Origin: Eutypella sp. D-1
Taxonomy: Eukaryota > Ascomycota > Sordariomycetes > Xylariales > Diatrypaceae
Direction of reading: 5' to 3'
Assembly (NCBI GenBank): GCA_023313575.1
Contig: JAJTTP010000004.1
Span: 310,001-374,000 of the forward strand
Length of the DNA: 64,000 bases
The translations under genes were made by a program, and so were the position numbers. The notes beneath the pieces were generated by a model. That model did not search any database. It saw only the letters and a list, made by a program, of their open reading frames with translations, and was not told the DNA's origin. Shown piece after piece: positions 1 through 64,000 of the stretch; positions within the stretch are counted from its first letter, which is position 1, and each line of letters starts with the position of its first letter.

Positions 1-295
1 GCTAACAAAGAAGCTACTGACTGTATGGCGACAGATAAATTGATTCGCAACTGGCCTGTTGTTGCAAGTAGAAGCCAGTCCATACCAGCACTACTGTAAA
101 GAGCAGTATCCATGGTGTTGCGCATCTTATTCTGGAACCATGAAAGGACCGATGCTGTATTCGGCCACTCTGAAAGTCAAAGTCGGATATCGAAGGGACC
201 AAGCGTTCGGTTTCCATACTATACATTGAAGAGTGGGATTCCTCTCTATGAAGATTGTCCCTTTGCGATGAGGAGGAGCCAACCAGTGATGACAT
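1..295 (-). CDS. UstYa-family (DUF3328) oxidase, N-terminal exon, runs off left edge
   Basis: Partial gene. I place the start at 295 (MSSLVGSSSS) rather than at an upstream in-frame Met, because the upstream 18 residues look like untranslated sequence. Exon 1 is 22-295 (91 codons plus one base) and is followed by a GTCAGT donor. The protein has a polar N-terminal tail, then one membrane segment at about residues 61-77 (PWILLFTVVLVWTGFYL), then a Tyr-rich end (IYLSPY). This is the layout of UstYa-type proteins, which are single-pass membrane oxidases that cyclise core peptides of fungal RiPPs such as ustiloxins. The phase-1 intron just after a Tyr matches the first intron of the related gene at 4909. 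The catalytic HxxHC motifs would lie in exons outside the window, so family assignment rests on the N-terminal layout and on the neighbours. Confidence 0.6.
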
Positions 296-1454
296 GGTGA
301 ACAATCGCAGGTGACTTGGCTCGAGGCAAAAAACCGAGAAAACATACACTCCTGACAGACTGATCCAACATATGGAGGGGCATCAGTGGATTGTTCGTTC
401 TATTGACTGGGCATGCCACCGATGCTGTTGTCATCCTTCTGTGATCGGGACATCACGGCCTCTGCTCGGTGGATATGCAATGCACACAACAATACATTAT
501 GCCGTCGTATTTGCCAAGCCATCTGTTGCTGCATGTCAGCATGATTTGTCAACTTTGACAGGTTGGTTTTCGTTGTGCATGAGGCAGCCAAATGCAACAT
601 TGACAGCTTACCCCTCGATGAAACCCAAGCCCTGTCTCATTGATACTTGCCAATTAATCAAAACGTCGAGAAGCATATGGTCACCTGTCAGGTTGCGGTA
701 AGAATAATTGACATGTCAGGGCCCACAGTTCCAATGCAGGATCCATTTTTGGCACTATAGCTATGCCCCTCGCTGCGGGTGGCCTTGTATCTGGTCTCTT
801 CCTTTTTCATCTTCACGTTTGCTAGATAGATTCACTGAACCCTGACATTGTGGTTGGTCGTATACCCACCATCGATCGCATAATCGGCTAAGTGATATCG
901 GTGAATATACCGCACTCGCTTGTCATAGTATGCCGTACCCGTTACATGACACGGTTACAATCCGGCCCGCCTAGCCTGTGTGGTGTGTGGTGTGTCAACG
1001 ATTCTTACCACGACTTGCCTGTATCTATCATGGGAAAAGCGTAGACCGCCTGTGACCAGCGGTTCAGCCGACATGAAGTACTTTATCCAATCGACGAACA
1101 ATACTACCATTTTGACGAAAAAGAAAAAAATTGATGATTCTGTTGAAATGGAGCATATGACTTGATTGACTTGAAAGTTCAGCCACTCTTAGATGGTGGG
1201 AGGAAGACATCCCTTATATACACATTGTGACGATGTCTCAGTCTTGACACTGAACTTCAAGAAATTCATCACGGAGATGCGTTTCTCAGTCACTACAGAT
1301 GCCCTGCTCCAGAGGAGGATTTTCAGGTTCTGAATTTCCATGAGAACGACAATTCCAATACGATGTGTCTTGCCCAGTAATTCAACATTAATGATGAATC
1401 ATTCTATTATCTGAAATCTGCCTAAGCCTACCGCCAATGGGATTGTCCGTATTC
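296..1454. other. Intergenic region between two ustYa-like genes
   Basis: No convincing gene. The small open frames on both strands have no recognisable domain. The region holds a decayed short LTR at 1141-1262. Beside it on the minus strand is a 54-codon open frame starting at 1118 (MVVLFVDW...) downstream of the LTR's TATA-like box. I do not call it a gene because nothing in it is recognisable. Confidence 0.5.
1141..1262 (-). mobile_element. Decayed short solo LTR (121-bp family, copy 1)
   Basis: In reverse complement this stretch matches the two intact copies at 6728 and 7396 over their whole length. It shares the blocks TTCAGTGTCAAGACTGAGAC and TATATAAGGGA. The end that should read TTCAACA/TGTTGAA is intact on one side (TGTTGAAATGG at 1141) but changed to TTCAAGA on the other. 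The possible 5-bp target duplication is imperfect (GATTC / AATTC). It lies inside the RiPP cluster between two ustYa-like genes. Confidence 0.7.
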
Positions 1455-2334
1455 TCAACTCCCATCATGACTGTGTGCGTCATGAAAGCCTATGCTATCT
1501 AGAGTCCCCTTGAATGAATTCTTCTTTGTCCAGTCAAGTATGCGATCAAAGTCACGGCACCTATGAGGTACTTCCACCAATTGATCCATCGTGTTCAGCG
1601 TCAAGTCCGCATTGCACATGAGCTCTTGTCTGATCCAGTCGATACAGTGCGGAGCGTGTATCGTCCGAAAGTCAGGAAGATGGTACTTATCTCCCTCTCC
1701 TGTAACAGCCCATTTCACCGCTTCCTGAGAACATGTAGAACATTAGAAACTAGATGGTTGTAAGATCAGATGCCATTAACATACCAGACAGTGCAGGCTG
1801 TGAAAGACACTCACTTGGTACAGCAGGTGACTGCTGTCAAGTGGTGAGGGCATAGTCGTTTGGTCCGGGACTATAGTGCTGTTTGAAGGGATTGACACGA
1901 TACCTCCTGAGTCTATAATTATAGTTAGTATTAAGTATCAAGAGACCAAAACTCCCATTGACATACCGGGAATGAAGCTCCTCCAAAAGGTGTTATTGTA
2001 AATTCTGGCTTCAATGTCTTCTTCGTGGAAGATTACATCGAACTCGACCGTTTTTGCATAATCGTGTAGGGCCATGTCTTGTAATGTTAATACTTCATGC
2101 ATTTGAGTCATGTATAAGATATTATCACTCACATGGATGAGGATTTGTATCTTGCCAGGCTTGGTGGAGAGACACACTCAAAAACAAAATAACGGAAAGC
2201 TCAACAATTTGAACTATAATCAAGATCAAACTTGAGGGTTTTGCAAGTGGCATACAAAATTTGGGCTGTCGGGGCGTCTCCTGATCGTCATCGTCGATTG
2301 GGAGGTACTTGCACGCTGAATCTGACAGTGCCAT
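1455..2334 (-). CDS. UstYa-family (DUF3328) peptide-cyclising oxidase
   Basis: Four exons: 2133-2334, 1967-2077, 1785-1912 and 1455-1724. They sum to 711 bases, 236 residues. A cytoplasmic tail rich in Asp is followed by a membrane segment at about residues 34-56. Both signature motifs of the family are present: HSLHC at 142-146 and HAPHC at 170-174, followed by CIDWIRQELMCNADLTL, the typical stretch after the second motif. The histidines and cysteines are thought to bind copper in UstYa-type oxidases. In known dikaritin pathways these proteins make ether or C-C bonds between side chains of the core peptide. All introns have GT-AG ends. The middle part lacks the usual PSPEVD element seen in the gene at 4909, so the two are diverged paralogues rather than recent copies. 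The likely substrate is the precursor encoded at 3663-3926. Confidence 0.88.
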
Positions 2335-3662
2335 ACTTGGAGACTATAATACATGAATGTCTGATGAATGTTTAAAAGGTATTTTGAAGAAAAGAAAAAC
2401 CAGCCTGACGCAACGAGTCTTCCTTCAGGTGAGAAGAAGACAGATCCTCAGCGCTCACTGCGGTCGGGGGGTTTGTAGCTATTAGCCACTCGTTCCGACA
2501 ATCGAATTGCGAGGTGGAATTTTATCTCTAGATATTTAGAGATATTCAAATCCACCCTAATATTGCACTTCTATGCACCAAATCGAAGGCGGGTAAGGTA
2601 AGGTGCAGATCGATTGGCACTTTTGCATGGCGCTATCTTTATGCAGCAACATGGATACTGTCTTGGCGCGGGCGGGCGACGGGCAGGGCGACGACGGAGG
2701 GCTGCCGAGACAAGTCGCGTAATTAAACATAACCAGAAAGGGTGATGGGAGTCGTGTGATCTCATATCGCCCGCAACCTCGACACTTCACCCACTTGCCC
2801 GCCAACCTATGATCAACGAGGTTGCATCGCAGGTTTCAACGAGGTGACATTGCAGGGTTCAACGACGACGCATAACCTCGACTCTCGAACCTCCTCTAAT
2901 AGGAGGTTTGCATAAGGGCATTGCATGATACACTGCAAACGTAGTCTGATTGGGTGAGTTCATAGATCCAGTAGGACAAGTAAATTTTTATTCCTGACCC
3001 AGTTTTGGTATTATGTTATGCGTTCAAGCCTCTAATCAAATGAATGCAATATGTGTACAGGTCTCAACTAGAGAAATACGGCCCGATTTCCTCTGCCGCT
3101 AGTCAAACAAGTGAGAGATGAGATGGCAGCATAAGAAGTATATATCAGCTAGGTAAACGACTGGCCAGCTAGAGAAATTGCTCTTTTGGAGAATCCGTGG
3201 CCCAATATACACATTAGGCCGTGCTCAATATGCTAGAGGGGTGAATGCCCCAAGATAATATAAGTGAGATGTTGCACGATCAGATTGTGAATCCAAAACT
3301 GGGAAGGGCAATCAAAAGCAATTCATCGTTGTAATCCTTTTAAGCTAAGTTGGAAAACTTCATAAGTCGGTTGAGCAGAGGTTGATGATAAATGAGCGTA
3401 TAATTTTGTAAAATCTCAATGCTACGTAACGAAAGTCATAACCTCTTCAAACCATAACAGACTAGCCTGGGCAAAATGAATGTGCAGTTGGACGGAACCA
3501 CAGTCAGAGAATCCACACCCCCAAACGTAGACGTAACACCATGATATATCCCAAGGAACAGGCCCTATGCTTTGTCAATTGACATCTAAACAGCATTAGA
3601 ACTTAATAGCGACTGACCTAGAAAGAACCTGCACATAGATGATCTCCTTTCAAGTTTCCTGC
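2335..3662. other. Intergenic region upstream of the ustYa-like gene
   Basis: No supported gene. At 2808-2895 there is a run of degenerate short repeats around the words CAACGAGGTT and CATAACCTCGA. It would contain the promoter of the minus-strand ustYa-like gene (start 2334) and the 3' end of the precursor transcript. Confidence 0.45.
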
Positions 3663-3926
3663 TTAGTTCTGATGGTCCTCGCGCTTGGCCTCGTGACCCC
3701 AGTTAACGAAGACGATGTCGGGCGCAGCCTCTTCGTCAGGCACAGCCTCCTCGCGCTTGGCCTCTTCACCCCAGCCATAGAAGAAGACATCAGGCACGGC
3801 CTTAGCATCGTTGTCCACAGTATGCACGTCGGAATTAGTTTCCGTATCAATGCTAGGCGTTAGTGGAGCAGCACTGCCAACTGCAGCAAAGATGAGGGTG
3901 GAAAGTTTGATAAGTGCAGGAATCAT
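3663..3926 (-). CDS. Secreted RiPP precursor with two Kex2-delimited core units
   Basis: Single exon, 87 residues. Residues 1-20 form a signal peptide (hydrophobic LSTLIFAAVG, small residues GSAA before Pro21). After a polar leader come two units of 24 residues that each end in EAKR, with Lys-Arg at 57-58 and 81-82, the site of the Golgi protease Kex2. The aligned parts are PDVFFYGWGEEAKRE (45-59) and PDIVFVNWGHEAKRE (69-83), so the constant pattern is PD-x-x-F-x-x-W-G-x-E-A-K-R-E. The aromatic stretches V47-G53 and I71-G77 are the likely cores. Such repeat precursors next to ustYa genes define the dikaritin type of fungal RiPP. The exact core limits and the final product are inference. A plain secreted KEX2-processed repeat protein (for example an adhesive or repellent peptide) is the alternative, but the three ustYa-like neighbours speak against it. 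Confidence 0.82.
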   Translation of the reverse strand: MIPALIKLSTLIFAAVGSAAPLTPSIDTETNSDVHTVDNDAKAVPDVFFYGWGEEAKREEAVPDEEAAPDIVFVNWGHEAKREDHQN

Positions 3927-4908
3927 GACGTCGAGATTATAGCGTTTTCTTATTGGCTATATGGCAGTATGAGATGGGCGTGTAAGATAGTCTGTGTGTA
4001 CTACAAGAATTTTTGAGCAGTGAAGGTATCGGGGTGGCATATATAGATAAGTTTACGGCTTGACAGTGTGTACGACCTTTGAACTCCATGAATTTAAACG
4101 GCTGTCTATGACAACTTTACGTCTGCACTCTGCAGCAAAGCACGTTTGCAAACATGATAGCACATGCCATGCGAATCGCTCTGGTATACGCATCATGCGG
4201 CACTACGCGCCGTCTTCCCGAATATTGACCGGAGTGTGAATCATGAGAACAAACCAGAAAATGCTTCTACAAACTCGATCTCAGTCCTCAGCCAGCCACC
4301 AAAACAGAGCGACATGGTATAACGTAGAAAACCCCGTTGTGCGATTTTGGCTGAGCTGAAATGCATTGACATCAGCAAATATCCGGGACAAGACTTGACA
4401 TTCCATGAGAGTAGCGATGCAGATATATCGGCCGCCGAACTGGCCGCCGAAGGGGATGTGCAGATACCTGCATAGATTAACACCTTCCTAGAGAAAAAGA
4501 AATTGCAGCTTAGGGATGTACCCGATTGGCACAGCAAATCAGCGAAGACGCAATGTTTATTGCACCATCATCGTCAATTACGCATTGAGAATCAGTGACA
4601 TTTAGAGTTCCGGATCTTCCCGTAAAATACTCGATTCAACACCTCCATTCGACCGCAACAGTGACCATGGAGTGGAATTGTGTAGCCAGGTGAGCACTAT
4701 CAAGCCCGTTAAGAGATATCAATCTAAGAACCAGTCTCTGGCTGCAAGTCTGAAGCTAAGCGCTCGGCGACAAGCATTTCACTTCTGTACCTCTTGTCGA
4801 CATATTGTTAGTTTTGATTCAACCCCACTTCGATCTTTTCCTTCGGCTGTTTGGGAAAACTCGACGAGCTTATGATAGTGACTCAGACACCTTCTCTGGT
4901 CCGCAGAG
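3927..4908. promoter_or_regulatory. Divergent promoter region of the precursor and a ustYa-like gene
   Basis: These 982 bases separate the minus-strand precursor (start 3926) from the plus-strand ustYa-like gene (start 4909). A TATA-like box CTATATATGCC reads on the minus strand about 110 bases before the precursor start (near 4039-4048). Near the middle, at 4430-4451, the 10-mer GGCCGCCGAA occurs twice with 12-base periodicity, a possible site for a pathway regulator. This is inferred from position only. An open frame at 4241-4537 on the minus strand has no recognisable domain and is left out. Confidence 0.45.
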
Positions 4909-5939
4909 ATGGATCGATTCGAGAGAGAAGCGCTGTTCAATGAACATTTTACACAGATTGAAGACCGCTCCGAAGAATGTCAAGATAGCAGTGGCTTCAC
5001 TAAGAAGCGATATGCTATTCATCATCCTATCGACCCGTGCATTGCTATTCCATGGTTTGTCGTTGCTGTCCTATTCATCGTCAATGTGTCGCTCCTAGCA
5101 AAAGTCCACAACCAAAATGGCACTGGATTTGCAACGGAGGCATTATATAGTAAGTCTACCCTCCTTAATGGCGGTTCGAGATGTCTTCCCAGTAAGGAAG
5201 ATAGTTGGTTGAAGCTTATAAGAATGAAATTAAGGCCCGGTTGAACATCTCATCCGGCATGAGGAACGGTTATTTCAGTCATCCTTGAGTCCGAACCTGA
5301 CTCCATATCAAGGAACCCCGTCTCCAGAGGTTGATGGAAAGTGGGAGGAACTCTATCTGAGTAAGTCTTCCATTGCTATATTACTTAACCCTCTAATGAT
5401 GGTTCAATCGTTGATGATATGCTTCATTGAGGAGTATAGTGGGTGATATAGCAATTTCTAAGCATGAAGCCAACAAGTTATTGAATAAGACAGCAATGGT
5501 ACGAAATGATCCACAGGAGAGATACATAATTAATCTTGATATCTTTCACTCTCTTCATTGTCTGGTGAGTAAGCTCGAGCCATGCTAAGATTTCCCTATG
5601 CTCGACCTTAACGACTGTCATGGCCACTGACTTTACTCAAAAGCATTCACTCCGGAAAGTTGTGTATTCAGATTATTACCTTGCGGAGTCTGATACGACC
5701 ATAAAAAAGCCTCCTGGCTTTGATGTGAACCACTTGGATCATTGTGTTGACCATCTCCGCCAGTCACTTATGTGCGGTGTAGATATATCGGTAATGCCCT
5801 TTGAAGGTCAGCGGTAACACATATACAAATTCCAGATATGGATATTAAGTAGTACTAACGCTCGACTGTAGTGAGAATCCCTCAACTGACCTCCCTTCAC
5901 TTGCTGGTCATTTCTCGACCACTATTCACATCTCCATAA
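4909..5939 (+). CDS. UstYa-family (DUF3328) peptide-cyclising oxidase
   Basis: Five exons: 4909-5149, 5235-5360, 5440-5564, 5644-5806 and 5872-5939. They sum to 723 bases, 240 residues. A cytoplasmic tail is followed by a membrane segment at about 44-64 (IAIPWFVVAVLFIVNVSLL). Next come the family elements YSPVEHLIRHEE (80-91) and TPSPEVDGKW (108-117). The two catalytic motifs are HSLHC (159-163), followed by an LRKVVYSDYY stretch, and HLDHC (194-198), followed by VDHLRQSLMCGVD. This is the most canonical of the three family members here. It is transcribed away from the precursor and shares a promoter region with it. The last exon follows a strong branch site (ACTAAC); without that splice the protein would end in GQR at 5817. 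Role by family: oxidative cross-linking of the core peptide in the endomembrane system. Confidence 0.88.
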
Positions 5940-6226
5940 GCGCACTACGAGTACAGTTTCGCACCAGCTTCATATTTCCCGCAGTACCTTGGTTAATCAA
6001 TACTCATTAGTGGTCAGACTCTAGACACAAGTACGTACCAGAGTTCGAAGTACCTCATATCTGCAGGAACTTTGACATGATTCACGATTGGGCTCGTCAG
6101 CATGCAGTAACGGAGGATTGCAACGGAGAAATCTTGGCAGAAGGAAATTTCACAAAAGAAATAAGACAAGAGGTATGTCACCAAGGTGACCAGGATTAGC
6201 GCCATAGGGTCCATTTCCTAGGAAGA

Positions 6227-6409
6227 TGTCACGGTTAGGAAAAGGACCTGATACCCCCTTTGGGGCTGCGCCAGGTGCGCCACTTGAGGCGCTGTGGGCT
6301 GCCCTATAAATGGGGCTCCCAGCCATCCAGTAGGGTAGTTATTCTTCTATTCTCCGTCTCCTAGAGGGCTCCCATAGGTCGCCTAGAATAGGTTCGGTTG
6401 AACGTGACA
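6227..6409. mobile_element. Solo LTR, 183 bp, with 5-bp target duplication
   Basis: The element starts TGTCACGG and ends CGTGACA, so the ends are perfect 7-base inverted repeats of the TG...CA type. It is flanked by the same 5 bases, GAAGA, at 6222-6226 and 6410-6414. Inside are a TATA-like CCTATAAATGG and a short hairpin (GCGCCACTTGAGGCGC). No internal retroelement genes are next to it, so it is the product of recombination between two LTRs. Orientation is not decided, although the TATA box suggests plus. Confidence 0.88.
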
Positions 6410-6727
6410 GAAGATATGTATCGGAGGACCAGGCCTAGATGGGTTTTCGTTGAATTCATCGATTTTACATATGAATTGCACTGCGCGTTTGATTTATTCG
6501 ATATCTATGGCCTTTACGGCATTTCTTATTATTACTACGTAATTACTTGAAGTTGAGGTCACGGTCACTGATGATCCCTGGTACTGTCGAGCATTCCAGC
6601 GATCTCCCGGGACTTCTTTCAACGGAATTTGTTTAAAACCCCTACAATTGACGTATAAATCTAATCGAGGGGATGGGTATATAAGTACATTCCTAATTAG
6701 CTTACTGTTAAGGGTTGGCTTTATTGA

Positions 6728-6848
6728 TGTTGAAGTTCAGTGTCAAGACTGAGACATCGTCACAATATGTATATAAGGGACGTCTTCCTCCCACCATCTA
6801 GAATAGCTGAACCTTCAAGTCAATCAAGTCATATACTCCATTTCAACA
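6728..6848 (+). mobile_element. Short solo LTR, 121 bp (copy 2)
   Basis: Starts TGTTGAAG and ends TTTCAACA, with inverted ends TGTTGAA/TTCAACA. It is flanked by ATTGA at 6723-6727 and 6849-6853. It contains TATATAAGGGACG, a likely promoter box. It is about 90% like the copy at 7396 and similar to the decayed copy at 1141. At 121 bp it is shorter than usual LTRs, which recalls TRIM/SMART-type elements. Confidence 0.9.
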
Positions 6849-7069
6849 ATTGATATGGCACGGAAACAGCCACGTAAATCGGCAGGGCAATACAGAAGAA
6901 TGGAAATAACTCTATACTTAATATCCTATGCCACTGAAACTTGTCGTGATAAACGCTATTTGGTATTAGATATATAAGACCCCCCTAGAGTCTCCTACCT
7001 CGTTTCTGTATCTAGGCCCTGTTACAAACCACTCATTCCAGGACTAGGGGGTTCCATAGATAGCAGCCA

Positions 7070-7265
7070 TGTAAGGATAAGGACATCGCCAAGACCCTCT
7101 TGGCGATGCCGTCTCCTTTGGTGGTGACCTTTCGAATATAAAAGGGAATGCGATCACGCCCATCTAGATGGTCTCTCCTTTAGCTAGCCATCGATCAATC
7201 CAAGTATTGTCTTTCTACATCTTCTATTATCTAAAATCAAGACCAGTGGTGGCGGCTTCGTTACA
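7070..7265 (+). mobile_element. Possible degenerate solo LTR
   Basis: Starts TGTAAGG and ends CGTTACA, nearly inverted. It holds a perfect 10-base hairpin (CATCGCCAAG / CTTGGCGATG at about 7084-7108) and a TATA-like AATATAAAAGGG, a layout like that of the 201-bp LTR at 8752. I see no target duplication, so the limits and the identity are uncertain. Confidence 0.35.
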
Positions 7266-7395
7266 GGTTGGTTCTTACTCTATGGTCCATTCAGAAAGGC
7301 CCAGGCGGGAAGGGGGCGTTGCTCGCGACATGTCCTGTTGTCGATTCTCATTTATTCCATTTTCGATTCTTGTAGCCATCTGATAAGGTTTTGAG

Positions 7396-7515
7396 TGTTG
7401 AAGTTCAGTGTCAAGGCTGAGACATCGTCACAATGTGTATATATAAGGGACGTCTTCCTCCCATCTAGAATAGCTGAACCTTTAAGTCAATCAAGTCATA
7501 CTCTCCATTCCAACA
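7396..7515 (+). mobile_element. Short solo LTR, 120 bp (copy 3)
   Basis: Starts TGTTGAAG and ends TTCCAACA. It is flanked by TTGAG at 7391-7395 and 7516-7520. It is the same family as the copies at 6728 and 1141, with a few substitutions and a small deletion (CCTCCCATCTAG instead of CCTCCCACCATCTAG). Confidence 0.9.
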
Positions 7516-8751
7516 TTGAGCAGGTATTTGAGCTTCGTCGTGTCCATCTCACACACTCTTTACTTACATTCTTTACTCTTGGTCTGAATAGAAAGATGTG
7601 TGTATGGGCCAGGATCGGAGCCTTACGGCCCACTGTACCTTGAAGCGCACCCCGGCGAAGACGTCGAGAAGGGGGTGGTCGACAAAAGCGGACGAGTGAG
7701 TGAGAAACCACGTACCCTAAGTTCAAAGACGAGTATATCAAGAAACGCGATGCCCATAATATCGAGAAAATTAGTCCCGATTGATTAATCCCTAGCTCCT
7801 GGTTGTGAATCCCTACTTGCATCACAGTCTTGTTCACGAGATAGAGATGACGTGGTCCCACTTCCTTACCCAGTTCCTCAAAGGCGTGTGAGAGCAGGGT
7901 GGTTCTGTTTCTATGGCTCATCCACCTACCCATTCATTCATTCTACTATTAGGTTGGTTGGTCGGGCGGTGGATATTCACGGCGCATCTTGTCGATATCT
8001 ATTCAGTTTTGATTTAAGTCCTGTGGCACACTGGCATGGATCCTGGGTAGATATATTCGCTCCAACTTGGTCATGTCCACCTCCCACACTCTTTAACTTT
8101 CTCTTTCATTCCTCTTAGGCTATGGGGGCCGTGAGTATGTCTGGGTGGTCTGTCGGAATAATACATCGTCGTTCATTTGATCATGTTACGTATGTGTACT
8201 ATGTGCACCACGCATAATTAGTTTAGGGACACCACTGAATGAAAATTTACTCCCTGATGCCTGCATGTGGCTTCGGAAGACTATCTCCCGGTGAATGCTG
8301 AAGTTTGTAAAGATACAACACGAGGTGGTGTTACGGTTGCACCATACCGTTGCACCATCGGGGCCAAAAGATTGGTGAATGATTGCAATGGTGGCAATCA
8401 TACTGGTGCTTACAGCCATATATATATGTGACCCCTATATGTGAACCCCTGGACATATAGTGGAGAACCTATACGGGTGACGAATCCGTAACAGGTGGCG
8501 ATAGACACACAAGAATATTGGTATTTGCTTGACTCGTTATACGACCGAGCCATACATTCCACTTAGCTGTAACTTGGATTTTACCCGAACAGACAAACTT
8601 CGAAGCTCTGGTGGCTAACTTGATAGCGAGGATGACCTTGACCGAGAGCTTGCCCAACTTTGGGCCTGTAACGAAGCCGTCACCACTGGTCTTGATTTTA
8701 GATAACAGAAGATGTAGAAGGGTTGAATACTTAGATTGATCGCTGGCTAGC

Positions 8752-8952
8752 TGTTGGTAGGTACGTACGTAAAGGAAAGAGATAATAACAAATAAAAGGT
8801 GGTGAGACTGGTGTTGTATTCTGGTCTAAGGTCTATCTATCTATCTGAGAGGGATACGGGCGAAGCCCGTATCCTTATATAAACGGGAGATAGGTACATA
8901 GGTACTTCCTACTGGTATGTGGGTCCATACCAGTGACCACTAACAACCAACA
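8752..8952 (+). mobile_element. Solo LTR, 201 bp, with 5-bp target duplication
   Basis: Starts TGTTGG and ends CCAACA. It is flanked by CTAGC at 8747-8751 and 8953-8957. It carries a perfect hairpin GGATACGGGC-GAA-GCCCGTATCC just before a TATA-like TTATATAAACGG, and a second inverted pair ACTGGTATG/CATACCAGT. No internal genes remain. Confidence 0.9.
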
Positions 8953-9244
8953 CTAGCTAAAATGAGAGACTATCTAAGATGGGAATGATCACATACCCTT
9001 TAATAGAAAAAGGGATGGATCGCAATCATCGAGAATTGCGATCCAGGGCACGTGATCGTTATCCCTAGAATGAGTGGTTTATAACACAACTGCTGAGGTC
9101 CAGCCCGTTTTTGAGAATCCACACATGGAGGTGGCATCAGCCATGTCGAACTCGCGGGCCAGAGAAACCCACCGTTGAGCTTTTCGGTCAGGAGGCATTT
9201 TGAGTAGATGCTTATGCTCTCCCGCCAGACCTTACTCTTTCCAG

Positions 9245-10151
9245 TTATCCACTTAGGATATATCGGTACCTGGCTTTCCAAAAATCCTTCCGCGTCTTGT
9301 TGACTGGTGCCTTTTTGACTGGTTCCTTCTCGCCGCCTAGTGCTTTTGCGTATAGGGGGCCACAGTCGTAGAGCGTGGGAGATTCGGTCTCCTCATTGAC
9401 GGCAAGACAATTCATGAACTCGGGATCGGCCATACTTATTCTCAGCCACACCAGAAGTATCCCGTGTTTTGCGTACGCTTTCCTATCATGACGCTCGATA
9501 TCCTCCTTATCTTTCTCAGCGCGCTCATCCCAGTCCTTGACATCCGGGTCGAAATGGTCGAGTTTTTCCGGCTCGTATTCGAGGGCCCAGGATATTACGC
9601 GCACGAAGATATGGTCACATTTCAACCACCCAATGTTGAAAAGGTTGGGGATGACATCGAAGAAAGCAGCAAAAAGATCATTCCTGAAAACCCGCCGACC
9701 TGTACCTACCAGGTCGGGGTAAGCACAATGCCGTTCTTCGTTTATTCCCAAATGATGGCAAGCCTCTGCAAAACATCGTCAATGTTAGATGATGGACCCG
9801 GCGGGAGCTGGGAGGATACTTACCAAGAAATCCATCCAAGCTGAGATTAAGTAGTTCCTGGTGATAGTCGCTCGGAGGGGCGGTATTCTTGAACACACCT
9901 AACACGCGAAGGACTACGTCCGTTTTTCCTTGTTCCATCAAGGCTCGCAGATGTGTCATGAGAAAGAAGAAGAAGTCTATAAAGACCTTGGGAGTTTCAT
10001 CTCCGGCCTCATCAAGAACCTTCTTGATAGCTTTTGGCAAAGAGTGGTCATCTTTGTCATCTAAGGCGTTATCTAAGGTTTGCTCGAAAGAAACGAGGAG
10101 GAGCGTGTAATGATCGCCCTCCTGCTCTATGGCCACGGAAGGAGTAGACAT
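9245..10151 (-). CDS. Tandem family protein A, unknown function
   Basis: Two exons, 9824-10151 and 9245-9765, giving 282 residues. The intron is phase 1 and joins G|AG to make Glu at residue 110. I do not recognise a domain. The N-terminal half looks helical with a hydrophobic stretch (VFIDFFFFLMTHL). Residues after it (NTAPPSDYHQELLNLSL) match the pattern TPSDDEQVKLGL in protein B. Near the C-terminus, YDCGPLYAKALGGEKEP matches YPCGELYSEEHGGVKEA of B, so A and B are clear paralogues. There is no signal peptide and no membrane segment that I trust. It is the leftmost of four related genes on the same strand. Confidence 0.75.
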
Positions 10152-11450
10152 GACGATGTCTGTGAGAGGGTATAGTAGATTATATCAAGAGAGTCGGAGA
10201 AGAATAAGGTAGTGAAAGTAGGTAATGGTGCCTGGCTGTATGAAGAGGAAGAAGGAAGAATCCTCATCAGTTAAGACCTGTGTATAAATAACATTTATAG
10301 ACAGCTAGATGGGGCAGTTCTCTTACTCGAGCCCCTAAAGGTAATTCCAGGCTAAAGGTCCTCTAAAATGACGAACAGACCAGACGCAAGACGGCTTTTG
10401 CTTGCTAGCTGCGCCGTATCACACACTTGATGTCTCGGATAGGTAGAGACAACTACGTGATTCCTTCAAGCTCGGTAGGGGCGTCATATACATCAAACCT
10501 GTTGGATCATATCAAAAGCCAAGTATTACTGGTGATGGCTTCGATCGTGGCTTATCTACCCTGTTCAGAAAAATGCTGCGTTGTACACCGAGGTATACCA
10601 AGTAAGGACAATCCCGTCTGACATTTTATGACTCGAAGCACCCCAACGTATGCTTCAACCAGGGCACCTTGCAACTAATTCGGTCAAGGATCTCTGGGCC
10701 TTCGTCCCTTGTGTATCCAGGAGGGGGGACGGGGTTAATAACTCGGTATTGGACCTTTGCCTAGGTATACCATACAGCTACCTCACTGTGACCCACTAGC
10801 ATCTATCTCTCACTCTGTACCAAAACCCCTGATTGGTCATAGAAAGTATAGTGTGCTCTGGCCCGTAAATAGGGACGGGGTACCAGCTAGCATTCCTGAC
10901 CTACCTAGGTATTAACTATCCCATGGTACTTATGAATCCAAAACCAAGCATTCGGAGGTACTTATGGTTTTCAACTAAGCCTCTATGGGACCGCCCTTTT
11001 CTCTGGCCCTATATTCCCCGGAACATTGCGGCGCACTCAGTGTACCGCGAGCATGATCAAACGAGTGGATATTTTGCTCTCGCAAGAGGCCCAATAATGA
11101 GGAACTAAGACGAACTAACACCTTCCCTATACCCTAAGCCCGAGAGGATGAAATGCAAATAGAGAACAAGCAGTGAATCAGCGGTGGTATAGCGAAGAAG
11201 ATCAAATACCCGTCTAGTATTCCACCGGGTCAGGCGAAGCGCTGGGAGTAGATGCACAGTAACTAGTATCAATATGCCACGTAGGCACTAGACAGCTTCC
11301 AAATCAACGAGAATGCCGTACGGTTAGAGCCCGGCCCGCACCCGAGAAACCGAGTAGAAGGGGTGGGGCCATCGCCTCGAAACTCGAAAATAAGCAATAT
11401 GGCTCCTGTGATTGCTGCGTTACTCGAACCTCCCTGGATATGAGCCTTAT
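10152..11450. other. Intergenic region between family genes A and B
   Basis: About 1.3 kb without a supported gene. It contains the upstream region of gene A and, at about 11050-11075, one copy of the repeated 3' flank (GCATGATCAAACGAGTGG) seen beside the other family members. Confidence 0.5.
11050..11090. repeat. Repeated 3' flank of the tandem family, copy 1
   Basis: GCATGATCAAACGAGTGG, about 360 bases beyond the stop of gene B. Weaker than the other copies after the first 20 bases. Confidence 0.55.
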
Positions 11451-12254
11451 TCATTCTGATATAACCAAGTCATGGTGATCTCTCGCCTTTCTGATCCAAT
11501 ACAATACTCGCTCACTGGTGAGCTTCGCCTCCTTGACCCCACCGTGTTCCTCGCTGTACAGTTCGCCGCACGGGTATGAGGGGCCATCATATGACAGATC
11601 GGTGCTAAATGAGGTGAGCTCATACAGCGTATCCGGCGAGCTAAACCACCATTTGATGCACTTCACAAGCTGGCGCCGGTTCGTTTTCGCCTCACCGTCA
11701 CTCTTGGTCTCGAAGGCTTGCTTGATCGCATCCACGAAGATTTCTGGGTTTTCCAACCACCCGATCAATTTGAGTCTGCTGGTGAATTCCAAAGACCCAT
11801 GGTAGACTTGGTATTTGCGGGCTTCCTTGACAACACCTGTCACCTCGCTGTCGGATGGGTGAAGTTTGTCGTCGGCCATCTTCTTGATTTCCTCTGCCGG
11901 CACATAACTGCAATTAGTCGTATGCAAGATAGAGGTTAAAAAAAGGAATGGCTCACCAGAACACTTCTCCGCGGCGAGGCCTAGTTTGACTTGTTCATCA
12001 TCGGAAGGCGTTCCCTGTGCCTTGAACGCGTCCATTACATTATGACACTTCCCGTTACGAATCAAGTATGAGAACTGTGTCGAACCGTAGAAGATGAAAT
12101 CTTTCAGAACTTCTTCTTCTTTTATCCCCTCGCCGAGAACGCTTAGGACAGTTGTAGCTAAGGTGTTAACTTCGTTTTTCACCGCTAGCCTGAATTCCTC
12201 ACGAAGGCGTGAAGGAAAATCCTCCGGTTTGCTGGCTACAGGAGGACCAGACAT
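11451..12254 (-). CDS. Tandem family protein B, unknown function
   Basis: Best model: exons 11957-12254 and 11451-11893, 246 residues. The 63-base intron (GTGAGC...GCCGGCAG) has no stop and is a multiple of three, so the unspliced reading also stays open (267 residues). Splicing restores the same phase-1 G|AG junction as in genes A and C, which is why I prefer it. The protein starts MSGPPVASKPEDFP. The FIFYGSTQFSYLIRNGK stretch corresponds to the FFFFLMTHLRALMEQGK region of A. The C-terminal YPCGELYSEEHGG block and the Trp-Ile-Arg-Lys end (VLYWIRKARDHHD) are shared with A. No known domain was recognised. Confidence 0.78.
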   Translation of the reverse strand: MSGPPVASKPEDFPSRLREEFRLAVKNEVNTLATTVLSVLGEGIKEEEVLKDFIFYGSTQFSYLIRNGKCHNVMDAFKAQGTPSDDEQVKLGLAAEKCSGEPFLFLTSILHTTNCSYVPAEEIKKMADDKLHPSDSEVTGVVKEARKYQVYHGSLEFTSRLKLIGWLENPEIFVDAIKQAFETKSDGEAKTNRRQLVKCIKWWFSSPDTLYELTSFSTDLSYDGPSYPCGELYSEEHGGVKEAKLTSERVLYWIRKARDHHDLVISE

Positions 12255-13311
12255 GCCGATGTGTGTAGAACCAAGAAGACTAGAGCTAGGGAAGAAGAGA
12301 AGTGATGTAGCTGAATGATCGTATTTGTTTGTCTGAAGTGGAAGAAATTCTGATCATCAGTCAAAGCCTGGGCTCGAGGCTTATAGAAACAGCCGCCCCC
12401 CCCTCCCCCCCCAGCTGACGTACTCATCGTCTTTGGTGACGTCAACCAGCCCATGAGTAACACGGATTTCTCATGTTGCCAGTGTATTACACGTTTGCTC
12501 CTTCGGATAATGCGCGCCCGGTGAAACAGAGGCGCTGAGGATTTGACTTTCGCTCGATAAGCGAGGATCAGACGATGCTGTTGGTTGTTCTGCCTTGTCT
12601 TTGTTCGACTGGTGGTGTAGCGCATGAGTTATCGATGAACCTTCGCATCAAGGTAACCAAGCGCGCGGTCCAACTCTTGCTATCTGTGATAACTAAGAAA
12701 GCTGTTAATACATATAGTATACGAGGCGCGGCAAACTGGGTGTCTTTGTGCCTCTACCGGATTACCACGTTACACTTGCACAACCCAAACATTTACTGGC
12801 AGGTGGTTTCACGGACTTAACGGTTAGCATCGAAAAAGGATCCACAGTTCAGGGGTTGCGCCAAGCGCACACAGCTCTGATTATGGTTTCTATGTAAACC
12901 CCCCCTTTTTTTCTGAATAATGACCCTCCAACTTCTAACATAGCACAACGCAATCAATGCGCTCGTAATATAATCAAACGAGCGGCGTGTCTCTGTCCTA
13001 AGCGAACCCGAGATTGAGAAACTAACAAAAACGCCTCCCCAGCCCGCCAACATAGTCAAATGAGTGGAAGTGTCTTGGCCCCAAGGGAACAAAAGACAAA
13101 GAAAGCAAAAAAGCAGACTACCAACCACTCTCATAAGATTAACCGGAAAAGGTGCAAAGCAAGAGTGAGTGGTGGATCGGCGCGGGTAGATCGGGAAGAG
13201 GGTTTCCTCTCTGGTACTCTACCAGATCTAGATTCCGAGTCCTAGTAAGCCCGAAGTGGGAAAGAAAAAAGTCGAGAGACCGCACCGGCAAGTTACCGAG
13301 CCAGGTCTTGG
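12255..13311. other. Intergenic region between family genes B and C
   Basis: No supported gene. It holds the upstream region of B, a C-rich stretch at about 12393-12413, and two adjacent copies of the repeated 3' flank at about 12966-13020 and 13051-13090. Confidence 0.5.
12966..13090. repeat. Repeated 3' flank of the tandem family, copies 2 and 3
   Basis: Two adjacent copies: TAATCAAACGAGCGG...GTCTCTGTCCTAAG (12970-13003) and CATAGTCAAATGAGTGG...GTCTTGGCCCCAAGGGAAC (13051-13090). They lie beyond the stop of gene C. Confidence 0.65.
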
Positions 13312-14027
13312 TTACTTCGAACTGCTACCTCCGCCTCTGGATGACTTATGGTGCTTCTGAGAGTGAGAATTCTTGGACTTCTTGGGCTTGTGCTCCTGAG
13401 TCGACTGGTACCCCTGAGGCGCCTGTTGTTGCTGGGCCGGCTGGTACTGCTGGCCCGTCTGGTACCCCTGGTACCCCTGGGACGCCTGGGACGCCTGGGA
13501 CGTAGAGGGCGCATTAGTCGTCTCATGCTCAGTAGCACGCTTGAGTACATCAATGAAGCTTTTGCAGCTCTTCTTGACGTCCTCTCGGCTCTGTACCATC
13601 ATAGCTTGAGAAAAGAATTCAGGGTCGGGAATGGCGGTGGTGTCCCTTGACCAACTCCGGATGTCCTCTATCAGAGAATGGATGAATCAGTGTTGACAGT
13701 CGACAGACCAGAGCAGGATCGAGGGAGAAGGGGTGACTTACGAAGAGCCTTATTTCCGGCATCCAGCAGAATCTCACGCACTCCCAGCTTGTTTGCGAAC
13801 TCCGCTGTATAGGCGTCTTCTATGTCGGACTGCTTGTGTTCACCGAGTGCGCTCCAGATTTTCGCAACCCACACGATAAACCATTTTAGAGAATCGTGGG
13901 GCAGAGAGGAAGAGTTCTCAGCCACCCAACTTAAGTAAATTGTTCCTTCTTCTTGCATTCCACCTTCCGAGGCCTTCCTGAACTCATCTTTGAGAAGCTT
14001 TAAGGTATCAGCCAAAGACATCGACAT
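13312..14027 (-). CDS. Tandem family protein C with Gln/Tyr/Gly-rich tail
   Basis: Two exons, 13742-14027 and 13312-13667, 213 residues. The intron is phase 1 (C|AG, Gln at residue 96), at the position equivalent to genes A and B. The N-terminal half is helical and acidic (TLKLLKDEFRKASEGG..., SLKWFIVWVAKIWSALGEHK). The C-terminal part is low complexity: Ser-Gln-Ala and Gln-Gly-Tyr repeats, then a Lys/His/Ser-rich end (KPKKSKNSHSQKHHK). Such a tail is typical of disordered, possibly self-associating proteins. I chose the Met at 14027 because upstream in-frame sequence is CTGT repeat DNA. Function unknown. Confidence 0.72.
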
Positions 14028-14116
14028 GTTGCCTAGAGTGTAAGAGAAAATACTAGTGAGAGATAGAGGTGAGAGATACAGTTGAGTGATAGAACTATCT
14101 GATCGATCGTGCTTGT

Positions 14117-14117
14117 C

Positions 14118-14151
<34 letters not shown>

Positions 14152-14255
14152 GAGCGAAAGAAAAAAATTCCAATCCTGAATCGAAGACCAAGACCCGATA
14201 TTTGATATTTATAATCATCCAGCCAGCCAGCCAGCCAGCCTCGACTCGACTCGAC
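14117..14255. repeat. Compound microsatellite (CTGT)n, (AGCC)n, (TCGAC)3
   Basis: (CTGT)n covers about 14117-14151. After 66 bases of unique DNA comes AGCC x5-6 at 14218-14240, then TCGAC x3. It lies just upstream of family gene C, in its promoter or leader. Confidence 0.85.
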
Positions 14256-14970
14256 GCCCGTACGCACGGCTGCCATCCTCGAGGCGGATCCCTCAATGCC
14301 GCGAGTCTGCGACCAAGTCGTGAGCAAGAGCACACACGAGAGTTTGCGTTAAGATGATGATGAGGACGATGGTACGGAATCAGATCCGCAATGTTTGATA
14401 GCTCCAAAGACTCGTCCCGTGGGGGGTGGAGTCGTCTTCGTACTCCCTGTATAAGCGAGGGGGATGTGACGATGCGATGCCTACTCGTGTTATTGTTAGT
14501 TGTGTTGTTTGCCGTATCTCCAACCCTCGCTTAGGTCTCCCTAGTCGTGTAGCGCAGGAGTGATCGATGGTTAGTTGGTTGGTTGGTTTGTTGGTAAGTA
14601 ACTAAGTTTTTCTTTCTGGTTTCCGCCACGCCACATGTAGCAGTAATAGCAATAGAAGAAACCTCACACAAGGGCAGCTAAGCGAGCAAGTCTAAACTTT
14701 ACGTTGCTGTTATCTATCTATAGCAACTATGAAGGGAGAGAAGGAAGGTTGTTGCATAGTTTACTTGTATATAGGGTTCTAGAAAGAAGTTTGTATCTTG
14801 GGGTAGGTATGCAATTTTCGATCTACCATATCAAGCCTACGCGGCTTGGACAACTATCGGGAGGTAGTTGTACGGGCCTATACCCCTTTTTCTCTCCACG
14901 AATCCCCCGTGCCCAAACACACACACTCACACGCCCCACTCATCATAGTATGACACACTCGACGGGTCCG

Positions 14971-15030
14971 CAGCATGATCAAACGAGCGGAAGCGTCTCC
15001 GTCCCAAGGGATCAGGGAACTCGAGAAAGG
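14971..15030. repeat. Repeated 3' flank of the tandem family, copy 4
   Basis: GCATGATCAAACGAGCGGAA, then GCGTCTCCGTCCCAAGGG and GGAACTCGAGAAAGG, beyond the stop of gene D. Closest to copy 3. Confidence 0.65.
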
Positions 15031-15197
15031 AAACAGAGCCAGGACCCGACCAATGCTTCCCCAACCCCCATGAATCGACATCGACCAGGCAAGTTGCAAA
15101 AGCAACGATGGGAGGTGGTCGTGGTGGCTGTAGACCAGCACGCGTAGCTAGGGAGAGCTAGAGATGGAGCTTTCATCCTAGCCAGCGCTTTGCCATG

Positions 15198-15915
15198 TTA
15201 GGTCTGAATCCAACCTGTCCTGTATACTACAAGAGCGTCTAGCGGGAGGAGCTTGACTTTCACGAACATGTGCATGAAGTCGGGCCAGCCACCCCAGAAG
15301 TGATGGGGGTATATTAGCTCGGGCTTATCACTACCACGCTCCGTCAGGGCCGGGTCGGGACAAGTGATAAAGTCCGCGTGTGGCCAGCGCGCGATTTTGC
15401 CTGTCGGAAGTGTTAGTGTTGTGTGCAACGGGTTAATAGTGGAAATTTTAACGGGGGGCCGGCAGCAGAAAAACCGAAGACAAAAGAAAAAGGGCGAACC
15501 TACTATAGCAAATTTGCCGGATAATATCTAGACGTTGCCGCTTTAGCACATGGCCATCGAACACGGACTTATAGTACTCCTCCACATTTTTCCGCTGCCG
15601 TTCACTCATGTACTTCCAGTTCGATGCGCCGTACACCAAGAGATCTTCGAGAGCGCTGTTGCCGTGGACCGGAAAATAGTGCAGCACGAACATGAGTACT
15701 GACGATGTTATGGTGCCGTCCTCGACGTATTGGCACAGCACGAACATGAGTACTGATAATTCCATGGTGCCGTTCGTGACGTAATGGCACAGCACGAACT
15801 TGAATTGTCCTGATTCTATGATGCCGTTCGCGGCGTTGCGAAATTCCATCTTCAGATGGACTTTCACCACTTCGGGTAAAGGGTGGTCGTCTCTAAACAC
15901 GACTTCGGACATCAT
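15198..15915 (-). CDS. Tandem family protein D with internal 18-residue repeat
   Basis: Two exons, 15504-15915 and 15198-15400, 204 residues. The intron is phase 1 (A|GC), as in A-C. Residues 40-57 and 58-75 are two copies of an 18-residue unit (FVLCxYVxxGTxxxSVLM), followed by a partial third from residue 76 (FVLHYFPVHG). The 54-base DNA repeat is visible at 15691-15798. After the repeats a helical stretch (KYMSERQRKNVEEYYKSVF) resembles the region before the intron in C. The C-terminus is rich in aromatic residues (HHFWGGWPDF). Two Met codons stand at the start, and either could be used. Membership of the family rests on strand, spacing, intron position and weak similarity. Function unknown. 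Confidence 0.65.
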
Positions 15916-16321
15916 GTCTGTGGAGGGGCGATGAAACTTATGGAGTACAAGGAGAGCTGAGTTGATAGAACCGAGGCATGGAACTTGGGGGCCGTGTCTC
16001 TAAATTGTCTGAGGGGGGGGATAGGGGGGAGAAAGAGTTTCGGGTTCTCGGTCCAGGGTTGGACTCGATATTTACAAATAAATGGGAGACACGACTGACA
16101 TACTTTACGTTCTTATAAATAGCAGCCAGAAACACGAATAATACAGTGTTTGCATGTTGGTGGCGGCGTGCATCAAAATGTGCCTTGGAAAAAGCACGTC
16201 CGGTGAGACAAAAGCGTTGGTCGATCTGACCTTTGCCCGACAATGGAGGATGGGATATCGCTGTTGGGTCGTAGGAGTTATATCAGGGAACCTCGCACAA
16301 AGGTAGCCAGGTGAGTTAACC
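15916..16321. other. Intergenic region between family gene D and MLH3
   Basis: 406 bases with the upstream region of gene D and the 3' end of MLH3. I see no gene; the minus-strand frame at 15938-16243 has no recognisable domain. Confidence 0.5.
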
Positions 16322-19300
16322 CTAACCTCCGGGAAACTGTTTGTTTTCTACCCCGGTCAATAGCCCTGCCTTCCACCTCTTGAAATCCCTGCCAAAGGAC
16401 AATCCATGCGCGGTGGTGGCGTCGCTCTTCCCTGCTGTGCCTTCGAGATGGCCTACAGCGGCGCGACCCAGATCGAGCAACGGCACCATGGACGGGCGGC
16501 CGTGGGCGCACTGGAAGGGGAATGCGCAGTCCGCGAGTCGGGCGAGGAGGCTGACGCATTCCGTGCGCAACAGTTCGTCGTTGAACATGACAGCGCTGCG
16601 GCAAGCGCGGGAGTTGATCATGTCGAGGATGCCCCGCGGACACCCGTGTAGCCGGGACAGCCAGCGGGACTCGGTCTCGACCACGCCTATAGTGGAATCC
16701 AGGGGCCCTGTGTCGGAGCCGGGCACGCTGTGGTCTTGCTCGTCGACTTTCCAGGCTTCCTTCCTTAACAAGTCGATGAGTATCCGGGGCTCCGTCCTAC
16801 ACCGTTCCGCAATGCTTGGCGGGAGCTTCTGCACTTTAAGCTGCGAGGGCGGTTTGCCACCCCGTTTCTTTGTAGTAGTAGCTTGTGGAGTGCTGATTTC
16901 GTACCATATTCCCCATTTCCTGAAGTAGTTGGCCGACCGTACGAGCTGGAGCGCGTCCGTGGTCGAAACTTCGAACTTCAGTGGCTTCTCTAGGACTTCC
17001 GTACAGGCCCGCACGGTCGTTCCGAGCTGCGTCAACACAGGATTCCCAGCACCGGCGAGACCAGAGGGCTCTACCACTTCGAAGTATTCCTTGAGAAGGG
17101 TTTCGACTCGACAGCGCTCATCTGCGGCGTGCTGGTCGACAATGATCAGAGACGTGTTAAGCCCCTCGATCGTCGCCTCCCCATTTCTAGGCCTGGCCAT
17201 CGAAACCTTGACCAGAATGAACTTCCGATCAACCTGCGCGATAAACTCCGCTTGACGAAGCGCCTCCTTGGATATTTTTCCTTGCATACTGTCAGAAGGC
17301 TCTGTGGTGATGAGTCTAGAATTGCAGTTCTCGTGGCAGCTGGCAGAGCCAAATGCCTTCGACTCGTCAAAGGCTATCGGGATAGGTGGTTCAGTATGCT
17401 GGAACACGGGATTTTCCCACGAGGCTAGGACCTCATTCAACCAAGGACTCCTTTCTCCTGTAGCCGTAGGCCCTGGTTGCAAACGCAACTTCTTGGTTGA
17501 CCGTCCCTCGTCTTCTTTCCCAGGATGCTTGTTCTTTTTGTGCGATGGTTGAATGATGAATCCGGTCCGGCTGTCAATAACACTACGCTCTTTCGTGACG
17601 GGGTTTGTCCAGACAATTCCCTCATCCATAGAATCCTTAACCTCAGGGGTTGTATGTGTTTCACCCTCGGCTTCTTGGATACCCTGGGAAGTGTTTGCAT
17701 CTAAAATTGGGGTGCTGGGCGAAGAATCCTGGTCTTCATTGTTTAAGGTCACAAACGAGTGATCAGGGGGGCTTTCTTGGGGTGGCTCGTTGTCAGGCAG
17801 ATCTGATATAGAGTTGCCGTCTCCAGACATAGCCGGGGCCTTACGGCGAAGGGACAAGCTATGAGGCCGCCCAGACTTTACCCGTGTCCACGAATCAAAT
17901 GGGGAATCAGGACGAGATCGAGAGCTACTGGTTTGGGCAAGATGTCTGAGATTCAGACGTGTAGTCGCTAGCTCACCTGGCGGCGTCTTACTATGCGGCG
18001 GCAACGATGGGCTATTCCTTGAATCGCTCCCTGGGGTCGAGGTCCTGGATACCGACCTTTTACTCACATCCTGGTTAAGCGTGAGGCTTTTGCTAGGCTT
18101 GAAATGACGAGGTCGAAAATGGTACCTCTTGAGGAATTCGTAAAAGACCGCCTTGAGTAGCTCGATGATAGCCTTCAAGTTCCCATGGCGCTCATCGAGG
18201 ACCTCGTCTACGTCCGGATCAGCGGAAGGGGCATCCTTGCCTTCGAGATCGAGCTTTATGTAGAACATCGGCCATCGATCGATGCCCTTTCTTGCCTTTA
18301 GTTCTCGGCCGGTGTAGCCATCCGTCTTGTACCGGCGGTCAGCGGCACGCCGCTTCTGCTCTTCTTCGTCGATATCGCTGCCGTCCTCCTCTATGCCGAA
18401 GCTCGAGTTTGTGAACATCTTGTTTATCCCTTCAAATAGGATATTCGAGCCGTGCTCGTTAGACAGTGGCCGGATACCTATGCTTATGAACTGCACACGC
18501 CTCGTCGCGACGGGAACTAGTGACGTGGCACCAATGACTGACATGCTACCGACGGATGCCCGAAGAGGCACCCAGGACTCCGAAGCGGCGTCATTCGACA
18601 GCTGAGCTTGCTGGAGTATGCTTGACACACGACACACTGCGGCGTTGACTTCACCCTTGGCATGACGATTCGCCACAGGCTCTACGCAACGTATTGAGAT
18701 ACTCTGCTGACTTCTAGAGTCCCGTAGGTGGATGGAAACCTGATGGGGCCAGGAAAGCAACAAGGAGACGAGTGCCCGCTTGAGATTCTCCCAATCCTTG
18801 GAATGTACGCCCCTCTCAGCATCGACAGCTCTCTGTTTGACCCTCACGGGCATGCTACCAAAAAGATCACGGACGGTGACACGGGTGCCATGGGTGAACG
18901 CAAGTAGCCTATGCTCCGGTGGCGAGGGCACGTGACGCGCGAGCACAGAGGAATTATGAATTATTAAAGAGTTATGCGAGTGGTAGCCATGGTGATGGGA
19001 AGTGATAGATACAAGCGAAAGAGCTGCTACGGCGGCAAGAAATATGCCATGTCGGCCATGTGCGTCGGGGCGCAAGGGGAATTTAGATGTGCCTACAACT
19101 TGGTCAACCATGAGAACATGCAGCTTGGCAGCAACGCAGACGTACAATGGAGCTTGCCCAGCCCTCCATCTGATCTGAATTCAGAGGGGGGAATGCCCTG
19201 GCCATTGTCCTCGACGGAACAATTTCCACGGATGTAGTCAACAGACACATTAATCTTCGTAGCACTAGAATCAAGCGAATTCTTGAGCAATCCGCAGATG

Positions 19301-19377
19301 ACAGCATTGAGGGAGGTTATAGTAATGGAGGATTTGATCTGGCCAATCACGTCCTCCGGCAGGCGCTGGATGGACAT
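16322..19377 (-). CDS. MLH3: DNA mismatch repair protein MLH3
   Basis: Two exons, 19146-19377 and 16322-19092, 1000 residues, joined in TGC within LHCTS. The N-terminus is a GHKL ATPase of the MutL family: NSLDSSATKI (33-42), DNGQGI (57-62) and GLGKLHCTS (72-80), then FSHGTRV-like FTHGTRVTVRDLFGSMPVR. A long variable linker is rich in Ser/Pro. The C-terminal endonuclease part has DQHAADERCRVE at about 730-741, the metal-binding DQHA(x)2E(x)4E motif, and FQCAHGRPSMVPL near 935. MLH3 pairs with MLH1, acts in mismatch repair and makes meiotic crossovers. The MutL general-base Glu in the KELxxNSLDA element appears as Gly here (ICGLLKNSLD). The gene is divergent to the gene starting at 20564. Confidence 0.95.
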
Positions 19378-20563
19378 TGTTTGGGTGTTTGTGTTATCAG
19401 GACTCTCTTCATATTGGCTGGGTCGGGCTGTAAGGGCGAGTCGAAATGAGGTTCATGTTTTTTTACATGTTATACGAAGGGGGAGTACGCAATAGACAAT
19501 GGGCAGTGAGGGTAGCAGAGTATGTATGAAGTTACTTCGTACAGTAGTTACTTCGTACAGTAGAGGCCATTAACTCCTGACCCACAAGAGATCCGTGGAA
19601 GATCAAGGACCAGGAAGGTTGAAGGCAGAAGGGACGTCAGATTTGTGGGTCGACGTGGCTGAGTTATTAAGGAAGTACCTAAGTATTGAACGTACCTATT
19701 TAGTTTAGCGGCGTATATACAGCGTTCTATAGGTAGTAAGACGCACCTGCCAGACCTGCCAGCTTGCCAGCCTTATTATTACCCCTGGCGAATACTTCAT
19801 CATAAGTACCCGAGCACTTTAGGTAACCTAACACCTCAGCGCAAACCTAACTTTAAACCTCGGAGCCTGATAGCGATTACGACACTCCCAAACCCCCCAA
19901 ACCACATCTACCTAGTATCTAACTACTCCAGGACTTTACACAAGGCACTTTACAACAAGGCACAATACTATAACTGTTACACCTACAACTTTACACCTCA
20001 AAACTTCCGACTTGAACACTTGACATTTAATTCTCGAGTTTGGAATATCTCAGAACGCCCATCAATCGTTGTTCAGGAACCCATTCATTTTTACGAGAAA
20101 AAGTCAAATCAATTCTCTATCCATAATTCATAATTATCAATCCCTACCTACTTATCCCAGAATCCCCAGAATCTCGATCTATCGACCCTGACTCGTCAAC
20201 CTCCCACTTGGCCGTGCTCTACTCCATATACCCAATCCTACGGAAACACCATAACCTAACTAAGAGTCTAGTACGTCAATATTAATAGCGAGATAGATAG
20301 CGAGATAGAAAGATCAGCTTCTTCTTATCTCGAGGTTACGTCTATTCCAACACTACCTAGGTATCATCATCCATCCACATCGGTTTCTACTGGCAAGGCC
20401 GCGGCCCTGCTTGCTGCGATTGCCAACAAACCACACCAACGAGAATAACCAAGAAAAACCAAGGAGAACGAACCACCAACGGGAACGAGTCAGACTTTTG
20501 TTTCCCATCCCAAAGCTTCCAACAGTTTTTATTTAAACCGGTCACTTCTACTTCTCGTTCGCC
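19378..20563. promoter_or_regulatory. Divergent promoter and long leader region
   Basis: 1186 bases between MLH3 (minus) and the next gene (plus). A short direct repeat GTTACTTCGTACAGTA occurs twice at about 19532-19564. The part from 19850 to 20560 is CT- and CA-rich, as in long leader sequences of ascomycete genes. No gene seen. Confidence 0.4.
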
Positions 20564-22062
20564 ATGGCCATGACGGAAACCGTGCCGCCCACAAATTTAC
20601 CTAATGGAAATGGTCAGTAACCGTCTATAAGCGTTTAAATACTGAATGTGCCTCACTGTTCAACATCATGGCGCCCTCGTTGTCTTTCCTATGTCATCAT
20701 ACCTTCTCCCCTACTCTATTAACTCACCATCGCACCTATCTGACCAATATGCCAGATCGTCAAGAACGTACAGGTCGCAGACGACCATTCTCCAACTGGG
20801 TGAAGAAGCTCGCTGGCTTCAAGCACGCTGCGTCTGCATCCGCATCCACCTCCAACAATAATGACAACAATAACAGCAACAATAACCATGGAGGTCGCAA
20901 CGGTCATCACCACTTCAGGCGTGACCACCAGGAGAAGAGCTACCGAAAATGGTCTTCCAAGAACAACAACCCCTATCCTCAGTCCGGCCGCATCAACGTC
21001 TCACATCCCGTTACCTACAGCGAGCCTTCCCTGACGACAGCCCAGACCGGTCACACCTCGAACCCCTCATTAATACAGAGCCGTGCCTCATTACGTTCTT
21101 CCGGCGAAGGGGGAGCGCCTCCTACCGCGGGTGGCATATCCATGGCCCCCACTGTATCTACCGACCAAGAAGGGGGGCACTCCATAAACGCACCATCTCA
21201 TATGGCGTCGTCCGTGACTGGCACTAGTCGGACGGCGAATGGAGGTTTCGAGTCGCGCAAAGGAGGGGACAGTACCTTCTCCTCACCCGCGCCCTCTGTA
21301 CGATCTCTAACCACCACCCTCACCACGATCCAGTCTATGGGGCCCAACGGGGCATTGACCGTGAATGCGAACGTCGGTGGGCAGCACAACTCACACCACC
21401 ACCACAGCAGTAGCAGCCACCACAACGCCAACGGCAACAATCACACGCAGTCGATCCACTTCAGCCAACCGTTCCCGACAACAAGCTCGCCTGCGTCCGC
21501 CATCCCTCCCCATCTTGCGCCGAGTACTCACTCGTACTCCTCAACCGGACACCCGACCACGTACAACACAGCGACAGCGAACAACCTCCTGACGGACAAC
21601 GCATCCATCCTAACGCTGGCGTCGTCGAGTAAACGCCGCCGCCGAAGGTCCATGGACACGGACGCCTCGGTCCGGGCGCTGGCGCCATCATCGCTCTGGG
21701 GCGGGAGCCGCGAGAGCTTACCCCTGAGCGTGCTGAGCGCCAACATCGATGGCGCTGGGAGCATCAGCGGCTCACGCGGCCCCCCCGCTGAGCGCACCAG
21801 CATCTACTCGGCAACCGGCATCGAGCCACAGCCGCGCAACAGCTACTACGGCGGCGACCGGAAGGACGGCGCCAGCGTCCGCAGCGGTCTGCTCGGCCAC
21901 GGCCGCGCCGACAGCATCACCGGAAGCGTCGGCGGCGTCAACAGCCCCCTCGCGAGTCCCATGGAGGTCCCGGAGAACCAGAAGAGCCCGCTCGATGTCG
22001 CCGCTCCCAAGGACGAGAATTCCACCCCCAACGATAAGGAGAAAGAACTCGCCCCATTGTGA
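20564..22062 (+). CDS. Conserved low-complexity Ser/Asn-rich protein
   Basis: Two exons, 20564-20612 and 20756-22062, 451 residues. The join gives GND-RQERTGRRRPFSNWVKK. A basic N-terminal block (TGRRRPFSNWVKKLAGFK) is followed by a long disordered region rich in Ser, Asn and His. The C-terminal half has a conserved-looking block SILTLASSSKRRRRRSMD-TDASVRALAPSSLWGGSRESLPLSVLS. I recall this block from filamentous fungal proteins of unknown function, some misleadingly labelled as polycystin-like channels. I see no membrane segment, so a channel role is not supported. The penta-Arg run could be a nuclear localisation signal or a phosphorylation site. Internal Met codons in exon 2 would give a shorter protein, but the spliced start fits better. 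Confidence 0.75.
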
Positions 22063-23518
22063 GCTTCGTATCCTGGGCGCGGAGAGTAAAGCGCACTTCC
22101 TCGTGCGGTGTTTTGCCCCAAGGATGCCCAAGACAATGCCCTTATACCTGTCCATTTTAGAAACACTGGACTTTTAACAGTACCTGACATTGGGAGGGTC
22201 TGATCGAGAACGGATCTCAACTATTATTACCTTTTAACGAAAGACACGATGTTTAATGTGCGAATTTTCCGTACGGGTGTGGATGGACTGGATGGGAGGG
22301 AGGGAAGGACGGTTTCGGACAGCCGGGAAGCGGGATACGGCTGGAGGGAAACTCAACTGGATGGGAAGGAATTTGTCAAATTAAGGATTGTTTTTTTGTT
22401 TTCCTTCTTTTCTTTCTTTCTTTCTTGGTGTTTTGTCCTTGGTTTCTCCATCCCCCTTTGCAGCGAAACGTTGGCTTTAGAATTTTCTTTGGCTGGAATA
22501 CGCCATATCAAGGGAAGGCAAAAAGGGAGGGAAGAAAACGATGATTGCGAGGAGAGGAGAGGAGATGAGAAGAGCTAGGACGTGCGCGAGAGAGAGGGGG
22601 GGGGGGGATACGCACACACAGAGAGAAAGAGAGAGAGGCATCAGCACGGCAGAAGACAAACAGATGAGTAAAGCAAGCAAGCAACCAAACGCGAGGTGGT
22701 CAGATAGGGGGAAAACACACATACTAGATACCCGGATAGCCAGGAAACAGAGAGAGAGAGAAAGAGAGAGAAATACATACGAGAGAGTTGTCGTCGCCTT
22801 GGTTTCCGGTGTCGTAAGGGAAGGTCTTTGCGTGAACTTTTTACCGCGAAACCTGTGGTTCAGGGTCGCCTTGCTTTGGTCCCGGACCGGATGTGTCTAT
22901 AGCTGAAGTAAATAACTACACCCAGCGCTTAGACGGCGGGGGTTATTTCCGCAGGGCCCGAAGTAATGTAGTGTAGATGTAGAAAAAGAAGCAAAAGCTA
23001 CCTATATAGGGTCTAGAGGAACAATGTTCCGATATGGGAAGTTCGCGTATCCAATCTGGTCTCTGCTTTGACTATTCTGCCCCTATATACAAACCCACAC
23101 ATGCATACATACATACATACATACTTCAAGCCTTTTCTTTCTTTTCTTCATATACCAACATGAACCCTAATAATGCCTTTTCATGTATCCCCCGAATTCA
23201 ATGACCCCGATCCTAACGAAGGAGAAAGGGCAGGAGAGAACCATCCATGGCCTGGGCTGGGCGAAAAAGTATCAAAGCACAAATCACGCAGCAAGGCAGA
23301 CAGACGGAAGTCCCAAAGCCTAAGCTCCGACTCGCTCTCGGCATCGGTTTACCAACGGCCTCGACCTCTACCTCTTTACCGAAATTTCGAGACGGAGGGA
23401 AAATGGTTGCGCACGATCTTCTTTCCAACTTTTAAAGATCGGCTAAATCGAACCAGGATGGCTTTGAAGGAAAAAAAGGAGGGGGGCGGGGCCAGTGAGT
23501 GAAGGGTTTTGGTAGGTT
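22063..23518. other. Intergenic region with simple repeats
   Basis: 3' region of the preceding gene. It holds purine-rich low-complexity DNA with GAGA and GGGG runs (22535-22790) and an (ATAC)n run at about 23103-23124. A 109-codon frame at 23173-23502 (plus strand) ends in a low-complexity tail beside the nitrilase stop. It has no recognisable domain and I do not call it. Confidence 0.45.
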
Positions 23519-26500
23519 CTATTCGTAGGGCAGAGGATCGAGATCCAGGCCCTCGACGGAGAACTTGAAGGCGTCGTTTCTGTTGTCGTAACGGGGTCAG
23601 TTATTGCACATGTATCACGGTTTCCCCTCCCCTCTAAGGACCTGACCCCCGTGTGATCCTTCCGTATGCAGATGTTCTGTCGTCTCCGCCTTTGGGAGAG
23701 AGCTGCTCCACCCCGAACCCTCAAAAGCTTTCTCCTTTTTTTGGTATCTCCACGGGAGCTGGGAGCCGCGTGGGGAAGTCGGGGGGGGGGGGGGATCCAA
23801 GACAAGAATAGCGAAAATAACCCACCTAGAATAGCTCCCCGCAGCATCAAGATCAAGCCTGCCGCGAATACAATCATCAAAGTCGACATCAGCGTACACG
23901 ACGCCATAGTCGTCCTCCCACTGGGGGCCCGCGAGCACAGCGCCGTCAGGCCCGACGATGGCGGAGCCGCCGCGCGACACGAACGCCTCGTTGACCACCA
24001 TGCCGTCCCTGCTCTGCTTCTTCTCCTTCTTGATATTGCCCGTATCCCCGTTCTTGGCGCCCGCGCGGTTGTTCTGGCTCTGCGGGAACGACACGTACGC
24101 GCCGCCCTCGTCGCCGCCCTCGGTCTCAGCCTCGCCGCCGTTCTCCTGCGCCGCCGCCGCCGCCGCGTCCGCTGCCGTCGGCAGCGCAATCTCGAAGCCT
24201 TCCTCCGTGAGGCAGGAGTTCCTGCGACGTCGGGGGTCAAGCGGGGATGCGTCGGCGACGGCACCATCCTCCTCGTCCTCCTCTTCTTCGACGGCGTGGT
24301 CCCCAGCACCAGCACTAGCAACCCTCTCACGCCGCACACACATGTTGGAGCTGACGACGAAGCAGCGGCCTTCGAGGGCGACGGTGCGCAGGAGGGCGAG
24401 CCAGGCGTCGCGGCCGTCGGCGGTGGGCGCGAGCCAGAGGTTCACGTTCTGCGCATACAGTGTCTGCCGCAGCAGCGGCATGTAGTTCTCCCAGCAGATC
24501 GCCGCCCCCATGTTGATCCTCACCCCGCGGATCGTCGTCGTCACCGCCTTGAGCGTCGCCGCTGACCCCTGCGCCCAGATCAGGCGCTCCGATCCCGTCT
24601 AGATTTAAGCCCAGTTTTGGTGTCAGCGTCAGTCCCCGAGATATATTTTTTCTTTCATTCTTTTCCTTTTCCCTTCTGTTTTGACTCCCGCCTCCCCGGC
24701 TTGGGTGGCAGTGTAGTTGCGACGCTGGCCACATATGCATCTTCTGCTTTAGAGGGGAAATGAAACCAAAAAGGAGAAGCGGAGGAAGTAATAAGCCCCC
24801 AATATAGCAAAATGCCGAAGATCCTTGAACTTAAAGGTTATCAATTCCAAGCGCTTTTTCACTCAGAGACTGCAGAGGCAACATGAACGCGCATAATGAA
24901 CGGAAACAGATACAGCACGATGAGCAATGGGGCCTCGCAATAACACTCGTTCGTGATAGCACCACCACCAACTAGGAAGTGGCGTAGATAAGGTACAAGG
25001 CGAGACCACAAGAATCTGGCCTCCTATTCGGTAGCGGCGGCCCTCGGTAGGTTGAGGTAAAGATTCAGGCCGGCTTAGGCATATGGCGCTGTAGCGGACC
25101 CTGATGAACACCGAGCACCGGATGCCAGCGGTCCCAGGGCTATCTTGGGAATCCAGCAGTGGATATGCGCAGACCACCAACGTACCAGCGCCCGAGCGTC
25201 TGTGCCAGATGAGGTCTTCGGTGACGAAGCCGGAGCAACTCTATGGTAAAACTGCGCCTTCGCGAGCTACCAGGCGCACATCACCCCGACTAGGTGGTGG
25301 TTCAACTATCACCGCGTGCAGGTGCTAAAAGATGCCGGTGTGCAACGCCCTCAGGAGCCCCCGAGACCCCGAGAAGTTGTGCCGTAGTAGCAGGTCTCTT
25401 TATTAAAGTGGAACATGACACTCAGGTAGGGTATCCCGCCTCGCTCCCGCCCTCCCACTATATGACGACGCCGGCCTAGCCAGTCTAGTTGTCCATAGAT
25501 GGCTTTTGCGCCGGGGCAGCAGGGTTCAAATTCGATCGGACGACTACCAACAACTCTCTCATATATACGGACGATTATATCCAAATGGCGGCCCATAGCA
25601 TAATCAGACGTGCGGACCATCTGGATACGGCGCGAAATTTTCGTACGTAACAGCACGACATGAGTGGGCACGTAGTCGCCATCGCACTTATGAACCCGCT
25701 CCCAAGATCTGATGAGCCTTGGCGTCGGTGTTTTACCAGCCTAGCCATGCTTCATATGGAAAGGGGGGGTGGTTCGTCAGACCCCGTAGCGCAGCCCGGA
25801 CCGGACCGGATCGGAGCCCCCCTAGGGCGAAAAATCCCGCGCAGTCGGGATTTGGAGTGGAGAACTGGACTCGCAATCGCAATACCAAATCCCTTGGCCT
25901 GGCCTTGCTACGCTCCACTGGAAGGGCAAGTGAAGGAAAGTGAAGGAGGAAGAAAGACGAAGGAGTCCGAGCCCAAGGGGTAAAGTTGGCGAAGAGCCCC
26001 CTCAAATCGAATCAGGGGACAAAGGGATATGGACAGAGAAGGAGGGAGTCGGGGGAGAAGAGAAAAGAGAGAGAGAAAGGTAGTGGTGTGTAAGATCAAG
26101 GGTAGAGGAACACAACAAAACACGCAACAAATTGCAAAAATGAACACCAACATAACGCTCGACTCAGCTGATGGATGGTAGTCGCATACGTAGGCAATAA
26201 GAATACCAAAGGGGAAAAAAATACTTTTTCGAAAAGAGAGAGTGGCGACTTACCGGCATGACCTTCCGCCTCTTCCCAATGAACCCCAGGCGCGGACACA
26301 CGTAGCCCGCAGCGCAGTAGAGGCTACCGCCGACCTTCTCAATAAGGCCGGTGACGATAAAGACGCCCGTATCCCGGGCAATACTCTCGATCTCCTCCCT
26401 AGTCCCATCCCCCCTAACGGCTTTCTTCTTCTCCTCCCCCTCCGCGCTAGAAGAGGGAGGAGCAGGTAACTCGCGCCTCACCCAGGCATCGCCGGCGCCG

Positions 26501-26790
26501 GCGCCGGCATCCCCAACGACATCGCCGAGATCGACAGCCGCGCGGAAGTAATCGAGGAAGGCGTCGCGGCCCGCGGGGTCGCGGGCGCCGACGCGGCACC
26601 CGAAGTCCGCGCCCCGCGGGTAGCCGCCGAGGTACGCCTCGGGGAGCAGCAGGAGGTCCGCGCCGCCGGCGCAGGCGCGCTCCGCGATCCCGCGCAGCTG
26701 CGCCAGCGTCTCCCGCGTCGTCGCCCGCGTCCCCGGCGACGCCGTCGCCAGTCGGATCGTCTTCGCCCTGTTGCTTGTGGAGCTAGCCAT
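23519..26790 (-). CDS. Nitrilase / carbon-nitrogen hydrolase with a very long intron
   Basis: Three exons, 26254-26790, 23826-24598 and 23519-23579. They sum to 1371 bases, 456 residues. The catalytic triad is visible: Glu51 in LLLPEAYLGGYP, Lys176 in RRKVMP-TGSERL (across the first junction), and Cys214 in AAICWENYMPLLR. The CWENYMP context is that of true nitrilases, which hydrolyse nitriles to carboxylic acids and ammonia; cyanide hydratase is the near alternative. After SSNMCVR there is a long acidic and Ala-rich insertion (EEEEDEEDG, then Ala runs and GGEAETEGGDEGG) before the conserved GSAIVGPDGAVLAGPQWEDD block. Exon 1 is very GC-rich. The first intron, 24599-26253 (1655 bases, GTAAGT...CTAG), is about twenty times the normal size here. 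The last intron is 246 bases. Confidence 0.9.
24599..26253 (-). other. 1655-base first intron of the nitrilase gene
   Basis: The boundaries give an exact join of KVMP to TGSERLIWAQG. The inside has no domain-bearing open frame on either strand, no TG...CA element with a target duplication that I could find, and is less GC-rich than the exons. It may be a sequence insertion into an ordinary intron. I see no origin for it. Confidence 0.6.
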
Positions 26791-27562
26791 GGCCGCGGTA
26801 ACTTAGTGTCTTGTAGTCAATTGCTGCTGATCTTGTGGTCGGATCCGGGAACTTATTAAATATGATTTCAACCCCATAAAGTAATCAATTTCTGGGAATA
26901 GGGAACGGCTGGTTACAAAGATTAATTGGCTCCGAATTTAATCAGACGCCGGCCAGAGGTTGATTACAAGTCGATTTAAGATGCGCCTAGTTCGGCGAAT
27001 ACCCCGCAACGACTAAGAATACAACATACGTAATCGCGTGTCAGCCCTGCCAGCTCTCGCTCTGTTCTACACATTTGACACACATGCACTCACCGTCACA
27101 CCTCAAAAATATGTGAATATCGAAGGGATAATCTCTAGAAGTGCCGCGAAAGAGACCTACCTCATGGTGCTAACTTTGGATCATATCTAACCATCGACAC
27201 CACGGCACGATACAGTGACCAGAAAAGATAAGGGTGAAAATCAAATCATGTCGATTAATGAAAGCGAGAAAGCCTAACTCCACTACCTGATGCCTAAGCC
27301 TCCAGGATGGGTATCTCAAATATGGTATTAGTGGGCCGAAAGGCCTCCTCGTTTATACATCGTAAAGAGTCCCTTTTGTTTCCCATTCATCGCGTCGTCA
27401 ATTCTCCCCACGAGAGCTCATGCACCAAATAGCCACGGGTGGTATTAAGTAGCCTGGCTAGGCTCATCCTTCGAGCTTATGTGCCGGCTGGAACCAATCC
27501 ATAACGCATATTCCTTCCCGCCCAGGCTAGAACCCGAGGGCGCAAAATTCCACGTTGCCTCG
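26791..27562. other. Intergenic region between nitrilase and CFEM gene
   Basis: 772 bases: the nitrilase upstream region and the 3' flank of the CFEM gene, which is on the same strand. No gene or repeat recognised. Confidence 0.5.
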
Positions 27563-28727
27563 TCATAGGAGAAGGGCCGCAAGACCGGCAACAGCAACCA
27601 CACCAAGCGGCGCGGCGGTCTGCTGCGCACCGGACTCTCCACCTTCGCTGCTCGTTTCAGTGGGGGAAGGTGCTTCAGTAGAACTCTCGCCACCTTCGCT
27701 GGAGGGAGCGGAGGTGGGGACGGCCGAAGTTACGGTGTCAGTGACAGAGTTAGTAGTCGCGCCCGAGCTCACGACAGTGGACAGGCCTGAACTCGAGGGT
27801 GCCGAGATGGTCGTGGTGATGACTTGGTCACCAGACGTGATGGTCGAGACGATACCACCAGCGACACCGGAACCAGTAGCAGAGGGAGTGGACAAGATGG
27901 TAGTGGTACCGATAGTGCTGGTGATGGCCGAGTCACCAGATGTAATAACGGATACGATCTCCGAAGTGGCGATAGGGACAGCAGAGCCAGCCTCAGAGCC
28001 AGTCGCCTAGGAAGATGTTAGGACGTGCTTCATCACATTAAATGCCGGGCTAGGGTAAGAGGAAGCTACTTACAAGACCACCAGTAAACGGGCCAGTAGT
28101 GGTCGCCGTGGCCAAGACAGTAGTGGAAGCCGGGACAGTGGCACTCTGTGACGGATCGAGTTAGTCCCAGTCAATAAGGAGTGCTTGTCCGGCGGACAGG
28201 TACTTACAGCGGTGTTACCGGGAATACCAGAGATGGCGATACCAGCGTCTAGGCACTTGGTCAGTCTCAAATCGACGGGTATTTATTGAGAAATCGGACG
28301 CTGTACTTACCGGCACAGTACTGAGAGCCGTAGTTGACAACTTGGGCCGCGAGTGCGGCATCCTGACAATACTCGTTGGAGCAGTCCCGGATACCATAGA
28401 CGAAGTCGGCCTTGGTGCAGAGACAGACAGGATCAACGCCGCAACCAAAGTTATCCGCCTGATTCAACATATTGGTGATGCAGACTTGCTACATAACTTG
28501 TCAGCAAAGGTTGAAAACATCAACCAATCCCACCCAGCCAGGAGATGGGCAGGCCTGGTATAACCGGCAGGGAGACTTGAGAGACGCGACACCCACAGCA
28601 TCATAGATGATGTAGGGCGATAAAACGAGAATGCACTTACGCCACACTCAGGGAATCCATTAGGAAATGTCGCCTGAGAGGCTACGATTGCGGCGGACGC
28701 GCCGACGAGAATAGCTGAGGTCTTCAT
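27563..28727 (-). CDS. CFEM-domain GPI-anchored cell-surface protein
   Basis: Five exons: 28641-28727, 28311-28488, 28208-28248, 28074-28145 and 27563-28006. They sum to 822 bases, 273 residues. A signal peptide (residues 1-18, ILVGASAAIVAS) is followed by a CFEM domain with all eight cysteines: PEC, QVC, FGC, DPVC, CLC, DC, EYC and QYC, between about residues 28 and 87. The Asp of the GVDPVCLC loop, a haem-iron ligand in CFEM haemophores, is present. Then come Ser/Thr-rich repeats (VSVITSGDSAITSTI and VSTITSGDQVITTTI) and a hydrophobic C-terminal tail (GVVAVAGLAALLL) typical of GPI signals. Expected location is the plasma membrane or cell wall, with a role in haem or iron uptake, adhesion or host contact. 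Confidence 0.93.
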
Positions 28728-31700
28728 GTTTATTACTTGGAGTCCGGTTTTATCTTGGCGATATATCTGCGGGAGGTTTCTGGTAAGAATTTCTGTCACA
28801 AAAGGGATGATCAAAAAGTCTGGTGCAAAAAAATGCGCGTGTTGGGTAGACTGAGAATGCGTAGTATACGAGTACTGCTGTTTGGTTTGATGAAAAGGTG
28901 TGTTGATGTTGTTGATGTTTGTGGGTGGAAGAATAGATGGATGCAGTTCTGTGTTGTGCGGAAGAAAAAAGAAATTGTGTCTGGGGGAAACAGGGGAGAG
29001 TGGGAGAGGGAGGGGAGGGCAGAGGGTAAAATTGAGGGAGGATGACCAGAGGTTTTAGGCAAGGACCTTAGGAGCTCAGGTCTTTTGTTGATTGGGCACT
29101 TCACGTTATTAGTGACGTCTGATGTTGATATCGAGGGAAGGAGCAGGTTAAGCAGGTTTTGTAGATGGTAAGGACAACTGCTGCGTGTTCCCGGGGAAGG
29201 TACACAGGCAGACGGGATGGAGCCTACGTGACACAAACACAATGGCAGCAACTGATTATTACCATACCTGTACCGAGTACCCCGCTCTGAATCTCAAAAA
29301 GCAGATTTCAGTGGATAGATTTGGGAAGCTTGGTGTAATGTTGAATGATTGCAGAAGACTTCTGTACTCAGGCAGTGAGACATGAATCCCATTAAGAGAA
29401 ATCTCAAAGAGCGTGCATGGGATGAAGTGTTGACATCGGGAAGTGAATAGTGCGAAATGACCGCATCAGGAAAGGGGGAAGTGACATGATAGGTCAGTAT
29501 GATAGGAAGGCACCACCACATTTTGCGTTTTACGCTTTCAATGCATTCGAAGCCGGGAAGGAGCTTCGATGCCTAAAGGGTTTTTTATGCCAGGTACCAT
29601 GTATAGTAAGTAAAACTTCATTATTGAATAGCAGACTCACCAGCTCGAGAAGTGCGTATGATTAGTGATCGCTTTGCTGTATGCGAGTATGTGACGGAGT
29701 GACGTTGGATGCAACCGGTATGAATTTCCAAGGTAAACAGAACCTGGATCAGCTTGAACTTGCTGGCTGGAGAATGTATGGGGAGGCTCCTGGGGTGAGG
29801 AAGGTAAAGTCTCTTATTATATGTGCTTATATGGTAGCAACTGCCAGAATTATAGTATATTGGGCCTCGAGGACTAGTGGCTGGAGGGGTTAGGTAATAT
29901 ATATCTTCTTCACCTGGGCAACATTATCTGACCGCTTATATAGGGAGGCGGGGCTTATATGTAGGCAGGAGCCGAGAAGATCACTTGAGGTAACCTGACA
30001 TTTATCAAAACAAGACCAGTCCGCGGGTGCTACCTAGATTGGAGCTGATGTATCCATAGATGGATGAACAGTCCAGCTTCCTTGAACTGATCGCACTTTT
30101 CCATTTCCGTGGTGACGACATCGAGACCGGGGAGGCTCTGGAACTATTTGGCCGGCTTATAGACTACTCAAGCACCTAGGTAGGTCCCGTCCACTAGTCC
30201 TTAGAAGCCAAGCTTGTCCTGTCAGGTTACTATCCAGGTAGTCTTTACAGCATGTGAATTTGCCAGACACCAAAGGTTTATGGCCATATGCACCCGTCTA
30301 TGATAATTAGATGGGAACAAACTTGTTTTGACACTTAATCAAATATGCGGTTATAAATTGTTCGCTTTGTAAGAGTGCGAAGTCTGTGAGCAGAGGCTTA
30401 TGATTCCGTAGATTCCTCAAGTAACCCGCCTATACACATGTGGGTCCAATTACCCGTCCCCCAGCCGTGTTTGCCGTCCCAGCTTTCTGTTACACTAAAC
30501 CCAAGCGCAAACGGAAAATCGAGGCACAGGGGGGGGGGGAGAAACCTGAAGCTAGCGGTGCTACCTACGGCTGCAGTCTATGACGTGGTGACGTTGAGGT
30601 CTTATTTCATGGCAAGCCTCATGGACGCCTATATACGTATGTGTTTGGTCCAGAAAGATCATCAATGCAATTCCCCGCCTTTCTGATGTGTTGGCTGCAG
30701 ATAGGTGGGCATATATCATGGTAAACAATAGCGGTATAGACCGTGTACCTGCATGGGCTTGACCACATTCATATAACAGGTACTATGTCGCTGCTCCCCT
30801 AGGACTTTGGGACTTTCCAAGGTAATTTTCTTCCATTGATTGCTTCCACAGGTGCCTGTTTTTTATACCAACCTACTTTTCGGCCGATAACTAACCCCTC
30901 ATTCCCCACCTCTCCAATATCTACTGCTACCAGGTAGTCGTACCAGGCAGAATGGCACGTTCCCTCGTTTCATGTATGTTGCTTGGAGACAGCGCATTGA
31001 AAAACTCACATTGCGAGGGAAAGTCATGGGGAATAGTAGACTTCTCTCACTTCAAATTGAAGCTGGAGGGAGCAAGAAGACGGGCTGACGGGATGCTGTG
31101 ATGATGTAACCATTGCATGTTTACCTGGCGACCGGGTCCCAATCAACCAATCTATGTATCTCTCTAAGTGATCCATTTTCGCTAGATTGCTCATCTGGCA
31201 GGGATTAAATCAAGGTGGTTACCGCATGCGATAAGTGGGGTATGAATATATGCGATTTCATTGGCTAGGAATACGTACATTAGCTCCTTAGCCATACACC
31301 TAATGTATATTAGCATCCAAAGTTTCATAGCTGAGAGCAGTCCAGGCGCGGGCGACCTTTTCAAGAGCATGAAAATTTAAAGTGGTATTAAAGTGCTTAC
31401 GTTTGAAACAGAGGACCTCAGGTTATGGGCCATAGAAGTCCTGATTCCAAGGTGCGAAAATCCGCATGTCAATATCAACAATTGTGACTGTTAGTCTGAA
31501 GCATAGCATACCAGCAGGCTGGGTCTACTTGTTTTACGTTATGTAGTACTTAGGGGGTAGGGGGCTCAAACCTCGAAATCAAGTACTCGCAACAGCGGGG
31601 TTAATAGATCCCCTCACCCACAAAACCTACATGCACTGAGGCTATCACCATCTCCCTCCCAGTAAACAACGTCGCACTATATGCTCCTAGGTCTATCTCC

Positions 31701-34700
31701 TCTTGGCGCGCCATGTTCCTGGGGCGGCGTTCCCGCCAATGAGTTGGAGACGGCACACGGCATCCCGCCCGGCAGAGAACTATGGATATGGAATATGGAT
31801 TAACTCTTGGTTCTCTCCCCTGTAACAGAAGCAGCTAGTGCTATGGCAGCACTTACCTGCATGCAGACAAGGTAACATGCAACGGTGAGTTGGCACGACC
31901 AATCCAAGGCACGGCCGACCTTAAGACTCGGTCCAAGGCTTTTAATCCCTGGGGAAACCGGGATGGGGTTGTGTAGTAGGTGCATCACGAACCTTGGTTG
32001 TGTTCCCCAACCTCGTCGTCGCATCCTAAAAAAACCATAAGCTTACCTATAGAAACCCTACCTCTCCTGCCTCTATCTTTGCCGATGCCAATTGTGAGCG
32101 AGTGCTGAAAATGCCGATCGCGATGACTCTTCGTCGATCTCCCGATTGATAAACGCATCTTAAAAGAAGAAAAAAAAACCGGGCATATGCAAAGATGGCA
32201 TGACAAGAATATTCCATGCTTACAACTTGCAAGGGACATCCATCAAATTCCTGATTCTGCCCCCAGCCTCAAGCCCCCAGCCCCAGCCCCCTCCCTACCC
32301 GGCCTATTGGCCACTGAGAGTCTTTGCTCCAAGCCAGCTAGCCACAATGCGACCTCTCATCTTCCGACAATCTCTATCACAATATTATATGCCTGGCATA
32401 GATGAGGCACGAGATCAAGATCGAGATAGTCGAGGACCAATTTAGATAATCGCCCCACCCCCGTAGTCCAGCCCCGGGGGGGCCATTGACCTAGCAACTG
32501 TGCACGTTTTTTCATCATCAGCAAGCTAGCCAGCCAGCCAGCCAGCCAAGGCCGTCATGAGCTTGGGCGTGCTGAAGGCCTGGGGGCGTCGATTGCTGCT
32601 CGTCCTGCTTGCGAGGTGCTTGGGCGCACGACGTGTGACGCGGGTAATCTCATGCTGAGCATACATACCCGTGCGACCTTCCTGACTAATGGCATAGTCA
32701 TCACGTCTGTTGCGTCAACGATCTGGAGTCCTACCTGCCTATCTATCTCCTTGCACATCAAAGGGGATTACTAGAGCGTTCGGACGGCTCTCATGGACGA
32801 CGAACGAGCACGGACCGGATTCAATGAGGGCTATACCGACTATTGTGCCAGTCTACTCACTCTCTACGTGCCTACAGCCTACTGAGCGTACTTCCCTTGA
32901 CATCGTATATGTGCGATTCCAACGCAGCGGGCGGCCGCAGTAACCCTAATTTGGGTCCCAGAGCAACCAACCCAGCGCAGGTGGAATCAACCTTACCAGA
33001 CCTTCGGGTTCATGTTCAGCATTGATTGGGCGTTCTAACAGTTTGTCGCGCCTCTCACGACGTAGGCTCTAATTCGACGTGCTGCTGTAACGGTGTCCTC
33101 GCATGTGCTGTGCGTCCCAATACTCTCTTGCCAACCCAAAGATAATATCGTACGGAGGTCACACCAACGACGCGTTACATATAAGCCTACCTCCACCCCT
33201 TCCTGTGTACCTTGCAGCAGCGTCGAAGTCCGGCTCTTAGGACTAAACTAAACTACAGGACAATGCCTACTGAAAAGTACCCAGGTCAAGTGGTAGAATG
33301 CTGCTGTTTTCCGCGAGTCTTTTTTCTCATTACGTAGCCACCACGGCAGCTTGTCCACAGGCGACACTCAACCACATTGTCTAACGCGCCAACTCGAATG
33401 GGAGGTTAGACCGTGCTTACCTGGCTTAAGGTGGCTCGCGGATCCTACGGGCTGCAGTTTTGTGAAAAAGCAGGTAACACGTCCCCGCCCCGCCCCCCTC
33501 TCTCCTCGAGATCGAGTTTGGGTAACGCCATGTGTCTTATGAGGGCGGTCGTCTTTGTGCTCCGAACTTTCCGAAACATGACGTCGGCGAAACGGACAAA
33601 AGCAGTGTTGGGGATCATCTTTGCTCCCCAATTTCTCCCGCGACTGGCCAGCATCATTCCCGACTCTCCGGCTGGATATGGTCGGATTGTCAATGTGGAT
33701 TGTGCGTGAGAAGGCACATTGTAGGGAGTGTTCGTTGCGTATGCTCTCCGCGAGACTGACTAGACATATCGCGTAGGAAAAAAAAGAATTTAAATAAAAC
33801 TCGAAGTATCATACGGAGATACTGTGTGTTTCTTAGTTGGGGGTCCTGTGGAGGTTCTACCTGTCTGTAGAATGAATGTTTAGGAACTTCGGCCCCTCAG
33901 TTGGCCTAGCCTGCTTATCATTAGACATATTCAACAGCAGAAAGTGGGGGGGGAAGAGAAAGAAAAACCCTCGTCATGGTAACACGATGACACCATCATA
34001 AGTCATAGAGTTAACAGAATAATAGCGAAACCGAGAGGGTCGAGAGGATCTTTGTTAAAGGTGATGAGTAGTGGGTGTGCAGAGACCACACGATGCTAAC
34101 TATTACAGGGTGGGAACGATAAACACTTTTGCCCTTCGAGTAAAGCAGGGGAGATGAGTTCGCGGGCGCGTGTTAAGGACTTCTACTTCCGGAATCATCA
34201 TCTAATTAGACGCTATATCTGGCCTTGACCGCAATGCGCAGTTCCAACGCATTCGATCTCGTCTTGGGATTCTAGTCTGCAAAGACCATGCCCAGGGAAC
34301 GCAGGTTATCGTTCCTGGGCACTAGAGAACATTTAGGTGCCTTAGCAGCAGAAATTTACTTACTTTTATAGTTCGATGCACTGGAGGCACAAATCTGATC
34401 CATAGCGAGCTGTTATGATCGTGGAGCTAGAACTCTGACATAGCGTCTGGCATATAATGGTTAGACATCATGGAAACGGAGTCGAACCCCGCCCCCCCCC
34501 CCCCCCCGGCCGTCCCATCGTCGGGAACAGCCAGCTGACCGGCACCAATTTATTCGAGGCCGTTCATCTGGGTCTCTAGGAGAGATTTCGACGGCGACGA
34601 GGCGAACCTTTTGGTGAAAACCTCGTGGGTCGACATTTGACGGGGTAAGCTGAGATCATGGCGGGCATGTGTATCAGCCGTCATGGCTAGTGACCTAGCA

Positions 34701-35453
34701 TATGCTATCTTGTGTTTAAGTATATAGAAGATCGCGGCAGAGCAATTTTTCTCGCGTGGTAGTCTAGTCATTGTAGACAGAAATTTATGCCATGAGGACT
34801 GGCCGAAAATATTATTCCATAATTGCCCACTCTTCATCGGAACTTCCTCCTGTGTGTTAAGCAGGGACCATGACAGCCAACATAATTCTACCAGTAAGGA
34901 GTGTATATAAGGAAGCGCGGTGCATAGACGAGGGTTTAGAGATCCTCCTCACCTTGTCGCATGTAAAGTCACAGGACTGCTCTCAACAAACCCCAAGCAT
35001 TCCATCATTCGCATTGTACCCCTTTCCAAAGAAGGGACGCCACATAAGCCTAGAAGCCCAGCCACAATGATATGCACAGCCACGGCAAGTGGATAAGCTA
35101 ATCCCTGTCCAACTACCTAGGTACATACTAACTACTCCAAGTTGACCTATAGAAGGCTCCGCAGGCTCCACCAGTGACGTCCCGGGCTTCCATCGCCAGA
35201 TCAACAAATCCAAATCCACGGTCCACCCCATACAATCAATTAATTAATTACTAAGTACAGTAAACTCCAGGGAGAGACTGGGAAACTCGACTCATATACG
35301 GCAACGAAGGAGCTACAGCTACATACGAATATTGAGGATAATCTAGAGACACCGACAGAACCGACAGAACTAAGAGAACCAAACGAATCGAAAGAACCGA
35401 TGATTTCGATATAGCCAAACCCCTTGGACGCGTCTACTCGAGCCCCCCCGACC
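28728..35453. other. 6.7-kb region without recognisable genes
   Basis: Open frames are short, overlap on both strands and carry no domain. I see no retroelement genes and no matching target duplications. Simple repeats include (AGCC)n at about 32526-32547 and a run of 16 C at 34492-34507. The left end is the upstream region of the CFEM gene, the right end that of VPS11. A stretch at 33280-33310 resembles a tRNA A-box but has no B-box. Confidence 0.45.
34492..34507. repeat. Homopolymer of 16 C
   Basis: A run of 16 C within the gene-poor region; the length should be treated with care because such runs are error-prone in sequencing. Confidence 0.8.
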
Positions 35454-38400
35454 ATGGCCTTGCTTCTGGTTCGTCTACACGATATATGTTCTATGCTTTT
35501 TCTATGCTTTCGCTAACCCGACGTGCTCTGCCTGTTTCGCAGTGGAAAGCATTCGACTTCTTCGAGGTTAGCCAGGTCAAGCCCGGCGACGACGAGACGC
35601 GCGCCTTCTTCGAGAACAACGAGATATCCAGCGTATGCTCCGGCTCCGACAGTCTGTTCCTGGGTAGCGATGACGGCCACGTGCGCATCGTCGGTCCCAG
35701 CTGGAAGGTTATACGAAGCTTTCATGCACACGAAACCGGTCGCATCACCCATATGCGTCAGGTTGAAGGCACCAGCCTGCTAGTCACCGTATCGGTATGC
35801 ATGCATTTCGCGTTGCGTTTCTTCCGGGAGTCCAAAAATGTGTTGTTATATGTTATGGCCGAGGAAGATTGCTGATGATAAAAATGATGATGGGGGGAAA
35901 TTTATAGGAAGATTTAAGCAACGAACCGGTCTTGAAGGTTTGGGCTCTGGATAAGCCCGTGAAAAAGACGGGATTACCGACATGTTTGAGCACGCTGAAC
36001 ATAAATAATGGCCGGAAACAATTTCCTGTGAGTTGCCGCCGACCGATAAAGTGTTCATCATGATTCGGTCTCTTGGACTCTTCGGACTCTTCGGAATGGA
36101 ACACTAACAGCCAGGGCCTCAAGATATCTGCCTTCTCCGCACTCGACGACCTGTCCCAGATCGCTGTCGGTTTTGCCAACGGAGCGGTCACCGTCATACG
36201 TGGAGACCTCATACACGACCGAGGAACTAGGCAACGCGTTGTGCACGAGTCGGAAGAGCCCGTCACCGGTGTCGAGTTAGTCATCGATCCGACACAGGCA
36301 CAGAAAATGACCATATTATTCGTTTCCACCACCTCTAAGCTGTTGAAGCTAGTAATATCAGGGAAGGGTCAAGGGCAGCCGCCTCGAACGGTGGAGGATT
36401 CAGGATGTGCAGCCGGCTGCATGACCCTGAACAAAAGAACGGGCGATATAATAGTGGCCAGGGACGATGCCGTGTACTACTATACGCTCGAGGGGAGAGG
36501 CCCCTGCTTTGCCAATGATGGGGCCACCAACTTCGTCTCAATCTATCGAGACTACGTGGCACTCGTCGCCCCGCCTAACTCCTCGAGGAATGGCAGTTCT
36601 GATAATCTGCAGAGGCGACTGGGGGGTTCCATGGGGGGTTCCACTGCGGAATCTCTCTTCAATGCCTCCACGTTTACAATGGTGGATCCCACCCTGCAGA
36701 TATTAGTCCACCAGGAGTCTCTTATCTCACCAGTCAGAGCCCTGTTCGAGATTTGGGGCGACCTCTATATCCTGATGCAGGACGGAAAGGTATGATGATG
36801 CAACTTGCGCAACAAGAAAATTATTCCCCGACCCGAACCCCACGTGCTCACCACCACCGCCTTGCTTAGGTCAACCGACATCACGAGAAGACGCTACAGC
36901 AGAGGCTGGAGCTGCTCTATCAGCGCAATCTCTACCCGCTGGCCCTCAACCTTGCCCAGAAATCTGGCATGGACGTGCAGCAGAAGAACGTCATCTATCG
37001 AAAGTACGGTGACCACCTGTATCAGAAGGGCGACTACGACAACGCCATGTCGCAATACATCAAGGCCATCGACAACACGGAACCTTCGCAGGTTATCCGT
37101 AAAGTGAGTCGCGTCCCATACGAGTTTATTTCGGTAACCTCGTCGCTAACATGCGGGTAGTTTCTTGATAGTCAAAGGATACACAATCTCATCGAGTACC
37201 TCGAGGAATTACACGAACACCACAAGGCGACTGCGGACCACACGACGCTCCTGCTCAACTGCTACGCGAAATTAAAAGATGTCGAGAAGCTGGAGAAGTT
37301 CATCAAGTCCCCGGGCGATCTCAAGTTCGACCTGGACACCGCCATTACCATGTGCAGACAAGGCGGCTACTTCGAGCAGGCAGCTTACCTCGCGACGAAA
37401 CATGGTGAAAATGAATTGGTTGTCGATATACTCGTCGAGGACTCGAAGCAGTATTCAGAAGCCCTTGATTTCATATCGCATCTGGACTCGGAGACGGTCA
37501 GTGTATTTCTTTCATTTTCCTCATAGGACATAGTTTACTAATATCTTCTGCTCCTTCTAGGCCTACACATGCATGATGAAATACGCACGGGTCCTGCTAG
37601 AAAACTGTCCCAAGCCGACGACACGACTTTTTATCGATTATTATACAGGGAATTATAAGCCCAGGGTCCACTTGAAGCGAACAGAAGAAGTTCCCGCCGC
37701 TGCCGGAAGCGGTCTCGCAGCCGCCGCGACTGCGGTGCAGAACCTCACGAATCTCCTCCCACTACCATATATGAATACTTCTGCCGTCGCCACGCCAACA
37801 ACACAAAGCGACACGAAACAGACGGTCAGCGACGCAAACGCGATAATAGAACCCGATGCATACGCCGAATCGAAGTATACGCCTCCGGCGCCGCGGACCG
37901 CCTTCTCGTCCTTCATAGACCACTCCGACGAATTCATCGTCTTCCTCGAGGCCTGCCTGCAGGAAGAAACGATCCGAGAATCCGACAAAGCGGACCTATA
38001 CACGACGCTATTCGAGATGTACCTGCACAAGGCGAAGGAGAAGAAGGACAGTGTGGACGGCGGGGAGGAGTGGGAGCAGAAGGCGAAGAAGCTCATCGAG
38101 GGCCGGGCGGCGCCGATCGAGGACTCGAACGTGCTGCTGCTCTCGCACCTGTCGGAGTTCCGCGACGGCACGACCCTGGTCAAGGAGCAGTCGGGCCTGC
38201 TCTTCGACATCTTCCGCTCGTACACCTCGGCCCGCGACACCCGCGGCGCCATCAAGGCTCTCCGCAAATACGGACCTCGCGAGCCGCAGCTGTACCCCGC
38301 GGCGCTGGCGTACTTCGCCTCCGACAAGCGCGTGCTCGACGAGGCCGGCCCCGATGAATTAGCCGCCGTACTAAAGCGCATCGACGAGGACGGCCTCATG

Positions 38401-39066
38401 GCGCCGCTGCAGGTAATCCAGACGCTCAGCGGGTGCGCGGGCGGCGACAACACCACCACCACCAACAACAACAACAACATCAACGGGAAAGCAAGCGCAA
38501 CGAACGGAATCAAGAGAGCCGCGGCCGTAGCCACGATGGGCATGGTGAAGCCGTACCTCGCAGAAACAATCGCGCGCGAGCGGCGCGAGATCGCAGCCAA
38601 CCGGCGCCAAATCAACTCGTTCCGGCGCGAAACAGAGCAGAAGCGGCGCGACATCGCGGATCTAGGCGCCAAGCCCGCCGTCTTCCAAGCCCAGCGCTGT
38701 CCCGGCTGCGGCGCGCCCCTCGAGCTGCCCGCCGTCCACTTCCTCTGCAAACACAGCTTCCACCAGCGCTGTCTCAAGGTCACCAATTCCACCTCCAACT
38801 CCACCAATGATCCTGACGGCTATGGTGGAGGTGGTGGTACGGACGACGTAGAGTGTCCGGCCTGCGCGCCCCAGAACGCCGCCGTGCGCGCGATGAAGCG
38901 CAGTCAGGACGAGCGCGCCGATCGCCATGATCTCTTCCGCGACGCCCTTGATAAGAGCGGGGGCGGCAGCCGCGGCGGCGGCGGGGCCGGCGGTGGTGAG
39001 GACCGCTTTAAGACTGTTGCGCAGTGGTTCGGTCAGGGCGTCATGAATGTGCGGACGCTGGAGTGA
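35454..39066 (+). CDS. VPS11: Vacuolar protein sorting protein Vps11 (HOPS/CORVET core subunit)
   Basis: Seven exons: 35454-35468, 35543-35794, 35908-36027, 36115-36789, 36870-37103, 37161-37496 and 37561-39066, about 1045 residues. All introns fall between codons. The N-terminal part is a beta-propeller (VCSGSDSLFLGSDDGHVRIV, EDLSNEPVLKVWALDK, ISAFSALDDLSQIAVGFANG). The middle is an alpha-solenoid (MDVQQKNVIYRKYGDHLYQK, SPGDLKFDLDTAITMCRQGG). The C-terminal RING-H2 finger begins CPGCGAPLELPAVHFLCKH and ends ECPAC, with a Gly/Asn-rich insertion in its loop. Vps11 is a core subunit of the tethering complexes for fusion at endosomes and the vacuole. The start of exon 4 is not certain: 36115 or 36124 both keep the frame. 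Confidence 0.94.
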
Positions 39067-41068
39067 TGTGAGATGTCATAGGCGTATTGATGGTGGTGTG
39101 TATGTGTGCATATGCAGTCAATCCTGTGTCCCCGTGTTTCTGTGTCGGGGAGTAGTAGGGCCAACGTGGGCGTGTGGCAATTTTTTTTCTTTTCCTTTTC
39201 CTTTTCGGTTTGGCGTTTTGGAAGCCCCTTTACATAGCATGGGCTAGGCTGGGCTGGCTGGCTGGGGGGATGACTATGTATATTCTTGTCACCCTGTGTG
39301 AAGAAGTCTACGAAATCTTAGTTTTACTTATATGATGACGAATATTATCGTATCGTATCATATCAGAGCGCTCTCACTGTCTGCCTACGAGAGATGTGTC
39401 TGTCTGATGGGGGAGCAAAGTGCCTGGGCCATCACTTTTTCCTTCCACCAGAGAGCTAGCTATTGTTGCTTGAGTGGCATGTATGGCTATATACATCGCG
39501 GGACAAGCTATTCAGTGAGTATGTAGAATATGGAGATGGCAACCCTATCACTAACTCCGTTATTCCCTCTCTTGTTCACCGTCTCCTCGCGCAACAACAC
39601 AGCCCTATCTATGCCTCGTCTTCCAGGTCATCACAAGCCATGGCAAAAACCACCACGTCCTAATGTATCCCACGTGAGAGTCATATTTACTTGTCCATAT
39701 CCCGCTCAGTGGCCCAAGCGCTCGCTCACTAGGTAGCAGCTCAGACAGCCACCCTTCTCTTCCGCACATCGCAGACCTTTCGCAGACAGATCTCGATAAC
39801 AGCAATAATAGCAACCTATCTTACCGCATCTATGATCCTACTGCGGCATATCTACGGTGCATCGGTGGTCAGTTACGTGTGTCTTTGGATCGTACGGCTG
39901 GCTTTCTTGGACCGTAGAACAGGGGCCGGCCCTATCGGTAGTGTTGAACTGGGTTTGATTGGGGATGCTATCCCATAGCAAGAATCGTATTAGCAGGTAC
40001 CAGTTCAGGGTTTCGTTTGATGGCCAGGTCAGGCTATGACGATGTTGTGGAGTGTAAGTAACTGGCTTAGCACAGTGTCCTGCCCCCCAGAATTCTACAG
40101 ATCGAACGTCTCACAACCCTCTCCGGCATTCGCATTGCCAGGTGTACTGTGATCCCACTTTTAGTCGTCTCGGTATCGTGCGTCAACTACTTGGGGAACC
40201 AAACGGTTCGGTCAGTTCCAGGCCTACGATGTTCTGCGTCTCATTGGATAGGCCTAAAACGTGACTCATCATAGTCCTCGGGGGTTTCTAAAATCTTAAA
40301 TCTTCAAAAGAGCCTTAAAACATAAGACGCACCTCTACGTGACACCGCATAGAGTCAAAACATCCTTCGTAACCCTCTCATAAGAACCGTTTGTTTGTCT
40401 TGCTGTCTATAGCAAATGGCGACTTGTAGACATCAACCTAGGTGTTGGCTGCATGAGAACAAACGCAGTCGGTGTACTGCGTACCCTGGACCGGTTGCCT
40501 GGGCTCTGGGTGGGCTTGATGACACTTCTTAAGAATGGTGTCCAGTTCATCATAAAGAGTCAAGGGAAGTTTAGCATCAATGAAATGAAATGAAAAAAAA
40601 AAAAGAATTTGGCAATAAAGCCCACGAAAAAGCTATCCTGATCGATGGCCTTCTATAAGACATTTGCTCTGTATATCTCCCTATCCCGGCCTAGCGTCCC
40701 ATGTAGGATCCCGCGGATATGAGGTCCTCTCCTTACTCACTTGTTTTACGATGACGTTGAGCCTGCAAACGACTTAACATTGATATATGCTCTTTGACAT
40801 ATCTTTTTTTTTCGGGCGTCTATCTATCTTCTTCATTATCTTCTTCGTCACGTCAATTCCAAAGCTCATCACCAGCCGATTGTCCTACGTCTATCCAAGC
40901 TGGCCAAGTCCCTAGCTATTAGCCGTTCTTCTAAAGGCTCCACTCAAGCCAACCCGTCAAACCCCTGAACCCCTGAACCCCTGAATAAACCGCCCCCTAA
41001 AAAAGGACCGCGCATGACCTAAAAGGGACTGTACATCAACAACCCCGAAAAAAAGAAAGGGGCCACAC
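39067..41068. other. Intergenic region
   Basis: About 2 kb between VPS11 and the F-box gene, both on the plus strand. No supported gene, only short frames without domains. A run of A at about 40592-40604 and CCCCTGAA x3 at about 40964-40986 are the only repeats. Confidence 0.5.
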
Positions 41069-41749
41069 ATGATGCCAAACAGCACTACTCGTGCTTTGGC
41101 TGTACCAGAGATCCTCGAAGCTATCCTGCTCGAGTTAGATATCCGCTCGGTGATCACATCGGCCCAGCGAGTCAACCATTACTGGCACGACCTCATCGAG
41201 CGATCGCCCTCGATCCAGCAGGCTCTATTCTTCGAACCGGCACCGGCAGTGGCGGGTCAGCAACCAGTTAGAAATCCTCTGCTGGCAAAAATATTTCCAC
41301 TTCATGCCCACCCGCCCAAGGACGACTGGCTCGCCGACGAGCAATACTATGTGTTGACGAAGCCGCAGCTCGCCCCCGTCTTCATGAGGAAGGGTGCCTC
41401 GTGGGCACGGATGCTAGTCAGGCAGCCGCCCATGCTAAAGCTGGGCGTGATGAGGGAATCTCTGAGCGACAAGGCCAAGATTTGCGATTATTTGCAAGAT
41501 GTGAGGAGCTACCCTGAGACTATGCGCATCAAAGAGCTCTACGACCTCGTGTCCGACCAAGCAGGCTACGTCGTGTTAACCCCATCCAGCTGGTCACTCT
41601 GCGACTTCCGGGACTCCCACGCCCAAGAGATCCTAAAGCGCATTGATGCCCGGGGCTTGTATATTAATCCATACCAGAGAAAAAAGTTATGCGTCCTTGC
41701 GAATGCCACAGACATCGTCTTTGTCGTGCAGAAGCCAACTGTCGACTAG
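41069..41749 (+). CDS. F-box-like domain protein
   Basis: Single exon, 226 residues, with two Met codons at the start. Residues about 9-56 fit an F-box: LAVPEILEAILLELDIRSVITSAQRVNHYWHDLIERSPSIQ, split here by eye as a Pro-led helix, an acidic middle and the Trp-containing third helix. F-box proteins link substrates to the SCF ubiquitin ligase through Skp1. The rest (PLLAKIFPLHAHPPK..., SWARMLVRQPPMLKLG...) is the kind of tail common in the many small F-box proteins of filamentous fungi and has no substrate-binding repeat that I recognise. Cellular role unknown. Confidence 0.78.
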   Translation: MMPNSTTRALAVPEILEAILLELDIRSVITSAQRVNHYWHDLIERSPSIQQALFFEPAPAVAGQQPVRNPLLAKIFPLHAHPPKDDWLADEQYYVLTKPQLAPVFMRKGASWARMLVRQPPMLKLGVMRESLSDKAKICDYLQDVRSYPETMRIKELYDLVSDQAGYVVLTPSSWSLCDFRDSHAQEILKRIDARGLYINPYQRKKLCVLANATDIVFVVQKPTVD

Positions 41750-42450
41750 GGAGGCGCTTAGAATTCCATTACCGTGGCGCGTTTTCGCTCCCCTGAAGCG
41801 CTGCACATCCCGTCTTTCGCAAGGCTCGAGATAGAGAGTAGCAGGACTGTGATATGTCTATGGGAGGTATTACACTACGAATGGTGGCGGCCTGATGTCG
41901 GGAAGTTGGGAGTACCCGCCCACTGGTCCATCAATTATGCCAGTAGGGGTGTCAGCGGAGCAGGCAAACGGGTGTATGTGGAGTGCGCAGCCCCGCCCTT
42001 CAGGGCATCTTACTTTTAGACCGACAGATCGGATGTGTGTATATCATGCCCGACTACTTCTCTGGAATAAATTGAAGAAAACAAATCTGCCAGTTACGCT
42101 CTGCTTGATGGGGCCGTGTGAACCTCGGTAGCGTGGTTATAACCAAGTGGCTTTATAGCCCTGGATAGTGCTGATGGGATGATCTAAATGGGGTAAAGTC
42201 TGGTCCTCTCAAAGGCGCCTACACGTCAGAATATGCCAACGTACTTCTCGTGCTGTAGTTGGAGTGAACGGAAAATATAAATCTGTATCATCCCCCGCGG
42301 CTCAGCCCTATTTCCAGAACTACGCAGTATCCCATGTTTCTGATTACCGCGGTCAAACGCATCTGTCCTTAGGTTGGAATCCAGTGGCCATTAGCAAGGT
42401 CAGACTCCAAGTAGAGGGCCGTCTCCCGGAGAACCTAACTTGTTCCAAAT
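41750..42450. other. Intergenic region
   Basis: 701 bases between the F-box gene and the FAD oxidoreductase gene. Frames that run into it have no domain. It would hold the promoter of the downstream gene. Nothing else seen. Confidence 0.45.
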
Positions 42451-44297
42451 ATGCCTCCATCCCGCGACGACACGAAGTCGAAGACGCCTACCCGCCGGAT
42501 CATGGCTGTCGTCTCGCTCCTCGTGCTTGTAGCTGCGATCGCGGTGGGCACCACGAGCTACGGGAAGAAAAGCCGTTGCCGTTCCATTCCAGGCGATGTC
42601 GAGTGGCCAAGCGAGAGCGACTGGGCCGGCCTGAACCAGACTGTCGGCGGGAACCTTATCGCGACGGTGCCCATCGGCGCGGTCTGTCACCGTTCCCTGC
42701 TGGACAAGCCCAGCAACGAGTCCCATTACGATGAGGAGGCTTGTGCCGCGCTGCGGGATGCCTGGTTCTTCGCTACCACCCATTTACCTTCCCCGTCTTC
42801 ACCCATGTCCTACCAGTTTACCAATAACAGCTGTAACCCGTTCCTGGACCCGGACACCCCGTGTACTCTTGGGAACCACGTTGCGTACACGATCAACGCC
42901 ACGACGATCGCCGATATCCAGGCCGCCGTCCACTTCGTCCGGCGCCACAACGTCCGCCTCGTCATCCGGAATAGCGGGCACGATTACCTGGGCAAGTCGA
43001 CTGGCGCACACGCGCTCGCGGTAGTAAGTGACCTTCCTCATCGCCTCTCACGCCCAAAGCACTGGCCGTTGCAGATACTGACTCATATGACTTTTGAAAG
43101 TGGACTTCCCACCTCAACTCCATGGAGCTCATCCGCGAATACGACGACTCCGAGTACCGGGGTCCGGCCATCAAGATGGGCGCGGGCGTCAAAGGCGGGG
43201 ACGCATACAAGTTCGCCAGCTCCCACGGCCTCACGGTGGTCGGTGGAAACTGTCCGGACGTCGGTCTCGCGGGAGGCTACACCCAGGGCGGTGGCATCAG
43301 CATCCTCTCGTCCAAGTACGGCCTCGCCGCTGACCAGGTTCTCTCCTGGGAAGTCGTCACCGCATCGGGAGACCTGGTCACAGCCAGCCCAAGCGAGAAC
43401 GAGGATCTATTCTGGGCCTTGCGCGGAGGGGGCGGGAGTACATACGGCATCGTGGTTTCCATGACCGTCAAGGCGTTCCCGGACACGTTCTTCTCAACCG
43501 CTTCCCTGGCAGTCATCAACGACGGCAGCAACACAGACGCGATCTATTCGTCAATGGGGACCTTCTTCCGATCGCTCCCCAGCCTGGTGGACGCTGGTGC
43601 CTGGGTGGTTTGGGTAGCCGCACCGTTCGGGTTCATGATCACACCGGCTATGGTCGCCGGCGTTCGCTCGGCCGAACTCGACGAACTGCTCAAGCCCACG
43701 CTGACCAAGATGGACGAGCATGGCTTACAGTACCAGTACGCCTCCGCTGATCACCCAGACTTCCTGTCCAGCTACGGCTCCATGGCGTCGACCTGGAACG
43801 TGTCGGATTTTAACATGGGCAGCCGACTGATCCCGCGCGAGCTCGTGGAGGACGACGCCAGCGTCGAGGCCCTCGTGGATGCGGTGCGCTACATTTCGTC
43901 GCAGGCCCTCATGTCCGGCGTCTCCTTCAACGCCGCGAAGGCGGTCTCCTCGCCCCGCCAGGTAGCCGCCAACCCGTACCTGCGGAAGACGATCTTCAAC
44001 GCCGCCGTCGGCGCGCCGATCAACTACACCGATTGGGTGGCGAACCGGGCGGTGCAGGATAGGATCACACACGACCTTCTCCCGGCGCTGCAGCGCATCA
44101 CGCCGGAGGGCGGCGTCTACCTGAACGAGGCGGACTTCCAGGACCCGAATTTTACGGAGACCTTTTACGGTAGCCACTACGACAAGCTCCTAGCCATCAA
44201 GCAGAAGTACGACGCGGATGAGATTTTCTACGCCACGACCGCCGTCGGCAGCGGTCGTTGGGAACAGCGTCCGGATGGGCGGCTCTGTATAATATAG
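42451..44297 (+). CDS. Secreted or membrane-anchored FAD-linked (BBE-like) oxidoreductase
   Basis: Two exons, 42451-43023 and 43101-44297, 589 residues. The join gives HALAV-WTSHL. A hydrophobic segment at about 18-33 acts as a signal or anchor. The PCMH-type FAD domain has RNSGHDYLGKSTG with His177 and GGNCPDVGLAGGYTQGGG with Cys242. These are the two residues that bind FAD covalently in berberine-bridge-type enzymes. The region before the C-terminus (LNEADFQDPNFTETFYG, YDADEIFYATTAVG) is the BBE domain. Several N-glycosylation sites (NQT, NES, NNS, NAT) fit a secretory protein. Such enzymes oxidise alcohols, sugars or secondary metabolites; the substrate here cannot be told, and no biosynthetic genes adjoin it. 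Confidence 0.92.
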
Positions 44298-45276
44298 CGG
44301 ACTCAGATGTTGGGTAGAGAGCTAGTCGTACTGCGATTTATATCGAGTTGCTCCATCATTGTCTCGTGGAGCAATACCCACTAGGAGTAATAAAATGACT
44401 CAGAGATGTACAAGATACAATTCGTGACAGAATAATAGGCCGTTATTACCAAACGAGCCGCTCAGACGATCGGAAAGAGGGACAGCAAGTGCAATGGACC
44501 AGAGGCTATATACCCGGGGGGTGGGGGGCTTATGCGTGGAAATGTCGAAGGGGCAAGGAGGGAATTGCCTAAAAAATATCGCGAATTCAGATTGACAATC
44601 CTCGACTCAACCAGTTACATACAGCACACCTAGTTGTCTCTATTCCCGGAGGCCCCCCCCCCTCCCCCACCCCGATGCGATGCTGACGCGTGGTGTTTGC
44701 GTTGTAGGTTCGAGAATGCGATCGCCGGCTTCGGCGTGGGGGTTTGGGCGGCTAGGAAACCTAGGGCGAAAGGTCTTCTCTCACAGTATATATGTTTTTT
44801 GAAGGAAATCATCAGTTAATGATACGAACTTTTCTTGCCTGTCGGAGCTTTTACCTACCTATTGATTACCTGGAGGCTCGTGGAATCAGCGGGCAAGCGG
44901 CCCTCTGGTATCAAATGGATGCCTGAGAACCGAAGGGGAGAACATAACGGATACGCATGTGCTTTTCCATGGCTTACTATGCCCTTACCAAGGACGTCTC
45001 AACAAATCTGACGGTTCCTCAACAGGGGCCATCCTCAGTGCGTCGACGAACTCAGACTAATGCTCGGAGTTCGCGTATCGGAAACATTTGTACATATACA
45101 TTTTGTATATCACATATCTAGTCCATTGGCATCTAAGACTCCCTTCGAAAGTCATTGAGAGTCCACAAATTCTCTGTGTTCCTGAACCAATATACCGAGT
45201 CGCACATACCCAGGAGCCGCTCTTCTAGCACTACCTAGTCCAACACCTCAGCTGACAAGCATTCAGAACCCCCCTT
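44298..45276. other. Intergenic region between convergent genes
   Basis: 979 bases between the 3' ends of the FAD oxidoreductase (plus) and the lipoate ligase (minus). No supported gene; it holds C-rich and G-rich short runs (44514-44528, 44651-44672). Confidence 0.5.
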
Positions 45277-46696
45277 TTATGCCCCCACCACTACCCGGTC
45301 ATCCACGGCATTGCCCAAGACCTCGTTCAGCCACCTCCCAGCACGCTCGTCGCCAGCCGCGGCTCTCCAGTCCGAGACCTCGTGCAGATAGCGGGAGACG
45401 AGTGTCTCTGGCAAGTCGGTATCGGGGCTGCCGCCGGACACGGCAGTAATCTGGCCATGGCGCACCGTCATCTCTAGACGGAAGTCGTGCGGAAGGTAGT
45501 CCGCTACGGGTACCGCCCGCGGGCGAGGGTCATCGGCGGTCGGGTGTGTGGACAGCGTGAATTGTGGTGTCTGCGTGTAGATCCATTCTTTGGACTTTTT
45601 TGGTTGAGGTGTACGGATCGGAGTTAGTATTGGATTCACGACTGAGTATAAAAGTAGATAGGTGATAGGTACTTAGTTATAAGATAAGAAATGTACATAC
45701 CCTAAGCTCCTCATATCCCCTCATAAGCTCCGGAACCTCCAGAGCTTCTCGGAAACCGACGGACACCACTCGCACGTCGGCGGCGCCAAGCCCGCGATAC
45801 AGCGTGCGGAACTCGGCGATGACAGCGTCCCGAAACGAGCGGGGCGCGATGCCTACATTGCGGATGGGTGACCGCACGCTCGCGACACCTCGGGCCTTGA
45901 TGTAAGGTTCAGCGGGCGAGCGCAAGAGGCGGCCCACGGAGGCCAGGTTCGGCGTCGCGAGAAGGCAGGTGCCATGGTGCAACGAGCGGTTCCGCGTCAG
46001 CTTGTAGGCCGAGCCGGAGATCTTGAACGTCTGCTTCTGCTCTGGATTCTGGACGGGCGATGCACCATTTCCGGCATCCGCGGCGCCCGTAGTTGGGGGC
46101 GGAGGACCGTCATCGTTGTCGATGACGATGTCGTGGCGCTCGTTCACTCGGACGGAGCCTGCATTGAGACCCCGTAGCGCTTGTACGACCATCTCGGCGT
46201 GCTTGTCACGGTCGAATTCCGCTGGCGGACACAAGACACTGTAATTTACGTTGCCGAGGTCGTGGAAGACGGTACCACCACCGCTCCTTCGGCGCACGAT
46301 ATCAACAACGTTCAAGCCGGCCCCGTCACCGGCCGTAGCCACCGGCTCCTCCCATTCATGCTCGTGCTCATAGACTGACTTGTCCACTGGTGGGGCTCTA
46401 CGAACAAGACCCAAGCTCACCTCGAGCCAGGGGTTTTGGTTGCGGCCTATGACGACGCAGGGCCGGTTCGCGTATAGGAAGAGCACCACGGAATCCGGGG
46501 GCGACTTCTGCAGGAAGTAATGCTCAATAGATAGATTCAGGTACGGATCCGGACTCCGAGAAATGTAGATCTGGACCTTGTTCGTCGGCTCCGCGACGGA
46601 TGCTAGTGAGAAGCACCGCCTATCCCGATATAAGGGCGGTTTTGAGCATATTGGCCACGCTCTACGGGCTGTCGCCGCCGGCAGTCGGAACATCAC
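45277..46696 (-). CDS. AIM22: Lipoate-protein ligase A family, mitochondrial (Aim22-like)
   Basis: Two exons, 45701-46696 and 45277-45594, 437 residues. The Arg-rich N-terminus (RLPAATARRAWPICSKPPLYRDRR) looks like a mitochondrial presequence. The ligase core has NLSIEHYFL, NRPCVVIGRNQNPWLE, the signature RRRSGGGTVFHDLGNVNYS, and KISGSAYKLTRNRSLHHGTCLL with the Lys that contacts lipoyl-AMP. The second exon (EWIYTQTPQFTLS...) is the accessory C-terminal part. In yeast the Aim22/Lip3 protein transfers lipoyl groups to E2 subunits of the 2-oxo acid dehydrogenases. A Pro/Gly/Ala-rich insertion sits at about residues 198-222. The gene is divergent to chorismate synthase. Confidence 0.92.
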
Positions 46697-47382
46697 CCCC
46701 CAACTATTCCGACTGATTTAATAGTACGTGTTTTATGGGTAGGACATTCTAACAAGTATTTTTATATCAGCATGGTAGCACCACTTGTTTTATGTTGAAT
46801 ATTAGACGTGCAGATCCTGGGCTGATGTCAACTCTTAGGAGATGACATTGGGAGTTGAGGAATTAACGATTACTGACTGATATGCAACTAAGCACTACAT
46901 ATCAGTTTATGCAATACTCCGTATGGATTTTATGATATGCCATTGATGAAGTATTTCCCAGCGGCGTCTACGCGCTTAACTTAGCCTACTTAGGTAGTGC
47001 GTCATCTAGATCTGCAGGGTCTAGGGATGGAGCCGCGGGGGCCTAAAATCGGAGGAGAGCTTCACCCCACCAAAAATTAATATCTGGTTACTTGCATTTT
47101 TATCGACAATTCTTAAATGCGGGCGGGACAAAAAAGTTGCATCTTACAGTAATATCCGTTGACTCAACCCTCCTTTCCAACTATTTTCTATCTATTCCCG
47201 TATTACGAGAACCAGAGAAGAAAGCATTGAACTGCTGAGGGGGTGGAGAAACGATACATATAGACTCCTTCATACCCGTCCGAGGGGTTTTCTTCTACCG
47301 GTTCTTGTACTCTCAGTCTTGCCCCATAACCCCCCAACCCCCCGACCTTGTGTCATATCACCGGAACTCCGTAGTGGCCGTC
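46697..47382. promoter_or_regulatory. Divergent promoter of AIM22 and ARO2
   Basis: 686 bases between two start codons. It contains an inverted pair ACTGATATG / CATATCAGT (about 46876-46907) and a CT-rich stretch before the ARO2 start. No gene. Confidence 0.45.
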
Positions 47383-48693
47383 ATGTCGACGTTCGGGAAG
47401 GTATTTAGGGTTACTACGTATGTGTTTTTTATAATTTGCGTTGTGATCGACTACTGAATCTGTGTTCTTAGCTACGGCGAATCCCACTGCCGATCAGTAG
47501 GATGCATCGTCGACGGTTGCCCCCCGGGCATGGAGCTGACCGAGGCCGACATACAACCCCAGATGACGCGCCGGAGACCGGGCCAGAGCAACATAACCAC
47601 GCCGCGCAATGAGAAGGACAGGGTGGTTATACAGTCCGGCACCGAGTTCGGCGTCACTCTCGGCACTCCTATCGGTCTCATCGTGCAGAACGAGGACCAG
47701 AGACCCAAGGACTACGGCAACAAGACCATGGACCTCTACCCCAGGCCCAGCCACGCGGACTGGACCTACCTCGAGAAGTACGGCGTCAAGGCCAGCAGCG
47801 GCGGCGGTCGGAGTTCCGCGAGGGAGACCATTGGCCGCGTTGCCGCCGGTGCCATTGCCGAGAAGTACCTGAAGCTGGCCTACGGCATCGAGATCACCGC
47901 GTTCGTCGCCTCCGTCGGCAACGTCCACCTGTTCCCCCCGACGCCCGAGTATCCGAGCGCGAGCCAGAACCCGGCCTTCCTCGAGCTCATCCAGAACATC
48001 GACCGCGCCACGGTCGACAGTTTCCTGCCCGTGCGGTGCCCCAACGAGGACGTGTCGCGGAAGATGGAGGAGTACATCGCGGGATTCAAGGAGCGCGACG
48101 ACAGCATCGGCGGCACCGTGACCTGCGTGATCCGGAACCTCCCCAGCGGCCTCGGCGAGCCCTGCTTCGACAAGCTCGAGGCCGAGCTCGCGCACGCCAT
48201 GCTCAGCATCCCCGCCACCAAGGGTTTCGAGTTCGGCTCGGGCTTCGGCGGCTGCGAGATCCCGGGTTCCATCCACAACGACCCTTTCATCCGCTCGTCC
48301 GACGCCCACGCCGCCGACACGGGCGCTGCCCGCAACGGCGTGCCCCGGCCGCGCCTGACTACCCGCACCAACAACTCGGGCGGCGTGCAGGGCGGCATCA
48401 CCAACGGCGCGCCCGTCTACTTCCGCACGGCCTTCAAGCCGCCCGCGACTATCAGCCAGGCCCAGACAACCGCGACCTACGACGGCGAGTCCGAGGGCGT
48501 GTTGGCCGCCAAGGGCCGTCACGATCCCTGCGTCGTCCCCCGCGCCGTCCCCATCGTCGAGGCCATGGCCGCCCTCGTCGTCATGGACGCCCTGATGCAG
48601 CAGTTCGCTCGCCATGAGGCCAGGAGGCATCTGCCGCCTCTGAAGCAGACGGTGCCGCCGGCGGACACTGGTGTCTCTGCGGGTTCAAAATAG
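47383..48693 (+). CDS. ARO2: Chorismate synthase
   Basis: Two exons, 47383-47417 and 47472-48693, 418 residues. The tiny first exon codes for [12 protein letters not shown] and joins to [20 protein letters not shown], the first chorismate synthase signature. Further hallmarks are [68 protein letters not shown] and the second signature [25 protein letters not shown] and [20 protein letters not shown] follow near the end. The enzyme makes chorismate from EPSP with reduced FMN, the last step of the shikimate pathway. Fungal forms also reduce their own flavin. The length is usual for fungi (about 376-420), with a short C-terminal extension. The coding sequence has strong C/G preference at third positions. 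Confidence 0.97.
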
Positions 48694-49601
48694 AATGCTT
48701 GTAGGTTAGAATAATTTCACGAAAAAGTCTTCCACGCCCCAGATAGATAGTTAGGTACTTGGAATTACCAGATGATCAAATCTAGCCGTGAAATAGGTGC
48801 AAACATCCCTATCTTGCCTGTCATAACCTTAATTTTGTAAAGCTACGTTGTGTGCCGCCTACATCACGTATTACCAACCGAGAATGTGCGTAATCCAATA
48901 GAGTGGTGTCTACAGTCCGATGGAGAGAACCCAACCCAACCCAACCCAGAGCCTCTCTAACTCTCGTGATAGTAAGTCTCATCGTAGGTAGGTGGTAGTG
49001 GCGGCGAATATTCCCAGCAGCTTGACGTACGAAGCCCGGCTTTCCTAGAGGTCCAGTTTAGCTTGGGTAGTCAAGTCTCATCTCACTCACAACACCTGTT
49101 CAACACATATCGGGCCCTGTGTCCTTCAGTAGTAGATGGAAGTCGTGACTATCCCAACAGAACCCCCTACTAACGTTTCTCGTGCTTGTTCATCTTTTTC
49201 TGCCTCTCCACCATGCATGCATGCATGGGCTTGGGGAAGTTCGCTTTGCTACTACGACACAACGCGCAATGGGAGGAAAGTGACTTTTTTTGTGGATGTA
49301 GGTAGATAGACCATGTTGACGACGGGAAGGTGTCTCTCGTTCATGCGAATCCTTTTTTGTTCACTTATGATGAATATACCTATGCTCATCTCAACGCATT
49401 CGTGATTTATGTTGATATATATATATACATAATTTTTGGATTCTTTCGTGATACTTTTACAGATTCTAGGGCCGCCATCGTGAGTTCAATTCAATATACG
49501 GGTTGATTTGTACACGCTGTACCCCTGTGCGATGCTGAGGTGGACAGACTCTTTCTATCATAAACTCGCAAACTCGCAGGCAGCTTTCACTTTCTTTCCT
49601 C
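48694..49601. other. Intergenic region between convergent genes
   Basis: 908 bases between the 3' ends of ARO2 (plus) and uL24m (minus). It contains an ACCCA repeat (AACCCAACCCAACCCA, about 48928-48948) and GCATGCATGCATG at about 49214. No gene. Confidence 0.5.
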
Positions 49602-50960
49602 CTACGACGATGGCGGCGGATGAGAATCCCGTAACGGAGGCGGCGCGTCCAGGGCACCGGGGGCGGTAGACGGTCGTTCCGGGGCGGAAGAGGAAGAGGC
49701 GGCGCCCGGTGCGGCGGCAGCAGCGACATCGGCGTCGTCGAGGGAGCGCTTGAGGGCCTTCTCGCGATTGCGGGCGATGACCTCGCCGATCTTCTCGAGC
49801 ATCTCGAGGGTGAGCCTGGGCTTGCCCTTCTTCTTCTTGTTGGCGCGCTCCTGGCGGTGGAACTCCTGGAGCGGGGTGCGCATGGACTCGGCGTTGCGGC
49901 GCTTCTGCTCCTGGGCGGCGCGCTCCTCGGCTTCGAGGCGGGCGATGTACTCGGGCTCGTGCCGCGTACGGAAGCGGCTGTACTTGTTGCGCAGCTCGTC
50001 GATGACGATGGCGGGCATGGGCGGGCGCAGCAGCGTGGGCACGAAGGTGCGCTTCTCGGCGTCGATGCGCAGCGTATCGCACTCGTAGGTCTTGATCTCC
50101 TCTTCCTCCTCGACCGGCCACGGGATCTTCACGTTCAGGCCCGGCACCACGCGCGACCATGTCCGCTTCCCTGTCACCCGGTCCTCCTTCATGCCGCTGT
50201 GCACCAGCCGGTTGATGATCACGTCGCGCGTCGCGCCCGTCTTGGGGTCCGTCAGCGGGTGCACCAGCCGCACTGCCGAGATGGGCATCGGTAGCTCGAT
50301 GTTTATGGCGCCCGGGTCGGTGGCAGTCCTTATATCGTTGCTCACTCGCATATTGCTCTAAATTCAAAACAACGTTTCCCAAATTTTTTACTCGTCAGCT
50401 ACTAGTCACCAACCCACTCCCCCCTCACCCCCCGTCACCATGCATCACGGCTAACAACACAGCACACAAGCAAAAGGAGAGGCGAAGAAAAAGAAAGTAA
50501 AGGAACTACGCACCTTGTTCAAGCCGTGGACAGTAACCTCGGCGGTGTCCTCGTGGATCTGGGCGACGAGGCCGATGCGGCCCTTATCGGGGCCGTCGAG
50601 CAGGACAACGCGATCGTTTTTGACGATATTGAGGTCGTCGACGCCGCCGGCCCACTCGCACCGCTGACTTCGCTGGAAGAAGGACAGGCGCTGAAAAGTC
50701 TGGTAACGAGCCTCGTGGATGACGCCGCGGCGACCGGCCCAGCCGCCGACGTCCTCGCGCGGGGACAGGGCGCCCAGTTTCCAGTCGTTGCGCACCCGTT
50801 CCTTTGCTCGCTCGAACTCTAGGTCCGCTTGGTAAAGCTGCCCCTTGAGCTCCTCTTTCGACTCCTTCTTCTCCTTCTTCCAGAACCTCGCGTCCTTGAT
50901 CCTCTTCCGTTTCGCCGCCACCCGCTCGGCCGTCGCCACGCGCCGGAGGATCTTCTGCAT
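49602..50960 (-). CDS. MRPL40: Mitochondrial large-subunit ribosomal protein uL24m (KOW domain)
   Basis: Two exons, 50514-50960 and 49602-50357, 400 residues. The basic N-terminus (MQKILRRVATAERVAAKRKR) suits a mitochondrial presequence. The KOW motif is VKNDRVVLLDGPDKGRIGLVAQI at about 113-135 (read in two parts: VKNDRVVLL, DGPDKGRIG). The second exon gives IELPMPISAVRLVHPLTDP, ATRDVIINRLV and a Lys-rich helix (ANKKKKGKPRLTLEMLEKIG), as in fungal mitochondrial L24/MRPL40. The Ala/Ser/Pro-rich tail (ADVAAAAAPGAASSSSAPE) is variable. Its place in the mitoribosome is at the exit side of the large subunit. The symbol follows the yeast name. Confidence 0.88.
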
Positions 50961-50989
50961 AGTGGGGGGGTTTATGGCTTGTCTATCGG

Positions 50990-51020
<31 letters not shown>

Positions 51021-54000
51021 ATCTGTATTTCTCTCTCTCTCTTTCTCTCTATAGAGCCGAACCCCCGGTCACTCTAAAGAAGAGGCAACAAGAGAGAAAG
51101 AGAATGGTGGTGGTCACGAGGATATCGAAAATAACCGTCCGTCGTTCGGGGTTTCGTTCTTTGGCGGGACTCGGGCGAGGAGAAGACGAGGAGAAAGGGA
51201 GAGGGGGGAGGGTGGAGGGGGAAGGGGGAAGGGAAGGGGGAGAGAAATAGCCTCGTCTTGATCTCAATGGGTCATTAGATTGCTATAGTCTAACCTTGGC
51301 AGCTATCCATATACTTCTTATATATTTGTTGCCGCTGAGGTTTTATGGTTGCGATAACCTTATGAAGCTATCAATTGATTGTGGTGGGTTTTCTTTGCGT
51401 AGCCCCCGGCTCTCTTTTTTTCTGTGATAACGAAAGGCTTTGTCAACTGCGGGGAGCTTAATTGACAGCTGCCAGTTGGACTTATCTTGGAGCGACTAGC
51501 AGTCCCCCATTAAATACATAAATTCCTCAAAAACGGACCGCATAATTTCATACTTGAACTAATATGATATTATAGAAATATCTCGAGGTCATGGTATGTA
51601 TAGGTAGACATCGTATTTCGAAATATCTACCTACATATAGGTAGATAGTCCCAAAGTCTTCTAGATGTATGATATCAAGAATCCAGAGCAACTATTGGCT
51701 ATTACGTCCCTTTTTTTTCTTCTATTCCGCATTGGACTTCATAAGATAGATCGAACGTGATCACGTGCAGAAAATCCCATTGAACGGTAGTCACCCACTG
51801 TATATAGACCTTGAAAATGCTAGACCCGAGTAGTGAGTGGTATTGTATTCCCGTTTGGCGGCTGGGGGAAGTTTGATCTTTCCGCGTAGTCGGCCGAAGA
51901 TGACAAAGTCCGGGGTCCGAGACGGGGGAGGGAACCGAAAACGAGGGAAAAGCGACCCGACAAGAAAACTCCGCCGAGAAAAAAAAAGTGGATGAAAGTG
52001 CCGAATCGTGACCTTTCTTCGCGCTTTACTACATGTAAGTCCCGGCTGGCTTCCCAGCTTCGCGCCCCGGCCAGGGTTAATTAAGGGGCCACCTCGCACA
52101 CTACCATTCATCCTTTTGGGGGAGAAGGACGTGCTGGGTCGGAGGGGTTGGGTTGGTATTCGGAGACTTCGGAGATGATTGTATTTTGGAATCTTTCTTC
52201 GGTTTCTTGGCAGTACTGCTATCGTTCTTCACAACACACGGCACGGCCCCTACGTGACTAGAGTTGCAATTGTTGCAGGGCCATCCCGCCGACTCTCCTA
52301 TGGTGCCATAGTGAAAGGGGACCTCTCAGGGGCCGTGACGCATACGGGAAGGGCGCAGTTCCATCACCCAATATAAGTTGTACGAAGTCGGGACTTAAAA
52401 AAGGGGGGGCTTGCTTGGTAAACTACCGGGAAGAAGGCTGCTAGTTATTAGGAGGCAGTTATCGCGTATTCCATGGTTAGCTGAAGTGTCGCGCGTCCGC
52501 GTGGCTGGTTCGAAACCGATGCAGTTATCAGTATGGCTTGTTGACGTGGGAGGGTGAGCGGGACCACGTCATTATGCACAGGGCTGCGTGTGGGTCGCTA
52601 CTTAATGTTAGTGAGCGTCTACATAGTTATGTAGAAGTCGAGCCCTTAGAACTTCTGGTGTTTAACTATTCCTCATGGTAGTATCGATTATGAAGGGGGT
52701 GGTTAGCAAAGGTAGCTGAACAATATGAACGAAGCCTTTGAATTCGCCTTCAAGGGCTAATTAGCGCCCGCCTAGTTCAGGTAGCAGAGCAAAGTACCCT
52801 GTGTCGGCTCTGCTAACTGGTGATTAATTCTACATACTGGTAAACCCGCGTCAAGCCGCCGCGTCAATGCTTTCGTATGCATCCATCGTAAGGGAATACC
52901 GGCAGTAGTTAAGTGTACAGTTACATACTTATGTACATGGGTTGCCTGTTGCTAGGTAGTGGTAGGTAGTTGGTAGATAAGTTGGATACTGATCCATTGT
53001 AGGAGCCACAGGCTGGGGCTGATAAGCAACGCAGCCTACCCGACAGGATAATAAGTACTAAAGGGGTCCGAGAGCAGCACCAGCAGCAGTAGAAGAGCTA
53101 TAACATTCATTCGTACCTACATATAGTGCATTGCATAGTTACCTTACGTACTATATAGTAGATCCCGACGTGGGTGGGTTGAGTGAGTGACGCGACGACG
53201 AGTTGGCGATGGAACGAAAACAACAAGTCAAGTCAAGTTGGCCAGCGAGGCGAGCAGAACAAGTCAGGGAAAGAAAATAAACCTGACCACGTAATTTGTC
53301 TGGATTTGCACTTCCTATTCTTTCTTTCTTTCTTTCTTTTTTTTTTCTTTGGTTCTCCTTCTTTTTCACAAGCCCGTCTGGTCCCATGGCCCAGTTTCTA
53401 CTAATGTGCCGAAACCGAACGTGTCGGTGTGTAAATAGAGAGAGAAAAAAATATTATATGTGAAGAGAGAAAAAAAAAAAAAGCGAAACATGACTGATCA
53501 AGGAGGGACGGCAGGACGGGGAAAGGCGCCCAATTGACTCAGGGTCTGCGCGTTGATCATTGCGAAGACGATTGGGCTACTACTAAGAGGGACTGGGACT
53601 GGCAGACTGGGGGGCGGACGGGGAACGAGGAACGGAGAAACGGTTATTAGTCTGGCTGGGTAGGGGGCCCGTAAGTCAATAATAGATAATAACTACTAAC
53701 TATGTAGGCCACCATCGTACAATAATACTTCGTACAGTCATCAGTCAATGCCAATGCCAATGCCAATGCTAGTTAATGCCAGCCAGGTCTGCCAGATGAC
53801 GGAGAGGGAAGGCATACGAGCTCCAATCCTTGGTTCGAGTTTGTCGATATGTACTATTTATGAACGGATGTAGCCTGGTCTTGCTGGTCTGGCAAGCCCT
53901 GGCAACTTGACAACCTGGGAGCTGTTGTTTGGGTTGTCCCCGTTCAAGCCCCGTCCGTCCCCATTTTACGCATCTCCATCTCCATCTCCATCACGAACAG

Positions 54001-55984
54001 ACTGGAACTATCTATCTATCTACATAACCTGACTACCTAGGTATTGTAATGAAGTAACGTGCTTATCAGCCCCTATGACTTCACGTTGCCGGGCTGGGTT
54101 GGGTTGGCAATAACCCCATTAGTTACTTAGTGGTTTCGCCTCGTTCGAAATACAGTCTGGGAAATAATCCGGACTGCCGGGTTTGGCAATTGATGCACTG
54201 TGTGAAGAATGCCATTGGCGGGCTGCTTAGCAGAACAAAGACAGAGAGGGAGAGAGACAGGATAGGCCAGGACAAGGGGGGGGGGGGCGGCGCCGCGGCC
54301 AATCCCCCCCCCCCCCATCGTTCACATGTCATCCCGGTAATTGCATAGATCCTCCGGAGAATAGGCACCGTATTATGCCTGGTTAGTAGGTAGGCTGAGT
54401 ACTACGTATGTACGTAGGGTAGGTAGGTTAGGTAGGGCAAGGTAGGACTTTGGAGTCGGCTGCCTCTCAAACTGCGGCCATGCCTAGTGGTCCTAGCTTT
54501 ACGACTAAAGGGTAGAAGAAGAAGAAAAAAAGGGGCAGAGGGAAGAAGTGACCTTTTCTGTACCTACACAGGGCTTGGTAGGCTTGGTAGGACAACTTTT
54601 TTTGAGTTAGGACCATACCCAGCTTGCCAGCCCTGGAGGCTGCCAGGCACCAGCTCGCCAGGTGCTACAGCAATGAAAATGAATTGCCAGCTGGATATGT
54701 ACCTAGGTATACAACTAATACATATCCAGGTACATATAGTTAGCTCCAGATCTGCTTAAGAAGAGCAGCGATCAATGGATCCCGTCAGTTCCCTCCCTAC
54801 CTCGGTACATATATTTGTACATTCTTATAGTACACTAGAGTAAGAAGTTCTTTTAATAGGGTTGTTAAAGAGAGCCTGTTGATCAGTGCAGATATAAGTA
54901 CTAAGCCGATAACAAGTAATGTCTCCATTATGGATGAAACTTGAATGTTTAAACACTTACGTAGGTACTTATACATCCATGGATAAGGTTCCAGGTTGGC
55001 TTGTGCCAGGTGCCCTGGAGACGGATGGCTGTGAGGTGTGGCCAGCTGCCAGCTAAGGAAAGAGGCAAACTGGCCAACCAAAACGGACGAACCGGACCCG
55101 ATATTTTGCGCTACACTAAGGGGACCTTGGAGCGAGAAATGTGGCCGGTACCTATATGTACTAAGTACTAGGTATGTAGGTACGCCCTGCAGCTACGTAG
55201 GTCACAGTATAATAGGTACAAATAACCCGATAACGTAAGTACTACATACAGTCCTGTACAGGGCATCGTTCATCATTCATAACCCTTGCACAATCAGTGC
55301 AGCTTGCCTGCTTGTCTCCAGGGCTGCAATGCTTCTGTGCTGGTCTAACTACTAGGTATTGCCTATCTGGTATCTATCTAAGTACCTAAGCAGCTAGCCT
55401 AGCCTACTACCAGTACTTGGTACTATTGTGACAGTAACTATGCAGGTGTAGGTAGACCTCTCCAAAGGTCTCTCTCTCTCTCACTGAAGGCTAAAGCAAC
55501 TAAACCAAACCAACCTGAACCTTTCCATACCTACCTTCTTCCTCCCTTTCACTCAAATCTTCCCCCAAACCTCGTCATCACCATTTATCATCCATCAAGG
55601 ACACACCATCATCAACATCCACCATCGCTCCTTATAAAAAACAACAACAAGGAGTATCAGAAGCAAAGTATTTCGCTATCTGATTAATTCGTAATCGCGA
55701 TTCTTAAAAGAAAGAAACCCCCAAAAAAGAAAAGGCGACTTCGGAAAAATAACGAGAGATCCTCTATCGTCGAGGTTTCCCGATAACTTTCCCTTAACTG
55801 GCCTTCTTGCATAATCTTCTACCGCTACTACTACGTAAAGAACCCACCAACCCCCCCGATTAGAAGAAAGAAAAGGATAATCAAGAAGAGAAGTTTAAAC
55901 TAAAACTCTCACTTCACCTTTTGGACATTTTGGACATCTCTTTTTTTCTAACGCTTCGGTTCATTCAACAGTTTCAGATTCATC
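50961..55984. other. 5-kb divergent intergenic region upstream of RHO1
   Basis: No supported gene. Near the left end, in the uL24m leader, is a (CTTT)n run at 50991-51020. A pair of runs, G12 (54276-54287) and C14 (54304-54317), lies in the middle. TACCTAGGTA-like words recur at 54,700-55,400. The last 500 bases are CT/CA-rich, as in long leaders, and lead into the RHO1 start. Confidence 0.5.
54276..54317. repeat. G12/C14 inverted homopolymer pair
   Basis: Twelve G, then a 16-base GC-rich spacer (CGGCGCCGCGGCCAAT), then fourteen C. The two runs are complementary and could form a hairpin. It lies in non-coding sequence. Confidence 0.75.
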
Positions 55985-57321
55985 ATGGCTGAGATTCGCC
56001 GAAAGCTCGTCATTGTCGGTGACGGTGCCTGTGGTAAAACCTGTTTGTTGATGTATGTTATTGTTGATACTTCTTTCTATTATTGTTATGTCTTACCCTA
56101 CTGCTTTCTCTTGATTGATGCCATGTACCATTTGATGGATGGTCGTGATAACCTCTTATCACGACACATCTATCACATCTATCCTGTCAATTGCTGCTCT
56201 TCCCTCATTATTATTATGCATACTAATCATTAATCTTTATCATAGTGTCTTCTCTAAGGGCACTTTCCCTGAGGTAAGAACCAAAAAGAACATGTCCCGA
56301 TAGAACGCTTCCTACACCTCCCTCGCCGTTCTACCCGTCGCCAACCCTCAGTCTCGCCAAGATTAGCCCGCGTTGTCATTGTGATAACGACGATGTTGAT
56401 GATCATGATGGCAACAACAATGACAAAGCATGACTTGATCATCAGCATCATCATCTATCCGCTCCTTGGGACCAATAACCCCAGCTCTGTGCTAGCTTTT
56501 GCTAGCTTCTGATGATACAGTCTACCGGTCATCTAAGCTATCAACAGTTCTAATCATGTCTTGGTTTTTTAGGTCTACGTCCCTACCGTCTTTGAGAACT
56601 ATGTCGCCGATGTCGAGGTAGATGGCAAGCACGTCGAGTTAGCCCTATGGGATACGGCTGGTCAGGAGGATTACGACCGTCTCCGGCCCCTTTCCTACCC
56701 CGATTCACACGTCATCCTCATCTGCTTCGCCGTCGACTCCCCCGATTCGCTCGACAACGTCCAGGAGAAGGTCAGTACCCTCAAGACCCTCAAGCCCCTC
56801 AAGCCAAGAGTCCAGCCGAGCGGCTCCGAGCCCAATTGATCCTCAAGCTGACACGTGCCTCATCTATAGTGGATTTCCGAGGTCATGCACTTCTGCCAGG
56901 GCCTTCCCATCATCCTCGTCGGATGCAAGAAGGATCTGCGCTATGACTCCAAGACTATTGAAGAGCTTCGCAAGACCAGCCAGAAGCCCGTCTCCCCCGA
57001 AGAGGTAAGTTTCTGCCGTATTAGCCCTTTTTTTCCGGCCAATTCATTTCGTTATCACCATTCATCGACATCATTCTCCCACCCTCCCAGCAGTGGCCGC
57101 AGTGGTCATTGCAACTACTCACCGCCATCATCGTATGATTTGTTTGGATGCTGACCCGCTTGCCACAGGGTGAGGATATCCGCAAGAAGATTGGCGCCTA
57201 CAAGTACCTCGAGTGCTCGGCCAAGACGAACGAGGGCGTCCGAGAAGTCTTCGAGCATGCTACCCGTGCCGCTCTTCTGTCCCGCACTCGCAAGGAGAAG
57301 AAGCGCTGCATGATCCTCTAA
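55985..57321 (+). CDS. RHO1: Rho-type small GTPase Rho1
   Basis: Five exons: 55985-56052, 56246-56273, 56573-56770, 56870-57004 and 57169-57321. They give exactly 193 residues, the usual Rho1 length. GTP-binding elements: P-loop GDGACGKT (12-19), switch [11 protein letters not shown] (33-42), DTAGQE (59-64), CKKD (117-120) and ECSAKT. The C-terminus is KKRCMIL with the CAAX box CMIL for geranylgeranylation. Rho1 activates beta-1,3-glucan synthase and the Pkc1 cell-wall integrity pathway at the plasma membrane and is essential in fungi. The second exon is only 28 bases. Introns 1 and 2 are 193 and 299 bases, long for this window, as is common for the 5' introns of fungal GTPase genes. Confidence 0.97.
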
Positions 57322-59508
57322 GCTACTTATACCCTTTTCGATACCACTGATATCCCGTCGTTTCCATGACCTTCCAAGGCTTCTCTAGTATGCGGACAAC
57401 GTGCTCATTTTGAAAGGGACCTTCGGACGGATGGGAAGGCTTGGACCACCCCTCTGCATTCTGGTCCCGGATGGAGTTTGATTTGACTTGATACTCTCGT
57501 GACTCCGCTTTTCTCGGGCTGGCGTGTGTCACTTAGGTTGGCTTCTATAGGAGTCTCTTCTGGTCCCAACGTGTGGTGTGAAGATGAAGAGAGTAGTTTG
57601 TGGCGAGGCATACGGAGTGCAAGCTTAATGGTTTGTGCGTGTGGTGTCCAGTACACCACCGCTTTGAGTAAATGATGTGCGGGGTGTTGCAAGGAACGAT
57701 GGGTGGAGACGGAGAAAGAGGGAGAGGAGAGATAACGTCGTATGGGCAGCCAAAGCAAAGAGGAGGAAAGGGAAGATAGAGAGAGGGAAATGGGGGGAAA
57801 CGAGAAGGAGAGAGAAAGTTGACTGGGAAATTTTTTTTTTTGTTAAGAGAAGATATGTATGCGTGTGTCGTTTGGCGAGAGAAAGACGTGTTCAAGATTG
57901 GCGAGCCAAATGTCCCCCTCCCCCCCCCCCGGTCCCCCCCTATTACCTCGGAATCCCCCCTTTTTAAACCAGAGAATACGGCTATATCATAAATCTTTTT
58001 TTTCTCTCCTTTTTTTTCTTCTTTCCCCCCTTTGGGCTTGGGCTTAAGTTCCACCACCCCTGATGGATGTGCTATCCTGTGCTGTGTCTTTGATATGTTC
58101 TGTGTGTGGGTATGTGTGTATGTGTGTCTGTATGTTGCGTCATCCACCTACGCTGGAGTGAACTGCGGTCGGTCTACCTACTTTGTGTCCCTACGCTATG
58201 CTAGAAGGTAGGCAGGGCGAGAGTTAATCTATATCATCGCCAGTCAGCATTGACGGCCCGCCCACCCGCCTTCCTGCCTTGACGGTAATAGAAAAGAATA
58301 GATGACAAGGCATCACAGCAGCTTGGTTGGTGTTAGAGAACCAGCCGATCAATCCCATCCATCTTCTCCATTTCACACCCTATGTCCGAACTCCTCGAAG
58401 GCCAGCTAGCCGGGAGCCAGCTCATCTTAGTCTTTTTTTTTTTCTTTTTCTGTTCCTCGCCCAACACTCACACACACTCCCTTCCCCCGCTCCCCCGCTC
58501 TTGCCTGCCGTACGCGATCTCGGTCCCTAAATCTAAACTACACTGAGGGCGGGCGGGCGGTGACAAGAAAGCATGGAAAGGGGATGGGATGGCAGATCCA
58601 CGGGGTTGGGTCCCTTATTCATCTCCGAACCGTCGGCTTTTTCTTCTGGCGGCTACTTCTCCCTGCCCACCTACCTGCCTATGCTTCGAACTGCTTTGGT
58701 TGGGGAGGTCGCTAGTTACCCCGTCGTATATACACGCGTAGTCTGGCCGCCTGCTCTTGATGCTTGGGGTTCGTGCTCTTTTGTCTTTCCGATCTGGCGT
58801 AGGGGTCGGGTATTATATATATATGTGTGTGTGTGAAGTCGTATAAAAGAGGGAGAGCCTAGAGACCACGGTAGTTCTACAGAGTAGTTATATCTGCCCC
58901 TCGTGATCTTAGCAGTCTCCGTTATTTCACCTGTCAGTAGTGCCGTTAGGTAATGGAATTTTGTCGACATACATACATATGGAGTGCGGGCTGCTTCCCA
59001 ATCAGACTTAGGTATCGGATTCGGTTGGCTTCCTCGTCGCTGCCCCCAAGTTTGCTTGCGCATGCCGAAGACGCGGGCGAATTGAAACAAGGCAAGCGCG
59101 ATTACACGCCCTTTTCAACTTAAAATCCCTTGAATATCCCGGCGTTGTAGTTTGCTTGCCTAGCCCAGTTGACTACGAAATTTCCCCGGCAACGTATATC
59201 ACACATCCCATCCATGTCATCATACAGTTTTGTTCACATATCTTCTTCGAGACGTGAAGGACCTCCCTGTCTTTCTTTTTCACCTGGTTGCGCAAGATTA
59301 TACTATTTCGACTTGGTCATGTAGTTCCCATTGAGGAGTTAGTCTTGAACAGAATATGGTGAATAAATCAGTTTCAGACTGCCTTTCCCCTCATTACGAT
59401 CGAATCCAGCCTTCCCGCCACCCCTAATACTTCCTCGAATCTAGATTCGAACCGGCCAGTAGACATGTCCACTTACGAGGCTTTTGCCGCCTCAGCTACC
59501 AAACCGCC
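57322..59508. other. Intergenic region between convergent genes
   Basis: 2.2 kb between the 3' ends of RHO1 (plus) and the FG-GAP gene (minus). It has many homopolymer and low-complexity runs, for example C10 near 57920, T9 runs, and a TGTGTG-rich stretch at 58,090-58,135. The frame at 57545-58147 (minus) is low complexity and not called. A tRNA-like stretch at 59440-59510 fails base-pairing. Confidence 0.5.
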
Positions 59509-60589
59509 CTACCCAGCAGCAACATGGACCTCCACGCTTCTCGTGCCGGTGAGCCGGTCCTTAATATAGGTCAGGTCCAGCACGCCGTCGCGGTTATAAT
59601 CCGCGACACCCCAGACGCCGTTCGACTCCTGGGCGAACGCGCTGCCACCGCTGAAGACGCGGGCCTGGTACCGGGAGGCGGCGGAGGCGACGTGGACCTC
59701 GACTCTGCCCGTGCCCGTGCGCGCGTTCTTGACGTAGACGAGGTCCGCGGCGCCGCGCGCCGTGTACGGCGCCAGGTACCAGGAGCCGTTTTCCTCGAGG
59801 CCGAAGGCCGTGCCCGTCTGCAGGATGAACTGCGAGTACGTCGACCGGCCCGAAGCCACGTGCACCTCGACGGTGCCGGTGCCCGTGTTGCGGGTCTTGA
59901 TGTACACGAGGTCGGGGATGCCGTCGCCATCGTAGTCGTACAGGCGCCAGACGCCCTGGTCCTCGTTGCGGAACGGCGTCGGAGTCTCCACCGTCCGCGT
60001 CTGGTACTGCGACGCCCCCGACGCGATGTGCACCTCCACGTAACCCGAGGGCGTGTTGCTGGTCTTGATGAAGGCGAGATCCGGCAGCACCAGCGCGTTG
60101 GCGTTGTGGGTTTTGCCCTTCTTGGGCTGCTGATTCCGGGGGGGTACTAGGAGCCACGTCCCGTCGTTCTCGAGGCCGAACGTGGTCCCGGCTTCGAAGA
60201 TGCGGGTCTGGAAGTTCGACGACGACGATGCGATGTGCACCTCGACGCGGCCCGTCCCGGTACTGCTGGTCTTGATATACGCGAGGTCGGGGACGCCGTC
60301 GCCGGTCGCGCTGCGGGTTGGAAGAGGGTTAGTTACCTAGGAAATGATATAGATACCAGAGCCACTAGCCAATAAACTACCTCCTTAGATCTACTTACTC
60401 GATCAGTTGCCACACCCCGTTACTCTCCTCCCCGAACGTGGACCCGGTGTGTACGAGCCAATTCTGGAAGGGTTCCGCGCGGGTATCGAGTAGCGGTGGC
60501 GACTGGGACCGCAGAGCTAGCCCTTGAATGGGCGAGGCGAGGTAGGACAGGTACCCCATGTATGAGAGGAGGCGGCCGACAGAAGGCAT
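59509..60589 (-). CDS. FG-GAP/VCBS repeat protein
   Basis: Two exons, 60399-60589 and 59509-60310, 330 residues. After an N-terminal stretch of about 45 residues come five to six related repeats of roughly 48-55 residues. Each holds a block like DxxGDGxPDLxYIKTxxTGTGxVEVHVAS and then a TxFxxExNGVWxL block. Clear calcium-type loops are DATGDGVPD (bridging the intron), DYDGDGIPD and DYNRDGVLD. This is the FG-GAP/VCBS repeat fold, a beta-propeller seen in integrin-like and lectin-like proteins. The N-terminus has hydrophobic residues (LLSYMGYLSYLASPIQGLAL) but is not a clear signal peptide. Function unknown; carbohydrate or surface binding is a guess from the fold. Two repeats (QPKKGKTHNANALVLPD and YTARGAADLVY) have lost the acidic loop. 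Confidence 0.82.
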
Positions 60590-62718
60590 TTTAGCTTATG
60601 AGTGGTGTGATAGTAGTAGTAGCGTGAGTTGTGGGTAGATAAGATGGCAATGTAGTCGGGAGTACAGGTGGGTTGCCATTAGATAGATGGAGATACCGGT
60701 GCTCTTATAGAGCTCGAGGCAGTTCGTGAGTTTGGACGTCGAGCCCTACCCTTCCTACCCATCTGGACTGGTCTCTATGAGAACGAGGGCTCCAGGACTC
60801 CTCCCCCAGCAACGCATACTTCCGGTTATCAGTGCGGGGAGTAGAGTGCATCTTCGGCTTCCCCGGGGTAGTTGCGACATAGGGAGAGACGGATATGTCT
60901 AGCCCTGAAGCATCTAGAACGTAAATGCTATTTCCAACGGCCGTGGCGCGCCATTCCGCCGCACGGGGTGATGTACCGTAGCATTATTGGGTCGAACTAT
61001 CGAGAGCTTAATGACACATAAAGTCGGCGCAGCTGGGCGGGTTCTTGGAAGAGGCAGACAAGCAGATGATCTGACAACGCATGTTCAGCTAGGATTATGC
61101 AGACATATAATATCACCTAGTCCCGGTGCACGACGATAGGTCTTGGCTTGCTGCCAGGTATGTGATCAAAATTAGATTCCATTCTCAGTGGAAATGAATG
61201 AACTTCTTAGGGTAGACCTTGGACTATCGCGTATGTACATCTAACTATGGTATAGGCTCCAGTATAGGTCGCTATTACACCTATTCGTCCCTCAAGCGTA
61301 CACTCATTTATGGGTACAGTATCTCATATCTGCATGTAGGCAAAGTGTCCGTCCAACTACTTGTTTTCTTCTTCTTTTTCTTTCGTTTGTTTCCTTAGAA
61401 GGAAAAGTCCTTGCAACATGTTGCCTAGCAGTTACTCGAGGAATAAGCGTGGGTTTCAACGCCGAGCCTCTAGGAAGTGTTCTATGAGGGGGTTAGCTGG
61501 CCTCCCATACTACTTATTCGAGAAAGAAGCCCATAATATCCGAAGGGAACGAGGCTCATTCCCTTTCGAGATTATGTGATATGATATAGATCGATGCCGA
61601 GGTCTTACAATGGTCCTAATGCATAGTTATCCGCGAACCCTTTCGGGGTGTGGTAGCTAGGACTATGTCCTACCCAGTGATTCTCTCGTGCGTGACCCAT
61701 CACACTCAGGGGTACACTACCCACCTCGATAGTTGTCTAAACGGGAAACCCCAGATGACGATAGCATCCTGTCCCTAGCTGAATATCGTGTGGGGGTTCA
61801 AGAGATACTAGTTCGCGATAGATCTGGAAGAAGGTTGCGATATTATTGAAAGATGGGTCAATGATCTCCGGGTCTGGTGGCATTCAATGGTAATAAGAAA
61901 AGTTGAGCCTCGTGTTATGTTAGTCGAGGAATAGGCCCATTCTATGCTGTTGGCCAATGATTTTGGGGTTCTATTAGGGGCACATAATACAAGGCCAGAC
62001 TTAACCCATCCGGCCAGGTAATGTCACCCTACTTACACATATCAGTATGATTAATGACAGCTGAAACCCGCCCTATCACCGTACACTAGGCCAAAGTTGT
62101 GGTCGAGAGAGAATCACGACTGGTTCCTAGCCTCGGCCATGCTAACCGTAGAATAAGAGCCCACCCCTCCTCCCCCCCCGGCCCGCAACACGCGGTTTGT
62201 TCCATGCCAGTGCAAGACATCATTACGTGAAAGTCTTTTATCCACTAGAGTAGGAAAATGTTTACAATTCCTGATTTACGCTGGTAGCACAGTTAAGCCC
62301 TCCTTCAGATCAAACTGCATTTTTGAGATGAGCTTTTGAACTATCTCATCGTGACGATCGGCTAGGTCAGGTTAACATAGTCCGGTATCCCAAGTCTTTC
62401 ACGGGAGTAAGTTTTGCTTTCATGCGAGGACCAGTCCTGCAGAACGTAGATATATATATAAACAGACAAGTAAGTCTCAGTACAACAACGGGGGTCTCTT
62501 CTCGACTCGTCCGCCCTAACTCCCATCCCATGCTACAACCCCATTCCCAGACCAACCCAGTGCCGCTTGATGTTCACCTCACCTCGTCAATCAACCAGTA
62601 CTACCTCCTCAACTCCCACCGTTCTCTCTACATGCGCCGTAACCGTAACCGTAACCGTAACCCCAACCTCACCTTCACCATGTAACGCCCATTGTGCTTC
62701 AGCTCTCGACGAGCGAGC
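60590..62718. other. Intergenic region
   Basis: 2.1 kb upstream of the FG-GAP gene and downstream of the small Cys-rich gene. No supported gene. A hexamer CGTAAC is repeated at about 62637-62661. It is not the fungal telomere repeat. Confidence 0.5.
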
Positions 62719-63069
62719 TTACTGCGGGCACGACTGTATATTTGGCGTAGGCCAGTCAGCACGTTTATCTTCTTTTTTCTTTTCCCATATCATAACCAAA
62801 TGGCCTCAATGAAAATGGCGATGGCGACAGGGGGGCAAGACGAGCGTCGTGAATCCATCTCTACGGGACTCCATATCGACAGCAGAGAGACAAGGGGGGT
62901 AAGGTGGTTGTGAAGGCGGCGAGATGACATAAAACCCCGCGGATAGAAGGGAGAGGACAGGACAGGACAAAGGTAGAGAAGGGGGGAAACTCACAGCACC
63001 GCAGGAGCCGCAGGTCTTGGTCGAGCCCTGGAAGCCGGCACCGCACTTAGGGCACGTGTTGGCATGCAT
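62719..63069 (-). CDS. 29-residue cysteine-rich protein with a 15-base last exon
   Basis: Exon 1, 62995-63069, codes for MHANTCPKCGAGFQGSTKTC-GSCGA. A 261-base intron (GTGAGT...ACAG, 62734-62994) follows. Exon 2, 62719-62733, adds SCPQ and a stop. The protein has five cysteines, in CPKC (6-9) and CGSCGASC (20-27). It suggests binding of zinc or copper, like a metallothionein or half a zinc ribbon. The final SCPQ after CGA fits small fungal proteins of this type that I recall, which is why I prefer the splice over reading through to 62806 (87 residues of low-complexity intron sequence). No signal peptide. It is too small for routine gene finders and is easily missed. Confidence 0.68.
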
Positions 63070-64000
63070 GGTGGAACTAGATCGATATATGGTATCGTAT
63101 CTAGGAAATATAGAGAGAGAGAGGCGGCGGTAGATGATATACGGTAAGTAGTCTGTAGAGGTAGCTAGGCTACGGGTTGATGTAATGATTCGTTAGTTAA
63201 GCGGCTGGTTGCAGTATGTGTATATACGACACAGGTAAGGTGATTCAGAGCCGGAGAGGACAAAAGGGAGGGAAGGCAAAAAGTATAGAATGGGATCATG
63301 AGAGGTTGGAAACGTTGCATATATAGGCAGTAGTTCCACGAAATCGCCTGCACGTGGTACCCCACAACACCTTGTCTATCTCCCCCCCCCCCCCAAAGCC
63401 TACCTACCTAACCACAGGAAGCCCATGACCCACGCTGACGGACAACATGTGACAAGCAGGGGGGTGGTTAATGGAGGTGGTGTATGACTTACTAGAGCTA
63501 GGTAGATAGAGGCTTATTTCAATAGTCGATAGTAATCAGGATGGATTTGATAGGCAGGCAGGCAGATACATACATACTTAGGTATATACGCACTGTCTGA
63601 AGGGGAACCAAATAACTAACTAGGTAGTTTGGCTGTGTCTAAACAGGACGGGAAGTGATAGGGCTTATATACTAGAGCGGGATGTAGTGGTTTGGTAAGT
63701 AGGTCGTATGTAGGTACCTAGTAGTCTCACATCTGCCTATCCATCCAGTTAACGCATGCAGGGCCCACCCCACCCCCTTTTTTCTCCTCACTGTCAGCCT
63801 ATCCCTATAGACCCCAAAAGCGGGGTCCAGTCCACTTCTGTCCTCCCCCTCACCTTCATTAACCCACCCACCCTCTTCTTCACTATGTAACTTCATATTC
63901 GCTAAATCCCGATATACCTCGACGTATGATTCGGATAGGGGATCATTTCATCGCTTTCTCGTCTATATGTGCATAGACCGGTGGGTATATATATATACAC
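63070..64000. other. Upstream region of the Cys-rich gene to the right edge
   Basis: Promoter and leader of the minus-strand small gene, then sequence without a supported gene. C10-type run at about 63381-63394; (GGCA)n at about 63553-63564. Confidence 0.45.

Follow-up and report, generated by a model that had tools for sequence, protein, structure and literature searches.

A predicted minimal UstYa-type RiPP gene cluster with an aromatic-core precursor in Eutypella sp. D-1

RESULTS

Three UstYa genes and one precursor gene lie side by side

We analyzed a 64,000-nucleotide stretch of the genome of Eutypella sp. D-1 (contig JAJTTP010000004.1, positions 310,001 to 374,000; hereafter the window). 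At its left end lie three intact UstYa (DUF3328, PF11807) genes and one precursor gene in the order D(-) B(-) P(-) C(+), and all four reading frames are intact. MITE-like repeats are present within and next to the cluster. The genes are as follows.

22..295, minus strand: exon 1 of UstYa gene D, start codon at 295; PF11807, 191.6 bits
1455..2334, minus strand: UstYa gene B, 4 exons (2133-2334, 1967-2077, 1785-1912 and 1455-1724), 236 aa, motifs HSLHC/HAPHC; PF11807, 75 bits
3663..3926, minus strand: precursor gene P, intronless, 87 aa, two repeats; six homologues
4909..6199, plus strand: UstYa gene C, 5 exons (4909-5149, 5235-5360, 5440-5564, 5644-5805 and 6011-6199), 280 aa, motifs HSLHC/HLDHC; PF11807, 162.3 bits

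A preceding sequence-only reading had described B and C as complete genes with both HxxHC motifs, which was borne out with the very motifs it gave, and had proposed a third UstYa gene from its first exon. Leftward extension completed this gene D: its remaining exons occupy contig positions 309063-309943 (the gene ends at window coordinate -937), and its 287-aa product carries HALHC/HIDHC, both encoded left of the window. Exon 1 alone lies in the window, and the first motif is now corrected to HALHC. Gene C, which had been ended at 5939, extends to 6199.

All three enzymes scored above the curated PF11807 cut-off of 25 bits, as the UstYa assignment had called for; C and D were scored on earlier models of their last introns, which differ from the final ones in a few residues after the second motif. 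Both HxxHC motifs and two further cysteines are common to the three proteins, each of which has a single putative N-terminal membrane segment preceded by basic residues, as judged by hydropathy and flanking charge. No relative of UstYa with a solved structure was found by sequence at E values up to 1, and a monomer structure model of an orthologue of C was of low confidence (mean pLDDT 46).

The last introns of C and D resemble stwintrons

The last intron of C and that of D resemble [D1,2] stwintrons and sit at the same protein position.

5806..6010, plus strand: probable [D1,2] stwintron of gene C, a 140-nt external intron whose donor is interrupted by an internal intron at 5807-5871

In both genes an internal intron fits between donor bases 1 and 2 of an external intron, an arrangement that the same test also found in 17 and 16 of 5000 shuffles. 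P0001, an orthologue of C, reads PFEWSE over the junction, supporting the joined frame for C. Alternative acceptors that keep the frame would allow one-step last introns in both genes; these were rejected because P0001 has PFEWSE there and both genes keep WSD. Judged from their sequence, C and D probably each contain a stwintron.

The precursor encodes two divergent aromatic cores

The features of the 87-aa precursor P are listed below, with conservation counted over P and its six homologues.

3867..3926, minus strand: putative signal peptide, residues 1-20, MIPALIKLSTLIFAAVGSAA, by hydropathy; 13 of 20 positions invariant in 7 sequences
3768..3797, minus strand: core 1, VPDVFFYGWG, residues 44-53; 8 of 10 positions invariant in 7 sequences
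3753..3758, minus strand: Kex2 site KR following core 1; invariant in all 7 sequences
3696..3722, minus strand: core 2, PDIVFVNWG, residues 69-77; 2 of 9 positions invariant in 7 sequences
3681..3686, minus strand: Kex2 site KR following core 2; found in six of the seven sequences and missing from the truncated P0008

Core 2 may also be written with its preceding residue, as (A)PDIVFVNWG. The secreted repeat precursor with Kex2 sites that had been read from the sequence was recovered together with its KR sites, but it has two repeats only and no dibasic site ahead of core 1. Candidate ORFs were given a repeat score for a pair of similar segments with a dibasic site at the end. When 114 kb of the contig was searched for ORFs of 50-300 aa beginning with ATG, P ranked top with a score of 60; the runner-up (56) is a low-complexity ORF without a signal peptide. 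The maximum in 40 dinucleotide shuffles was 31, falling to 16 when the shuffled ORFs had to carry a crude signal peptide. Judged by these scores and by its six homologues, P is not a chance ORF. A search of the genome at E values up to 1 returned no second copy of the precursor.

Core 1 is conserved across three families

The six precursor homologues come from Hypoxylaceae, Xylariaceae, Diatrypaceae and further samples, the named hosts being Daldinia decipiens, Xylariaceae sp. FL0662B, Eutypa lata and Hypoxylon rubiginosum (P0006). The best conserved parts are the signal peptide and core 1 together with the KR that follows it: core 1 is near-invariant (VPD[VA]FFY[GAN]WG) and core 2 is degenerate. 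Tryptophan is kept in all seven copies of core 1 and in five of the seven copies of core 2, and the tyrosine of core 1 is replaced by valine in every copy of core 2. The core-1 sequence, in three spellings, and two locus tags gave no mention in the literature searched.

On the enzyme side, the full-length product of gene B has 80% identity with P0009 and 79% with P0010, that of gene C has 84% identity with P0001, and the two B and two C orthologues together retain 79-84% identity. A longest contig of 452,870 bases is given alike for the precursor, the B orthologue and the C orthologue of Daldinia decipiens, which are therefore probably linked. In Xylariaceae sp. FL0662B the precursor and the B orthologue both give 213,409, with locus numbers 588529 and 588532. 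Equal longest-contig figures thus point to an apparent precursor-enzyme linkage in both of these genomes. The best 10 of 2007 candidates included no orthologue of D, and no UstYa partner was recovered among the matches listed for the Eutypa lata or Hypoxylon rubiginosum precursor; among these matches, therefore, the full four-gene set is seen only here.

Search for tailoring genes in the flanks

Further tailoring genes had been suspected to the left, and the search turned up none in the parts scanned there. ORFs of at least 130 aa were listed over 50 kb of the left flank and eight were scanned by profile; they match ankyrin repeats, a V-ATPase a subunit, bZIP, CENP-N, TatD, a beta-lactamase fold, ribonucleotide reductase and a protein kinase. 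Six-frame scans of contig 304400-309101 (4.7 kb on the left) and window 6200-11101 (4.9 kb on the right) gave no Pfam match to a methyltransferase, transporter, reductase or peptidase, nor any other tailoring enzyme; farther out, where ORFs were scanned, genes built of short exons could have escaped. The 20 flanking ORFs scanned included no methyltransferase, transporter or peptidase, and none of the 20 PF00264 (tyrosinase) matches of the genome is on this contig.

On the right, profiles were run on ten ORFs from 9.2 to 26.8 kb: seven had no Pfam match, one gave weak MutL-type matches below the cut-off and two are CN_hydrolase pieces. Two more ORFs encode a chorismate synthase and an FAD/BBE-type oxidoreductase. 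The latter (window 43098-44294) is the nearest oxidoreductase seen; because it lies about 37 kb right of the cluster, it is not thought to be a member.

DISCUSSION

Relation to known fungal RiPP systems

The sequence-only reading, in which three UstYa enzymes and a precursor cut by Kex2 form a UstYa-type RiPP cluster, is backed by profile scores, conserved homologues and apparent linkage in two genomes. A RiPP precursor linked to DUF3328 enzyme genes places the locus among dikaritins in the broad sense, in which DUF3328 is described as class-defining (PMC12048977), and the precursor has the signal peptide (by hydropathy) and the repeated cores with Kex2 sites, here two, of that group. The strict five-gene definition does not describe it, as tyrosinase, methyltransferase, and transporter or peptidase were not found within the areas scanned. 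Like the ustiloxin and phomopsin clusters, which are dikaritins in the strict sense, the locus combines a secreted Kex2-processed precursor with DUF3328 proteins; unlike them, it showed no tyrosinase, methyltransferase, peptidase or transporter in the areas scanned, its core differs from YAIG and from the phomopsin core, and it has two divergent cores versus the 8 peptides of PhomA or 16 of UstA (PMC6514808).

The closer parallel is asperipin-2a, whose reported cluster consists of aprA, aprY, aprT and aprR, with no tyrosinase among the four genes, and whose single UstYa-type enzyme AprY is essential and proposed to carry out sequential macrocyclization (PMC6514808). Both systems place an aromatic-core precursor (cores FYYTGY in asperipin-2a) beside a UstYa-type enzyme without a tyrosinase (PMC6514808). 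The present locus differs in that it has three UstYa genes where asperipin-2a has one, the scans nearby showed neither a transporter nor a reductase, its core FFYxWG contains tryptophan, and its repeats number only two. Victorin is a RiPP of broadly the same kind, crosslinked through a non-tyrosine aromatic, phenylalanine to leucine (PMC9233826), but it has a different core and extensive further modification.

P also shares with the Kex2-processed repeat proteins described in PMC7329392 and PMC6339444 a signal peptide and repeats that terminate at Kex2 sites, and tryptophan-bearing repeats beside DUF3328 genes have already been reported there as type P-3 (PMC7329392). The first survey defines such proteins by a minimum of three tandem repeats, each 8 residues or longer (PMC7329392), and the second requires at least three repeats (PMC6339444); P has two, and both rules would therefore skip it. 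A putative ustiloxin-like RiPP cluster, found with PhomA, OphMA and GigA as templates, is described in Hypomontagnella, H. rubiginosum and H. pulicicidum (PMC8403587); compared by description only, it occurs, like homologues of our precursor, in Hypoxylaceae, and H. rubiginosum also has the precursor homologue P0006. Taken together, the kind of pathway is already known, and the peptide family of core VPD[VA]FFY[GAN]WG seems undescribed.

A proposed pathway and its alternatives

We consider it highly likely that the locus is a minimal, asperipin-like UstYa-type cluster making a crosslinked aromatic-core peptide, as predicted from sequence; the product of the gene set is probably short and crosslinked, with many aromatic residues. 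The 87-aa precursor would enter the secretory pathway via its putative signal peptide. By analogy with the family, the three single-pass UstYa proteins would have cytosolic N-termini and lumenal catalytic domains and would act as binuclear copper oxidases, their copper site expected at a dimer interface, through HxxHC(x)nHxxHC, a motif reported to bind two coppers per monomer in CctR (PMC12435403). They would oxidatively crosslink the aromatic core (VPD)FFYxWG in the secretory lumen; Kex2 cleavage after KR and trimming of the ends by general exopeptidases would follow, an order likewise borrowed from the family, and the short crosslinked peptide would be secreted. Core 1 would be the main product template and core 2 a diverged, partly dispensable copy.

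Alternatively, P might yield a linear pheromone- or signal-like Kex2 peptide, with the UstYa neighbours hydroxylating it or acting on another substrate. Most of the Kex2-processed repeat proteins surveyed (6120 of 7878) have no DUF3328 neighbour (PMC7329392), members of DUF3328 are also reported to hydroxylate and chlorinate (PMC12048977, PMC12435403), and core 2 lacks tyrosine. We nevertheless regard this as unlikely: three UstYa genes flank P, enzymes of the B and C types appear to be linked to the precursor in Daldinia as well, and the mating-factor-annotated Kex2 proteins of that survey are described as lacking DUF3328 genes with three exceptions (PMC7329392).

The two repeats, the degenerating core 2 of some species, the tailoring genes not found close by and the MITE-like repeats inside and beside the cluster would fit the decay of a once larger dikaritin cluster that lost its tailoring genes and most core repeats, but four intact reading frames, a core 1 near-invariant over three families and B and C orthologues still 79-84% identical make this very improbable. 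We hardly credit at all a reading of the 87-aa product of P as a small secreted protein of ordinary kind, whose internal similarity has nothing to do with the UstYa genes: P is short, with two repeats only, and is annotated as a "hypothetical protein" in four named relatives, yet its repeat score exceeds all 40 shuffles and its conservation centres on the signal peptide and core 1 with KR.

Within the preferred reading of a crosslinked aromatic-core peptide, we tentatively suggest, as a rather doubtful extension, that the UstYa enzymes might build a tryptophan-centred crosslink in a peptide family kept across three Xylariales families, because tryptophan persists in 7/7 core 1 and 5/7 core 2 copies and the core 1 tyrosine is valine in all seven copies of core 2. 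Such a linkage, if true, would be unlike the tyrosine linkages of ustiloxin, phomopsin and asperipin and the phenylalanine linkage of victorin. On this doubtful reading, the even conservation of the peptide would fit a widespread role in signalling or defence better than that of a toxin peculiar to one species.

Implications

RiPP clusters of lichen fungi are described as mostly species-specific (PMC12048977), and biosynthetic clusters common to several Hypoxylaceae as few (PMC8403587). The core of P is near-invariant over Hypoxylaceae, Xylariaceae and Diatrypaceae, and the peptide is therefore testable in several strains. Both surveys ask for three repeats or more and P has two, so that further short precursors may go unnoticed in the same way. 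With three UstYa genes, one short precursor and tailoring genes not found close by, the cluster offers a compact system for the role of each UstYa, and it is suited to asking whether the family can crosslink tryptophan.

Gene content and extent of the cluster

The window (310001–374000) sits in a 3.09-Mb contig of the 48.5-Mb Eutypella genome, the closest named relatives by protein search being Xylariales such as Daldinia decipiens. Four genes are found at its left end, in this order:

D, minus strand, UstYa (DUF3328) gene, the greater part of which falls left of the window
B, minus strand, UstYa gene
P, minus strand, secreted two-repeat precursor gene
C, plus strand, UstYa gene

The D, B and C proteins comprise 287, 236 and 280 aa and scored 191.6, 75 and 162.3 bits, respectively, against the PF11807 profile (cut-off, 25 bits); C and D were scored with the last intron as it stood before correction, and the corrected models differ by a small number of residues downstream of the second motif. 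All three carry two HxxHC motifs (D, HALHC/HIDHC; B, HSLHC/HAPHC; C, HSLHC/HLDHC), have another two cysteines in common and show, by hydropathy, a single putative membrane segment near the N-terminus. The predicted structure of a C orthologue was of low confidence (pLDDT 46).

P encodes 87 aa and has no intron; a hydrophobic N-terminus is followed by AVPDVFFYGWGEEAKREE and AAPDIVFVNWGHEAKRED. When ORFs in 114 kb were scored for two similar stretches each ending in a dibasic site, P ranked highest with a score of 60 (maximum over 40 shuffles, 31), and the runner-up (56) was a low-complexity ORF without a signal peptide.

Eight of the ORFs listed for the left 50 kb were scanned, and their matches are to a V-ATPase a subunit, ankyrin repeats, bZIP, CENP-N, TatD, a beta-lactamase fold, ribonucleotide reductase and a protein kinase. 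Among 12 ORFs scanned in the right flank, the sole tailoring-enzyme-like one was a FAD/BBE-type gene ~37 kb away. A six-frame Pfam scan of contig positions 304400–309101 and window positions 6200–11101 gave no biosynthetic enzyme, and none of the 20 tyrosinase matches in the genome lay on this contig. Within the regions scanned, the cluster thus consists of four genes.

Several minus-strand ORFs without a Pfam match occupy window 9248–16000; two of them (9248–10184 and 11454–12353) are distantly related, a possible tandem orphan family. A MITE-like repeat of ~120 nt with TGTTGAA/TTCAACA ends occurs at 1141–1261, 6728–6848 and 7396–7515 (41 genome matches, query included). A 55-nt inverted repeat (7213–7267/8665–8719; 96% complementary, 1.4 kb spacing) is possibly a transposon remnant.

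Conservation of the precursor and its probable linkage

All six candidates from a search of 5.77 billion proteins were P homologues (E 3e-28 to 6e-21), including those of Xylariaceae sp. FL0662B, Eutypa lata, Hypoxylon rubiginosum and D. decipiens, which represent Xylariaceae, Diatrypaceae and Hypoxylaceae. Eight of the ten core-1 positions are identical in all seven sequences (VPD[VA]FFY[GAN]WG), compared with 2 of 9 in core 2, which suggests that core 1 is what selection maintains. Core 2 retains Phe and Trp in five sequences; in the other two (one of them incomplete), Ile replaces Phe and Trp is absent. All seven core 2 copies carry Val at the Tyr position.

The D. decipiens precursor (F4813DRAFT_159965) and its C (160010) and B (367087) orthologues, assigned by BLAST, share one longest-contig figure (452,870), as do the FL0662B precursor (588529) and B orthologue (588532; 213,409). 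These matching figures suggest that clustering of precursor and UstYa genes is conserved in relatives. Two enzyme searches (2 matches among 255 candidates; 10 among 2007) yielded two C and two B orthologues, with no D orthologue and no UstYa enzyme for the Eutypa or H. rubiginosum precursor. These absences count against conserved clustering; the searches depend on shared exact words, so orthologues may have been missed.

Proposed maturation and relation to known families

The DUF3328 hydroxylase CctR forms a homodimer anchored in the membrane; it uses O2, and each monomer binds two copper ions through HxxHC(x)nHxxHC (PMC12435403). Asperipin-2a (core FYYTGY) requires AprY, the single UstYa-type enzyme of its cluster, which is proposed to close the rings one after another (PMC6514808). 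By analogy with CctR and AprY, D, B and C would crosslink FFYxWG inside the secretory lumen, and Kex2 would cleave the precursor after KR. Core 1 offers Tyr and Trp for such a crosslink.

DUF3328 genes adjoin 1758 of 7878 Kex2-processed repeat proteins in a survey that required at least three repeats and noted Trp-bearing types among the DUF3328-linked proteins (Umemura 2020, PMC7329392); a 2019 secretome survey also set a three-repeat minimum (PMC6339444). An ustiloxin-like RiPP cluster was located in some Hypoxylaceae with known precursors as templates, the real diversity being described as beyond estimate (PMC8403587); the H. rubiginosum cluster of that study is a possible counterpart of ours. 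Three core-1 spellings and two locus tags had no match in the literature searched, which covered few subscription papers. Of the definitions cited in PMC12048977, the DUF3328-based one includes our cluster among dikaritins, whereas the five-gene one excludes it.

PF11807 gave 21 exon-level matches among 24 candidates scored genome-wide, and further precursor candidates were seen:

L016:6714–7523 (contig 45), a Kex2-repeat candidate with eleven PAYVWAS cores, three UstYa matches lying some 4–11 kb away; a six-frame scan of L016:3000–7801 gave no Pfam match
L025:6186–6755 (contig 5), a Kex2-repeat candidate with five DYIYTDV cores, adjoining a UstYa gene
L020:4597–4995 (contig 28), a second two-repeat candidate (VIYPDY and VIYHDY), adjoining a UstYa gene
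L022:3762–4058 (contig 13), five QYSPAALRIAE-like cores, a UstYa gene nearby, the signal peptide probably set apart by an intron

Probable stwintrons in two UstYa genes

The last intervening sequences of C and D are probable [D1,2] stwintrons, in which an internal intron splits the external donor (G|T):

Window 5806–6010, gene C, 205 nt
Contig 34 positions 309243–309416, gene D, 174 nt

The same decomposition arose by chance in 17 (C) and 16 (D) of 5000 shuffles. P0001, a 269-aa protein related to C, reads PFEWSE across the junction, matching the prediction; its 986-base source contig is too short for C's four introns and is therefore probably a transcript. P0002, an annotated D. decipiens protein, terminates in PFEVV, an end that, judged from the protein, fits the one-G-retained missplice described for stwintrons (PMC12403724). 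A word search of a paper on Hypoxylaceae stwintrons (PMC9024468) returned neither DUF3328 nor UstYa. Since they occupy the same position in both paralogues, the stwintrons perhaps predate the duplication. Their one-step missplicing would shift the frame ahead of a conserved cysteine.
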